Origin: Methanoregula sp.
Lineage (GTDB): Archaea; Halobacteriota; Methanomicrobia; Methanomicrobiales; Methanospirillaceae
NCBI GenBank assembly: GCA_030651815.1
Contig: JAUSBW010000241.1
Span: 1 to 48,025 of the forward strand
Reading direction: 5' to 3'
Length of the DNA stretch: 48,025 bases
Shown here: piece by piece, positions 1 through 48,025 of the stretch
How the letters are laid out: every line of letters begins with the position of its first letter
Numbering within the stretch: position 1 is the first letter of the stretch
Program-made: the position numbers and the translations under genes
Notes under the pieces: model-generated
The model's database searches: none
What the model was told of the DNA's origin: nothing
The model's input: the letters and a program-made list of their open reading frames with translations, nothing else

Positions 1-474
1 TGACCTCGGTTCATTTTGACTTATACAATTGTTAGCAGGCAATAGGAGCGTTAGACGACAAAGAGGGAGGCACTTCATCCCCGACCTAAAGTTCGGGGTC
101 TTCCCGTGCCCCCTCTTATCTCCCGAGACGGAGATAAAAAAGAGCATCTTCTTTTTGATATACGTGAACACGTCTTTCACCAGGGTCTTTTTTACTCCCG
201 GAAATTCGGGCGTGGGATCCATGTCATCGTCACTAAAGAGCTCGTAGCCTTCTATCGAATTGCTCCAGCGGGTCAGGTTGTCATAGAAACCAAAGGCATG
301 GTCCTCCTCAAATTCAAAACTTGTGATGATCACCTCGGCAAACTTAAAGAGGGTGAAATCTCCGGGAACGGCAAGCACACGGTACGGGTGACCCCGCACG
401 TTGCCCATGTAGTTGCTCTGGATCACCTTGAACAGAAACTGCAGATGTTCGCCATCCTTTGCTCTTTTTGTCAT
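1..474 (-). CDS. pRiA4b ORF-3-like protein, disrupted, runs off left edge
   Basis: Reads from an ATG at 474 leftwards with no stop before the window edge. The first ~115 residues resemble the plasmid pRiA4b ORF-3 family (small alpha/beta proteins often found near mobile elements; function unknown): a strand-rich start, an FTLFKFAEVI stretch, an FEFEEDHAFGFYDN segment where the family has its aromatic/His-rich helix, and VKDVF..KKKMLFF before the place where a GDxW motif is expected. There the sequence reads SGDKRG and then becomes a low-quality tail encoded by a hairpin (61-117), so the domain looks cut. The ATG has no clear Shine-Dalgarno. Family call is from remembered family pattern; truncation is inference. 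Confidence 0.5.
   Translation of the reverse strand, partial: MTKRAKDGEHLQFLFKVIQSNYMGNVRGHPYRVLAVPGDFTLFKFAEVIITSFEFEEDHAFGFYDNLTRWSNSIEGYELFSDDDMDPTPEFPGVKKTLVKDVFTYIKKKMLFFISVSGDKRGHGKTPNFRSGMKCLPLCRLTLLLPANNCISQNEPRS
61..117. repeat. Nested hairpin resembling an IS200/IS605 (tnpB-type) end
   Basis: Two stacked inverted repeats are visible. The outer arms AAGAGGGAGGCAC (61-73) and GTGCCCCCTCTT (106-117) pair over 12 bp with a single bulged A. The inner arms CCCCGA (79-84) and TCGGGG (93-98) pair over 6 bp. On the minus strand the inner hairpin reads GAAG-A-CCCCGA-ACTTTAGG-TCGGGG, the same design as the hairpin at 47902-47921. Such hairpins with a CTTTAG loop lie at the right ends of many IS200/IS605-type tnpB elements, where they form part of the transposition end and the omega-RNA. 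No tnpB is seen here. Confidence 0.45.
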
Positions 475-631
475 ACCAATCAACTCTTCTCCTGAAAATA
501 CTGGATGTATAAAGAGATCTTTTTTGAAATTATTTAAGCGCTGTTTTCCATTTTTCTGCCCCAGTGAGTTGAACGGCATAGGCTTTCACCGCCTTTTGCG
601 AAAATTCTACAGCTCAGCCTCCAATAATTTT
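475..631. other. Intergenic region, no gene seen
   Basis: A spacer of about 160 bp between the start of the pRiA4b ORF-3-like gene and the end of the KaiC-like ATPase. It is AT-rich with several T and A runs (for example 606-650), compatible with a minus-strand promoter for the left gene and a terminator for the right one. No open frame with a family signature was found. Confidence 0.4.
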
Positions 632-1330
632 TTAAAACACATTTGCTTCTGAATAAACCATGACCTGATCCTGCTCGATCTCGTATGGCTTGATCTCACG
701 GGAATGGGCAGACATCCGCATCTTTACCACTTCAAGGGCAAGGTGCACGTCCGTCAGATCCGAGGGGCGGATATACCGGAGCAGGATCACCGTATCGGAC
801 AGGTACTCGATCAGCCCGTGACGGCTGGAAAACGCGTTGTCACGGTGGGTCTCAGAGGTCATCATGATCGTGCAGTTCCGGTCACGGAGCCCTTCGATAA
901 ACCGGTACATCTCCTGCCTTCGTTCAGAGTCGGTATCGAACAGGTCTTCAAATAGGGAGATCGGATCGATGACCACCCTGCTGGCTTTCACTTCTTCGAT
1001 GAGTTTGGGGAGTTCATTCTTGATCCGGTTATTGGCAACATTGAAATCCGTGGGATCGAGCTTGATGACATAGAGAGCTTTATTCAAAAACGGTGTGATG
1101 TCCCATCCCTTCTGTTTCATGTATGTGTAGATTCTTTCTTCGCGTTCCTCAAGACTTATGTAGATGACACGTTCTCCCCTTGTAAGCCCGTCCCATATAA
1201 ACTGAAGGGAAAAGGTTGTCTTGCCAGTACCATACGTGCCAATAATTGCACAGATGCTGCCTTGAATCAATCCCCCGCCCAGCATATCGTCAAGACCAAT
1301 GATTCCCACTTTAACCCGTTCGTCAGTCAT
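632..1330 (-). CDS. KaiC/FlaH-like RecA-superfamily ATPase
   Basis: A 232-residue single-domain RecA-fold ATPase of the KaiC/GvpD/FlaH group. Walker A is GTYGTGKT at 31-38 after the typical N-terminal GLDDMLGGG-LIQGS lead; EE at 61-62 follows strand ISL where the catalytic glutamates of KaiC-type proteins lie; Walker B is VVID at 119-122. No second KaiC domain, HTH or membrane segment. It starts within the ATGA overlap with the upstream gene (1327-1330), so the two are translationally coupled. They are divergent from a secretion ATPase and a FlaJ-like membrane protein. In the archaellum, FlaH is the RecA-like partner of FlaI and FlaJ; I infer a comparable role here. It could instead be a signalling KaiC-like protein. 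Confidence 0.8.
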   Translation of the reverse strand: MTDERVKVGIIGLDDMLGGGLIQGSICAIIGTYGTGKTTFSLQFIWDGLTRGERVIYISLEEREERIYTYMKQKGWDITPFLNKALYVIKLDPTDFNVANNRIKNELPKLIEEVKASRVVIDPISLFEDLFDTDSERRQEMYRFIEGLRDRNCTIMMTSETHRDNAFSSRHGLIEYLSDTVILLRYIRPSDLTDVHLALEVVKMRMSAHSREIKPYEIEQDQVMVYSEANVF

Positions 1331-2154
1331 ATAATCATCCGGATATTGCTCACTTCAAAACCACTCGTTGTCGAAATGCGGACCGCAAATTTCACCAGAT
1401 CGCGTTCCTCTAAGTGGGGCATAACCCCTCTGAACTTTTCAAAATACATCACCCGCTGCCTGCGTGCACCGGTGCTCTCTTCCCATTTGAAGAGCATCAC
1501 TGCATCTGCAATGTCTGATAGTTCTTTCTCTTGAGCTGAATTCAGGATGCCCTGGGTGAGCAGCAGGTAACAGGTAAGGCCCCGCTGTTTTGACACCCGC
1601 TGCAAACCCCGTAAAACACCGGTAAGGTTTGACCAGCTGCTGGGAGTATTGGATTGTACTGCAATATCGGTGATGGAATCCATGATGATCAGACTTTGCG
1701 GTTGTGCTGTATTGATCACGTTTGAGAGCTGGACAAAGACATTTCCATGACCTGACCGCTTTTGCATTCTTGTAAGGATATCACTGTGGCTGTACCACTC
1801 ATCGGGAACAACACTTCTGTCAAAATAGAGTTCAGAGAGGTCATCGAACTGGATTGATTCCACGAGCTGGCTTACATTGTCAACATGCAGCGAATTGACG
1901 ATCTCCTGCTTCACATCATCCTTGAGCCTTGTGAAGGTGATATACCGGAGCTCTTTTGGAGCGGTTTTATCCTTTAATGCATCACGTTTTTTTGCATCCA
2001 GCAGATTTATCATTGAACTGTACACAAACTCGTAGCTGCCCGCCCCGAGATCCCCAAGGAAAAGGATAACAGAACCCGGTGGAACTCCTCCGTCAAGAAT
2101 CGGGTCGAGTGATAGGATCCCGGTAGGCATCTTTTTACTGGCAAATTCCTGCAT
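1327..2154 (-). CDS. RecA/KaiC-like protein with degenerate P-loop
   Basis: A 275-residue RecA-fold relative of its downstream neighbour: the same lead (GILSLDPILDGGVPPGS) and a Walker B-like strand LIIMDS, about residue 155, followed by ITDIA. The P-loop position reads GDLGAGSYEF (34-43), so the invariant Lys-Thr/Ser of Walker A is replaced by Ser-Tyr. It probably does not hydrolyse ATP in the usual way, and may be a structural or regulatory partner of the intact ATPase encoded next. Archaellar FlaH is known to bind ATP with little or no turnover, which makes an assembly-scaffold role plausible. First gene of the minus-strand pair; an AT-rich promoter (TTTATAAC on the minus strand near 2210) lies upstream. 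Confidence 0.75.
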   Translation of the reverse strand: MQEFASKKMPTGILSLDPILDGGVPPGSVILFLGDLGAGSYEFVYSSMINLLDAKKRDALKDKTAPKELRYITFTRLKDDVKQEIVNSLHVDNVSQLVESIQFDDLSELYFDRSVVPDEWYSHSDILTRMQKRSGHGNVFVQLSNVINTAQPQSLIIMDSITDIAVQSNTPSSWSNLTGVLRGLQRVSKQRGLTCYLLLTQGILNSAQEKELSDIADAVMLFKWEESTGARRQRVMYFEKFRGVMPHLEERDLVKFAVRISTTSGFEVSNIRMII

Positions 2155-2367
2155 AAACCCCCATTATTAATAAATGAATTTCCTTCACAGAAACTCTCAT
2201 GGGTAGTGTTATAAATATATCTGATCGCAAAAGCATAATCATCAGACCTGCGGGAAAAACGACAAAAAACCCCTGGATTTCCCGGAATGACACATAATTA
2301 TATAGAATGATCTCCCGAATTATAGCTCGGGAACATAGTAATTTTTCGGATGGGGAGCTTGTGCAGT
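2155..2367. promoter_or_regulatory. Divergent promoter region with 5'-UTR hairpin
   Basis: Serves the RecA-like pair (left) and the FlaI/FlaJ-like pair (right). For the minus strand there is an ATATATTTATAAC box around 2208-2220, about 55-65 bp before the ATG at 2154. For the plus strand a TAATTATATAG box lies at 2296-2306. Downstream of it, TCCCGA (2313-2318) and TCGGGA (2327-2332) form a 6-bp hairpin with an 8-nt AT-rich loop, which would fall at or near the 5' end of the plus-strand mRNA. The box and hairpin are seen directly; their roles are inferred. Confidence 0.5.
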
Positions 2368-4098
2368 ATGCAGATCTCTGAATTCTTAAACTCGCTTAAA
2401 AAACATCAGTCGGAAAAAGGGGCACAGGAACCCGCTGATCCACTTGCAGAACCAAAAAAAACTGTTGCCGGTGGTGATGAAGAGAAAACACCCGCACCGG
2501 AATCTAAAAAACCCGAGGCAGGATACCTCCACTATTATCATCTGCTTAAAGGAGTTAAAAAATCGGTCATCGACGAATACGACTTTGAACGGGACGGCAC
2601 ACTTGTAGAAGCGAATGTGGATGATACGTATGAGCAGATCGACCAGTATTGGATCGAAAACGGGTGTTCGCTCATCATCATTGCCCTGAATAAAAAAACC
2701 AACCAGCGGGAGTACCTCCTGTTCGAACCGTCCCTGTCCGATTTTGAATATGAGCTTCTGGAACGACTGTATGAGGACCTCCGGTGTGTACTGATCCTGT
2801 CGTCAAAGGAGATCAAAAAAGATCGGAAGTACATCTTACTCGAAAAGATGAATGAACTCATCGATGATTATGGCGTTACGCTTGAACGTTCCGCCCGCCA
2901 TAAGCTCCAGTATTTTTTAATTCGGAATTTTTTAGGCTGGTCGCGTATTGACCCCCTGATGAAGGATCCCAATCTTGAGGATATCTCCTGCGATGGCAAT
3001 AAAGTCCCGCTCTTCCTTTATCACCGGCACTATCGGAACATCAGGACAAATATCGCCTTTGAATCCGATGTTCTCAACTCGCTTGCCATCACCCTTGCCC
3101 AGCGTTCGGGCAAACACATCTCCACAGGTTCTCCTATTATCGATGCAACACTCCCGGATGGCTCGCGACTCCAGTTGACGTTCGGCTCTGAAGTGACTAC
3201 GCGGGGGACATCATTTACGATACGTAAATTCAGGGAGGAACCGTTCTCTCCTGTTGAACTCATAGAGATTGGTACATTCAATGCAGAAGCACTCGCCTAC
3301 TTCTGGATGGCTATTGAGAACAATAAAAGCCTGCTTTTTATCGGCGGAACGGCATCTGGAAAGACCACATCGTTAAATGCCGTATCTCTCTTCATCCCTC
3401 AGGTTGCCAAAGTAGTTAGTATTGAAGATACGCGTGAGATTACCCTGTATCATGATAACTGGATCGCCAGCATCACCCGTGATGCCCTTTCTGAAGGTAG
3501 CAATGCCATCACAATGTTTGATCTGCTGAGGGCAGCAATGCGACAACGACCCGAGTACATCCTTGTCGGAGAAGTGCGGGGTGCTGAAGCCCAGACCCTT
3601 TTCCAAGCTATGAATACCGGGCACACCACGTTCTCCACCATGCATGCAGGCAGTGTCGATGCTGCAATCCACCGTCTCGAGAGTGAACCGTTGAATGTAC
3701 CCAGAAATATGGTGCAGGCACTCAACATCATCAGCGTACAGGCATTAATCTACCATGGAACAGAGCGTTTCCGCCGTGTTCAGGAAGTTGTCGAGATTAC
3801 CGGCATAGACCCTTCAACAGGAAATATGCGTGTCAACAACGTCTTTGTATATGATCCCATACATGACAAGATAAGTTTTACCGGGCGCTCCCAGATCTAT
3901 TCAGACATAGCAGAAAAACGAGGGTGGACTCGTGAACAGCTTGAGGCTGAGATTACAATCCGGAAAAATCTCCTTGAAGAGATGAGAAGACAGGGGATTA
4001 AGGATTATATCTCGGTTGCATCCCTCTTCCACGCATATCAAATCGATGCTAAAGAAGTGCTGGCCAATATCTCTAATCTTCGTACGGTAATTCGATGA
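2368..4098 (+). CDS. Archaellum/type IV pilus-type secretion ATPase (FlaI/GspE-like)
   Basis: A hexameric-type ATPase of the FlaI/GspE/TadA family, expected to sit on the cytoplasmic face of a pilus, archaellum or secretion machine and power assembly. Counting from an upstream in-frame ATG at 2350, Walker A is GGTASGKT at 332-339, the Asp box is SIEDTREI, Walker B lies in ILVGEVRGAE near 404-412, and the His box is TTFSTMHAGS. The N-terminal ~120 residues include a charged Pro/Lys/Glu-rich linker (EPADPLAEPKK) and a family-specific N-terminal domain. I chose the ATG at 2368 because GGGGAG lies 10 nt upstream; the ATG at 2350 has no Shine-Dalgarno but cannot be excluded. The stop overlaps the next ATG by four bases, so its partner is the FlaJ-like protein. 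No archaellin or pilin gene is next to it. Confidence 0.88.
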   Translation: MQISEFLNSLKKHQSEKGAQEPADPLAEPKKTVAGGDEEKTPAPESKKPEAGYLHYYHLLKGVKKSVIDEYDFERDGTLVEANVDDTYEQIDQYWIENGCSLIIIALNKKTNQREYLLFEPSLSDFEYELLERLYEDLRCVLILSSKEIKKDRKYILLEKMNELIDDYGVTLERSARHKLQYFLIRNFLGWSRIDPLMKDPNLEDISCDGNKVPLFLYHRHYRNIRTNIAFESDVLNSLAITLAQRSGKHISTGSPIIDATLPDGSRLQLTFGSEVTTRGTSFTIRKFREEPFSPVELIEIGTFNAEALAYFWMAIENNKSLLFIGGTASGKTTSLNAVSLFIPQVAKVVSIEDTREITLYHDNWIASITRDALSEGSNAITMFDLLRAAMRQRPEYILVGEVRGAEAQTLFQAMNTGHTTFSTMHAGSVDAAIHRLESEPLNVPRNMVQALNIISVQALIYHGTERFRRVQEVVEITGIDPSTGNMRVNNVFVYDPIHDKISFTGRSQIYSDIAEKRGWTREQLEAEITIRKNLLEEMRRQGIKDYISVASLFHAYQIDAKEVLANISNLRTVIR

Positions 4099-6029
4099 TT
4101 GTCAGGAACTACCTCCGGAAATGGATAGCGCGTGACCCCCTGCGATATGAGAGCCTGCGTTCAGATCTGATATCTGCCAGAATTGGGATGACCCTCGAAC
4201 AGTATCTCTGGCGATCGGTCAAGCTCACACTAGTGACTGGTTTCGTTTTTGCCCTTCTGGGATACTTAATCAGCCCCTTGTTGGGCATGCAGATACCGAC
4301 CGGGAGAATCGGCATCTATAATGTCTTTAATATCCAGTTACCGGTCCTTTTCAATGCCATTTATCCACCGCAGTATATTATGGCGCTCCTAGTCATAGTT
4401 GCGCTTTGTATCGGCGCGTACCTTGGCTATAAAATTATGCTTCGCATGCCCGGTATCGAGAAGAAAAGCCGCTCGATTAAGATCAATCTGACTCTGCACA
4501 ATGCAGTGGCTTATATGTATGCGATGAGACGTGGGGGTGCCCAGCTCATGACAATTTTTCGATCGTTGTCTGATCGAGCAAATATTTATGGGGAAGTTGC
4601 TTTAGAGTTTCGCCAGATCGTAAGAGATGCAGATTTTTTTGGGTACGATGTTGTTACCGCGATCCATCACCTGTCTGATACGACTCCATCAGAAAAACTA
4701 AAAAATTTTCTTGAGGATCTCCTGTCAGTTATTGAAAGCGGAGGGGACATGTCAGATTTTCTCTCCATGCGGGTCAGGATGTACCAGGAAGAAGCAAAAT
4801 TAGAGCAAAAACAGTTTCTCAACATCCTGTCCCTTGTTGCGGAATCTTATGTGACCCTTTTTGTGGCAGGCCCGCTCTTTTTGATAATCATAATGGTTGT
4901 TATGGGGATGATGGGCGGGAGCGCGGTTCTCCAGCTGTCAGTATTATCCTATGCGATTATTCCCATCGGGTCAGTGGTGTTCATCCTTCTTCTCGATCTC
5001 ATATCAGTAAAGGCGGAAAAGTCTGAGCGATACATAAAAACAAAGTGGCTTCACGCTTTTTCGGAAGTTACCATTCTTAAAAAGAAGGACGATGAGCAAC
5101 TGTATTCACAAATGAAAAAATACGACCAGCTCAGAGATCTGATCCATTATCTCAAGCATCCTTTTGAGAATTTTGTAAATAATGTGAATCATACCCTCTA
5201 TGTGACGGTGCCCATTGCTCTCATATATATCGGAGTTGTACTGTTGAACATTCCCCATTATAGAAATGAGGAACTTTTCATTTCTGTCGTTGATGATCAC
5301 ATAGTTATTGGTCTCCTTATCGTGCTCATACCCTATGCGATCTTTTACGAGATCTGGTCCCGGAAAGTGCTGGGGATCCAGTCGCTCATACCTGACTTCC
5401 TTGAACGTATGGCGGGCATCAACCAGGTGGGACTCACCATCGCACAGGCGATAGCGATCATGGTGAACACCAACCTTGGGCTCCTGAGTTATGAAATACG
5501 GAGAATCAAACGGGATATGGAATGGGGGGCCAACTTCACCGAAGCTCTGGTGCGGTTTGAGGAACGGGTCAGCACCCCTTCAATTGCACGGACAGTGACA
5601 CTGATTACCAAAGCAAGCGAGATGAGTGGACAGATCTCTGTGGTGCTATCGATTGCCGCAAGCGATGCAAAGATGACTGAAGTGCTCAAAAAAGAGCGCC
5701 TCATCGAGATGTTTATCTACACTGCAATTGTGTACCTTTCGTTCTTTGTATTCCTCTTTGTCGTGGGGGTATTATGCACTCAGTTCCTCCCTGTGCTTGC
5801 AAATATCACGATTAAAGGGATTCCCGCGGTCGGGGCATTATCGGGTATAGGATCGATTCCGATCATGACCATCAACCGGATTCTGTATCATGCATGTCTT
5901 ATACAGGCACTCTTCTCCGGCATTATTGCCGGGCAGATGGGAGAGGTGTCTCTTGAAGCGGGGATAAAACACTCCTGTATCCTTGTCATAATCACATTGG
6001 TTATCTTCAATTTTGTTCTCGTTTTATGA
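4095..6029 (+). CDS. FlaJ/TadC-like membrane platform protein with two T2SSF domains
   Basis: A 644-residue polytopic membrane protein, the likely platform for the adjacent ATPase. It has two T2SSF (GspF/FlaJ) modules: a cytoplasmic segment at about 135-250 followed by strongly hydrophobic helices (FLIIIMVVMGMMGG), and a second at about 432-545 followed by IVYLSFFVFLFVVGVL. Extra transmembrane helices lie near the N terminus (LVTGFVFALLGYLI, IMALLVIVALCIGAYLGY), before the second module and at the extreme C terminus (ILVIITLVIFNFVLVL). The duplicated form resembles haloarchaeal PilC-type proteins more than the shorter archaellar FlaJ. Overlap of 4 bp with the ATPase gene implies coupled translation. 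Substrate unknown; no pilin-like gene with a class III signal peptide is visible nearby. Confidence 0.85.
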   Translation: MIVRNYLRKWIARDPLRYESLRSDLISARIGMTLEQYLWRSVKLTLVTGFVFALLGYLISPLLGMQIPTGRIGIYNVFNIQLPVLFNAIYPPQYIMALLVIVALCIGAYLGYKIMLRMPGIEKKSRSIKINLTLHNAVAYMYAMRRGGAQLMTIFRSLSDRANIYGEVALEFRQIVRDADFFGYDVVTAIHHLSDTTPSEKLKNFLEDLLSVIESGGDMSDFLSMRVRMYQEEAKLEQKQFLNILSLVAESYVTLFVAGPLFLIIIMVVMGMMGGSAVLQLSVLSYAIIPIGSVVFILLLDLISVKAEKSERYIKTKWLHAFSEVTILKKKDDEQLYSQMKKYDQLRDLIHYLKHPFENFVNNVNHTLYVTVPIALIYIGVVLLNIPHYRNEELFISVVDDHIVIGLLIVLIPYAIFYEIWSRKVLGIQSLIPDFLERMAGINQVGLTIAQAIAIMVNTNLGLLSYEIRRIKRDMEWGANFTEALVRFEERVSTPSIARTVTLITKASEMSGQISVVLSIAASDAKMTEVLKKERLIEMFIYTAIVYLSFFVFLFVVGVLCTQFLPVLANITIKGIPAVGALSGIGSIPIMTINRILYHACLIQALFSGIIAGQMGEVSLEAGIKHSCILVIITLVIFNFVLVL

Positions 6030-6117
6030 GGAGTAAAACAAAGAGTCCGAAAAAGCTGTCCCTTTTCAGATAGAGTTAAATAATGCAGAAGAGATCTCGT
6101 AGTGAGGTGAACTGGAC

Positions 6118-6273
6118 ATGTGTAGTGTTGGCGGACCAATGGATATAGATCTTCCCCCGGATCGGATAAAGCCGAAAGATTACCGGTGCAATGAATGCAG
6201 TGAGCGATTCAAGGGTATCGGGAAAAACCCCATCTGTCCGAGCTGCCAGTCAGAAGAAGTGACTGAAATATGA
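6118..6273 (+). CDS. 51-residue zinc-ribbon protein
   Basis: Short open frame starting ATG at 6118 with GAGGTGA 9-15 nt upstream (6103-6109). The protein has a pair of CxxC motifs, CNEC and CPSC, 17 residues apart with a YRCNECSERF and NPICPSCQS pattern typical of rubredoxin-like or zinc-ribbon knuckles. Its stop overlaps the ATG of the next gene (ATGA, 6270-6273), a strong sign that it is a real translated gene. Function unknown; such small ribbons commonly bind zinc or nucleic acids. It lies ~90 bp downstream of the pilus-like module and before the ATP synthase operon. Confidence 0.65.
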   Translation: MCSVGGPMDIDLPPDRIKPKDYRCNECSERFKGIGKNPICPSCQSEEVTEI

Positions 6274-6743
6274 ATTTCCCCCTTGATGATGAGCTGCTGC
6301 TCATTTCAGGGACGCACTCTTTTTTACTGGTAGCAAAAATCAGGACCCGGTTTGCCCTGTGTATCGAAACCCCTGTCAATGAATATGTTCAGGGTGTTAA
6401 TCCTGAGGATCTGGTTGCGGTTTCCGCACCAGGAGGGGGGGCAGTTGAGCCGGCGATGATGCTCATCGAACTCGTAAGAGGGTATCATATGCCACTGCTT
6501 GTGCTCGAAAAAGCCCATCCGGGATCAAAACGACTCTCCTATGTGGTATCCGTTGGACCGGAGATTTCTACCAATTGCTCGATCCAGCGTGGTACGCACC
6601 CGGAACAGCACCTGATCTGTTCGAGTGACGAGCTCGCTGGCATAACCCTCAAAGGTACAGGGCAGGGAGTAGAGATATCCCCTGTTCCTGCGGGAATATC
6701 TCTCCAAAGAGTAAAATGCCAGATTAAAACCGAATTTTCCTGA
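6270..6743 (+). CDS. Conserved-looking hypothetical protein (157 aa)
   Basis: I do not recognise the family. The protein is soluble, strand-rich and without Cys motifs: it opens with a short hydrophobic core (LLLISGTHSFLLVAKIRT), then GVNPEDLVAVSAPGGG, a helix AMMLIELVRGYHMPLLVLEKAHPGSKRLSYVVSVGPEI, and a C-terminal strand region. It is translationally coupled to the zinc-ribbon gene by a 4-bp overlap, suggesting the two work together. A T-rich stretch (6751-6771: GGTTTTTTTAAGATTTTTGT) directly after its stop may end the transcript ahead of the ATP synthase promoter. Confidence 0.6.
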   Translation: MNFPLDDELLLISGTHSFLLVAKIRTRFALCIETPVNEYVQGVNPEDLVAVSAPGGGAVEPAMMLIELVRGYHMPLLVLEKAHPGSKRLSYVVSVGPEISTNCSIQRGTHPEQHLICSSDELAGITLKGTGQGVEISPVPAGISLQRVKCQIKTEFS

Positions 6744-6750
6744 TTATCCC

Positions 6751-6772
6751 GGTTTTTTTAAGATTTTTGTAC
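6751..6772 (+). terminator. T-rich putative terminator
   Basis: Two runs of T (seven, then five) follow the stop of the 157-residue unknown gene within 30 bp. Archaeal RNA polymerase terminates at oligo-T without needing a hairpin, so this probably separates that transcript from the ATP synthase operon. Confidence 0.4.
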
Positions 6773-6798
6773 GGATGGCATAATCCTGATCGTAAATA

Positions 6799-6855
6799 AC
6801 AATACATATATTCCTTTTTTTACCAATTATTGTACTGCCGTGAGAGGGGGGTTGG
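6799..6855 (+). promoter_or_regulatory. Promoter and strong ribosome site of the ATP synthase operon
   Basis: A TATA-like ACATATATT box (6804-6812) lies about 45 bp before the first ATG (6856), with a pyrimidine-rich stretch after it. A strong Shine-Dalgarno-like GAGAGGGGGG run ends about 5 nt before the ATG. Together these give a short leader of roughly 20 nt. Seen in sequence; promoter function inferred. Confidence 0.55.
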
Positions 6856-7185
6856 ATGAAGACTGAGGTCCTACAAGACATCAAGAAAGCTGAAGAAGAG
6901 TACCAATCGGTGATCAGCAAGGCCCAGGAAGAGAAGAAGCATAAGCATTCCCAGGCTGAGCTCGAATCTGATAATCTGGTCGCAAAAGCGCAGAGTAATG
7001 CTGAACAATACAAAAAGCTGAAACTGGAAGAAGCACGACACCAGGCGGCACTTAAGCACGCTGAAATCATAAAAAGTGGCAATCAGCGCGCAGCAGCAAT
7101 CAGGGAGAAAGGAGCACCGCACGTTACAAAAGCAGTGCAGCTGCTGGTAGCGAGGTTCAAGGAGCAGCTGCATGTTGAAGCCTAG
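6856..7185 (+). CDS. atpH: A-type ATP synthase subunit H
   Basis: A 109-residue, almost entirely helical, charged protein with the heptad character of a peripheral-stalk coiled coil (EEEYQSVISKAQEEKKHKHSQAELE and following). Subunit H pairs with subunit E to form the stator stalks that tie the A1 head to membrane subunit I. It is first in the operon, which is the standard archaeal position of ahaH/atpH. The gene overlaps the start of atpI by 14 bp. Length matches the family (about 100-115 residues). Confidence 0.85.
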   Translation: MKTEVLQDIKKAEEEYQSVISKAQEEKKHKHSQAELESDNLVAKAQSNAEQYKKLKLEEARHQAALKHAEIIKSGNQRAAAIREKGAPHVTKAVQLLVARFKEQLHVEA

Positions 7186-9139
7186 GCAGATGAGCCACCT
7201 GTTTATTACGGGATCCAAAAATCAAATGGAGCCGGTTATTCAGGAATTATACCGCCAGAATGTATTCCATATCGAAGAATTCGTAGAACAGACAATGGAG
7301 GGGTATGAAGGTGTAAAGATAGGAACGCCTCTTCCCGGTGCCAGCGAGGCAGCCTCAAAGTTGATCAGGATCCGCTCTATTGAGAACACCTTCGGTGTTA
7401 AATTGGAGGATGTTATGCCCCAGAAGATGGTACCGGTCCAGCAACTCAGGGAAACCATTGATACAAAACTTTCTGCGATTGTAAGTGAAGTGGAACAGAT
7501 TCAGGCAAAAAAATCAACATGTGAAGATGCGGTAAAAGATCTTGAACAGAAGATCAACGAACTCAAACCGTTTGCCGCGATTCCTCTTCCTCTTGAGATG
7601 TACAGCGGCTATCAGAACATTGCTGTATTTACCGGCAGAGTTTCAAAAAGTCCTGATTTGATTGTTCCGAATGAGACCTATTTTTCACACGCAAAGGAAG
7701 GGAATTTCATTGCAGTTTTTGCACCTGCTGAGCATAGTGGAAAGGTACAGCTGAGTCTGCTCCAGGCAAACTTTGCTGCAGTTCCGGTTCCAAAAGGTGA
7801 GGGGGTGCCACAGGATCTTCTGAACCTTTACACAGAGCAGGTTTCAGCTCACAAAAAGGAGGTTGTTCTGATAAAGGAACACCTTGAAGCGATGAAAAAG
7901 GAGCAGATCGAATTCCTTGCAGCCAGTGAAGAACTGATGAACGCCGACGTTGACAAGGCCGAAGCCCCGCTCAGGTTTGCGATGACCAGTGAGGCATTTC
8001 TCGCAGAAGGGTGGGTTCCTGCAGACCGTGTTGACGTTTTAAGTGATGCGCTTGTCAAAGTGACCGGCGGGAAAATCCTTGTCACCGTGTTACCTATTGA
8101 CTTCGAACACGACAGCGTCCCCGTCGAGTATAACAACCCGTCGTTTTCAAAACCCTCGCAGGTGCTTATGGATGTCTACTCCCGGCCCACGTACACGGAA
8201 GTCGATCCGACCCTGATGATCTCGATCGTCTTTCCGCTGTTCTTCGGAATGATTGTCGGGGATGTCGGGTACGGGCTGATATTCCTTGCTATGTCCTTGG
8301 GGCTCCGGAAGTACCTGAAAGGCGAGGCTGGAGAGCAGTTGCTTACAGTTCTCCGGAATGCCAGCATATCGAGTATCTTCTTTGGTATCGTTTACAGCGA
8401 ATTTCTCGGATTCGCAATTCCCGGATGGAACCCCGTCCTGTACTCCCGGCACCTCATGACTGAGGCCGGGGGACACGGTCCGAACATCCCCGAACTGATG
8501 GTCCTGTCTATCTGGATTGGTATATTGCATATCACGCTGGGCAGGCTGCTCGGCATGTACAACCATGCAAAACAGGATCACGGCCACCACCGCACCCTGG
8601 CAGTCATGGCCAATTTCGGATGGCTTGCCGTGATGTGGGGTATTATCCTTGCAATCTGGTCGAGCGCCGTAATCCCGCTGATGCCCAACCTTACCGGGCT
8701 TCCGGTCGTCGTGTCCGTCCTGAACGTAGGGCACATCATTGGAGGAGTTCTCATCCTTGTGGGTATCATCCTCATTGCACGGGAATCCATCCTCGAAGTG
8801 ATCGAGTTGCCCACGATCGTTTCCCACGTGCTCTCATACGCGCGTCTCGTAGCGGTCGGCCTCTCAGGGGTCGCTATCGCAATGGTCGTGAACTATATGT
8901 CGATTGAGATGTTTATCAGCCCGGCGCTGGAGAACTTCACGATCATGAGTATTGTGATGATCCTCGTCGGTCTGGGAATATTCCTCTTTGGACATACCCT
9001 TAATATCGCACTGACTCTCCTGGGTGGCGGGCTCCACTCAATTCGTTTGCACTATGTTGAATTCTTCACCAAGTTCTACAAAGGTGGAGGCAAGAAGTAC
9101 ATCCCCTTCGGGATGAAACGCAGATTTACGGAGGATTAA
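7172..9139 (+). CDS. atpI: A-type ATP synthase membrane subunit I (a-subunit homolog)
   Basis: A 655-residue stator subunit carrying the ion half-channels. Residues 1-~345 form the cytoplasmic arm with coiled coil (EVEQIQAKKSTCEDAVKDLEQKI and a second at 220-250). From ~348 there are seven to eight membrane helices, including IVFPLFFGMIVGDVGYGLIF and the conserved SYARLVAVG segment, whose Arg (~558) corresponds to the essential Arg facing the rotor carboxylate. The start codon ATG 7172 lies inside atpH with AAGGAG upstream. Length is normal for the family. Confidence 0.93.
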   Translation: MLKPRQMSHLFITGSKNQMEPVIQELYRQNVFHIEEFVEQTMEGYEGVKIGTPLPGASEAASKLIRIRSIENTFGVKLEDVMPQKMVPVQQLRETIDTKLSAIVSEVEQIQAKKSTCEDAVKDLEQKINELKPFAAIPLPLEMYSGYQNIAVFTGRVSKSPDLIVPNETYFSHAKEGNFIAVFAPAEHSGKVQLSLLQANFAAVPVPKGEGVPQDLLNLYTEQVSAHKKEVVLIKEHLEAMKKEQIEFLAASEELMNADVDKAEAPLRFAMTSEAFLAEGWVPADRVDVLSDALVKVTGGKILVTVLPIDFEHDSVPVEYNNPSFSKPSQVLMDVYSRPTYTEVDPTLMISIVFPLFFGMIVGDVGYGLIFLAMSLGLRKYLKGEAGEQLLTVLRNASISSIFFGIVYSEFLGFAIPGWNPVLYSRHLMTEAGGHGPNIPELMVLSIWIGILHITLGRLLGMYNHAKQDHGHHRTLAVMANFGWLAVMWGIILAIWSSAVIPLMPNLTGLPVVVSVLNVGHIIGGVLILVGIILIARESILEVIELPTIVSHVLSYARLVAVGLSGVAIAMVVNYMSIEMFISPALENFTIMSIVMILVGLGIFLFGHTLNIALTLLGGGLHSIRLHYVEFFTKFYKGGGKKYIPFGMKRRFTED

Positions 9140-9142
9140 ATT

Positions 9143-9406
9143 ATGGCAGCAGAATTAGTAGTAGCAACAACAGATCTCGCAATGATTCAGGCACAGCAGG
9201 CTGGAATGAAGGCAATCGGTGCAGGTCTCGCCGTCGGTCTCACCGGGATCGGTACCGGTATCGCCGAGATGGGTATCGGAGCAGCAGCAGTTGGTGCAAT
9301 CGCCGAGGACAAGGACTTCTTCGGTCTTGGCCTGCTTTTCACCGTTATCCCGGAAACCATCGTCATTTTTGGTCTTGTCGTTGGTCTCCTGCTGTTGTTC
9401 TTATAA
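9143..9406 (+). CDS. atpK: A-type ATP synthase proteolipid c-ring subunit K
   Basis: An 87-residue two-helix hairpin. Helix 1 (about 21-50) is the small-residue-rich GAGLAVGLTGIGTGIAEMGIG segment; helix 2 (about 60-87) contains VIPETIVIFG with the ion-binding Glu71. It is the simple one-hairpin form, as in Methanosarcina, not the duplicated or triplicated versions of some methanogens. A GGAGG site is 9 nt upstream of the ATG. Whether the ring uses H+ or Na+ cannot be settled by eye; helix 1 has no obvious Gln/Glu pair at the position usual in strict Na+ rings. Confidence 0.92.
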   Translation: MAAELVVATTDLAMIQAQQAGMKAIGAGLAVGLTGIGTGIAEMGIGAAAVGAIAEDKDFFGLGLLFTVIPETIVIFGLVVGLLLLFL

Positions 9407-9419
9407 AACGGAGAGAACA

Positions 9420-9998
9420 ATGGGACTGGAAGCAGTAGTAGAAGAAATCAGGGCAAAAGGCAGATCCGAAGCGGAGAAGATCCGGTCAGAGTCGCAGGCA
9501 GAGTCTGACCAGATCGTGGCTGCCGCAACCAAGCGGTCCGAAGCGATCAAACTTGCAGCAGATGAGGATGTCAAAAAGCAGGCAGCACACCTGATAAGCC
9601 AGGATGTATCTGCTGCAAACCTCCTTGTCAAGCGTGAGTTCCTCAACACCCAGAAGGCGCTTCTCGACCAGGTGTACGAAGCCACCCGCAAAGATATCGC
9701 TGCACTCCCTGAAAGCTTCCATCGTGAAGCCATCAAGAAACTCCTCACCAAGGCTAAAAAGGAGATCCCCTCCGGGAAGATCTACTGCAATGCCCGGGAT
9801 GTCGTCACTGTAAAGGCCGTCCTCTCAGAGCACGCAGAGTTCTCTAAATTCACGGTCGGGGAACCCGTCGGTATCGACGGGGGTATCCTTATCGAAAGTG
9901 AGGGGGGGGCGTTGCAGATTGATTACAGCTACCGTACATTCCTTGCGAAGGTTTGGGAATCCGGGTTGAAGGATGCATCAGACATCCTGTTTGGATAA
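9420..9998 (+). CDS. atpE: A-type ATP synthase peripheral stalk subunit E
   Basis: 192 residues. The N-terminal half is a long charged helix (VEEIRAKGRSEAEKIRSESQAESDQ), the partner of subunit H in the peripheral stalk; the C-terminal half is the globular head that contacts the A/B hexamer (YCNARDVVTVKAVL, GIDGGILIESEGGALQIDYSYRT). I place the start at ATG 9420, eight bases after a GGAGAG site and 13 bp after the atpK stop; a longer in-frame reading into atpK is not supported because its extra residues do not fit the family. Confidence 0.92.
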   Translation: MGLEAVVEEIRAKGRSEAEKIRSESQAESDQIVAAATKRSEAIKLAADEDVKKQAAHLISQDVSAANLLVKREFLNTQKALLDQVYEATRKDIAALPESFHREAIKKLLTKAKKEIPSGKIYCNARDVVTVKAVLSEHAEFSKFTVGEPVGIDGGILIESEGGALQIDYSYRTFLAKVWESGLKDASDILFG

Positions 9999-10010
9999 GG
10001 GGGACCACGT

Positions 10011-11060
10011 ATGGGTGTGAATATTTCAGCACCGTATATCTACGTGTGTACCAGGATGCGAATGAGGAAGGCAAAACTCCTCCCTAGAGAGGAGTACCAG
10101 CGGATGCTCAACATGAGCGTCTCTGAGATCACCCGCATCATTGGAGAAACTGAATACAAACAGGAGATCGACGAGCTCGGAACTATCTTCAAAGGAATCG
10201 ACTTAATCGAAGTCGCCTTAAGCTGGAACCTGGCAAAGGAGTACCAGAAAATCCAGGAGATCACTCCCGGGAACTTAAAGCAGTTCACGCAGGTGTACCT
10301 CCGCCGCTGGGATATCCAGAATGTCCTGACGATCCTCCGCGGTAAGATGCAGGGCGAAAAGCCCGGCAAGATTAAGGAGATCCTTATTCCTGCCGGCAGT
10401 CTTGACAAGGTTATTCTGGACCGGATGCTATCAGAGGAGAGTTCGGACCGGATCATCGAAATGCTCAAGACCCACCGGATGTACCCGGTTCTTGCCCGTG
10501 AATATCCTGCGGCAAAGGAAAGCGGATCGTTCTCCCATATGGAAAACGAGCTCTACAAGCACCTCTATGCCAACATCATAGCGGGTGCAAAAGCCAGTGT
10601 AAAAGGCGGGGCATCGTTCCTTGCCTACATCCAGCTCGATATTGACATTAAGAATGTCAAGACCCTTTTTCGGCTCCGTGAGGATGATCTTGAGGAAGAT
10701 GCCCGCGATATGTTTATCCCTGGTGGTAGTCTTTCCCTCCTGAACTTTACCAGCCTGAACAATATCAAGGACCTCAATGAATTCATTGACATGATCAGGG
10801 CAAACATCCGCAACGATACCCTGCATTCTCTCCTTGATGAACTGAAGGGAAATAAAAGCTCCCATGATATCGAGGCACGCCTTACCCGTGTGCAGCTGGA
10901 GCAGATGGAGAAGATGTCCAAGAGAAACCCGTTTTCCATCCACCCGATCCTCGTGTATCTCGAGAAGAAGAAGTACGAAGTCTTCAACCTGCGTGCGATT
11001 GCCCGCGGCAAAGAATCCAGGCTTCCGGCAGACAAAATAATGAAGTACCTGGTGATCTGA
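10011..11060 (+). CDS. atpC: A-type ATP synthase subunit C
   Basis: A 349-residue subunit C (V-ATPase d homolog), the funnel that joins the central shaft to the c-ring. The all-helical pattern with three repeated units is visible, including YICTRMRxRKAKLL-type N terminus (here YVCTRMRMRKAKLLPREEYQRML), a central LRRWDIQNVLTILRGK and its counterpart YIQLDIDIKNVKTLFRL, and a C-terminal ILVYLEKKKYEVFNLRAIARGKE. Length matches the family. A GGGGGA site lies 7-12 nt before ATG 10011. Confidence 0.93.
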   Translation: MGVNISAPYIYVCTRMRMRKAKLLPREEYQRMLNMSVSEITRIIGETEYKQEIDELGTIFKGIDLIEVALSWNLAKEYQKIQEITPGNLKQFTQVYLRRWDIQNVLTILRGKMQGEKPGKIKEILIPAGSLDKVILDRMLSEESSDRIIEMLKTHRMYPVLAREYPAAKESGSFSHMENELYKHLYANIIAGAKASVKGGASFLAYIQLDIDIKNVKTLFRLREDDLEEDARDMFIPGGSLSLLNFTSLNNIKDLNEFIDMIRANIRNDTLHSLLDELKGNKSSHDIEARLTRVQLEQMEKMSKRNPFSIHPILVYLEKKKYEVFNLRAIARGKESRLPADKIMKYLVI

Positions 11061-11363
11061 ATGGAGATTGCAGTAATCGGCAACAGTGAGTTCATTCTCG
11101 GGTTTCGTCTTGCAGGCATCCGTAAAACGTATGCCGCAGAGAACGACGAAAAACGCAATGAATATATCACCAGCGTGCTGCAGGATGGGCAGGTCGGCAT
11201 TCTCGTCCTCAACAGCAGCGACATGGAAAAAGTACCCCGCAGGCTTCGCGAGACTCTGGAAAATTCCGTAAAGCCGACCGTGATCGCCATTGGTGCTGAG
11301 GAAGGGGGATTGTCCATGAGAGAGAGAATCAAGAGATCGGTGGGTGTTGATCTGTGGAAGTAA
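11061..11363 (+). CDS. atpF: A-type ATP synthase subunit F
   Basis: A 100-residue Rossmann-like small subunit of the central shaft, bound to subunit D. Typical features are the N-terminal strand and glycine loop [19 protein letters not shown] and the [19 protein letters not shown]-type C terminus. It starts right after the atpC stop (TGA-ATG) and overlaps the GTG start of atpA by 10 bp, so translation is tightly coupled. Confidence 0.93.
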
Positions 11364-13120
11364 AAACCAAACATGCAAAGGAACAGAAACAAGGGGTTCT
11401 GAAAAGAATCGCCGGCCCTGTCGTGACGGCAGTCAACCTTGACGCCCACATGTACGATGTGGTGAAGGTCGGCAAAGAAGAGCTGATGGGAGAAGTCATC
11501 AAGATCCAAGGTGACAATATCATCATCCAGGTGTACGAAGATACCTCCGGCATCAGGCCCGGCGAACCGGTCTCAAACACCGGGCTTTCGCTTGCAGTTG
11601 AACTCGGTCCGGGCCTGCTGACCAGTATCTATGATGGTATCCAGCGCCCCCTTTCCGTACTTGTGGACAAGATGGGCAACTTCATCGAGCGTGGTGTAAC
11701 TGCGCCCGGTCTTTCCCACGAGAAGAAATGGACATTCAAGCCACTGGTAAAATCCGGTGACAAGATCGAGGCCGGCGCAATCCTTGGCGAAGTGCAGGAG
11801 ACCAATATTGTCCATAAGGTCATGCTGCCCCCGAAAGAAAAACCGGGTGTTGTCAAGACTATCAAGAGCGGTGACTATACCGTTGACGAGATCATCTGTA
11901 TTCTCGAAGACGGGCGCGAGTACCCGATGATCCAGCGCTGGCCGGTCCGTATCCCCCGCCCCGTGAAAGAGAAGATGAACCCGACGATTCCGCTGATCAC
12001 CGGTCAGCGTATTCTCGATGGGCTCTTCCCGATCGCAAAAGGCGGTACCGCAGCAATTCCCGGACCATTCGGAAGCGGCAAGACGGTTACCCAGCAGCAG
12101 CTGGCCAAGTGGTCGGATGCCGAGATCGTAGTCTACATTGGCTGTGGTGAACGCGGCAACGAGATGACTGAAGTGCTCACCGAGTTCCCGCACCTGGAAG
12201 ACCCCAAGACGGGAAAACCGTTAATGGAGCGGACGGTGCTCATTGCAAACACCTCAAACATGCCGGTCGCAGCCCGTGAAGCATCGGTATACACCGGTAT
12301 CACCATTGCGGAATACTACCGGGATATGGGATACGATGTCTCCTTAATGGCAGACTCAACTTCCCGCTGGGCAGAAGCCATGCGTGAGATCTCATCCCGT
12401 TTAGAAGAGATGCCCGGTGAAGAAGGCTACCCGGCATACCTTGCAGCACGGCTGTCTGAGTTCTACGAACGTGCCGGGCTTGTCAGAACCTTAAACGGTG
12501 CCCGTGGCTCAGTTACGGTCATTGGTGCAGTCTCCCCACCGGGCGGAGATTTCTCAGAGCCGGTCACCCAGAACACCCTGCGTATCGTGAAGGTCTTCTG
12601 GGCGCTTGATGCCAAGCTCTCCCAGCGCCGGCACTTCCCGGCCATCAACTGGCTAAACTCCTACTCGCTCTACTTAGAGAGCCTCCATGACTACTATGAC
12701 AAGGAAGTGTCTCCCGACTGGAACAAGATCCGGTCATGGGCCATGGAAGTCTTACAGAAAGAAGCCGAGTTACAGGAAATTGTCCAGCTGGTCGGTTCCG
12801 ATGCTCTCCCCGAATCAGAACAGGTGACTATCGAAGTTGCCCGTATGATCCGTGAGATCTTCCTCCAGCAGAATGCGTACGATGCGGTCGACACATTCTG
12901 TGACATGAAGAAACAGTACGACCTGATGAAGGCGATCAAACTCTTTGCCGATCTCGCGTACTCGGCACAGATCGCTGGTGTCAGCCCGACCCAGATCAAC
13001 ACGGTCAAGGCAAAGAACGAACTGCCCCAGATCAAGTTCATCAAGGACTACAAATCCGATCTGGCAAAGATCGAGAAGCAGATGGATGAGGAATTCAATT
13101 CACTGAGGTCGGCAGCATGA
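11354..13120 (+). CDS. atpA: A-type ATP synthase catalytic subunit A
   Basis: 588 residues, the catalytic subunit of the A1 hexamer. The archaeal P-loop GPFGSGKT lies at 237-244, preceded by the long non-homologous region typical of A subunits (about 110-190, with [12 protein letters not shown]). Further landmarks: [13 protein letters not shown], the catalytic-site segment [18 protein letters not shown] and the [19 protein letters not shown] loop. The likely start is GTG 11354 within the end of atpF; no in-frame ATG fits before the conserved [10 protein letters not shown] strand. The stop overlaps atpB by 4 bp. Confidence 0.96.
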
Positions 13121-14505
13121 AGGAATACAGAACGATCAACAAGATTGCCGGTCCACTCGTCTTTGTGGAGAAGACCGAACCGATTGCGTACGGGGAACTC
13201 GTCAATATCATCCTATCCGATGGTTCAACCAAGCGCGGGCAGGTACTTGATACCAGCGATGAGCTGGTCGTTGTCCAGATCTTTGAATCCACAGCAGGTA
13301 TCGGCAGGGACAGTGGCGTCCGCTTCACTGGAGAAACCATCAAGATGCCCGTGGGAAAAGATATGCTCGGCAGGATCCTGTCGGGTGGCGGTAAGCCGAT
13401 CGACGGCGGTCCGGAGATTGTGCCGGAGAAGCGCCTCGATATTACCGGTGCAGCTATCAACCCGTATGCACGGTCAAACCCGTCGGATTTCATCCAGACC
13501 GGTATCTCGACCATTGACGGTACCAACACTCTTGTCCGTGGCCAGAAGCTCCCGATCTTCTCGGGTGCAGGTCTACCGCACAACAAAGTTGCTCTGCAGA
13601 TCGCACGCCAGGCAAAAGTGCCCGGTTCAACCGAAAGTTTTGCCGTAGTGTTCGCTGCAATGGGTATCACCAAGGAAGAGGCCAACCATTTCATGCAGGA
13701 CTTCGAACGCACCGGCGCTCTTGAACGTGCAGTGGTGTTCTTAAACCTTGCAGATGACCCGGCAGTCGAGCGTATCATCACGCCGCGTCTTGCCCTGACA
13801 ACCGCAGAGTACTTGGCTTTCGAGCTGGGTATGCACGTGCTTGTCATCCTGACGGATATGACCAACTATTGTGAAGCGCTGCGTCAGATTGGTGCCGCCC
13901 GTGAAGAAGTGCCCGGACGCCGTGGCTACCCGGGATACATGTACACGGATCTCGCCTGTCTCTATGAACGGGCCGGTATCATTAAGGGGCTGAAAGGCTC
14001 GGTTACACAGATCCCGATCTTAACCATGCCCGGTGACGATATCACCCACCCGATTCCTGACCTGACCGGTTACATTACCGAAGGGCAGATCGTGGTCAAC
14101 CGGGATCTCCACCGCAAAGGTATCTACCCGCCCATCAACGTGCTGCCATCGCTATCCCGTCTGATGAATCTCGGTATCGGGAAGGGAAAAACCCGCGAGG
14201 ACCACAAGAAGGTCTCCGACCAGATGTACGCCGGGTACGCAGAGGGTAACGATCTCAGGGGCCTTGTCGCCATCGTTGGTAAGGATGCCCTTTCCGAACG
14301 TGACCGGCTGCTCTTAGAGTTTGCCGATCTCTTCGAGAACCGGTTTGTCCGCCAGGGATTAGACGAGGACCGGACGATTGAGGATACCTTAAATCTCGGC
14401 TGGGATTTACTCTCGACATTACCGGTTGAACAGCTGACCCGTATCGATCGCGATACCATCAACAAGTACCACCCGAAGTTCCGCACTGGTGCAAAGAAGG
14501 AGTAA
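13117..14505 (+). CDS. atpB: A-type ATP synthase regulatory subunit B
   Basis: 462 residues, the non-catalytic nucleotide-binding subunit alternating with A in the hexamer. It starts [21 protein letters not shown], and in place of a Walker A it has the family's SGAGLPHNK loop. Other hallmarks are [39 protein letters not shown] and the [11 protein letters not shown] segment. The ATG lies inside the atpA stop region (ATGA overlap). Eight bases separate its stop from atpD. Confidence 0.96.
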
Positions 14506-14513
14506 GAAGTACA

Positions 14514-15143
14514 ATGGCCCTGCGCGATATCAAGCCAACCCGTTCCGAACTGATCAACTTAAAGCGGAAGATCCAGCTCTCGGAACGTGGCTATAAGATC
14601 CTTAAAATGAAGCGCGATGGACTGATCCTTGAATTTTTCAAGATCTTAAAAAATGCAAAGGACACCCGGGGCGACCTCCTCAGTAAGTACGCAACAGCGG
14701 TCGAGATGATGGCTGTGGCAAACACTGTTGAAGGTGCAATCGGTGTGAAATCCGCTGCCTTCTCGGTCAAAGAAGTACCCCAAATCACCTTGAAAAGCAA
14801 GAACATCATGGGCGTGGTCGTCCCGCAGATCGAATCATCCAAGGTCAAAAAGAGTCTTGTCGATCGCGGTTATGGGGTGCTTGGCACCTCTACTGTGATT
14901 GATGAAACTGCATCAGCGTTTGAAGATCTCGTAGAATCGATCATCGAGAGTGCCGAGATCGAGACCACGATGAAGCGCCTGCTCGATGAGATTGAAAAGA
15001 CCAAACGCCGTGTCAATGCACTGGAGTACAAGGTTATACCGGAACTTACCGCAGCACGGGACTTTATCAAGATGCGTCTCGATGAGATGGAAAGAGAAGA
15101 ACTCTTCCGGATGAAAAAGATCAAATCCCGGAACACCGCATAA
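14514..15143 (+). CDS. atpD: A-type ATP synthase central shaft subunit D
   Basis: A 209-residue coiled-coil rotor shaft subunit (gamma analog). N-terminal helix DIKPTRSELINLKRKIQLSERGYKILKMKRDGLI and the long C-terminal helix RRVNALEYKVIPELTAARDFIKMRLDEMEREE are characteristic. An AAGGAG site is 12 nt upstream of ATG 14514. It closes the operon H-I-K-E-C-F-A-B-D; no subunit G is separately visible, as expected for methanogens where H has that role. Confidence 0.95.
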   Translation: MALRDIKPTRSELINLKRKIQLSERGYKILKMKRDGLILEFFKILKNAKDTRGDLLSKYATAVEMMAVANTVEGAIGVKSAAFSVKEVPQITLKSKNIMGVVVPQIESSKVKKSLVDRGYGVLGTSTVIDETASAFEDLVESIIESAEIETTMKRLLDEIEKTKRRVNALEYKVIPELTAARDFIKMRLDEMEREELFRMKKIKSRNTA

Positions 15144-15160
15144 TTTTTCATGAGGTATTG

Positions 15161-16375
15161 ATGCCGATTGGAACCATCAGGGAACTGGGGTGTGAGGGAA
15201 AGACCGTGCTCCTCCGGCTCGATCTCAATTCCCCGATAGACCCCACTTCCAATCTTATTCTTGATGACAAACGTTTCCGGGAACACCTTCCCACGATTCG
15301 TGCCCTTTCTGGCAGCCGTGTCGTGATCGTCACGCACCAGAGCAGACCCGGCAAGAAAGATTTCACTTCTTTAGAAGCCCATGCCGAAAAACTTGAATAC
15401 CTGCTCGGAAAACCGGTCACCTTTGTTGACAGCATTTTCGGGCGGCATGCCCGGGAAGCCGTACACGCGATGAAGAGCGGTGAGGTGGTGATGCTGGAAA
15501 ATGTCAGGTTCAATGCAGAGGAGAACCTGACCTTAAAACCCGAAGAAGCCAAAAAGACACATCTGGTAAAGAAGCTGGCCGCAATGGCGGATGTCTTTGT
15601 CAATGATGCATTCGGTACTGCACACCGTTCGCAACCCACGGTTGTAGGCCTTCCTCTGGTCATGCGTTCAGCGGGGGGACTTCTTATGGAAAAGGAAGTC
15701 TCCACCCTTTCAAAAGTATTCTCCGGAGCCCCCCGTCCGGTCTGCATGGTGCTTGGCGGCACCAAGGTGGATGATTCCATTGATGTAGCCCGGCATGTGC
15801 TCGACAATGGGATTGCCGATCAGGTCATCGTCATTGGGGTGGTGGCCAATGTCTTTTTAATCGCTGCTGGTTACGATATCGGCAAACCCTCCACGCAGCT
15901 GATCGCCCAGCTCAAATACCAGCCGGAGATCGAGAAGGCCAAAGAGATTCTTCTCCGTTATCGCGACCGGGTTGTGATGCCAGAATCTGTTGCTGTCCGG
16001 CAGGATAACCGCCGGGTCGAGTATGCGATAGATAAGATACCGGACGATACACCCGTATTAGATCTCGGCATGGACGCAGTTGCAACCCTCGTCCAGGCGA
16101 TTAAAAAGGCAGGGACCGTGGTATTCAACGGGCCGGCCGGTGTCTTTGAAGATGCGGACTTTGCCACCGGTACCTATGAACTGCTGAGGGCAGCTTCCAA
16201 TGTTGAATTCTCTGTAGTAGGCGGGGGACACACCGCAGTGGTGATTGAAAAACTCGGTATCGAGAAGGACTTCACCCATATCTCAACCGGTGGCGGGGCA
16301 TGTATCGAATTCCTTACCGGAAAAAAGCTTCCTGCAGTTGATGCACTGGAGCAGTCAAAACAGATTTTCGGATAA
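15161..16375 (+). CDS. pgk: Phosphoglycerate kinase
   Basis: A 404-residue cytoplasmic kinase, 3-phosphoglycerate + ATP to 1,3-bisphosphoglycerate + ADP, used in gluconeogenesis and glycolysis. Motifs: LLRLDLNSPID at the N terminus (substrate site), VTHQSRPGKKD, EEAKKTHLVKKLAAMADVFVNDAFGTAHRSQPT, the hinge region MVLGGTKVDDS, FNGPAGVFE and HISTGGGACIEFLTGKKLP. GGGHT replaces the bacterial GGGDS. The start is ATG 15161 with GAGGT 5-9 nt upstream; a TTG directly before it is less likely. Only 17 bp separate it from atpD, so it is probably read through from the ATP synthase operon. Confidence 0.95.
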   Translation: MPIGTIRELGCEGKTVLLRLDLNSPIDPTSNLILDDKRFREHLPTIRALSGSRVVIVTHQSRPGKKDFTSLEAHAEKLEYLLGKPVTFVDSIFGRHAREAVHAMKSGEVVMLENVRFNAEENLTLKPEEAKKTHLVKKLAAMADVFVNDAFGTAHRSQPTVVGLPLVMRSAGGLLMEKEVSTLSKVFSGAPRPVCMVLGGTKVDDSIDVARHVLDNGIADQVIVIGVVANVFLIAAGYDIGKPSTQLIAQLKYQPEIEKAKEILLRYRDRVVMPESVAVRQDNRRVEYAIDKIPDDTPVLDLGMDAVATLVQAIKKAGTVVFNGPAGVFEDADFATGTYELLRAASNVEFSVVGGGHTAVVIEKLGIEKDFTHISTGGGACIEFLTGKKLPAVDALEQSKQIFG

Positions 16376-16463
16376 TTCATTTTTACGGCATGTGCCCGTT
16401 GAGATCTGTTACAGGTTGTTTAAATTACTTTATTACGACAAGTACGTTATTCACAGGTGATTG

Positions 16464-16943
16464 ATGCAGATCCGTGTCATAACCGTTGGTAAGATCAAGG
16501 AAAAATATCTGCAGGACGGCATAGCAGAATACGAGAAACGTCTGCGTCCGTACATGAAACTGCAGATTGTTGAAATCGCTGAAGAAAAGCGGCCGGCATC
16601 TGCCACCCCCTCCGTTGAAAGAATTGCCTTGGAGAAGGAAAGTGAACGCATCCTTGCTGCGGTCCCGGAAGGCTCATTTCTCATCGCTCTTGATGTCAAA
16701 GGGCTCAGCTGGTCGAGCGAGGAGCTGGCCGCATCATTCCGGGAATGGGAACTTTCCGGGCAGAACCAGCTGGCGTTTGTGATCGGTGGGGACCTTGGTC
16801 TCTCCCCGGCCGTCATTGCCCGGAGCGACTTGCGGCTCTCGCTCTCAAAAATGACCTTCACCCATCCGATGGCCAGGCTGCTTCTCGTGGAGCAGGTGTA
16901 CCGGGCATTCCGGATCATCAGGGGCGAGCCGTACCACAAATAG
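16464..16943 (+). CDS. rlmH: RlmH-type 23S rRNA methyltransferase (SPOUT)
   Basis: 159 residues. RlmH methylates pseudouridine 1915 of 23S rRNA (E. coli numbering) in helix 69 of assembled ribosomes. The trefoil-knot SAM-binding signature is visible: VGKIKEKYLQDGIAEYEKRL at the N terminus, FLIALDVKG, QLAFVIGGDLGLSPAV, LRLSLSKMTFTHPMARLLLVEQVYRAFRIIRGEPYHK at the C terminus. It starts at ATG 16464 with AGGTGA 2-7 nt upstream of the TTG-ATG pair. A TTTAAATTA box at 16418-16428 could be its own promoter. The gene is common in bacteria but patchy in archaea. Confidence 0.92.
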   Translation: MQIRVITVGKIKEKYLQDGIAEYEKRLRPYMKLQIVEIAEEKRPASATPSVERIALEKESERILAAVPEGSFLIALDVKGLSWSSEELAASFREWELSGQNQLAFVIGGDLGLSPAVIARSDLRLSLSKMTFTHPMARLLLVEQVYRAFRIIRGEPYHK

Positions 16944-16987
16944 CCCGTCCCGGAAGTTTGTTCATTCCGGTACACTGAAGTATTACA

Positions 16988-17316
16988 ATGAAACCTTCCC
17001 AACCAATCCCGGCAGCCGGTACCTGCAACCGCTGCGGCGAATGCTGCCGCTGGCTCCCCATTATCCTTGTCTGGCAGTACAAACCCCACCAGCTGCATTA
17101 TCTTCGCGAGCGCGGGCTCAAAGAAGAAGGCGGCTATTTCCTTGCCCACCCTGCCAGCACCTGCGCGAGGAGGAGCCTGACGGCAGTGGAACACGGAAGT
17201 GGGGCTGTGCTATTTACGAGACACGGCCGGCCACATGCCGGAACTTCTGCGGAAAAGCCTTAAGCGGCGGGAAGCGGTTTTACGTACCCGAAGGATGCTC
17301 AATGGCGGGCGGATAG
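16988..17316 (+). pseudogene. Frameshifted YkgJ-type zinc/iron-chelating protein
   Basis: The first frame gives TCNRCGECCRWLPIIL, the CxxCGxCC hallmark of the YkgJ/Fe-S oxidoreductase family (UPF0153), up to EEGGYFLAHP. The rest of the domain, PCQHLREEEPDG...WGCAIYETRPATCRNF and a C-terminal Cys, continues in a second frame to the TAG at 17314. The switch lies at about 17145-17160, and removing the shift needs one extra base. So the gene is either broken by a single-base deletion or carries a sequencing error. Metal binding by the Cys clusters is family knowledge; the physiological role of these proteins is poorly known. Confidence 0.75.
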
Positions 17317-17475
17317 GTTGGGGGGCCATGAAGCCCAGCGCCCGGAGGAGAAGCACTGAAGATGAACGGGGGTACCCCTTGCCTGCATACATGATACCGC
17401 CGTTTCACGGTGAGTTCACTTCGGGGAGTAATTCTGTCCCCCAGCCGGGACGGGAACTGCCGGGAAAAAGGACGG
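17317..17475. other. Intergenic spacer between convergent genes
   Basis: About 160 bp between the YkgJ-type remnant and the end of the MFS gene. No conserved product or RNA was recognised. Confidence 0.3.
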
Positions 17476-18987
17476 TCATTTCTGCACTGGGGATTCGTTA
17501 TCCTCTGCACCTTTTTCATCCTTTCCTGTTATGGTATCGGTGCTCCCCAGCACCGTGAACCTGAGCATGTACCGCAGGCCGCCAACAGTAGAAAGGTTGC
17601 GCATCTCACGGCTTACCTGCGCTATCAGTTCCTGGACGACAAGCCGGTCCTCCACCTCCCCGGCCTCTTTGACATAAGCGAGCCGGTGGATTGAGTAGAT
17701 CCCAATCAGAAACGCAAAGACAAAGAAAAAGTCCCAGTACTGGAAGTCCAGCGTCTGAATGGCAAAAGCAGTCCCCGGGCTTTTCCAGTTCAGGGTGAAC
17801 GAGAGTTCGGTTACCTTGAACGAATCGACAAACATCCCGCCTATGACCGGTGCGATGCCGGCTGCGAGGGAGTTTGTGATGTTGATCGTGGCAAGGTACG
17901 CGGTTGCGCCGCCGTGGGGTGCAAGCTTGAGCCCGATGTTTGCCGATGCGAGCGTGACCCCCGCCGTAGACACTCCCATCAGGATGTGCAGGACGAACAG
18001 GAGCGGGATGGTCAGCAGGTGCCGGGTGGGCATTGTCGTAAACGTCCAGCCAAGGATGCAGATCATAAAGAGTGGGCCCGAGACCCGCAGGACGGACTTA
18101 TTGCTGAACCGGTCTGCAATACGGCCCCACATGCCATAAGATAATACACTTGAGAGCTGGCTGAGGATGGCAAACGCGATGACAACTGTGAGATCGAAGT
18201 TGAGCATGACAAGCAGGTAGACCGTAAAAAACGGAGCTGCAAGGTTGACGGCAAAGTTCCATGCTCCTAAAAAGGCGATCAGCCGGGAGAAGTTTTCATC
18301 ACGGAACGTAGACCGGATCTGGTCAAGAAGCGGGACTTTTGTGATCTTCTTCATCAGTGGTTCAGGGATCTTTGACATATACCAGATCCCCATCAGCCCG
18401 GCGACAAAACCGCCAAGGAAGATGACCGAGTAGGCAGTGCCCGGGGGAAAGGCCGGATTCCTCTGGATGAAATCGATAAGGACGCTGGCAACAAGGGACA
18501 GTACGATCCCAAGGGCAAGGGACAGAGACATGCGGCGGGAGAAGAAGCTGCCCAGAATCTCTTGGGGTACAAGGTCGCGCATCCAGGAATTCCAGCTGCA
18601 GTGGGAGATGGCAGAGATGCTCCCGTAGAGGACAAGTGACATGATCAGGACGGGCACAGCGGCAGCCATACCAAAGAGGAACGGGATGAGGGCAATGACG
18701 ATCCAGAAGAGCCGTGCGACAATCGAAGCGCTAACGCAGACCAGTCGCCGGTTGCGGATCCTTTCCACAACTGAGATGGCGGGCATCTGGATCAGCTCGG
18801 TAAGCGGTGGGATTGCCGCAAGCAGCCCTATTACTGTATTGGACGCGCCCAGCTGAAGACCGAATGCAACAAGGAAGATCCCGCTGGTTAACGTGACCAT
18901 TGCCTGCGTGGCGAGCCCGTCCCTTAAGACAAACGAGAGTCCTTTTGTTATATCGTCCTCACTTAAGGTCTCTTTTGGATCCATCAT
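17476..18987 (-). CDS. Major facilitator superfamily transporter
   Basis: A 503-residue membrane protein with about 12 hydrophobic helices, for example SGIFLVAFGLQLGASNTVIGLLAAIPPL near the N terminus, VPVLIMSLVLYGSISAI and FNLTVVIAFAIL-type segments in the middle (here FDLTVVIAFAILSQLSSVLSYGMWGRIADRF, an MFS motif A-like loop GRIADRFSNKS). The C terminus is a charged cytoplasmic tail (VEDRLVVQELIAQVSREMRNLS). Substrate unknown. The initiator is one of two adjacent ATGs (18987 or 18984); no ribosome site is obvious. Convergent with the YkgJ-type gene and divergent from the PBP4-like gene. Confidence 0.82.
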   Translation of the reverse strand: MMDPKETLSEDDITKGLSFVLRDGLATQAMVTLTSGIFLVAFGLQLGASNTVIGLLAAIPPLTELIQMPAISVVERIRNRRLVCVSASIVARLFWIVIALIPFLFGMAAAVPVLIMSLVLYGSISAISHCSWNSWMRDLVPQEILGSFFSRRMSLSLALGIVLSLVASVLIDFIQRNPAFPPGTAYSVIFLGGFVAGLMGIWYMSKIPEPLMKKITKVPLLDQIRSTFRDENFSRLIAFLGAWNFAVNLAAPFFTVYLLVMLNFDLTVVIAFAILSQLSSVLSYGMWGRIADRFSNKSVLRVSGPLFMICILGWTFTTMPTRHLLTIPLLFVLHILMGVSTAGVTLASANIGLKLAPHGGATAYLATINITNSLAAGIAPVIGGMFVDSFKVTELSFTLNWKSPGTAFAIQTLDFQYWDFFFVFAFLIGIYSIHRLAYVKEAGEVEDRLVVQELIAQVSREMRNLSTVGGLRYMLRFTVLGSTDTITGKDEKGAEDNESPVQK

Positions 18988-19203
18988 GGTAAAAACACGG
19001 GAAACGGTGATTTGATCGGGATTTCCATGGCCTTGTGACAGGCCGTTTTTTCTGAATGTTTGTTATGGGACGGCAGTTCGAAAAAGATTTTGCCCATGTT
19101 GCCGGAATCTACGACCGGTTTTGTTACCTCCCGTGCATTGGTCTCTCCCCCATCGGATCTGTCAGTTTATCATGTTTCAGATCAGAAACAAGGTTTGATA
19201 CCC
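18988..19203. other. Divergent intergenic region
   Basis: About 215 bp between the MFS start and the PBP4-like start. It must hold promoters for both. No convincing operator was found by eye. Confidence 0.3.
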
Positions 19204-20793
19204 ATGCCATCATATCCATTTGTCCGATCCTTTCCGGTGCTTATCATGATATTCCTGCTGGCCGCTCTTATGATCGCGGCGGGATGCACGAGTTCTCCTG
19301 TGCCAGCCCCTGAATCCTCATCATTCGAGAGCAACCTCTCCACTATCACGAGCGCTCCCCGGTATACGCATGCCAGCTGGGGAATTATCATCGTTGATCC
19401 AGCAACCGGCACAACCCTCTACGAGAGCAATGCCGACCAGATGTATGTGCCAGGATCCACAACAAAACTTTTCTCATCAGCAGGAGTCCTTGAAACTCTA
19501 GGCCCGGATTACCGGTTCAGAACCCCGGTCTACGCGATGGGTTCAGTCGATGGCAGCGGAAAACTCAACGGGAATCTGGTTCTTGTCGCAAGCGGTGATC
19601 CAAATATGGGCGGGCGCACGCTCCCCGATGGCACCATCGCCTATACCAACATGGATCACGGTGACGCAAATGCACTGCAAGGGGCGCTCCTCACACAGAC
19701 CAATCCTGTTGCCGGCCTTGACGATCTCGCATCGCAGGTGAATGCTGCCGGGATCACGGAAGTATCCGATGTGGCCATTGATGACCGTCTGTTCGAAACG
19801 ACCGATCTTGGGAAAACGTTTGTCATCTCCCCGATCAGCATCAACGATGACCAGATCGATATCACCCTCTCCCCCGCAGCACCCGGTTCTGCCCCGTCGC
19901 TTGAAATGCGGCCGCAGACTGCTGCGTACCGTCTCGTCAATAAGGTAACGACCGGTCCGGCAGGAAATCCCCTCGAAATTTCCGTAACGGAAGTACCCAA
20001 AGGAACAATTATTGTACAGGGAACGATAGCTGCCGATGCAGGACCGGTCAACCAGACCTGTCCCATAAAAACACCCGCCGCATTTGCCCGCACGCTCTTC
20101 ATCGAGGCATTGAGCCGGCAGGGAATCCGGGTAGTCGCTGCAGCAACCGGGGATAACCCTTCGGCAAAACTCCCGGCACCGGCTGCGTACACTGGCGCGC
20201 GGAAGGTTGCAGAACTCACCTCGCCCCCGCTATCAGAAGATGTGAAACTGACACTCAAGGTCTCCCAGAACCTCCATGCCGACACCTACATCTCCCTGAT
20301 TGCCGCAGCATCCAACAAAACCGGTTTCTACGACGGCATGCAGGAAGAGGGAAAGATCCTCAAATCCCTCGGTCTTGATACACGCGGTGTTTCCTTAGGG
20401 GATGGTGAAGGTGGTGCGATCGAAGATCGCATCTCCCCCCGGTCCGCTGCAGAGCTCCTGACCCTGATGGCCAAACGACCGTATGCCGAGAAGTACGTGA
20501 ACGCACTCCCCATCCTTGGGGTTGACGGGTCCCTTGCCACGTCATGCAGCTCTGACAGCCCGGCACGCGGTAACGTGTATGCAAAGACCGGCACCACCGG
20601 CACCTATGATCCGCTGAACAACCGCGGTATCCTGCTTGCCAAATCCCTTGCCGGGTATGTTGACACCTCACACGGGAAGCGGCTGGTCTTTGCCATCTAT
20701 GTGAACAATGTGCCCTTTGAAAATGTCGATGACATGATGGCCGCAGGCAACGATCTTGGCAGCATTGCCGGGGCAATCTACACGTATTATTGA
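19204..20793 (+). CDS. dacB: PBP4/DacB-type D-Ala-D-Ala carboxypeptidase-like lipoprotein (S13)
   Basis: 529 residues. All three active-site motifs of penicillin-binding proteins are present: SxxK as STTK at 85-88, SxN as SQN at 354-356 and KTG at 461-463, in the spacing of the S13 (PBP4/DacB) family, whose large insert between the first two motifs is also present. An N-terminal hydrophobic segment ends in a lipobox-like AAGC (Cys28) with a Ser/Pro/Glu-rich tether, so the enzyme should be anchored outside the cell. I chose ATG 19204 because it gives a clean signal peptide and has AAGG 11-14 nt upstream; a longer in-frame extension is not supported. Methanomicrobiales lack murein, so the substrate is unclear. 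A role on another peptide or as defence against bacteria is speculation. Confidence 0.88.
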   Translation: MPSYPFVRSFPVLIMIFLLAALMIAAGCTSSPVPAPESSSFESNLSTITSAPRYTHASWGIIIVDPATGTTLYESNADQMYVPGSTTKLFSSAGVLETLGPDYRFRTPVYAMGSVDGSGKLNGNLVLVASGDPNMGGRTLPDGTIAYTNMDHGDANALQGALLTQTNPVAGLDDLASQVNAAGITEVSDVAIDDRLFETTDLGKTFVISPISINDDQIDITLSPAAPGSAPSLEMRPQTAAYRLVNKVTTGPAGNPLEISVTEVPKGTIIVQGTIAADAGPVNQTCPIKTPAAFARTLFIEALSRQGIRVVAAATGDNPSAKLPAPAAYTGARKVAELTSPPLSEDVKLTLKVSQNLHADTYISLIAAASNKTGFYDGMQEEGKILKSLGLDTRGVSLGDGEGGAIEDRISPRSAAELLTLMAKRPYAEKYVNALPILGVDGSLATSCSSDSPARGNVYAKTGTTGTYDPLNNRGILLAKSLAGYVDTSHGKRLVFAIYVNNVPFENVDDMMAAGNDLGSIAGAIYTYY

Positions 20794-20947
20794 TTTGTTA
20801 CAGGGAATCTCCCAAGCTGGGAAGGGGGGGCAGGCCCTTCTTGCGATCCGGAGGGAGGGGGGTTGGAGCGATTTTTTTAAAAAAAAGGGGGGGGCGGTGG
20901 TTGACCCCCCCTTTCACTGGATTATTTCTGGCAGACTTTGAGTGCGT
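20794..20947. repeat. Homopolymer-rich spacer with G/C hairpin
   Basis: Contains a G7 run, a T7 run (20872-20878), an A8 run (20879-20886), a G8 run (20887-20894) and a C7 run (20905-20911). AAAGGGGGGG (20884-20893) and CCCCCCCTTT (20905-20914) form a perfect 10-bp inverted repeat with an 11-nt loop. It lies between the PBP4-like gene and a transposase remnant. It may be a decayed insertion-sequence end or a strong transcription barrier. Confidence 0.5.
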
Positions 20948-21169
20948 TTATTCATCAAGGTTTGATATCAAAAATTTCATCGCGATCGGCTTCTTCGGTC
21001 GTCCCATCTGCTTGCCGATTACGGGAACTGTTCCTGTAACTTGGTAATGTCTCCAAAGCTGATCGACCCGTCTCCGGAAGATGTGCTGGATCTTTGCGAT
21101 CACACCCGATGATTCATTTGCTTTTTTCTGACGGATTATCCAATCAATCTTTTTCTTTGTCAACTTCAT
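20948..21169 (-). pseudogene. Transposase N-terminal fragment (IS481-like)
   Basis: Encodes 73 residues: a basic helix-turn-helix start (KLTKKKIDWIIRQKKANESSGVIAKIQHIFRRRVDQLWRHY) then VTGTVPVIGKQMGRPKKP. This is the DNA-binding head of IS481-type (rve integrase) transposases, which in related genomes continues for about 200 more residues with the DDE core. Here it stops 12 residues after PKKP, so the catalytic domain is missing. Family recognition is by pattern; loss of the core is seen directly. Confidence 0.65.
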
Positions 21170-21281
21170 TGTAGAGTTTGTTTCGGACTCAACATTTGAT
21201 ATAGGAAATACTTTTCAGGACTGTACAAATTATTGAAAGACCGATTTCTGGCGTGTATTATCTTTAGATCCACGCTCCCCC

Positions 21282-21872
21282 TCACCCCTTCCTCAGCACT
21301 GCCGCCCGGTTCACGAAAAAAAACGACCGGTTCACCTGCAGGAACCCCGCCTCCTCAGCCTGTGCAAGGTTATCCCGGAATTCCCTGCCCGATACAATGA
21401 ACGGGGGCTCGGTATAGAAGAGCGTCCCGCCCGGTTTGAGGAGGGCCGCGATCTCCCGGAAGAGTTTCGCCGGGTCCGGCACCTCGTGGACGACAAAAAT
21501 GGTGAATGCGGCATCAAAGGTGCCGTTCAGGTCCGGGGGCAGGTTGATCGAGTCCGGCATGCACTTGTGCGTCCTGATCTGCGGCATGAGCCCCTCCGGC
21601 TCAAGTTTCTCCCGCAGGATTTGGAGCATCTCCTCCTGTAGATCTGCGGCAACCACCTGCCCGTTCTCACCCGCCCGCTTTGCAAACTCGCGGGTGAAGA
21701 ACCCCGGCCCGCAGCCGAAGTCCAGCACGCGGTCGCCGTGCTTCACGTATCGCTCCGCGAGGCGATCGGGGCGGTAAATGAACCGCCGCAGGCGGGAGTC
21801 GAGGTGTCCGGCGCATGTGGAGGAGAAGACCTCATGAGGATGGCGTTCTCCGGTTTTTTTATCGGGAGTCAT
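21282..21872 (-). CDS. Class I SAM-dependent methyltransferase
   Basis: A 196-residue methyltransferase with the Rossmann core: motif I VLDFGCGPGFFTREFA, the acidic residue ending strand 2 (VVAADLQEEML), motif Post-I/II around TFDAAFTIFVVHEVPDPAKL and the ALLKPGGTLFYTEPPF motif III. This belongs with the UbiE/Methyltransf_11-type enzymes; the substrate cannot be told from the sequence. Length is short, lacking C-terminal substrate domains. Starts at ATG 21872, no clear ribosome site. Confidence 0.85.
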   Translation of the reverse strand: MTPDKKTGERHPHEVFSSTCAGHLDSRLRRFIYRPDRLAERYVKHGDRVLDFGCGPGFFTREFAKRAGENGQVVAADLQEEMLQILREKLEPEGLMPQIRTHKCMPDSINLPPDLNGTFDAAFTIFVVHEVPDPAKLFREIAALLKPGGTLFYTEPPFIVSGREFRDNLAQAEEAGFLQVNRSFFFVNRAAVLRKG

Positions 21873-22076
21873 GGAAGAAAGTTGGAGAAAAGATAGGATA
21901 ATTGTTCTGCCATAATGACGTAGGGAAATATCAGCGTGAGCCAGAAAAGCGAACCTTCAGATTTCTTATGACCGGGTGGACGCATAAAGGGCGGTGGCTG
22001 CATTCCCCGTATCCTCTTTCCCCAACCTTAATCCCCCTCCCCACACGAAGTAACTTTACACAAACACCGGTGCTCC

Positions 22077-23585
22077 ATGAAACGAACCCTGATCATTACA
22101 TGCATCCTTCTGCTTGCCGCCCTCCTCACTGCGGGTTGCATCTCCGAACAGAAAATCCAGACCCCTGTCGCCGGGCCAGATTCCCTTAACGCACAGGCCG
22201 GCGTGGAATTCGCCAACGCGAACTACCGGGCCGCCACGAACCTCTACACGCTGGCGTACCAGAACTATGCTGCGGGCGGCAACACCGCTGCCGCCCTGCA
22301 GGCCCGGAACAAGGCCTTCACTGCCCAACGCATGACCATCGAGTTCGACCTCAACCGCACGGAAGTTGAGCAGGCAGTAGAAGAGGCTTTCCCCAGTATA
22401 TCTGCCGAACAAAAGGCCGGATGGCTGCTCGACAACCGGACCATCAGGATCCGTAGTGATAGCGAGGAGTTGTATTTCTCAGATACCGTGGGTAATATCC
22501 CATTCCACGAAACCGCCCTGATGCAGAAACAGACGGCAGTAATGAAAAAGACACCCCTGTATGATTCGCTCACTCCTGTTGTGCTGGCCTCGCCAGTAAC
22601 TACAACCGGGCCCTACGGCAAGCCGGTCACTTGGGAAGGCACAGAAACGCTCTCTCTCCCCCGGAAAGAACTCCCGAATAACGGTACACTCCGGCTCTGG
22701 GTGCCAGCGCCCATAGAGAGCGGCTCCCAGGCCAATGTCACCGTATTCTCCATCAAACCCTCGAAGTATGTCGTAACCCCGCCCGATACCCACGCGGATC
22801 TCGGCCTGGTGTATATGGAGATCCCGCTCGAACAGGAGAGCGGGGATTTTGTCAATGTGAGTGTCGGGTTCTGGTACACGCAGGCCGAACAACGGTTTGC
22901 TATCGACCCGGCGAAGGTGAAGACCTACAACAAGAGCGATGCCGAATACCGGAAATACACGGCAGCCGGTAAAAACATCGTGATTACCCCGGAAATGAAG
23001 AAGAAGGCGATGGAAATTGTTGGGAACGAGACCAACCCGTACCTGCAGGCCCGGCTGATCTACTGGCATATCATGGACACCCTTCCCTACAGCCACGTCC
23101 CCCATATCTGGCTCGAAACATCCGGCACACCCGAATCCTCCTTTGTCCTCAACACCGGGTTTGGAGACTGCGGATCCCAGAGCATGTACTTTGCAGCACT
23201 CTGCCGGTCGCTGGGCATCCCGGCCCGGGCAGTTGGCGGGTACCAGCTCATACCCGGAGGGGAGGGTCCGCACTTCTGGGCGGAGTATTACCTTGAAGGC
23301 TACGGCTGGATCCCGGTCGATGTAACTGCGGCAGAAACAGCGGACTGGTCGTACAACGCAACCCCGGACGAACGGTACCGGTTCAGGGAATATTACTTCG
23401 GCAGCCTCGACCCGTACCGGTATATCATCCAGAAGGATGTCGATATCCCAATCACTCCCGACCCGGGCAATGCTGTATTGTTCCGCATGGTCGTGCAGAG
23501 CCCTAAGGTAATATGCGATACCTGCCCGGAAGATCTGGACCTGTTCCTGCAGGCTAACTGGAAGGTTGATGTGAAAAAAGTGTGA
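22077..23585 (+). CDS. Transglutaminase-like cysteine protease-fold lipoprotein
   Basis: 502 residues. A lipobox (LLTAGC, Cys21) follows a short hydrophobic signal. Residues ~45-90 are Ala/Tyr/Asn-rich helices reminiscent of TPR-like repeats. The transglutaminase core is at about 310-420: Cys365 in GFGDCGSQS, His399 in GPHFWAEYY and Asp415 in GWIPVDVT form the expected triad. The family cleaves or cross-links peptides; archaeal members are usually predicted extracellular proteases. GGTG lies 7 nt before ATG 22077. Downstream is a T-rich run (23611-23619). Confidence 0.87.
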   Translation: MKRTLIITCILLLAALLTAGCISEQKIQTPVAGPDSLNAQAGVEFANANYRAATNLYTLAYQNYAAGGNTAAALQARNKAFTAQRMTIEFDLNRTEVEQAVEEAFPSISAEQKAGWLLDNRTIRIRSDSEELYFSDTVGNIPFHETALMQKQTAVMKKTPLYDSLTPVVLASPVTTTGPYGKPVTWEGTETLSLPRKELPNNGTLRLWVPAPIESGSQANVTVFSIKPSKYVVTPPDTHADLGLVYMEIPLEQESGDFVNVSVGFWYTQAEQRFAIDPAKVKTYNKSDAEYRKYTAAGKNIVITPEMKKKAMEIVGNETNPYLQARLIYWHIMDTLPYSHVPHIWLETSGTPESSFVLNTGFGDCGSQSMYFAALCRSLGIPARAVGGYQLIPGGEGPHFWAEYYLEGYGWIPVDVTAAETADWSYNATPDERYRFREYYFGSLDPYRYIIQKDVDIPITPDPGNAVLFRMVVQSPKVICDTCPEDLDLFLQANWKVDVKKV

Positions 23586-23625
23586 GAGCGGGATCTTTAA
23601 GTCCCCGTCTTTTTTATTCTGTCAC
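23586..23625 (+). terminator. Putative terminator after transglutaminase-like gene
   Basis: GGGATCTTTAAGTCCC forms a short hairpin (GGGA...TCCC, 23590-23605) and is followed by TTTTTTATTCT within ten bases. This resembles an intrinsic terminator. Confidence 0.5.
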
Positions 23626-23668
23626 GATTCTTTTAATGTTCCAGCCGCCCGCAGACGATTGTCATGTC

Positions 23669-23779
23669 CTACTCCATCATAAGGAAAACGGACATCAGGA
23701 GAACATAAACCACAAGGAAACCGGCAGTCCATAAAAATGGTATTGGCACAGCATCCCTTATACTATCCGAAAAAAGCAT
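23669..23779 (-). CDS. Possible 36-residue single-span membrane protein
   Basis: A short frame on the lysS strand, 37 bp after the lysS stop. After a polar start (MLFSDSIRDAVPIP) the product is one strongly hydrophobic helix (FLWTAGFLVVYVLLMSVFLMM) ending at E-stop. The composition is what a real membrane micro-protein would have and is unlikely for random sequence, but there is no visible ribosome site and no family match. Reported as a candidate only. Confidence 0.3.
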   Translation of the reverse strand: MLFSDSIRDAVPIPFLWTAGFLVVYVLLMSVFLMME

Positions 23780-23815
23780 CAAAATGAGATAAAAAACGAG
23801 AACCGGCCGGAAATA

Positions 23816-25345
23816 TTAGTCCCCTGCTTCCGGCTTTTCCTCGTCTTCTGCTTCCTCTTCCACCTGAATCGTCTTCATCGAGGGGAACAGGATCACTTCC
23901 TTGATGGAATTATTATTCGTCAGCAGCATGACGAGACGGTCGATACCAATGCCGACGCCCCCCGTTGGAGGCATACCGTAACCGAGGGCATTGATGAAAT
24001 CGTAATCGATCATCTGGGCTTCGACATCGCCCATTTTCCTCTTCTCATCCTGAGCCTCGAACCGTGACTTCTGGTCTACAGGATCGTTTAATTCCGAGAA
24101 CCCATTTGCTATCTCCATACCGTGGATGAAGAGCTCGAACCGCTCGGTGAACCCCTCTTTGGTCCGGTGACGTTTGGCCAGCGGGGAGTTCTCGACCGGG
24201 AAGTCGTACACAAACGTGGGCTGTACGAGTTTCTCCTCAACAAGCCCTTCAAAGAAATAGATGAGGAATTCCCGTTGGGACTGTGGCTTTCCGGAGTCCG
24301 GCAGTTTGTGCTGCAGTGCAATTGACCGGAGCTCATCGACACTGTGGGCAAAGATATCGATGCCTGCGTACTCTTTCACCGCATCTGCCATGGAGAGTTT
24401 CTTCCACGGCTTGGCGAAATTCAGGGGCATCTCACCATAGGGTATCTCATACTTCCCGTGTACTGCATGGACTATCGAAGAGACGATATCCTCGGTAAAG
24501 CCCATCATGTCGTTGAAGTCGTGGTACACCCAGTAAATCTCTACCATCGTGAATTCCGGGTTGTGGTTGGTATCCACACCTTCGTTCCGGAAGTTCCGGG
24601 CGATCTCAAAGACTTTTTCAAATCCTCCCACTACGAGACGTTTGAGGTATAGCTCAGGAGCAATCCGCAGGAAGAGTTTCTGGTCGAGGAAGTGGTGGAA
24701 AGTGGTGAACGGACGGGCATTTGCACCCCCGTACACCGGCTGGAGAATGGGAGTCTCGAACTCTAAGAATCCGTTGTCATCGAGGAACCTGCGGATAAGG
24801 GCAACAATACGGCTCCGGTCCCGGAATGTCTGCCTGCTCTCTTCATTTGTGATAAGATCCACATAGCGATGGCGGTATCGCTTCTCCACGTCAGTGAGCC
24901 CGTGGAACTTCTCGGGAAGGGAGCAGACCGCTTTGCAGAGGATGGTAAACGTATCTACCCAGATGGTGATCTCGCCGAGTTTTGTACGGAAGACATGACC
25001 GGAAACCCCGATGATGTCCCCCCGCTCAATGTACTGGTTGAAGAGCTCGAACTGCTCTTGTCCCAGATCGTTTTTCCGGATGTAGAGTTGGATCTTGCCT
25101 GACTCATCTCCAAGATCGGCAAAGATGGTCTTGCCGTGGTTCCGCACAATATAGATCCTGCCTGCGGTTGTGACCTTCTCCACACTCTTGTCGTGCGTTA
25201 TATCGGCATATCTGGTTTTGATTTCAGAAATGGTATCCTTACGATCGAACGTATGGGGAAAGACATTAACCCCCTTTTCCTGGAGTGTATTAATTTTATC
25301 AAGCCTGGTTATTTCAAATGGAACATTTTCGAGGGGACCGGTCAT
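23816..25345 (-). CDS. lysS: Lysyl-tRNA synthetase, class II
   Basis: 509 residues. Charges tRNA-Lys. The N-terminal OB-fold (TTAGRIYIVRNHGKTIFADLGDESGKIQLYIR) binds the anticodon; the catalytic domain holds motif 1 (RRFLDDNGFLEFETPILQP), motif 2 (FRNEGVDTNHNPEFTMVEIYW) and motif 3 (GVGIGIDRLVML). I place the start at ATG 25345 because a TATA-like ATAATATGT box (25370-25378, minus strand) lies 29 bp upstream, which predicts a leaderless mRNA; the longer in-frame extension of 25 residues is atypical. Many euryarchaea use the unrelated class I LysRS, so this is the bacterial/eukaryal type. Confidence 0.95.
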   Translation of the reverse strand: MTGPLENVPFEITRLDKINTLQEKGVNVFPHTFDRKDTISEIKTRYADITHDKSVEKVTTAGRIYIVRNHGKTIFADLGDESGKIQLYIRKNDLGQEQFELFNQYIERGDIIGVSGHVFRTKLGEITIWVDTFTILCKAVCSLPEKFHGLTDVEKRYRHRYVDLITNEESRQTFRDRSRIVALIRRFLDDNGFLEFETPILQPVYGGANARPFTTFHHFLDQKLFLRIAPELYLKRLVVGGFEKVFEIARNFRNEGVDTNHNPEFTMVEIYWVYHDFNDMMGFTEDIVSSIVHAVHGKYEIPYGEMPLNFAKPWKKLSMADAVKEYAGIDIFAHSVDELRSIALQHKLPDSGKPQSQREFLIYFFEGLVEEKLVQPTFVYDFPVENSPLAKRHRTKEGFTERFELFIHGMEIANGFSELNDPVDQKSRFEAQDEKRKMGDVEAQMIDYDFINALGYGMPPTGGVGIGIDRLVMLLTNNNSIKEVILFPSMKTIQVEEEAEDEEKPEAGD

Positions 25346-25364
25346 CTTGAAAGCACCACAGTGA

Positions 25365-25380
25365 GTACGATAATATGTAT
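25365..25380 (-). promoter_or_regulatory. Promoter of lysS (leaderless)
   Basis: Minus-strand box ACATATTAT (25370-25378) centred ~29 bp from the start codon at 25345; no Shine-Dalgarno is needed for such a transcript. Position is seen, function inferred. Confidence 0.5.
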
Positions 25381-25493
25381 CGTGAATATGCGAGTCCGGT
25401 GGTAATAATACCATCAGCATTTGCGTCGGAAAAATACGGCTGGTTTTTTCGGAGTCAACTCATGATCAGAAAAGACAGAATAAAAAAGTCTGA

Positions 25494-26843
25494 TTATTCA
25501 CCTTTCCGTTTTTTGAGCATCCCAGATGCATATTTTAAAAGCCCGTAAACACCATCTGTTGAAGGGTGGACTTCGATGAACTCTTCAAAGTCATGGACAG
25601 AAAAATGGCGTCTCATAAGAAACGCCATGTATCCTAAAATGAGCCCGCCGCCCGGCCCCGCAGCACACACACCCCCGATCGAACCATCATCGGGATCGAA
25701 GATGAGTTTTGCAAGTCCCGTGTTGCCGGAAGGCACTGACCAGAACGTGCCCGGGCCGGCAGGTCCCGGGATCGTAAGGGATGTCATGTCCTCTGTCTCG
25801 GTGATGCAGAATGCCAGTTCCTGCGAGAGGTTTATCGATTGCGGAATGAACCGGTAATCCATGGTACGGGGGATACCGAGGATGTTGTCAGCAGCAACAA
25901 TGCCCTGGTACCGGGCAACCGGCGTGAGATACGGGGGTCCGATCACATCCCCGCAGGCATACACTTCCGGCACACTGGTGCGCATGTGTTCATCCACGAT
26001 GATTTCACCACCCGGTCCTTTTTTGATCCCGTTGAGCATTTCAGAACGCGGTACGAGTCCTGCGGCGATCAGGACAGCATCTGCTTCATGCGGGAAAGTT
26101 TGTCCATCAGTTGCCAGAGTGAGGGATTTCACTCCATTACTACTGCAAATTGACCTGACCTGCGTATTCTCCAGTATCTCCACAGTTTTGAGTTCTTTTA
26201 TTGCCAGATGGCGGAGGTGTTTGTCAGTATCTTTCAAAAACGTGCTCCGGCACAGGAGGGTTACTTCGCTTCCGAACGTGCTGAAAATATATGCAAATTC
26301 CGCAGCCATCACCCCCCCGCCGATAATGGCTAGGTTTTTTGGGATCTTTTTCATGCCAGACAAAGTATGAGGGGTATACACTTCCGGCAGATCAATTCCA
26401 TGAATATCAGGAATATTGGGTCGGGATCCTGTAGCAGCGATTACGGTATCAGCATCAATTCTCTCATCGTCTAAAAAGACGGTCTTTCCTTCAAGCCGAC
26501 CGGTTTTCCCGTAGATGATCTCCACACCAGCGGATTTTGTCTCGGTATCAAGCACGGATGCGATCTTTGACTGAATCGCATGCATCTCATCGAGCATCCT
26601 GGGAAAATTGATTGCGGGAGAAGAATCGATCACGCCGAGACGCTGGAATTCCCGGACTGAATTGATAGTGCGGGCGACATCATTCAGGGCACAGACGGGC
26701 ATGCAGCCAAAATGGAGACATTGCCCCCCGATGCCCCCGCGCTCGATAAGCCGGACCTCTCTTCCTGCGGATGCGAGCCGTATAGATGCGATCCTGCCCG
26801 CAGGGCCTCCCCCCAGAACAACGATCATGGGATTTCTGTGCAT
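25494..26843 (-). CDS. FAD pyridine nucleotide-disulfide oxidoreductase (dihydrolipoamide dehydrogenase-like)
   Basis: About 449 residues from the preferred ATG. N-terminal FAD dinucleotide fold IVVLGGGPAGRIASIRLASAGREVRLIE, then the redox disulfide in GGQCLHFGCMPV (CxxxxC). NAD(P)-binding fold NLAIIGGGVMAAEFAYIFSTFGSEVTLL, and the second FAD contact VYACGDVIGPPYLTPVARYQG. The C-terminal dimerisation domain has GGVCAAGPGGG and ends near EVHPSTDGVYGLLKYA, with the HP pair of disulfide reductases retained. Substrate unknown (no lipoyl-enzyme genes nearby). The start is ATG 26843 or the adjacent 26846; TTTAAAAA lies ~20-25 bp upstream, suggesting a leaderless message. Confidence 0.87.
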   Translation of the reverse strand: MHRNPMIVVLGGGPAGRIASIRLASAGREVRLIERGGIGGQCLHFGCMPVCALNDVARTINSVREFQRLGVIDSSPAINFPRMLDEMHAIQSKIASVLDTETKSAGVEIIYGKTGRLEGKTVFLDDERIDADTVIAATGSRPNIPDIHGIDLPEVYTPHTLSGMKKIPKNLAIIGGGVMAAEFAYIFSTFGSEVTLLCRSTFLKDTDKHLRHLAIKELKTVEILENTQVRSICSSNGVKSLTLATDGQTFPHEADAVLIAAGLVPRSEMLNGIKKGPGGEIIVDEHMRTSVPEVYACGDVIGPPYLTPVARYQGIVAADNILGIPRTMDYRFIPQSINLSQELAFCITETEDMTSLTIPGPAGPGTFWSVPSGNTGLAKLIFDPDDGSIGGVCAAGPGGGLILGYMAFLMRRHFSVHDFEEFIEVHPSTDGVYGLLKYASGMLKKRKGE

Positions 26844-26913
26844 CATAATGAGAAAAATCTGATTTTTAAAGGGAACGGGATCTCCTCTTATGAGGCCCGC
26901 CAGTCCCTTGCTA

Positions 26914-27867
26914 TTAGAAGACTTCGCAGCCCTCGTCCATCGGTTCTGATAGCAGTTCACCGGTGAATGCATTCACTTCGACAATCTTCTTGCCCCGTAT
27001 CTGCCAGACCGGGATATAGATCTGCTTTGAATCAATGGTGATATTTTTCCTGTCGGGTTTTAAGATCTTCTCTTCATAGAAGATCGCATCGCCTTTCTCC
27101 TGCTTGATCCGGACTTTCTGGGTGAGCCGTTCGATCAATTCGGTGATGATCCGCTCGGAGGCTTCATCTTTGCGGATATGTGAATCACAGACCTCAGCCC
27201 CGCCGGGAATCTCAGTCTCTTCAACCTGCTTCCCGTCGAGATCGATCTTTATCCCGTTGATTGCATTGATCGCACCCCAGCCGTCGGCATCAAAGGGGAT
27301 TCTGCGGTCTTTATACACCTGCTCTCCGCTGCTCGTATAGTGGAACAGGAAATGGGGGATGAACCGCAATTTTGCCGCACCCTGCACCCCGGCGGTGCGG
27401 ATCGCAGCCTGCTCGGTGATTTTTACAGGGAGATGGGGTATCGTGATACCTGAAGGCTCTTGTTCTTTGGCTGCGGCCGCAGATACAGCTGCTTTTTTGG
27501 CTTTTGCCGGAGTGAGATCCAGTGCCAGTTCGCGATCGAGGATGTCGGCAAGAACCGCTTCTCCGGTATACCGGACGAACTCATCGATACCCCACTGTAT
27601 GCAGTTATCAGTTGCAATACTCTTTTCAAGAGTGAACAAAAGCTTCTTGCAGTTCATCTCATGATCATCGATCATGAGACTGTAGTTGGTCTTGTCGAAC
27701 TGTCCGATCAGATCCTTCTCGTTCGAACAGAGCACCAGCAGGCAGGTGCCGTCACGCACTGCTGAAAGGTCAAGAGGGTCATCTACCTCTTCAACCTCGT
27801 ACCGTGCCGCTTCAAGAATGAGTCGCATCGCATTCTTGGCTTTTTCCCGCATATCGTGTTCCATCAT
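26914..27867 (-). CDS. Lineage-specific hypothetical protein (317 aa)
   Basis: I do not recognise the family. The N-terminal third looks like a nuclease-type alpha/beta fold (ARYEVEEVDDPLDLSAVRDGTCLLVLCS) without a clear catalytic set; then a linker rich in Ala/Lys (AKAKKAAVSAAAAKEQ); the C-terminal part has strand-rich segments FHYTSSGEQVYKDRRIPFDADGWGAINAINGIKIDL and ends IPVWQIRGKKIVEVNAFTGE, which resembles a PepSY-like end. Soluble, no signal. Divergent from the NrpR-domain gene with a 42-bp gap. Confidence 0.65.
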   Translation of the reverse strand: MMEHDMREKAKNAMRLILEAARYEVEEVDDPLDLSAVRDGTCLLVLCSNEKDLIGQFDKTNYSLMIDDHEMNCKKLLFTLEKSIATDNCIQWGIDEFVRYTGEAVLADILDRELALDLTPAKAKKAAVSAAAAKEQEPSGITIPHLPVKITEQAAIRTAGVQGAAKLRFIPHFLFHYTSSGEQVYKDRRIPFDADGWGAINAINGIKIDLDGKQVEETEIPGGAEVCDSHIRKDEASERIITELIERLTQKVRIKQEKGDAIFYEEKILKPDRKNITIDSKQIYIPVWQIRGKKIVEVNAFTGELLSEPMDEGCEVF

Positions 27868-27881
27868 ACATAAATTGCCTT

Positions 27882-27909
27882 ACTCTTATAGAACAATTTT
27901 TCTATTGTT
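27882..27909 (+). promoter_or_regulatory. Palindrome abutting the NrpR-domain gene
   Basis: AACAAT (27892-27897), a six-base T-rich spacer and ATTGTT (27904-27909) form a perfect 6+6 inverted repeat directly before the ATG at 27910. It sits inside the divergent promoter region, just downstream of a CTTATAG box. It could bind a dimeric regulator. It does not match the GGAA-N6-TTCC operator known for NrpR. Confidence 0.4.
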
Positions 27910-28674
27910 ATGTCCGAGATTAGTATAATGACCCTCCCGCTGAAGTTTGTCAACCATAATATCGAAGATTTTGCCATTCAGGTAACATTCGATCCAATTG
28001 CGGGAGAAGGAAAGGTTGTGTACAATCTTTCATTGATAAAAAACGAAGATCTTGATTTTGCGGTATCCATACTTAAAGACGCGAACAAAACCGGTGTCAG
28101 TGTCAGCGGGATGGTTAAGTTCTTTTCTTCTGGAGAAAAGGTTGCAGATTTTGTGATCCCCAAAGGCTTAACCGGCATCTGCACGATGTGCAGCATCACC
28201 TTTGACGGGCTTTTGATCCGGCGGGGTATCCCGATCAATCCGATTGGTGGGGGGGTAGTAGAGATTGAGAACCGGACACCGATCCGCTTCACTCATATCA
28301 TCCTGTACGAGTACACCACAATCGATCCGCTGCAGGTGCTCATATCCCAGAAGACTACTTCAGTAACCAATGTGATGCGACTGGGGAGTGGCAACATTCT
28401 TGCAAATATCCGGGAGTTCCACATGGAAGCAGAGCCCCTTGTAGGAAGTGTGCTCGACGAACTTTCGAGCAGCAGCTACTCAGGTATCCTTGAAGTCGGC
28501 ATGCCTAACCTGTCACTCCTCGGCGTGCCCGTGAGCCCGCAGTACGTTGCCATTGCCGCTGTTGGCGGTACTAATCCTATGGCAGCGATCCGGGAAGGGG
28601 GACGATGGGTTCAGACGCAGGCAATGAAGGGTCTGATGGATATCCGGGAGATGGAAGAGATCAGGGATTATTAA
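27910..28674 (+). CDS. Stand-alone NrpR regulatory-domain (DUF128) protein
   Basis: 254 residues. Resembles the DUF128 effector domain of NrpR, the archaeal nitrogen regulator that senses 2-oxoglutarate: hydrophobic strands, GLTGICTMCSITFDGLLIRRGIP near the middle, GSGNILANIREFHMEA and GVPVSPQYVAIAAVGGTNPMAA near the C terminus. No winged-helix DNA-binding domain is encoded in front of it, so it may act as a partner or co-repressor subunit, or have another ligand. The start ATG follows the palindrome immediately, so the message is leaderless or nearly so. Family assignment is by motif memory, moderately sure. Confidence 0.7.
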   Translation: MSEISIMTLPLKFVNHNIEDFAIQVTFDPIAGEGKVVYNLSLIKNEDLDFAVSILKDANKTGVSVSGMVKFFSSGEKVADFVIPKGLTGICTMCSITFDGLLIRRGIPINPIGGGVVEIENRTPIRFTHIILYEYTTIDPLQVLISQKTTSVTNVMRLGSGNILANIREFHMEAEPLVGSVLDELSSSSYSGILEVGMPNLSLLGVPVSPQYVAIAAVGGTNPMAAIREGGRWVQTQAMKGLMDIREMEEIRDY

Positions 28675-28694
28675 AAAAGTTAAAAAATGTTGTT

Positions 28695-29474
28695 TCATTC
28701 CGGCTTTTTTGCCCAGTCAACGATCAGGTTGTAATACCGTGAGAAGAACCTGACAAATCCTTCTGCTTCTGAGAAGAGCGCTACCGCATCCTCCTTTCCT
28801 GTTCCTAAAATGACCAGTACGCGCCGGTTATCGACAATGCAGATGCCCCCAGCCATCATGTCTTTCACTTTGTCGAGCTCGCGGGGCATCTCCGGGTGCT
28901 TCTTGACATAGACTCGCATTTTTCCCTTGTTGCCCCCCTCCCACTGGTGGGTGACAATCTCAACATCCGCACGCTCTGCCACAGCATCGAGCATCTCTTT
29001 AATTTCCGGTGAAATGATCTGGAGGTGGGCGATGATCCGGATGTCATGGCTGGCAGCGGTTATGATATCGGCAAGTTTCCTCCGGATGTTTTCGATACCA
29101 TAGACATTCCATATAAGTTCCTCGCTGCTCTGTTCATGGCTGATTCGTTCACTGTGGATCGCTGAGAGGATCTCACGGGCATCGGCAGCATCGCATTCGA
29201 TCCTGCTCATCATTATTGCAACCCCCTCCTCCGGAGAGAGAGCAGCAAACCGTTTGGGAGTTGAACGGGCTACGGATATGAGTTTTTTTTCCTGGAGTTG
29301 ATCGAGTACGGGATACACGGATGCGCGCGGGACGGTGGATATTTCATGGATCTCGCTGGCGGTCGCGCTTACCACTTTTAAAAGAGCAATATATACCAGC
29401 GCCTCGTATTTTGTCAAACCGAGTGATTTGAGGCAGTCAATAACCCTTGCATTGTCGGGTGTGGGGGATCTCAT
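28695..29474 (-). CDS. TrmB-family transcriptional regulator
   Basis: 259 residues. N-terminal winged helix: LKSLGLTKYEALVYIALLKVVSATASEIHEISTVPRASVYPVLDQLQEKKLISV, the classical TrmB signature, followed by ~175 residues of the C-terminal effector/dimerisation domain (IRIIAHLQIISPEIKEMLDAV, ICIVDNRRVLVILGTG). TrmB proteins bind palindromes at promoters and respond to small molecules, often sugars. The gene is divergent from a cell-surface-protein gene across 65 bp, where a perfect 8+8 palindrome lies (29507-29528). Confidence 0.9.
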   Translation of the reverse strand: MRSPTPDNARVIDCLKSLGLTKYEALVYIALLKVVSATASEIHEISTVPRASVYPVLDQLQEKKLISVARSTPKRFAALSPEEGVAIMMSRIECDAADAREILSAIHSERISHEQSSEELIWNVYGIENIRRKLADIITAASHDIRIIAHLQIISPEIKEMLDAVAERADVEIVTHQWEGGNKGKMRVYVKKHPEMPRELDKVKDMMAGGICIVDNRRVLVILGTGKEDAVALFSEAEGFVRFFSRYYNLIVDWAKKPE

Positions 29475-29506
29475 TTGAACATGACTTTATATTCTGCAAT
29501 ATTAAA

Positions 29507-29528
29507 TGTTGTTATAAAAATAACAACA
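29507..29528. promoter_or_regulatory. Candidate TrmB operator over the shared promoter
   Basis: TGTTGTTA (29507-29514), spacer TAAAAA, TAACAACA (29521-29528): a perfect 8+8 inverted repeat. Its centre contains the TTATAAAAA box for the plus-strand gene, ~24 bp before ATG 29540, which implies a leaderless transcript. It is ~45 bp from the minus-strand TrmB start. A dimeric regulator bound here would block TBP for the plus-strand gene and perhaps for itself. Confidence 0.65.
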
Positions 29529-29539
29529 CGTGATCACTG

Positions 29540-30828
29540 ATGGAATATCACAGATTTATCATTTTTGTCCTGGTCATGTTTCTGGGTTGCAGCATGCCGG
29601 TGATGGGTGTGGACACCTATCTGGGATCAAGCCCACGGATGTCAGCAGAACTTTCGGGTATCAATGAATTCACCCCGGGACAGGATGTTACCATAAATGT
29701 CATAGTACGGAACAGTGGAGTGAACGATTTAAAATTTGTCACCATCGGGACGATCGAACGCGATGATCTGCCGACCACTGCCAAGATGGTTATGGAGGGA
29801 CTCGGTTCTGGCAGTGCACCTGTCATAATCAAATCAGATCTTCAGAATGTCGGGGATATCAAGTCGCAGGGGCTTTTTACGGTTCCCATTTTAGCAAAAA
29901 TCCTGTCCAACGCCTCTATGGGGGAATACCAGATCCCTCTTACGATCCGGTACACCTACCTTGCATCTGCTGACAATTATGCGAATGACACCCTTCAGAA
30001 TTATTACCGTGTCGCTAGTGAGACGATTCCTCTCACCATACGGATCAAACCCCTGGTGAAGATCGATGTCATTGAAGCAGTGCCGGAAAACTTAAATGTT
30101 GGCAGTGGCGGATATCTCGATCTGAAGATACAAAATATCGGGTTTGAAGACGGGAAGAAAGCAACAGTAAAGATAATTCGTAACGGTCAGAGCCCGATCA
30201 TCCCCACTGACAGCAGCGTTTTTATTGGGGACTTCCCGCGCAATGGAACCGTTTCCTGCAGGTACAAAGTGGCAGTATCGGGCAATGCAGCACAACAGAC
30301 CTACCCGGTCGATGTTGCGGTCACCTATGAAAACCGTGGGGAGATATCGTTACATCTGCTACAGATACAGTAGGAATTCCTGTTGGCGGGAAACTAACTT
30401 TTTCGGTTACTTCGGATCCTGCCCGGGTCATTCCCGGCTCGGACACCGTGATTACCGTAGAATACAAAAATAACGGAGATATGACTGCATACCATTCACA
30501 GGCACGGATCTCCGCAGTCGATCCGTTTAAGAGTTCGGATGATACTTCCTATCTCGGGGATCTGAAACCCGGGGAACGGGCCACTGCCCGTTACCAGATA
30601 CATGCGGAGGATGCAGCGGAGATCAAGACCTATCTGCTGGATGCTGAGATACGGTACAGGGATGCACTCGACAACAGTCAGGTATCAGATACGTTCAAAG
30701 TACCGGTTTTAGTAGAGCCAAAACCTGCATCAAGTGAACTGGTATCGATGCTTCCCGCACTCGTTCTTATCGTAATTATCGGTATTGGCGCCGGGTATTA
30801 TTTACTTGTAATGAGAAAGAAGAAGTGA
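29540..30828 (+). pseudogene. Frameshifted COG1361-type cell-surface protein
   Basis: The first frame (29540-30373) gives a signal peptide, then repeated beta domains of the COG1361 (S-layer/NEW3-like) kind: ITPGQDVTINVIVRNSG-style segments (here FTPGQDVTINVIVRNSG, then LNVGSGGYLDLKIQNIGFEDG). At about 30340, in GTGGGGAGATATCG, the coding frame jumps. The second frame continues as IVTSATDTVGIPVGG...RVIPGSDTVITVEYKNNG to a C-terminal helix LPALVLIVIIGIGAGYYLLVM and an RKKK tail, stop at 30826-30828. Restoring the frame needs one extra base in the G run. The intact protein would be ~430 residues, exported and C-terminally membrane-anchored. Confidence 0.8.
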
Positions 30829-31535
30829 TGCTTGGATGGGATAGGGCTCTCCCTTTGCCCTCAGTCCGGACAATTGAGGAGATGCGGTCTGTCCTTGCCG
30901 ACCCTTCGTGTGAGGGCAGCACCCCCCTCTATTTTATGTACCGCGATCTGGCAAAGTCAGACGCGGACCGGCAATGGTTACACAGCCACTCGCTGCGCTA
31001 TGATCTCACAGTTATTCCACCCTGCACCCTTTGTGGTGAATGGGTGAAAACCAAGGGACATTATCACCCGCAAAAACCTTCCGGGATTGGGTATCCGGAA
31101 GTCTATGAAGTCTTAGAAGGCGAGGCTCTGTACCTGCTCCAGTCGCGGAGGCTGGATGATGTGGTGATGATCTCTGCAAGCACCGGAGATACCGTCATTA
31201 TCCCCCCGGATTATGGGCACATCTCCATCAATCCCTCTGCTGATAAGACCCTTGCCATGGCCAATATTGTCTCTACTGCGTTTGAGAGCGAGTACGGTGA
31301 ATACGAGACTCTCCACGGGGCAGCGTATTATGCGATGAGCAATGGAAACCTGAAGAAAAACCCCTATTACCCGAAGATACCTGAGGTGAGGTATCCCGGT
31401 TCACACTGGAGATCCGCTATGCACCGCTTCTGCACGGGGCCACTCTACACTCTTATCGGGAATGGGTCAGTACTCGGGTTCCTCAACTTCCCGGAAAAAT
31501 ACCCGGCTGTCTTTGCAGAGCTGCTAAAAGGTTAG
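30828..31535 (+). CDS. pgi: Glucose-6-phosphate isomerase, cupin type
   Basis: 235 residues from ATG 30828. Interconverts glucose 6-phosphate and fructose 6-phosphate. The cupin metal site is visible: KGHYHPQ (two His), then EVYEVLEGEA (Glu) and PPDYGHISIN (His). This archaeal family (GPI, pfam06560) is unrelated to the classical PGI. The start codon shares the A of the preceding stop (TGATG), so it is coupled to the frameshifted surface protein. Its last 53 bp overlap the end of nadE on the other strand. Confidence 0.88.
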   Translation: MLGWDRALPLPSVRTIEEMRSVLADPSCEGSTPLYFMYRDLAKSDADRQWLHSHSLRYDLTVIPPCTLCGEWVKTKGHYHPQKPSGIGYPEVYEVLEGEALYLLQSRRLDDVVMISASTGDTVIIPPDYGHISINPSADKTLAMANIVSTAFESEYGEYETLHGAAYYAMSNGNLKKNPYYPKIPEVRYPGSHWRSAMHRFCTGPLYTLIGNGSVLGFLNFPEKYPAVFAELLKG

Positions 31536-32259
31536 GTGATGAGAGCCGCTTATGCTCACTTTTCTTCACCAGTACAAGGACTTTTTCCTCAGTAGTTGTG
31601 GCTGCCAGCCACTGGTGCTGTTCAAGAGCCCGTAATGCTGCATCAATCTCGGCATAGGAAAGCCCGATTTCGCTCTCGTCACTCTGGCCTTCCCACAACC
31701 CGGCAGACGGGGCTTTTTTTAAGATAGGATCCGGAATCTTCAGTTCCCTTGCGGCTTCATAGACTTCATCCTTATACAGGTGAAGGATCGGCTGCACGTC
31801 CGCTGCATTATCCCCGAATTTGGTGCTGTAACCGAGCATATACTCGCTCCGGTTGGATGTGCCGCAGACAAGCCGGTGGTCCCGGTTGGCGTAATAATAG
31901 ATCACAGCCATCCTGACACGCGCCATGAGGTTCCCCTCCAGGTACCGCGATGGGGAATAATCCGGTATGGTTTTAAACCCCTCAAGCATAGGTTCGATAC
32001 TGACTATTCTGTGCTCCATACCCAGCCCGGCACAGAGTAATGCCGCGTCCTCACAATCTTCTGGATTGCTGATTGCAGACGGAAGAGAAAGTCCAAGCAC
32101 CTTTTCAGGGCCGATCGCCCGGCAGCAGAACGCAGCTGCCACCGCAGAGTCTACACCTCCACTCACACCTATGACGATACCCGTGCACCCACTGTTCCAG
32201 CAGGCATACCGGATCATCTGTTCAATCTGTCCCAACCTGCACCCAAGATCTGCTGCCAT
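31483..32259 (-). CDS. nadE: NH3-dependent NAD+ synthetase
   Basis: 258 residues. Makes NAD+ from deamido-NAD, ATP and ammonia. PP-loop SGGVDS at 33-38, YTEM-type segments such as LVCGTSNRSEYMLGYSTKFGDNAADVQPI, and PSAGLWEGQSDESEIGLSYAEIDAAL near the C terminus. No glutaminase domain, so it uses free ammonia or a partner. Minus strand, 15 bp after the K+ channel gene. Its C-terminal tail overlaps the convergent isomerase gene. Confidence 0.93.
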   Translation of the reverse strand: MAADLGCRLGQIEQMIRYACWNSGCTGIVIGVSGGVDSAVAAAFCCRAIGPEKVLGLSLPSAISNPEDCEDAALLCAGLGMEHRIVSIEPMLEGFKTIPDYSPSRYLEGNLMARVRMAVIYYYANRDHRLVCGTSNRSEYMLGYSTKFGDNAADVQPILHLYKDEVYEAARELKIPDPILKKAPSAGLWEGQSDESEIGLSYAEIDAALRALEQHQWLAATTTEEKVLVLVKKSEHKRLSSPNLLAALQRQPGIFPGS

Positions 32260-32274
32260 GCGTTTTTCTCTTTG

Positions 32275-33984
32275 TTATATCAGATGAATGAACTTTTTCA
32301 ACTGTTCGGTATCCCCGACTGCTATGAGGGCATCCCCTTCAAGAATGATCTCTTCTGCTTCAGGGGCAATGATTGAGCGGCTCTGGCTCTCGATACCTAT
32401 GATACGGACACCTGTTTTTCTGGTAAACCATTTCAGGGGTTTTGCGTAGGCTTTATTGGCATGTTTCAGGATCACAATGTCTCCGTTGGGCAGTTCGAGA
32501 AGAATGGTGGCAGTACCAGCCAGGATGATCCTTGCGATCGTCTGGCCCCCGATCATGGGCAGCAGGGCTACGTAATCAGCACCCGCCCGGTAGAGTTTTT
32601 CAACGCTTGCCGGCTCATTGGCACGGGCAAGGATTCGTATGACCGGGTTCAGGTTCCGGGCCATAAGCGTGGTAAAAATATTCACATCGTCATCGTTTAA
32701 GGCAACAATACAGAACCGTGCTTCTTCTATGCGGGCTTTTTTCAACACCGCTTCATCCTCTGCATTGCCGATAACCTGTTCCACGGCTTGTTGTTTTGAA
32801 TCCACTACTATGCAGGAGACGCCGGATGCATGGAGTTCCTGGTATGCACCGGCACCAACATCCCCAAATCCTGCGATCACCGCAAAAGCGTCTGCACACC
32901 CGTAGGTATTGAACTCTTCCCGGATCGCAGTGACAATGGATTCAGCCCTGCCAAAAAGGAAGAGTGATGTCGTGTTGTCGACAACGATATCGTGACTGGG
33001 TTCAGGAATGAATTTTCCGGCCTTCCAGAGGAATGGCACAATGATGCCGAATCGCTCAAAAAGCTGAAGTTCTGAAAGGGACTTGAATGCCGCCCGGCAC
33101 CCGAAAACCACCGGAATGTTGATGAGCCGGAGTTCCTGTTCTGCCGTGTGATCGAGGTTGATGTTGATCCTGTCAAGCCCGGGAATATCCGGCTCTGCAT
33201 CCCCGCCCGGGTTGAGGACTGCATGGCGTGCTAAGATCCTCCCGGTTGCATGTTTGGGGGACAGAACATAATCTGCTCCTGCATGACGGAGATACCGTTC
33301 AAAGGAAAGTTTATCCACAACCGAAATGATCTTTCCTTTAACCCGTTCCCGAATGCCAAGAACGATACTGGCGGTCTGCCGTTCATCTTTGCAGATAACA
33401 ATATTCCGGGCCTTATCGATGTGTGCTGCCACCCACGTTGAGGGATCGGTATAATTCCCCCAGATCACGTAGGCGCGTTTCCGGTAATGCGTGGCAATCT
33501 CAAGAGCGATTGCCTTGTCCTGTTCAATGATTACGATATCGTGTTCTGATATCGTGAGACTGTCAATAACCGAACGGGTAAGCTCATCATATCCCATCAC
33601 AACGGTATGTCCTGACAACACATGCGGGGTTTTTCGTGGGGGGGCGGGTGCAAGGAGAATGGTGAGGTACGGGGCGAGGAGAAGCGGGATAACGACGAAG
33701 ATCATTATCACCCCTGAGAGGATGATTTGGATCGCAAGGAATATCGTGAGATCATTATTGAATGGGAGGAGCTCACCATACCCGACAGTTGTCATAGACT
33801 GGACAACAAACAAAAGGGCACTGGTCAAGGTTATGGGTTTGTTCTCAAGCACCGGATATACCGTATGGAAGATGTACGTGTAGAGTGCGATGAGCATGGC
33901 AAACGCGAAAAAATAGATCCCTATCTGGATACCGGGGGAGTTCCTGATCACCCGCCATACCTGCCCTCGTTTAGGATGCGCCAT
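32275..33984 (-). CDS. Potassium channel with two RCK (TrkA) units
   Basis: 569 residues. N-terminal pore module: helix IYFFAFAMLIALYTYIFHTVY, pore loop with selectivity filter TTVGYG (65-70), second helix LAIQIILSGVIMIFVVIPLLL. Then a TrkA-N unit (TVVMGYDELTRSVID, binding of a nucleotide is expected but the GxGxxG is weakened), a linking TrkA-C like region, a second TrkA-N (AVIAGFGDVGAGAYQELHASG, a canonical GxGxxG) and a final TrkA-C (IIGIESQSRSIIAPEAEEIILEGDALIAVGD). It should form a ligand-gated K+ channel in the cytoplasmic membrane. The start overlaps the end of the Ncs6-like gene by 14 bp. Confidence 0.9.
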   Translation of the reverse strand: MAHPKRGQVWRVIRNSPGIQIGIYFFAFAMLIALYTYIFHTVYPVLENKPITLTSALLFVVQSMTTVGYGELLPFNNDLTIFLAIQIILSGVIMIFVVIPLLLAPYLTILLAPAPPRKTPHVLSGHTVVMGYDELTRSVIDSLTISEHDIVIIEQDKAIALEIATHYRKRAYVIWGNYTDPSTWVAAHIDKARNIVICKDERQTASIVLGIRERVKGKIISVVDKLSFERYLRHAGADYVLSPKHATGRILARHAVLNPGGDAEPDIPGLDRININLDHTAEQELRLINIPVVFGCRAAFKSLSELQLFERFGIIVPFLWKAGKFIPEPSHDIVVDNTTSLFLFGRAESIVTAIREEFNTYGCADAFAVIAGFGDVGAGAYQELHASGVSCIVVDSKQQAVEQVIGNAEDEAVLKKARIEEARFCIVALNDDDVNIFTTLMARNLNPVIRILARANEPASVEKLYRAGADYVALLPMIGGQTIARIILAGTATILLELPNGDIVILKHANKAYAKPLKWFTRKTGVRIIGIESQSRSIIAPEAEEIILEGDALIAVGDTEQLKKFIHLI

Positions 33985-34864
33985 TTTTCACCTCTCTCTG
34001 CATTAAGCCGTCATTGCAGCACCCTCGCTGGTATTCCCCGTACCATTCACATGCCCGTATAAGACCCGCAATGCCTGAAGGACAACCTGCCAGTTCTTCT
34101 CCCAGATTGAGGAGTGCATATTTTGTTGCAGGATGATTTTTCGTAAAGCAGTCCAGCATAGCGATCGTATCCTTGTGAAGTCCATCTCTCTGATCCGGTT
34201 TGACTGCCTGTTCATCTCCACATCCGCAGAGTGCTGCATACAGGGATACTTCCACTGCAGTGACTGAGATGAACGGACAGACCCGGAGGAGTGCGTCCTG
34301 ACAGGAGTTGCTACTGATCAGTTTTTCCACATCGCCCCGTATGACGCTCTCGAGCACCACACCTGCCGCATCATCAAGACATTGTCCCCATGCAATCTTT
34401 GTGATCCCGTGTTGTTGTGCAATCCTGTCGAGCAGGATGGAACGGGATGGGTGTAACAATGGCAGTGATGATATATCCTGGTTTTTTCCCGTAAATGTTT
34501 CAGCCCCGATACTGAATTCTTCCGACCACGACACCTCAAGAAACTCCGTATCCAGATCATCTGCGATACGCTTCGCACGTGAAGTGTCGCCCCGGGTACT
34601 TGTTCCATCATCTATGGTTATGGCACTAACCCGTATGTCACGGCGCTGTGCCGTGAGTTTTTTTAAAAAATAAAGAAGCGCGCTGCTGCAACGGTCACCC
34701 GAAAGAAGCACTGCGATGTGATCGCCGGGTCTGAGCCAACCCTGTGCCCGTATTACCTTTTTTGCCTTTGCTTCAACATCGACAATAAGGTGCTGATCAC
34801 AGAGATGCAACCCTGAATAGGACTGGAAAACAATTGCATCCCGGTGACATTTACTGCACTGCAT
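33971..34864 (-). CDS. Ncs6/TtuA-like PP-loop paralog with lost catalytic motifs
   Basis: 297 residues from ATG 34864, chosen because the CSKC ribbon starts there; further upstream frame is not family-like. N-terminal zinc ribbon (C3, C6, C22, H25). The PP-loop, normally SGGKDS, reads SGDRCS (55-60). The central CxxC that Ncs6/TtuA/TtcA enzymes use to hold the sulfur-transfer centre is replaced by LHPSRS (137-142), and GHNLDDEAQ appears as GQCLDDAAG (160-168). One C-terminal CxxC is also missing. So the fold is of the tRNA-thiolation family, but adenylation and sulfur transfer look impaired. Divergent from RIO2 kinase; followed by a K+ channel and nadE on the same strand. Confidence 0.78.
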   Translation of the reverse strand: MQCSKCHRDAIVFQSYSGLHLCDQHLIVDVEAKAKKVIRAQGWLRPGDHIAVLLSGDRCSSALLYFLKKLTAQRRDIRVSAITIDDGTSTRGDTSRAKRIADDLDTEFLEVSWSEEFSIGAETFTGKNQDISSLPLLHPSRSILLDRIAQQHGITKIAWGQCLDDAAGVVLESVIRGDVEKLISSNSCQDALLRVCPFISVTAVEVSLYAALCGCGDEQAVKPDQRDGLHKDTIAMLDCFTKNHPATKYALLNLGEELAGCPSGIAGLIRACEWYGEYQRGCCNDGLMQREVKNGAS

Positions 34865-34943
34865 GTTCTGACCCACTTTTATTCTGGAGGATAAAAGATG
34901 TTTAAGGTTGTGATGAGGATCTAATGGGCCTGATGTAAGGAGT

Positions 34944-34955
34944 GATTTTATAGTC
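34944..34955 (+). promoter_or_regulatory. TATA box of the RIO2 kinase gene
   Basis: GATTTTATAG (34944-34953) lies 27-35 bp before ATG 34980 with no ribosome site in between, so the RIO2 message is probably leaderless. Confidence 0.45.
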
Positions 34956-34979
34956 CGGCACATAACCACTCTAACGATT

Positions 34980-35837
34980 ATGGCTGTTTCTGCGGAACAG
35001 ATCCGCACCCTGCATAAATACGAAAAAACCATCCTTTCGGTGCTTGAGCGCCAGATGACACGATATGCATGGGTTCCCCTGGAACAGTTAATCACCAGCA
35101 CCGGGTTTGCAGAATCCGAAGTGAATTACCGATTGGCACGCTTGATTGAGTGGGGCATGGTACGGTTCAACCCGGTACCCTACGATGGGTACGCCCTTGT
35201 TTTTGGGGGATATGACACGCTTGCACTCGCAAGTCTCACCCGGAAAGGGATCATATCGGCTCTGGGGACGCAGATTGGTGAAGGCAAGGAATCGGTTGTC
35301 TATGAGGCTCTTGGTCTCGGGCCGGTAGCCATCAAGTTCCACCGGATTGGAAGTCGATCCTTCAATTCAGCCCGGGTCAACCGTGAGTATATGACTGTAG
35401 AGGGGCATTGCCCATGGCTCATCGCATCGAAGCTCTCTGCCGAACGGGAGTATAAAGCGCTGGTGGCTCTTCATCCAAAGGTCAGCGTCCCGCTCCCTAT
35501 CGCACAGAACCGGCATACCGTGGTGATGGCGCTGATCCGGGGGGCAAACCTCAACCGCTGCCTGCTGGAGGCTCCTGCCGAAGTGCTCGATGAGATCCTG
35601 GCTAATGTCCGCACTACCTACCAGGCCGGGATCATCCATGCCGATCTCTCGGAATATAACATCCTCATGGAAGACGGCAGGTGCGTGTTCATCGACTGGC
35701 CCCAGTGGATAGAGATATCTCATCCGAATGCAGAATCCATCCTTAGCCGGGATATTGATAACATCCTCACATATTTTAAACGGAAATACAAACTCACGTA
35801 TGACCGTGAGGATGCGATACAATGCGTGACCGGCTGA
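34980..35837 (+). CDS. rio2: RIO2-type protein kinase
   Basis: 285 residues. RIO2 is an atypical kinase/ATPase in small-subunit ribosome maturation. The N-terminal winged helix (1-~90: YAWVPLEQLITSTGFAESEVNYRLARLIEWGMVRF) precedes the kinase domain with the P-loop IGEGKESVVYEA (99-110), Lys in VAIKFHRIG, the catalytic loop HADLSEYN (220-227) and metal-binding IDWPQW. The hinge VVMALIRGANLNRCLL is typical. Overlaps the start of the COG2433 gene by 16 bp. Confidence 0.93.
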   Translation: MAVSAEQIRTLHKYEKTILSVLERQMTRYAWVPLEQLITSTGFAESEVNYRLARLIEWGMVRFNPVPYDGYALVFGGYDTLALASLTRKGIISALGTQIGEGKESVVYEALGLGPVAIKFHRIGSRSFNSARVNREYMTVEGHCPWLIASKLSAEREYKALVALHPKVSVPLPIAQNRHTVVMALIRGANLNRCLLEAPAEVLDEILANVRTTYQAGIIHADLSEYNILMEDGRCVFIDWPQWIEISHPNAESILSRDIDNILTYFKRKYKLTYDREDAIQCVTG

Positions 35838-37789
35838 GAGTCTTTGGCATCGATATCATCAAAGGATCGGTGAGGTCGCGTACCCGCAGGCCGGTTTATG
35901 CGCTGATCCGGATGGAAGGCCAGACTATCGTGAGCGAATCCGAGGTCTCGCTGTTCCGGCTCTTCCGCATGCTCAGGGAGGAACAACCCGATATCCTTGC
36001 AGTCGACAGCCTGCAGGAGATCGCTGCTGACCAGCGCGAACTCTACTTCTTTTTGCAGGGTCTGCCCCCGCAGACCCGGCTCGTTCAGGTGACCGGGGGT
36101 GAGCGCAAGGAGACGCTTTGCAAGGTTGCGGCCCGGTACAATATCAGTTTCAACCGTTTCGATCCCTTTGCTGAAGCCCGGACAACCGCACAGGTGGCCT
36201 GCCTGGGTGCCGGCGCCGAGGTCATCGCGTTTGAGAGCGAGAGCGAGATCATAGTGAGCCGGCACCGCTCACTGGGAAAGGGCGGGTGGAGCCAGAACCG
36301 GTACGTGCGCAAGATTCACGGGGCAGTGCAACTCAAGGGGCGGGAGATCGAGCAGGCCCTTGTCGCAGCCGGGCTGAGATATGAGAAGAAGGAGACCCGG
36401 GCATTTGGCGGGTGCAGCCGGGTGGTATTCCGGGTCTTTACTACCCGGGACCAGGTACCCGTTTCCACCTACCGTGGTTCCGATGTGCAGGTGCGGATCA
36501 ATGGCAAACGGCTCGAACGGATCCAGTACCGCCCGCTCTCGGGAAAGCCGCGTTACCTGATTGTCGGAATTGACCCCGGGACTACCACCGCTTTTGCCGC
36601 CCTGGATCTCGACGGAAACCTCCTGCATCTCCAGAGTTCCCGGCAGATGAATATGGGGGATGTGATAGAGTCGCTCTACAAAGTCGGAAAACCCCTCATC
36701 ATCGCATCCGATGTTCAGGATATGCCCTTTTCTGTTGAGAAGATCCGACGGGCGTTCAGCGCGATTGCATATACCCCGAAACAGGATGTGAGTGTTGAGA
36801 CCAAACTGGAGCTTGCCGCCCCCTTTTCGTATGGAAACGATCACGAGCGGGACGCGCTTTCAGCAGCTCTCGATGCGTACCGCCAGTACCGGCATAAGTT
36901 CCAGAACCTGTTAAAACGGATTCCCCCGGGGCACGATCTCGATGAAGTCAGGGCACGGGTGATCCGCGGGCAGTCGTTAGAGCACGCGCTCGCAGAGATG
37001 AATGGTGGTGCAGTCCCTACTCCCCAACGGGAAGCGCCTCCCGCCCGGATTGATGAAAAACACGATGAGCGGGTGCGTGTTCTGGACGGGATGGTCAAGC
37101 GACTCCGCACGTTTGTTGCCGAACTGCAGGAAGAGATCAAGGGAAAAGATTACGAGATTCGCCGTCTGCAGGCACGTATCCGGAAGGTTCAGACCTCCCG
37201 TGATGCGGAGCTGGCAAAGGATACCGAAGTGGTAAAAAAGGATGCAATTATCTCAAGTTTGAAAAAGCATTTACGAAAAGAGGAACGCCACAACCGGAAC
37301 CTTGCCAAACGGTTGGCACGGATCAAACAGTTTGCGGAACTCTCCATGGATGGCGAAGTGGTTCCGGTAAAAGTGATGGATACGCTGACAAAAGATGGTC
37401 TCAGAAGGCTCACTGAAGATGTAGGAATCGATGAAGGAGATGTTGTCTTTGTTATCCGGATCGATGGCTGGGGCAGGAGTGTTGTTAAGGATCTCGCTGA
37501 AATGCGGGTGAAAGCGGTGGTTGTCGGAGCCGCAGTACTTGCCGGGAGCGATCCGCTGCTCATCCCCTCCTTCCGTGAAGCCGGAATCCCCCTCATTACA
37601 GATAAGGAAGCGGGTGTCCAGATCCGGGGTAAGCAGGGACTCTGCAGGAAGGAGGCGCTTGATCATGCCCTGCTCCAGTGGCAGGGAGTACAGATCCGGC
37701 ATGAGCGGGAGAAAAAGACTGAATTGATCGAGCACATCTTCAAGGAGTACAAGAGCGAACGGGGTAAGGAGGTGAAAAAGAGTGGATGA
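35822..37789 (+). CDS. COG2433/DUF460 RNase H-fold protein
   Basis: 655 residues. The N-terminal half has two RNase H/RuvC-like segments: VFGIDIIKGSVRSRTRRPVYALI near the start and the YLIVGIDPGTTTAFAALDLDGNLL segment near 243-265. Between them are family-conserved regions (RFDPFAEARTTAQVACLG). Residues ~415-490 form a long coiled coil (VRVLDGMVKRLRTFVAELQEEIKGKDYEIRRLQARI). The C-terminal domain has DPLLIPSFREAGIPLIT. The family is near-universal in euryarchaea, usually predicted to act on nucleic acid, but without known function. It is sandwiched between RIO2 and ThiL with overlaps on both sides. Confidence 0.85.
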   Translation: MRDRLRVFGIDIIKGSVRSRTRRPVYALIRMEGQTIVSESEVSLFRLFRMLREEQPDILAVDSLQEIAADQRELYFFLQGLPPQTRLVQVTGGERKETLCKVAARYNISFNRFDPFAEARTTAQVACLGAGAEVIAFESESEIIVSRHRSLGKGGWSQNRYVRKIHGAVQLKGREIEQALVAAGLRYEKKETRAFGGCSRVVFRVFTTRDQVPVSTYRGSDVQVRINGKRLERIQYRPLSGKPRYLIVGIDPGTTTAFAALDLDGNLLHLQSSRQMNMGDVIESLYKVGKPLIIASDVQDMPFSVEKIRRAFSAIAYTPKQDVSVETKLELAAPFSYGNDHERDALSAALDAYRQYRHKFQNLLKRIPPGHDLDEVRARVIRGQSLEHALAEMNGGAVPTPQREAPPARIDEKHDERVRVLDGMVKRLRTFVAELQEEIKGKDYEIRRLQARIRKVQTSRDAELAKDTEVVKKDAIISSLKKHLRKEERHNRNLAKRLARIKQFAELSMDGEVVPVKVMDTLTKDGLRRLTEDVGIDEGDVVFVIRIDGWGRSVVKDLAEMRVKAVVVGAAVLAGSDPLLIPSFREAGIPLITDKEAGVQIRGKQGLCRKEALDHALLQWQGVQIRHEREKKTELIEHIFKEYKSERGKEVKKSG

Positions 37790-38645
37790 TCGTGAGCTCC
37801 TGAACATGGTGATGGGCGTAATCGGGCGCGAGAACTGTCTTGACGACTGTGCAGAGCTGCCGTGTGGTGAGCAGATCATGGTAGTTACTACTGACATGCT
37901 TCACCGGACCACCGACTTTGTCGAAGGCATGACCGACTGGCAGGCAGGCTGGATGAGCGCAGCAGTCACCCTCTCAGATATCGCGAGCATGGGAGCGGCC
38001 CCGAAATATCTCCTGATTGCCGTCGGGCTCGACAACTGGAAGTCCCTGTCGGGTGTAATGCAGGGTGCACAGGACTGCTGCAAAAAATATGGTACGGCAA
38101 TCATAGGTGGCGATATCGACCGTCACGGTGAGCTGACCATAGTGACGACCGGGCTTGGTCTTGTCGACAAAAACCGCATTGTGCGGCGGATGGGTGCCCG
38201 ACCGGGCGATCTGGTCTGCATCACAGGCACTCCCGGACAGGCGCAGGCACGGCTTGACGGGTATCTCCAGTATGAGAAAGCGCTCTTTGAACCACAGCCC
38301 CGGGTGGAAGAAGGCCAGCGTCTCGGCCGGGCTGGTGTCAGTGCAATGATGGACGACAGTGACGGGATCGCTCTCTCGCTCTATGATCTGGCAAGCGTGA
38401 ACGGGTGTGGGTTTGCAATTGATTCCGCAAAACTGCCTCTTGCTGCCGGCATTCCCGGAGAGCAGGCACGCGAACTCGCGCTTCACGGCGGCGGGGATTA
38501 TGAACTGATCTTCACCCTCTCTCCTGATAAATTCCCAATTGCCGGAGTGCTTTCAACGGTGATCGGAACCGTGGTGGCAGAAAAAGCGGTCACTGCTGAT
38601 GGCATAACGCTCGCAAAGCGCGGGTACCAGCACCGGTGGGAATAA
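37782..38645 (+). CDS. thiL: Thiamine-monophosphate kinase
   Basis: 287 residues, GTG start at 37782 overlapping the previous gene by 8 bp. ThiL phosphorylates thiamine phosphate to thiamine pyrophosphate. The AIR-synthase-like fold is recognisable from NCLDDCAELP (metal-binding DD, replacing the usual GDDAA), VVTTDMLHRTTDF, AGWMSAAVTLSDIASMGAAPKYLL, the GGDIDRHGELTIVTTGLG strand and the MMDDSDGIALSLYDLA and ALHGGGDYELIFTL motifs. Length normal. Confidence 0.9.
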   Translation: MDDRELLNMVMGVIGRENCLDDCAELPCGEQIMVVTTDMLHRTTDFVEGMTDWQAGWMSAAVTLSDIASMGAAPKYLLIAVGLDNWKSLSGVMQGAQDCCKKYGTAIIGGDIDRHGELTIVTTGLGLVDKNRIVRRMGARPGDLVCITGTPGQAQARLDGYLQYEKALFEPQPRVEEGQRLGRAGVSAMMDDSDGIALSLYDLASVNGCGFAIDSAKLPLAAGIPGEQARELALHGGGDYELIFTLSPDKFPIAGVLSTVIGTVVAEKAVTADGITLAKRGYQHRWE

Positions 38646-38718
38646 TCTGGTTAAAACCACCGGCGCATTAAATACGATCAACACGAGACATTTCTCTGCA
38701 TAAGAACGCGGACACCAT

Positions 38719-39165
38719 ATGGAATCACTGGAAAGCAAGCTGGACAGATTGACGCCCGAACAGCGCAGGGAAGTTGAAGATTTTGTGGATTTCTTACTGT
38801 ACCGGTCAGGTTCACCGCAGGGTGTATCCAGCCCGACCACGGTAAACCCGCCGGTCTTAAAGTCTGCACCTTCCGTGATTCCTGTCATGGCCCCAATGAT
38901 AATGCAGGAAACCCCGCGGGTTGTGGTGCATGAGCAGAATATCCGACAGGAAGGGTCACCTTCATTGGGAGTGCCAGAAGAGCATTATTCTCCCATCCAG
39001 GAGATTACGGTAGAGGTGGAGGACCGGATCTCCCGCGACTATATGGATTACGGTCAATTTGAGCAGCAATCTCCTGCAACTGAAGCGGTAAAAAAAGTCA
39101 AAGCGAAGCTGATCCAGAAGAGCGAACAGGACAAGTCCCGCCACCTGCTCGACTGGATTGATTAA
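38719..39165 (+). CDS. Hypothetical protein with DUF2281-like N terminus
   Basis: 148 residues. The N terminus LESKLDRLTPEQRREVEDFVDFLLYRSG matches the short helix pair of DUF2281-type proteins (often antitoxin-like). The middle is low complexity, Pro/Val-rich (SSPTTVNPPVLKSAPSVIPVMAPM); the end is acidic then basic (VKAKLIQKSEQDKSRHLLDWID). No partner toxin seen. An ATTAAATAC box lies ~45 bp upstream. Confidence 0.6.
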   Translation: MESLESKLDRLTPEQRREVEDFVDFLLYRSGSPQGVSSPTTVNPPVLKSAPSVIPVMAPMIMQETPRVVVHEQNIRQEGSPSLGVPEEHYSPIQEITVEVEDRISRDYMDYGQFEQQSPATEAVKKVKAKLIQKSEQDKSRHLLDWID

Positions 39166-39353
39166 AAAGTGAATCTTTTCTGTATGGGATTTTCTTTAAA
39201 CCGGAGAATGACCCATCAGTGGTTGACACCTCAAATATCCCGTAAAGAATCTTTTTTTCTCCCTCATACGGTCTCTCGGCACAACCTGCGTTCGTGAAAT
39301 GAATGCAGATCGTGGTGAAACAAACTATCAGAAAAACAATTGAGATAAAAAGA

Positions 39354-39425
39354 TGGACTCGACGGGATTTGAACCCGTGGCCTTCACGTTGCAAACGTGA
39401 CGATCTACCCCTGATCTACGAGCCC
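39354..39425 (-). tRNA. tRNA-Ala (anticodon UGC)
   Basis: Minus strand. Acceptor GGGCTCG pairs with CGAGTCC, discriminator A; D arm GATC-AGGGGTA-GATC; anticodon stem TCACG/CGTGA with loop TTTGCAA, anticodon TGC; T arm ACGGG-TTCAAAT-CCCGT. 72 nt without encoded CCA. The tight D and anticodon stems and TTCAAAT loop leave little doubt. Confidence 0.93.
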
Positions 39426-39441
39426 TTCAGTGCTATTTGCG

Positions 39442-39485
39442 GCATACTATTTTTCCGTCTATTCCATATAGTTGTTACTGATCAG
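39442..39485 (-). promoter_or_regulatory. tRNA-Ala(UGC) promoter
   Basis: On the minus strand AACTATAT (39476-39483), then GAAAAATAGTATGCC with the start-site ATGC at 39442-39445. Spacing of about 25-30 bp from box A to ATGC matches the archaeal box A/box B arrangement. The same elements recur before the second tRNA-Ala. Confidence 0.6.
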
Positions 39486-39535
39486 GGATCCGCAAGGCAG
39501 ATGAAGCACGAAAATAAAATATTCCCTGAACCATT

Positions 39536-39721
39536 ATGGCCAAGCTGATCATTGAACCCAAGAAGACAAAGGACGGGCTGATCGAGTATGTCGTCAACTA
39601 CCATGACCCAAAGAGCGACAACTCGTTTACCATCACCACAACAAACGATCTCAATGAAGCGGTGGAGAAGCTGAAATCCGCGTTGGAAGGCGAAGTTGCG
39701 TCTATGCAACAGAAGAAATGA
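39536..39721 (+). CDS. Hypothetical 61-residue protein
   Basis: A small, soluble, charged protein (AKLIIEPKKTKDGLIEYVVNYHDPKSDNSFTITTTNDLNEAVEKLKSALEGE). Beta-rich N half, amphipathic helix at the C terminus. It sits between the two tRNA-Ala genes on the opposite strand. No family recognised; compositional quality and clean ATG suggest it is real. Confidence 0.5.
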   Translation: MAKLIIEPKKTKDGLIEYVVNYHDPKSDNSFTITTTNDLNEAVEKLKSALEGEVASMQQKK

Positions 39722-39924
39722 TCTAAACGATAGTTTCTGCAATTGTAAAATGTTGTTTCATGACGAACCCGGGGGGTTCCGGCATAGCCTTCACCTCCGC
39801 CACTGGAATCCCCCGGCGGCGAATCCCCACGCGCAAAATACCTGTCAGGTTTTACGCCACTCAGAATATAGAAGGAATGAGTGTTGGACTAAAAAATCTT
39901 CAGACTGTTTTTTAAACAGGAAAA
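39722..39924. other. Spacer between small gene and tRNA
   Basis: About 200 bp, GC-rich in its middle (39765-39835, with GGGGGG and CCCCCGG runs), no gene recognised. The GGGGG/CCCCC repeats could form secondary structure; no RNA family identified. Confidence 0.3.
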
Positions 39925-39996
39925 TGGACCCGGCGGGATTTGAACCCGCGGCCTCTACGTTGCGAACGTAGCGATCTACCCCTGATCTACGAGCCC
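39925..39996 (-). tRNA. tRNA-Ala (anticodon CGC)
   Basis: Minus strand. Acceptor GGGCTCG with CGGGTCC (two G-U pairs), discriminator A; D arm as in the first copy; anticodon stem CTACG/CGTAG with loop TTCGCAA, anticodon CGC; T arm GCGGG-TTCAAAT-CCCGC. 72 nt, no encoded CCA. Differs from the UGC copy mainly in the anticodon arm and T stem. Confidence 0.93.
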
Positions 39997-40007
39997 GCCT
40001 TTTTGTG

Positions 40008-40039
40008 GCATACAATTTTTCAGCGCAGGGGATATAGTT
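40008..40039 (-). promoter_or_regulatory. tRNA-Ala(CGC) promoter
   Basis: Minus strand AACTATAT at 40032-40039 and GAAAAATTGTATGCC with ATGC at 40008-40011. Matches the first tRNA-Ala promoter at both elements and at the preceding AACAAC. Confidence 0.6.
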
Positions 40040-40104
40040 GTTGCTGTCCCTTACCGCCCGTCGCCGCATCGTGAGATGGGATGACCACGAAAAAATGATG
40101 TGAA

Positions 40105-41109
40105 TCAGAGAATGATCTCGATATCGAGTTTCTCTGCAAGTTCCTTATACCGGTTCCGGATCGTGACCTCTGTGACACCTGCCACTTCTGCCACTTCGCG
40201 CTGGGTGCGCCGCTCTCCGCCAAGGATTGAAGAGATATAAATTGCGGCTGCTGCCACACCGGTCGGGCCCCTGCCGCTGGTCAGCTCGCGTTCCCCGGCC
40301 TGCCGGAGAATCTCTACTGCGCGGCTTTGGACTTCACCCTTAAGAGTCAGTCCCGAGCAGAAGCGCGGTACGTAATCGATGGGGGAAGTCGGGAGGAGCT
40401 TTAAGCCCAGTTCACGGGAGATGAAGCGGTACGTTCTGCCGATCTCTTTTCTTGACACACGCGACACTTCGGCGATCTCATCAAGGGTTCTTGGCACATT
40501 GCACTGCCGGCAGGCTGCATAGAGGGCTGCTGCTGCCACACCTTCGATGCTCCGCCCGCGGATCAGGTTCTTGTCAACCGCATCGCGGTACACGACTGCT
40601 GCGGTTTCACGGACGTTTCGCGGGAGACCGAGAGCCGATGCCATCCGGTCAAGTTCTGAAAGGGCGAATGCGAGGTTGCGCTCAGTTGCATTGCTTACCC
40701 GGATACGGCGCTGCCACTTGCGGAGCCGGTAGAGCTGTGCCCGGTTCTTGGACGAGATTGCCCTGCCGTAACTGTCACGGTTGCGCCAGTCGATCATGGT
40801 CGAGAGACCCTTGTCGTGGATCGTAAAGGTCATCGGTGCACCGACCCGCGAGCGCTTCATGCGCTGGTCATGGTCGAATGCACGCCACTCAGGACCACGG
40901 TCTATGAAATCATCATCGAGCACAAGCCCGCAGCTCTGGCAGACCAGTTCAGCCCGTTCGTAATCATGGACTAGCTGTCGCCCGCCGCACTCCGGGCAGA
41001 CCGTCTCGGTGTGGTTCTCTGCTTTCTTTTCCGTCTCTTTCTGCTTTGTCCGCGTTTTGAGCGCTTCCCTTTCATTCTGAAGGGTTTTTAACTTCTCAAC
41101 TTCCGTCAT
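40105..41109 (-). CDS. tfb: Transcription initiation factor B (TFIIB homolog)
   Basis: 334 residues from ATG 41109, preferred over the ATG at 41115 because GGGGA is then 7-11 nt upstream. TFB bridges TBP-bound promoter DNA and RNA polymerase. Zinc ribbon [24 protein letters not shown] near residue 40-60, B-finger region [19 protein letters not shown], first cyclin repeat ...[48 protein letters not shown], second ...[31 protein letters not shown]-terminal helix [19 protein letters not shown] binds the BRE. Located next to the Gar1 gene, as in many archaea. Confidence 0.95.
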
Positions 41110-41173
41110 CCACATTCCCCGTTACTGCTTTTTTTCTGATGGCACAAACCAATGTATTTGTGTTGTTGTGATC

Positions 41174-41398
41174 TTATTTTGCGAAGAGTTTCTCATTGGG
41201 CAGAACTGCGCATTTTTCCCGGCAGAGAACCGCAGCGTACGGTGCTTTCACATTGCCGAAAAGATCCAGAATCTTTCCCACCGGTTTCATTCGCTTGTCA
41301 GTCACTTCGCTGTATAAAGCGGGAAGCTGGCCGGCATCGCACTGGATAATGAGCATCCGACTGCCAACTGAGCTCATCGCTCGACCAACAACCTTCAT
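41174..41398 (-). CDS. gar1: Gar1-like H/ACA RNP protein
   Basis: A 74-residue Gar1-type beta-barrel protein: MSSVGSRMLIIQCDAGQLPALYSEVTDKRMKPVGKILDLFGNVKAPYAAVL, the core of the H/ACA pseudouridylation protein that contacts Cbf5. A GAGGT site 7-11 nt before ATG 41398 and a TATATAG box (41443-41451, minus strand) support the start. The gene precedes tfb by ~64 bp on the same strand, a conserved pairing. Confidence 0.85.
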   Translation of the reverse strand: MKVVGRAMSSVGSRMLIIQCDAGQLPALYSEVTDKRMKPVGKILDLFGNVKAPYAAVLCREKCAVLPNEKLFAK

Positions 41399-41440
41399 TC
41401 AAACAACCTCACAAACACAATATTACTGAAATAATTTAGT

Positions 41441-41453
41441 AATCTATATACAT
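41441..41453 (-). promoter_or_regulatory. Promoter of the gar1-tfb pair
   Basis: GTATATAGA box centred ~49 bp from the gar1 start codon, with a strong ribosome site at 41405-41409 giving a short leader. Confidence 0.45.
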
Positions 41454-41500
41454 CCAACAGCACGGTATTTAAATGTTCCGTGAAAGTATAAATAGAATTT

Positions 41501-42145
41501 TCAGGAACCAAGGAATTGGTCGATATTTAAAGATATAACCTCTCTGCACTGTGCATCGGTCAGTCCGGCACCTTTAGCCACGATAAATTTTTCCCCTTTG
41601 CTCAGAATATCGTGCGGAGCATGCGCGTCAGAGTCAACCACGAGCTGGCAGCCCGCTTCACGCGCAATCCGGGCTACATGTCCGTTCGTTCGGTTATGCC
41701 CGCCCCGCGAAGTAAGCTCAAGGGCGACACCATTCTTTGCAGCAAGGCGCGCCTCCTCAATTGTGACAAGTCCCGGATGCGCAAGCACATTTACGTACCT
41801 GCATCCGCAGGCGGCCTGGTTTGTCCCGGGAGCAACCGGTTCTACCGTTGTTTCACCGTGTACTACAACGATGTCTGCCCCTTGTTCCTTTGCAAATTTC
41901 GCAAGGTCTGCGATCTGGATGGGTGGAACGTGGGTGATTTCAACTCCGCAGAGCAGTCTTACTCCATAGATCTGTGCAGATTCCCGTACCTTGGCAAGGG
42001 CTGCAAGTATCTCTTCGGTATTGGAATAGTCCGCGTGATCCGCGATTGCAACTGTCGTGTAACCCATCACCGCCATCCTCCGGATTAATTCAGTGGGGAG
42101 CATCTCCCCATCAGAGAGGATTGTGTGGGTGTGCAGGTCGTACAT
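41501..42145 (-). CDS. PHP-domain phosphoesterase
   Basis: 214 residues. Metal-binding PHP motifs: YDLHTHTILSDGE (motif I), VAIADHADYS (II), GVEITHV and VVVHGETTVE (III), VNVLAHPGLV and DSDAHAP (IV), all His/Asp sites present. Related to histidinol phosphatase/YcdX-type enzymes; exact substrate not deducible. Starts five bases after the SRP19 stop on the same strand, so co-transcribed. Confidence 0.88.
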   Translation of the reverse strand: MYDLHTHTILSDGEMLPTELIRRMAVMGYTTVAIADHADYSNTEEILAALAKVRESAQIYGVRLLCGVEITHVPPIQIADLAKFAKEQGADIVVVHGETTVEPVAPGTNQAACGCRYVNVLAHPGLVTIEEARLAAKNGVALELTSRGGHNRTNGHVARIAREAGCQLVVDSDAHAPHDILSKGEKFIVAKGAGLTDAQCREVISLNIDQFLGS

Positions 42146-42150
42146 GCTCT

Positions 42151-42426
42151 TTACCGTCCCTTATCCATCTTCTGGGCCACTTTTTTTATGAGTACTTCTT
42201 TTTTTCCGGTCCATTCGGCAACAATACGGCCTTCATGCCGTTCCCAGTGTGCGGGGTGGTGGTGCTCTTCCACCCTGTAGGCGACCCCAATTTTCCGTAA
42301 TGAGCGTTCAATATCCGCAAGAACCGGTCCCTTGGCTGCCAGACTGCCAGAAACCCTCCTGCCCTCACTGCGTGAATACCCTGCATTGAAGTAGCAGGGA
42401 TATAGTATACACTCCCCTTCCACCAT
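42151..42426 (-). CDS. srp19: Signal recognition particle protein SRP19
   Basis: 91 residues: ECILYPCYFNAGYSRSEGRRVSGSLAAKGPVL is the diagnostic N terminus, with the basic C-terminal tail (WTGKKEVLIKKVAQKMDKGR). SRP19 binds helices 6 and 8 of 7S RNA and helps SRP54 assemble. ATG 42426 has no ribosome site; a TATA-like box ~28 bp upstream points to a leaderless mRNA (see the shared promoter). Confidence 0.94.
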   Translation of the reverse strand: MVEGECILYPCYFNAGYSRSEGRRVSGSLAAKGPVLADIERSLRKIGVAYRVEEHHHPAHWERHEGRIVAEWTGKKEVLIKKVAQKMDKGR

Positions 42427-42443
42427 TGCAGGAGGGTTTGTGG

Positions 42444-42461
42444 GTCAAGGTATAAACAGTG
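42444..42461. promoter_or_regulatory. Shared TATA region of srp19 and hypB
   Basis: GTATAAAC (42450-42457) reads as GTTTATAC on the other strand, so one AT-rich element can act as a TATA box in both directions. It is ~28 bp from the srp19 ATG (42426, minus) and ~29 bp from the hypB ATG (42483, plus), and neither start has a Shine-Dalgarno. The symmetry fits two leaderless transcripts from one bidirectional TBP site. Confidence 0.6.
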
Positions 42462-42482
42462 TACGCTCCCACTTATGTTTAC

Positions 42483-43130
42483 ATGCATCATATCGACGTC
42501 AGGATTGAGAAGGATGTATACGACGTCAACAACACTCTGGCAAGTCAGAACGCACAGCACTTAAAGGCACACGGGGTTCGGGCGTTTGATCTACTCGGGG
42601 CTATCGGTTCGGGTAAGACCGCGCTCATCGAACGCCTTGTCCCGCTGCTCAATAAAAAAGGTTTGAGGGCAGGTGCAATTGCCGGTGACGTATACGGGGA
42701 TGACGACTTTAAGCGGATTGTTGCACTGGGAATTCCGGCATTCAATGCGAATACAGGCAAGGAATGTCATCTCGATGCCCATCTGGTTGAACACGCAATC
42801 AGCCACCTCCCTCTCGATGATATCGATGTGCTCTTCATCGAGAATGTGGGTAACATGGTCTGCCCCACTGATTTCCGGCTTGGCGCCGAGAAGCGGATCG
42901 TTGTGGTGAGTTCCACAGAAGGAGACGATGTGGTGAACAAGCACCCGATGATGTTCCGGGACTGCACGATTGGCGTGATCAACAAAGTCGATCTTGCACA
43001 GTTAGTGGGGGCAAACCTGGACAGGATGCAATCGGATATCAAGCGGTACAATCCTTCGATGCCCGTGTTCCGGACTAACCTGAAAACCGGCGATGGCGTA
43101 TCAGCCTTACTCGACAGCATTCTTACGTAA
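42483..43130 (+). CDS. hypB: HypB, hydrogenase nickel-insertion GTPase
   Basis: 215 residues from ATG 42483; a longer frame upstream is not supported and the TATA box places the RNA start close to this ATG. HypB delivers Ni to hydrogenase with HypA. GTPase motif GAIGSGKT at 39-46, GDVYGDDD, ECHLDAHLVEHA (Cys/His metal ligands), VGNMVCPTDF (second Cys), and NKVDLA for guanine specificity. No His-rich N-terminal tail as in some bacteria. No hypA or hydrogenase genes nearby. Confidence 0.93.
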   Translation: MHHIDVRIEKDVYDVNNTLASQNAQHLKAHGVRAFDLLGAIGSGKTALIERLVPLLNKKGLRAGAIAGDVYGDDDFKRIVALGIPAFNANTGKECHLDAHLVEHAISHLPLDDIDVLFIENVGNMVCPTDFRLGAEKRIVVVSSTEGDDVVNKHPMMFRDCTIGVINKVDLAQLVGANLDRMQSDIKRYNPSMPVFRTNLKTGDGVSALLDSILT

Positions 43131-43229
43131 ATTACGCGTGTTGTCACTAATTCTGACAGCAGGAATTACCGGGAAAATGACTGTTGCCTTCCTCAGAATG
43201 TCTGGCAGCAGACAAACGTGCAATCGGGA

Positions 43230-43262
43230 AATACTATAAATAATTCTGAAGGGAATATATAG
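43230..43262 (+). promoter_or_regulatory. Promoter of ribosomal protein S8e
   Basis: CTATAAATAA (43234-43243) and a second AATATATAG (43254-43262) precede the ATG at 43315 by ~75 and ~55 bp. GAGAGTGA, 5-12 nt before the ATG, is the ribosome site. Confidence 0.45.
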
Positions 43263-43314
43263 AGCACCATCTTCAGGAAGCATATTCCGGGAAGATTTTA
43301 TAGAGAGTGACACC

Positions 43315-43692
43315 ATGCAGTGGCAGGGAGAATCAGTACGTAAGGTAACCGGTGGCAGGCGCCGCCCGGCACAGATGAAGCGGAGAGCAGAAATCGGTCT
43401 TGCACCGGCAGACACCCATATCGGTGAAGACCGCAGGAAGATCATCCGCACTTATGGTGGAAACGACAAGGTCCGGGCGCTCCGGGCAGCCTTTGCAAAT
43501 GTGACCAACCTCACAAACGGCGAAACCAAAAAAGTGAAGATCGAAAAGGTCGAGAAAAACGGTGCAAACCCGAACTATGTCCGGCGGAACCTGCTCACCA
43601 AGGGCGCAGTTATCAAAACCGAGATCGGAAATGCCCGCATTATGAGCCGCCCGGGCCAGGATGGCGTTATCAACGCAGTGTTGCTCGAATAA
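43315..43692 (+). CDS. rps8e: Ribosomal protein S8e
   Basis: 125 residues: [27 protein letters not shown] at the N terminus and the [37 protein letters not shown]-terminal signature. Archaeal-length form, part of the small subunit. Clear ATG and ribosome site. Confidence 0.95.
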
Positions 43693-43742
43693 CCAATATC
43701 AGACCAGCAATCTTTTTTCTTTCAGACTTGCATACTCTAGCT

Positions 43743-44165
43743 ATGCGAAGGATCTGTTATCGTTTCCCCCAGCGGGTGGATCTCTCATTTGCGATGGGGA
43801 TGCCTTTTAACGAGACGCTCAGGTATATTGCCGATCTGGATAACCATGAGTCAACCAAGACGACCGGAAAAGAGCTGGTCCGGGTAAAAACCCGTATTGA
43901 AATTGCTCTTGACCGGGCAACATTTGGGGAAATCACTCCGGATGTCCTGCGCCCCGGTGTGATCACAGAAGCGGTCGATTTAAAATGCTCTGTACTCGCC
44001 CTTGCCCTGCGCGGAGGGGGGAAAATCCCCATAGCAAATGATGTCTTCTACCTTCGCCTGACCGATCAGGTGTCCCGCACGGACATCGATATTGCAAAGG
44101 ATGGCAGCGGTGAAGGGTTAGATGCGCTCGATATGAAAAATATTCTCTTAGGTACTGCTAAGTGA
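43743..44165 (+). CDS. Hypothetical protein (140 aa) upstream of DUF2240 gene
   Basis: Soluble, mostly alpha/beta; notable stretch LALALRGGGKIPIANDVFYLRLTDQVS and acidic patches. I do not recognise the family. Start assumed at ATG 43743; a GTG or later ATG (for instance before GMPFNETLRY) is possible. Its stop overlaps the GTG start of the next gene by four bases, implying co-translation and joint function. Confidence 0.55.
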   Translation: MRRICYRFPQRVDLSFAMGMPFNETLRYIADLDNHESTKTTGKELVRVKTRIEIALDRATFGEITPDVLRPGVITEAVDLKCSVLALALRGGGKIPIANDVFYLRLTDQVSRTDIDIAKDGSGEGLDALDMKNILLGTAK

Positions 44166-44623
44166 CACTCCGGATTACGGTCGCTGCACCGTTCAAGCAT
44201 ACCCGCAAGACCAGTATGCGAAAAAACGAGCTGGTCTATTATTACGCGCTCGACCGGAAATGGATGAGCACCGATCAGGCAAACCAGTTCCTGCGGCGTG
44301 CGGAAGAGGAGGGTCTTTTGAGCCTCGAAAATGGCATGTTTACACCACGTTTTGATCTTGCTGCGATTACGATACCTATCGGGTTCAAGCCAACCTCTGC
44401 CATCTTTGAGCGCAATGATCCTGCGCAGGTACTGATCGGACGGATAGCAAAAGCCACATCTATGCAGGAGACCGATATCGTTGCGGAGATGAACCGTATG
44501 ATCAGGGACGGGTTTGACAATCACCTTTTACCTCCTGCAGCCCTTGTTCTTCTCGCAAAAAAACACGGAGTTTCCTTTGAGGATCTATCCGATGCACTTA
44601 TGCAGAGTGTAAAAAAAGGCTGA
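44162..44623 (+). CDS. DUF2240 family protein
   Basis: 153 residues, GTG start at 44162. LRITVAAPFKHTRKTSMRKNELVYYYALDRKWMSTDQANQFLRRAEEEGLLSLENGMFTPRFDLAAITIPIGFKP fits DUF2240, an archaeal family with a winged-helix-like N terminus. Function unknown. C-terminal half is helical (LPPAALVLLAKKHGVSFEDLSDALMQ). Confidence 0.8.
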   Translation: MTLRITVAAPFKHTRKTSMRKNELVYYYALDRKWMSTDQANQFLRRAEEEGLLSLENGMFTPRFDLAAITIPIGFKPTSAIFERNDPAQVLIGRIAKATSMQETDIVAEMNRMIRDGFDNHLLPPAALVLLAKKHGVSFEDLSDALMQSVKKG

Positions 44624-44733
44624 ACAAACACGTTTAAAAAAAATTGGCTTGTATCAAATCCCAAATAGGCAGGGCACAAAGTATTTCGCCCCTTTATTCA
44701 AAATCTATCGTCAATGATGTCCGGAGTTGACTT

Positions 44734-45252
44734 ATGAAGCGAAGAAACGATCCGTGGGACAAGCCGTGGGTTACTATAGCAGTTATTGTGGGGATTGTTG
44801 CAGTTGTGATCATGGCCCTTGTATTTTTCATGGGTGGCGGGAACACTGGCGGGCAGCGTACGGCAGGACAAAGCACCACCTCGCAGGCAACACAGGCGCC
44901 TTTGAGCTCTTCTGCCCAGTCAACTGCTGCTTCAGCGGGGATAAAACCAGAATCGATCAGAGAAGCACCAACTGTCACCGTTCCGGGCAACGGGGCTTTT
45001 GTCAGGGTGAACTACATCGGGAGCTTTGCCGGAACCTATGGAATAAATGGAGAGATGGTGACGGTGAGGAATTCCGGTGAGCGCTTGTTCCCGCTCAATG
45101 CTACTACAGGTTCTGTATCAGCAACGTTCCACAAGGAAGATGGTTCCACCCGTCACGAGATTGTCGTTGAGATCTACAAGGATGGAAAGGCGCTCAGGTT
45201 TGCCAAAAACTCTTCTGCATATGGCGAAGTGAATGTCAACTCTCAGGTATAA
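44734..45252 (+). CDS. Membrane-anchored extracellular hypothetical protein
   Basis: 172 residues. After the charged start KRRNDPWDKPW comes one hydrophobic helix (VTIAVIVGIVAVVIMALVFFM), then a long Gly/Thr/Ser/Ala linker (GGQRTAGQSTTSQATQAP), and a small beta domain with YIGSFAGTYGINGEMVTVRNSGERLFPL. Topology: N-in, domain outside. GGAG 9-12 nt upstream of the ATG. No family assigned. Confidence 0.6.
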   Translation: MKRRNDPWDKPWVTIAVIVGIVAVVIMALVFFMGGGNTGGQRTAGQSTTSQATQAPLSSSAQSTAASAGIKPESIREAPTVTVPGNGAFVRVNYIGSFAGTYGINGEMVTVRNSGERLFPLNATTGSVSATFHKEDGSTRHEIVVEIYKDGKALRFAKNSSAYGEVNVNSQV

Positions 45253-45296
45253 TCCCTTTTTAACGTTTGATCAAATCTTAAAAAAGAATTGGTATC

Positions 45297-45728
45297 TTAT
45301 CTTTTGCCGCGGGCTTTTGCTGCTTCTTTTTCAGCCTTCTCCCCTTCAACTTTTGGGAAGAGCTCATCGAGAGTTTTCTCTCCATAGGCAGTCACACTTG
45401 CATTTATCTGCACGAAATCCTGGGTGATCTCACTGGACCGGACTGTCTTTCTCCGGCGTTCACCGTCCATGGTGGGATGAAAACCAATCCCGCCTGCAAG
45501 GAGCAGGTTCCTGCGCCCTGCGCCGGGAATGCCCTTCTTTGCAGGAATGCCGGTCCTGTCCGATGCACCGGTGATCTTGATCTTGTATCCTGCAAGCCCA
45601 ATTGGGGCTGCATCGAATTCATCGCCAATACGCTTGCCAACGATCGACCCTGCCGCGCCACCGCTGGCATCGACATTGTAGGCGCGACCGGTCTTGGGGT
45701 CTGATACTACGACTTTTAAGTCCACCAT
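45297..45728 (-). CDS. rps6e: Ribosomal protein S6e
   Basis: 143 residues: LKVVVSDPKTGRAYNVDA near the start, IGLAGYKIKITGASDRTGIPAKKGIPGAGRRNLLLAGGIGF in the middle, typical RRRKTVRSSEI and an acidic/basic tail. Follows aIF5B on the same strand (gap ~160 bp), the usual archaeal order. Confidence 0.95.
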   Translation of the reverse strand: MVDLKVVVSDPKTGRAYNVDASGGAAGSIVGKRIGDEFDAAPIGLAGYKIKITGASDRTGIPAKKGIPGAGRRNLLLAGGIGFHPTMDGERRRKTVRSSEITQDFVQINASVTAYGEKTLDELFPKVEGEKAEKEAAKARGKR

Positions 45729-45886
45729 TCAAATCTCTCCTTATTGGTCTTTTTCTGGAAAAAAACCAGATTTCCGGGTTTTTTTCACGTCTCGAACTGC
45801 CGGCTGGATCGCCTACACATGAGAAGTACTCATTTTATTATACTAATACGCTATTAAACCCTCGTGTCATTCCGGGCAATACATTT

Positions 45887-47665
45887 TTACTTGCCCCAGA
45901 AGGGTTCGGTTTTCCTTCGCATCGACGTGTACTCTTCCAGGATCTCCTGCGTGCTCGTGTTCAATGACTTGAGCATCTCCTTTTCCAGCACTTTCACATG
46001 ACGCTCGGGAACATCCACAAAGAGGTCATCTCCCACGTTTAGCTGTCTCCCGATGGTTGCACCCTCAATCGAGATCGCAACTTCAAGTCCGGCATCAGCT
46101 TCCCGGATGTTTTCCTGCCGGAGCTGCATGCTCTTGAGATGGCCTACTTTCTTGCCGTCCAGCTTGATCAGGTTCACGTCACTGCGCAGCTTCCCCCCAA
46201 GAACCCGTACTCCGACAACTGCCGGGTTGCTCTGCCGGAACACGCAGTCGGGCATGAGACGGATCTTTGCCGGCATAACCACGTGTTCGAACCGCTGCTT
46301 GTCCAAGAGGCGCTTCTGCTCGTCCCGCCATGCCACGTACTGGTCGATGATCTGGTAGATCACCCGACCCTCAAAGACTTTTACCTGTGTATACAGCGGG
46401 TTTTTGATCATCTCCACGACATCAGGAAGCAAGGGCGTGTTGAACGAGAGCAGGACGCGGAATACCGGGTTTTTTATCGTCTCGGTATCTATCAGATCGT
46501 GCCGGCTCACAGGCCCGACTTCCGCCCGCATCACACCAATCTCTTTGCCTTCGAGCTCCTTGCAGAGTGCTTCAAGTGCCCCGATGGTGTCAGCTTTGAT
46601 GACGATCCCCTCTTGAACAAGGTTGACGTGGATCTCAGTCATCTCCTTTTTGATCTTTGCCCGGATCTCATCGCGGTTGCCCCGGACTACAAAGAACGGA
46701 GAGCCCGCAATCACCCCTTCCAGATCGGGTGCTGTGACTTTTACTCCTGCTGCTGCCACTACGGTCTTCTCGCGCTCGAACCGGTCCTCAAAAAGGATCT
46801 CTTTCATCGGTCGGGGTTTTAAGAGGGACCTCACCCTGGTAAAGATCACATCGCCTTGTGTAGCGACAGCGATCTCATCCCCGATTGAGAGCGTCCCATC
46901 GTACAGGATCACATCCAGCGTGGTCCCGAGCCCCCGCTCCTCTTTTACTTCGAGCACAGTTCCGGCACCCGGACCTTCGACTGAGAGGGTGAGCGCATCT
47001 CCCATGTAACGCTGGGCAAGCCCTATCATGACCATCAGCAGGTCGCAGACCCCCTCTCCTGTGTGGGCGCTGACGGGCACGATTGCAAGGTTGCGCTGGA
47101 AATCTGATACGCGATCGAACCGGTCAGCGGAAAAACCAAGTTCGGAGAGCTTTCCGACCACCTCGTAGGTTTTGTTCTCCACAACCCCTTGGACCCGGTC
47201 GTTCTGCTTAGCAAAGGATGACAGGAACGACTCGTTTTCAAAGACTCTCCAGCCGTGGATGCGATCTATCTTGGTCGCAGCGATCACAAACGGGGTCTTG
47301 CAGGTGCGCAGGATCTGGAGCGCTTCGATCGTCTGCGGCTGGAATCCCTGGTTGATATCAATAACCAGAATCGCCATGTCAGCGAGTGCACCGCCACGGG
47401 CGCGGAGCGTGGTGAATGCGTGATGTCCCGGTGTATCGATGAAGAGCAGCCCGGGGATGTTGATGGGAATTTTTCCTATTGTGCCACTCATGGAGCGGAT
47501 TGCTTCAATGGGAACGATCGTTGCACCGATGTGCTGGGTGATTTGGCCAACCTCTGAGCTTACGACCGAAGAACCACGAATCCGGTCAAGAAGCGATGTT
47601 TTGCCGTGATCCACGTGCCCCATAACGCAGACAATCGGCGTCCTGATCTTCGGGTTTACCGCCAT
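45887..47665 (-). CDS. infB: Translation initiation factor aIF5B
   Basis: 592 residues. GTPase that promotes subunit joining. G1 GHVDHGKT (16-23), G3 DTPGHHAF, G4 ATKIDRI, then domains II-IV with VEKEMLKSLNTSTQEILEEYTSM-type C-terminal helix. No long N-terminal extension as in eukaryotes or bacteria. AAAGGTGAGGG ends 3 nt before the ATG at 47665, a strong ribosome site. Confidence 0.96.
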   Translation of the reverse strand: MAVNPKIRTPIVCVMGHVDHGKTSLLDRIRGSSVVSSEVGQITQHIGATIVPIEAIRSMSGTIGKIPINIPGLLFIDTPGHHAFTTLRARGGALADMAILVIDINQGFQPQTIEALQILRTCKTPFVIAATKIDRIHGWRVFENESFLSSFAKQNDRVQGVVENKTYEVVGKLSELGFSADRFDRVSDFQRNLAIVPVSAHTGEGVCDLLMVMIGLAQRYMGDALTLSVEGPGAGTVLEVKEERGLGTTLDVILYDGTLSIGDEIAVATQGDVIFTRVRSLLKPRPMKEILFEDRFEREKTVVAAAGVKVTAPDLEGVIAGSPFFVVRGNRDEIRAKIKKEMTEIHVNLVQEGIVIKADTIGALEALCKELEGKEIGVMRAEVGPVSRHDLIDTETIKNPVFRVLLSFNTPLLPDVVEMIKNPLYTQVKVFEGRVIYQIIDQYVAWRDEQKRLLDKQRFEHVVMPAKIRLMPDCVFRQSNPAVVGVRVLGGKLRSDVNLIKLDGKKVGHLKSMQLRQENIREADAGLEVAISIEGATIGRQLNVGDDLFVDVPERHVKVLEKEMLKSLNTSTQEILEEYTSMRRKTEPFWGK

Positions 47666-47942
47666 ATACCCTCACCTTTCTTAATTTTTTAGCTCATGTG
47701 CGGAAGAAAAAAAAGTCCCGCTTCCCGTATACGCATGTGCGTTCTCACGCCATACTTTTAAGGAATACCGTTCAGAGCCACCTGATATGTAATGGATGTC
47801 CGACCCTATTAATAGTCACCTTGCTCTCTGAAGTGTGGGAATGAGGCACAAAACCGGTATGTAACCGGCCCCCTTTCGGGTTTTTAAGTGAATTGAGGTC
47901 TCCCCACCCTAAAGGATGGGGCTTCCAGTATGTTGTTGGCAT
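47666..47942. other. Intergenic region with hairpins next to an IS end
   Basis: Between infB and the right-edge gene. ACTTTTAAGG around 47754-47763 is a weak TATA-like box. CCGGT (47854-47858) and ACCGG (47864-47868) form a hairpin, followed by CCC/GGG (47871-47873 with 47878-47880) and then TTTTT, which looks like a terminator on the plus strand. No protein is encoded. A small RNA is possible but unproven. Confidence 0.35.
47888..47925 (-). mobile_element. IS200/IS605-type right end (hairpin)
   Basis: On the minus strand the order is gene stop (47945), GAAG, then CCCCATCC-TTTA-GGGTGGGG (47902-47921), a hairpin with one G-T pair, then AGACCTCAATTCAC ending near 47888. The hairpin pairs cleanly only on the minus strand (a C/A mismatch on the plus), matching RNA made from the minus strand. 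The TTCAC end and CTTTAG loop are characteristic of many IS605/IS1341 right ends and of the scaffold of TnpB omega-RNAs. Confidence 0.5.
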
Positions 47943-48025
47943 TCATATTTCCTTCTTTTTCAGTTGCGCGTTTTCTTTTCTTACAATCTTGTCTTTTGGG
48001 GTCTCTTCCAATGTCACTTGATTAT
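47943..48025 (-). CDS. C-terminal end of a gene entering from the right, possibly tnpB
   Basis: Only the last ~27 codons are in the window: a charged, Lys/Glu-rich end NQVTLEETPKDKIVRKENA with a QLKKKEI tail and a TGA stop. The hairpin directly after the stop suggests tnpB of an IS200/IS605-type element. The sequence itself has no catalytic motif, so the identity rests on context. Confidence 0.4.
   Translation of the reverse strand, partial: NQVTLEETPKDKIVRKENAQLKKKEI

Follow-up and report, generated by a model that had tools for sequence, protein, structure and literature searches.

A conserved palindrome between a TrmB-family gene and a surface-protein gene is a likely TrmB operator in Methanomicrobiales

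Introduction

In Pyrococcus, TrmB acts as a repressor of malE by way of a palindrome located at the BRE/TATA box (PMC4158304). Relatives of TrmB can also activate, as TrmBL1/Tgr and halobacterial TrmB do when bound upstream of BRE/TATA (PMC4158304). The 139-aa MreA of Methanosarcina acetivorans is a global regulator for which no binding motif was identified (PMC4158304). Operators are known for few methanogen regulators. In the open-licence literature we found no earlier description of the site reported here, nor a studied TrmB in Methanomicrobiales, although this is weak evidence of absence.

Here we describe a trmB gene and an adjacent palindrome, defined to the base pair, in a Methanoregula genome; the window that we analyzed is a stretch of 48,025 nucleotides. 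Like the TrmB of Pyrococcus furiosus and Thermococcus litoralis at malE, the regulator has a TrmB-family winged helix, and repression would be expected here too. However, the candidate operator is longer (22 bp) than, and different from, their TACT-N3-AGTA, the predicted targets are a surface protein and a glucose-6-phosphate isomerase (GPI) rather than a sugar transporter, the C-terminal sugar-binding part is missing, and the conserved tyrosine is followed by P55 instead of D51. TrmBL1/Tgr shares the family and a link to sugar metabolism, and autoregulation has been proposed for Tgr, but its regulon is global and includes many glycolytic genes, whereas one to few targets are predicted here; moreover, the Thermococcales glycolytic motif TATCAC-N5-GTGATA is unrelated in sequence to our palindrome, and the sugar-binding part is not shared. 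TrmBL2 of Thermococcales (264 aa) is of the same length class and, as here, combines a winged helix with a PLD-like domain and has no sugar-binding part, but it coats DNA as an abundant chromatin protein, whereas our protein is predicted to have one conserved, specific operator beside its target. MreA is likewise a TrmB-family regulator of a methanogen, but our protein matches its profile weakly.

Results

The earlier note on this DNA had claimed a palindrome at the promoter shared by the regulator and surface-protein genes. The sequence TGTTGTTATAAAAATAACAACA is indeed found exactly at 29507-29528, where it forms a 22-bp palindrome, TGTTGTTA-N6-TAACAACA, inside the 65-bp gap (29475-29539) between trmB and the surface-protein gene. 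Its 3′ end lies 11 bp before the surface-protein ATG at 29540, and its core, TATAAAAA, is centered about 24 bp upstream of that ATG. No other perfect copy occurs in the 3.28-Mb genome. Copies with one or two mismatches are not in excess in the same genome (14 vs 30 for a reversed control pattern), and we therefore rejected such low-mismatch sites as further targets. The whole window contains 29 overlapping 8+8 inverted repeats with spacers of 0-20, and when the AT-rich gap was shuffled with dinucleotides preserved, 248 of 5000 shuffles (5%) yielded an 8+8 repeat at any spacing and 20 of 5000 yielded one with a spacer of 6. As a bare sequence, the palindrome is thus only mildly surprising, and our judgment of it therefore rests on comparison across genomes. 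Elsewhere in the window, a terminator-like inverted repeat with a T-run (GAAAAAAACCAGATTTCCGGGTTTTTTTC) is present at 45758-45786.

We compared 50 orthologous loci from six families of Methanomicrobiales, with TrmB protein identity down to 40%. All 50 contain TGTTGTT-N8-AACAACA about 30 bp upstream of trmB, and the spacing of the 22-bp element is the same in every one. The 14 arm bases match perfectly in 42 loci, with one mismatch in seven and with three mismatches in one; 11 of the 14 positions are identical in all 50 loci, and the remaining three are identical in at least 45. Outside the palindrome, comparable conservation is found only on the trmB side, in an adjoining ATTTA and in an AT-rich, TATA-like stretch 15-20 bp further on. 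A second set comprised 80 loci from named genomes; it shares many genomes with the first and is not independent of it. Contig ends truncate four of these loci, and the site is present in all 76 untruncated ones; a direct scan found 72 perfect sites and three with one mismatch, the last locus being that of Methanoculleus chikugoensis. This locus is no real exception, since its palindrome has stayed with the surface gene and is now separated from trmB by about 1.3 kb of extra DNA. The repeat is thus conserved next to orthologs throughout the order, which was the check proposed in the earlier note.

Among close relatives, those with named records belong to Methanoregula and other Methanomicrobiales. 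Of 148 related genomes, 74 contain a perfect TGTTGTT-N8-AACAACA, vs one for the reversed control, and TrmB homologs, distant paralogs included, occur in 122 of 149 at E <= 0.001. We set aside the perfect matches in four genomes (G033, G034, G039, and G109), which fall within or close to unrelated genes, as apparent chance occurrences. Close orthologs of TrmB are confined to Methanomicrobiales in a sample of 295 genomes spread evenly over the phylum, and widening the search to class level added no other order. Outside the order, a distant homolog of TrmB (E ~1e-27) is found beside a related surface gene in three genomes of another family, without the palindrome; no palindrome was found at the distant homologs of G359, G434, and G457, which are neighbors of related surface genes. 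At three loci from another family of the phylum (L232, L233, and L234), the distant homolog is directly downstream of the related surface gene, without the palindrome, which suggests an older association between the TrmB and surface-protein families.

The position of the palindrome relative to the two promoters is consistent with a role in both. Across the 50 loci the spacer is conserved asymmetrically, reading TATAAnAA towards the surface gene, and this asymmetry bears out the earlier proposal that the palindrome overlaps the TATA box of that gene. We accordingly assign TATAAAAA (29513-29520, forward strand), which lies inside the palindrome, as the probable TATA-box-like core of the surface gene. 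On the other side, ATTTAATATT (29497-29506, reverse strand) abuts the palindrome and is the likely trmB TATA box, its ATTTA(A/T) being near-invariant in the 50 loci. The AT-rich stretch further on lies about 10-15 bp before the trmB start, a place where one would expect a promoter-proximal element. Among relatives, the distance from the palindrome to the surface-protein ATG is most often 11 bp.

The trmB gene (28695-29474, reverse strand) encodes a 259-aa TrmB-family regulator with a winged-helix DNA-binding domain and a PLD-like domain, as indicated by Pfam PF01978 and by matches of a structure model to PDB entries. The PF01978 winged helix scores 68.4 bits against a cut-off of 25.6 (4.9e-19), and the family trait of a palindrome at the promoter has its counterpart in the conserved 22-bp palindrome at both promoters, where binding is predicted. 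VPRASVY, the recognition helix, does not vary among the 50 orthologs, as would be expected with an unchanging operator, and its tyrosine Y54, likewise invariant in 50 of 50, aligns with Y50 of P. furiosus TrmB, the conserved tyrosine of DNA recognition. In the AlphaFold model (mean pLDDT 85), a long helix accompanies the winged helix and the PLD-like domain; the pTM of 0.51 makes the domain arrangement uncertain. The top Foldseek matches are to TrmBL2, over the whole length at 17-18% identity, whereas TrmB aligns only to residue ~241. Against the sugar-sensing TrmB and TrmBL1 profiles, the protein scores 46.8 bits (NF040851, cut-off 600) and 70.3 bits (NF047390, cut-off 650), and the matches stop at profile positions 158/338 and 161/341; by these profiles and the structure alignment, the C-terminal sugar-binding part of classical TrmB is absent. 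The protein also falls below the cut-offs of the equivalog profiles for TrmBL2 (NF041141, 21.8 bits vs 530) and MreA (NF053756, 23.3 bits vs 100).

The surface-protein gene (29540-30828, forward strand) encodes a protein of ~430 aa in orthologs, with a signal-like N terminus, CARDB/NEW3-like domains, and a C-terminal membrane anchor. Near 30338 (within 30295-30395) the gene is one base shorter than a 77%-identical ortholog, so that the open reading frame stops early at 30373 and resumes in another frame to 30828; this frameshift is either an assembly error or a recent mutation. The next gene (30825-31535, forward strand) encodes a cupin-type GPI (PF06560), and its start overlaps the surface-gene stop codon, which is the usual arrangement in relatives. 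The order trmB-surface-GPI-NAD-synthase is retained in most families of the order, and GPI is probably the co-regulated second gene of a surface operon. At two loci (L060 and L072) GPI lies apart from the surface gene and no further close copy of the site is found in the locus; GPI as an obligatory target is therefore not upheld, and its control may be incidental.

Six genomes from three other genera (G053, G062, G069, and G075 of one genus, G050, and G044) contain a further surface-gene copy that is unlinked to the first and has a palindrome of its own shortly before the ATG, with no trmB alongside. Since the site occurs at these genes without trmB, the comparison indicates that the surface promoter is a target in its own right. 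At other surface-protein homologs without trmB, the site is absent. One genus, g31, has further perfect palindromes (L109, L110, L243, and L244; L102 and L238), which lie upstream of a gene for an MMPL-like transporter and close to a putative stress-protein/anion-transporter operon; these genes are possible added members of the regulon.

Some Methanoregula-like genomes have no trmB but keep the surface-GPI operon in the same place. We scored eight of them (G001, G002, G009, G010, G017, G020, G027, and G036), some of which are incomplete drafts, although the locus itself is covered in each. Their sites have 3-7 mismatches of 14, compared with 0-1 of 14 in 49 of 50 trmB-bearing loci (rank test, 6e-9, phylogeny ignored). 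Where decayed trmB remnants persist (G015, G016, G051, and G072), the site has 0-2 mismatches. In a tree of the surface protein, the genomes without trmB occupy three distinct positions among relatives that have it, a pattern that suggests about three independent losses of trmB, each with erosion of the site. Repeated loss of a regulator followed by decay of its operator would amount to a natural experiment in regulatory evolution.

Discussion

We consider it highly probable that the palindrome is the operator of the adjacent TrmB, whose binding would repress the surface/GPI operon and autoregulate trmB. The local TrmB/surface-gene circuit put forward in the earlier note is well supported by the conservation of the site, by its erosion where trmB is absent but the surface-GPI operon persists, and by the sites that unlinked surface-gene copies bear before their ATG. 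A TrmB dimer would bind the TGTTGTT and AACAACA arms and keep TBP/TFB off both the surface/GPI and the trmB promoters, because the operator contains the surface TATA box and touches the likely trmB TATA box. The surface gene and, if it is co-transcribed, GPI would thereby be repressed, and trmB would limit its own expression. Release would come from a signal, probably a metabolic one; a sugar or a sugar phosphate may serve, the latter a guess prompted by the adjoining GPI.

Position alone is no proof of repression, and it is conceivable, though rather unlikely, that TrmB, once on the palindrome, is an activator of one of the two genes or serves chiefly to autoregulate trmB. TrmBL1/Tgr and halobacterial TrmB set a precedent for activation from sites upstream of BRE/TATA (PMC4158304). 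Our site is just upstream of the likely trmB TATA box, so trmB itself could be activated, but the surface-gene TATA box is inside the site rather than downstream of it, and unlinked surface paralogs that bear the site with no trmB nearby point to the surface promoter as a target.

Nor do the comparisons leave much room for readings without a TrmB operator. Back-to-back TATA/BRE core promoters of the divergent genes, with symmetry as a by-product, would explain why the spacer resembles a TATA box towards the surface gene and why the adjoining ATTTA fits a trmB TATA box, but we regard this as very improbable: the most conserved parts are the TGTTGTT/AACAACA arms, which are not TATA/BRE-like, which erode in trmB-less genomes whose surface operon persists, and which recur at unlinked surface genes with no divergent trmB. 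That a different regulator binds the palindrome and the linkage to trmB is incidental seems to us just as hard to sustain; the perfect g31 sites near MMPL-like and transporter genes, possibly another regulon, would suit it, but where trmB was lost, in separate lineages, the site has decayed, and otherwise site and trmB stand side by side across the order. A second regulator could share the site with TrmB.

If the palindrome is a TrmB operator, the operator and the small regulon are new, while the regulator belongs to a known TrmB kind. We advance more tentatively, as a possibility that we rate below even, an order-wide and nearly single-target TrmB circuit without the classical sugar pocket, which would link central sugar-phosphate metabolism, through GPI, to a membrane-anchored surface protein and sense through the PLD-like domain; if true, the TrmB family would have a new mode of sensing, and methanogens a new link between envelope and metabolism. 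The site is found in most families of Methanomicrobiales, including the cultured Methanoculleus and Methanogenium, and the tie between a conserved surface protein and a branch-point enzyme of sugar metabolism would give a first handle on the role of that protein.

One further neighbor accompanies this locus. A stand-alone NrpR regulatory-domain protein (PF01995), in which a DNA-binding domain was not detected, is encoded at 27910-28674, convergent to trmB, and its gene is kept beside trmB in most related loci and is also present in loci that have lost trmB.

Follow-up and report, generated by a model that had tools for sequence, protein, structure and literature searches.

Archaeal NcsA is described in PMC10067955 as a homodimer in which three cysteines hold a [4Fe-4S] cluster and zinc is bound at either end. 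In eukaryotes, according to the same source, CTU1 is the catalytic protein and CTU2 lacks the cysteines and keeps the zinc sites, and its authors derive the CTU1/CTU2 pair from a duplicated homodimer (PMC10067955). Here we analyse a window, meaning the whole stretch of 48,025 nucleotides under study, corresponding to contig C271 in a draft genome of 3.28 Mb whose close relatives are Methanomicrobiales MAGs. One of its ORFs, which we call NcsA-1, is, judged by sequence, an NcsA/Ncs6-type tRNA thiolase (U34-tRNA) by descent with its active site gone.

The NcsA-1 gene and its neighbours

The first-pass annotation had placed this ORF in the Ncs6/TtuA family, and that placement holds: it matches Pfam TtuA_LIM_N with 39.1 bits (cut-off 27, E 7.9e-10), and its nearest PDB relative by sequence is the NcsA of Methanococcus maripaludis (6scy, E 1.2e-13). 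The match to Pfam ATP_bind_3, the PP-loop family, is faint (E 0.022). Against NCBIfam NcsA the protein scores 82.7 bits, the curated cut-off being 500; the intact NcsA proteins of the order likewise stay below it (195-212). An AlphaFold2 model built on 6 sequences has low confidence and gives weak support only (mean pLDDT 48.7, pTM 0.48); its best Foldseek match is again 6scy (E 1e-10).

Alignment to orthologs locates the lost motifs (Table 1). The change of SGGKDS to SGDRCS had been read correctly. The central CxxC is lost, as claimed, but LHPSRS is not its replacement, since the aligned column reads LPLL and LHPSRS starts 3 residues after the start of LPLL. The loss of the third Fe-S cysteine (K-P-D) had been overlooked; the [4Fe-4S] cysteine positions are L134, L137 and K222, with 0/3 cysteines left. 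Where one C-terminal CxxC was thought to be gone, each CxxC has in fact lost one cysteine, so the damage is real and worse than claimed. The zinc ribbon said to remain does so at the N-terminal end, but the C-terminal one is broken.

Table 1 NcsA-1, its motifs and its neighbours in the window
Feature	Coordinates	Strand	Details
NAD synthetase NadE	31483..32259	-	15 bp after channel gene
K+ channel with TrkA domains	32275..33984	-	start overlaps NcsA-1 end by 14 bp
NcsA-1, predicted pseudoenzyme, NcsA/Ncs6/TtuA-like	33971..34864	-	297 aa, start at 34864
C-terminal zinc ribbon remnant	34007..34051	-	residues 272-286, CEWY / CCNDG; one cysteine lost per CxxC
Former third Fe-S cysteine (of C-P-Y)	34199..34201	-	K222 (K-P-D); alignment to orthologs
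Former Fe-S CxxC	34454..34465	-	residues 134-137, LPLL; alignment to orthologs
Former PP-loop	34685..34702	-	residues 55-60, SGGKDS to SGDRCS; alignment to orthologs
N-terminal zinc ribbon, intact	34784..34861	-	residues 2-27; C3, C6, C22, H25; Pfam TtuA_LIM_N
RIO2 kinase	34980..35837	+	divergent from NcsA-1, 115 bp between
DUF460 protein	35822..37789	+	after RIO2

The neighbours are those first listed, with RIO2 divergent and, co-oriented with NcsA-1 and downstream of it, the K+ channel and NadE, and homologues of NcsA-1 share the arrangement DUF460-RIO2 / gene / (channel) / NadE across the order. NcsA lies near DUF460 in 5/24 outgroup loci, and the RIO2-linked position is thus probably the ancestral place of NcsA in Methanomicrobiales. 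Intact NcsA-1 copies adjoin RIO2 as well, and in three genomes (G116, G106, G096) NcsA-1 lies away from RIO2 and adjoins NadE, with the ribbon still present; adjacency to RIO2 is therefore uninformative on the function of NcsA-1. Most NcsA-1 copies were found by similarity, a procedure that could favour ribbon-bearing ones. Of 24 loci found by RIO2 alone, 19 have NcsA-1 beside RIO2 and 3 have it relocated, and in the other 2 a contig end cuts it off.

Elsewhere in the window, a gene at 19060-20793 (+) encodes a Peptidase_S13 protein of the D-Ala-D-Ala carboxypeptidase family (E 6.9e-68). It stands in the genome of a methanogen, an organism that should have no murein.

Dead and intact copies among related methanogens

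The PP-loop motif is absent from 69 homologous NcsA-1 copies, a set that includes the split copy L062 (G017), both copies of G119, and L231, which has no RIO2 near. Each of the N-terminal zinc ligands C3, C6, C22 and H25 is kept in 69/69 of them, and also in the three relocated copies, which were counted outside this set. Retention elsewhere is low: 16/69, 18/69 and 13/69 for the Fe-S cysteines, 23, 15, 25 and 17 of 69 for the C-terminal zinc cysteines, and 10/69 and 1/69 for the lysine and the aspartate of the PP-loop. Since this ATP-binding loop is the very part that is lost, we reject the proposal that the protein was repurposed to bind a nucleotide; it may, as proposed alongside, bind tRNA. 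Intact copies have 89 nearly invariant columns, and in dead copies conservation stays at 85% or more in 25 of these; Q14, S17, G18, R39, R74, P198, E206, Y210, H245 and P246 (L012 numbering) are conserved there as well.

Outside the genus, many NcsA-1 homologues retain SGGKDS, CSYC, C-P-Y and both ribbons. Within it the decay is graded, from SGGKNS with CxxC, through SGN/SGD with CxxC, to the group of the window, in which all are gone; the most reduced forms of the genus (215-267 aa) have neither the central segment nor the C-terminal ribbon. The shortest dead copies measure 197 aa, with about 100 core residues missing.

Three peculiarities appeared in individual copies. The dead NcsA-1 of G017 (L062 2895-3718) is split over two frames, being either a true pseudogene or a frameshift error. 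Intact NcsA-1 copies from three genomes of one genus (L024, L027, L028) carry in-frame insertions of repeated stretches in the C-terminal ribbon. At about residues 160-167, L012 and other intact NcsA-1 copies mostly read GFNLDD/GMNLDD, where NcsA-2 (see below), 6scy and PH0300 have a GH.LDD-type motif; this change of a conserved histidine predates the loss of catalysis.

A second, intact Ncs6 in the same genome, which the first-pass annotation had envisaged, is present on contig C84, and NcsA-1 is thus not the only Ncs6 of its genome. This second protein, NcsA-2, retains the PP-loop and all three cysteines in 75/75 copies. Sequencing error is rejected as an explanation of the missing motifs, the loss being common to relatives, single-contig genomes included. 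With the catalytic motifs absent both here and from the copies of relatives, and with an intact NcsA-2 in the genome, the predicted loss of thiolation chemistry, already suspected, is well supported.

Co-occurrence was tabulated for the genome of the window and its relatives G001-G119, of which 116 genomes were usable (G008, G023, G047 and G055 were left out for lack of data). A dead NcsA-1 together with NcsA-2 is found in 67 genomes, an intact NcsA-1 alone in 37 and both intact in 5 (G051, G083, G084, G092, G097). In 4 drafts with a dead NcsA-1, NcsA-2 was undetected (G025, G032, G088 and G114; 78, 77, 91 and 96%), and 3 genomes have NcsA-2 without NcsA-1 (NcsA-1 absent: G019, G029, G093). 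For the 89 genomes at least 90% complete the same classes number 49, 33, 4, 2 and 1; NcsA-2 is thereby present in 49/51 near-complete genomes having a dead NcsA-1, and NcsA-1, dead or intact, in 88/89. The exception, G029, is a two-contig genome in which no RIO2, DUF460 or NcsA-1 was detected, reflecting either a missing stretch or a joint deletion. The association of dead NcsA-1 with NcsA-2 gives a Fisher p of 2e-17 with relatedness ignored. In a phylogeny-aware test, 5 independent pairs lie on supported branches, and NcsA-2 differs the same way in 4.0, the opposite way in 0.1 and is equal in 0.9 of them on average; with 5 pairs this is not significant by itself (sign test, median p 0.125).

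NcsA-2 forms one clade (support 100) and intact NcsA-1 another (100), and the two are joined (94) inside the phylum, the pattern that an ancient duplication within the order would leave. Given this joint clade, an origin of NcsA-2 outside the order is unsupported within the sample of this phylum and two reference proteins (the trees omit L077 and L181, both below 240 aa, and some were built from row subsets). The presence of NcsA-2 is patchy: family f5 has it in 1/9 genomes, only in G090, where NcsA-1 reads SGDGDS, without the PP-loop lysine, but still has its cysteines. This patchiness, and a distance between G092 and G097 of about 0.11 for NcsA-2 and about 0.57 for RIO2, suggest some horizontal spread of NcsA-2 within the order.

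Catalysis by NcsA-1, as read from its motifs, has been lost repeatedly. On the RIO2 tree the dead state amounts to 9 changes, at least 5 of them on supported branches, and an irreversible-loss count on this single-gene tree gives 13 to 23 changes, depending on the root. In 17 pairs of dead NcsA-1, dN/dS is 0.17-0.49; the values are 0.07-0.35 for NcsA-2 (16 pairs), 0.03-0.15 for RIO2 and 0.06-0.18 for intact NcsA-1 (four pairs). In 17/17 pairs dN is lower in residues 1-45 than in the rest of the dead protein. Constraint on dead NcsA-1, measured in this way, is relaxed but real, and strongest at residues 1-45. A pseudogene evolving neutrally is rejected, as dN/dS is not near 1 and the loss of ligands is not random. 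Because catalysis has been lost repeatedly, yet the N-terminal ligands persist in every dead copy and dN/dS stays in this range, dead NcsA-1 is, on sequence grounds, a retained pseudoenzyme. Its maintenance beside a working enzyme in many related methanogens suggests that it has another job, perhaps like that of the inactive half of CTU1/CTU2.

Possible roles of dead NcsA-1

By analogy with CTU2 and CTU1, the likeliest role of dead NcsA-1 is that of a non-catalytic subunit working with NcsA-2, a proposal to which we give slightly less than an even chance. The presence of NcsA-2 would have made the chemistry of NcsA-1 dispensable, and the active site would then have decayed with the protein being retained. 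NcsA-1 would pair with NcsA-2, replacing a second catalytic monomer, and its N-terminal zinc ribbon, together with the C-terminal helices, would help in holding the tRNA, making it a separately evolved functional counterpart of eukaryotic Ncs2/CTU2. We infer that the protein is made, paired with NcsA-2 and touching tRNA. The loss of the motifs, the kept N-terminal ribbon, the intact and nearly always present NcsA-2 and the purifying selection support this proposal. Branch rates point in the same direction in a comparison with few control genes, for which 57, 29 and 29 genomes had all genes long enough. The rates of dead NcsA-1 and NcsA-2 covary with a partial r of 0.59 (57 genomes), 0.50 (29 of the genus) and 0.54 (29, additionally controlled for NadE), the bootstrap intervals lying above 0 in all three sets; no covariation with RIO2 is seen in the same sets (0.00, 0.01 and -0.06). 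Covariation with NcsA-2 but not with RIO2 indirectly favours a subunit working with NcsA-2. With DUF460 the values are uneven (0.25, 0.35 and -0.01). Counted against the proposal are the covariation with NadE (0.47), the small number of control genes and a Pfam search, open to hits with E as high as 1, in which CTU2 did not appear. Moreover, since the loss is recurrent and partly follows an apparent horizontal gain of NcsA-2, dependence on the partner would need to have arisen repeatedly, and in the 197-aa copies the missing core means that the dimer surface may be gone.

As the main alternative, NcsA-1 may always have had a second, non-thiolating role, such as RNA- or protein-binding, with only its thiolase half decaying when NcsA-2 is present; we consider this possible, at clearly less than even probability. 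A role of this kind would need the zinc ribbon and the C-terminal helices and neither ATP nor the Fe-S cluster, and the survival of the same parts in repeated parallel losses fits it at least as well as it fits a subunit. It also accommodates the near-universal presence of NcsA-1 in the near-complete genomes, the one without it lacking RIO2 and DUF460 as well, and the binding of Haloferax NcsA to aCPSF1, EF-1 alpha and PAN given in PMC4048286. However, the rate covariation is strongest with NcsA-2. To our knowledge, no second, non-thiolating function of NcsA is established in methanogens. A third possibility, that dead NcsA-1 is a functionless gene in slow decay whose frame has survived by chance or because its translation is coupled to the channel/NadE operon, is improbable: dN/dS well above that of RIO2, the copy in two frames and the lengths down to 197 aa would suit it, but the invariant zinc ligands, the dN/dS below 0.5 and the lower dN of residues 1-45 in 17/17 pairs, and the persistence of the gene after its departure from RIO2 in three genomes do not. 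We give very little credence to a ribosome-biogenesis factor acting with RIO2, which the order-wide adjacency to RIO2 and DUF460 would suggest, as intact copies share that adjacency, three genomes have broken it with the gene beside NadE, and the rates of the two genes do not covary.

We see an even chance that the pattern reflects a recurrent archaeal split of a homodimeric thiolase into an active and a dead subunit, or else a hidden essential function of NcsA that is exposed once a second thiolase relieves it of catalysis.

Comparison with described thiolases

Dead partners of tRNA enzymes are already known. Our literature search, which took in few subscription journals and excluded preprints, returned no paper describing a recurrent dead NcsA in archaea. 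The copies form a natural archaeal series, from intact proteins through those that have lost only the PP-loop lysine to remnants of 197 residues, which shows the parts of a dead thiolase that persist and permits a direct test between an inactive partner for tRNA thiolation and something else.

NcsA-1 resembles M. maripaludis NcsA (6scy) in overall fold, according to the low-confidence model, and in its N-terminal zinc ribbon, motif order and descent, but has neither the PP-loop nor any of the three Fe-S cysteines, and its C-terminal ribbon is lost. TtuA (P. horikoshii PH0300, T. thermophilus) shares the N-terminal ribbon and the fold, but keeps the PP-loop and the CxxC and acts on U54. Ncs2/CTU2 differs in its apparently independent origin, in a Pfam family that NcsA-1 does not match and in the C-terminal zinc site that NcsA-1 has lost; like NcsA-1, it is a diverged thiolase paralog in the same genome as an intact one, without Fe-S cysteines and with a zinc site kept. 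If the subunit proposal is true, the archaeal combination of an active and a dead subunit would represent the step thought to have produced CTU1/CTU2 in eukaryotes.
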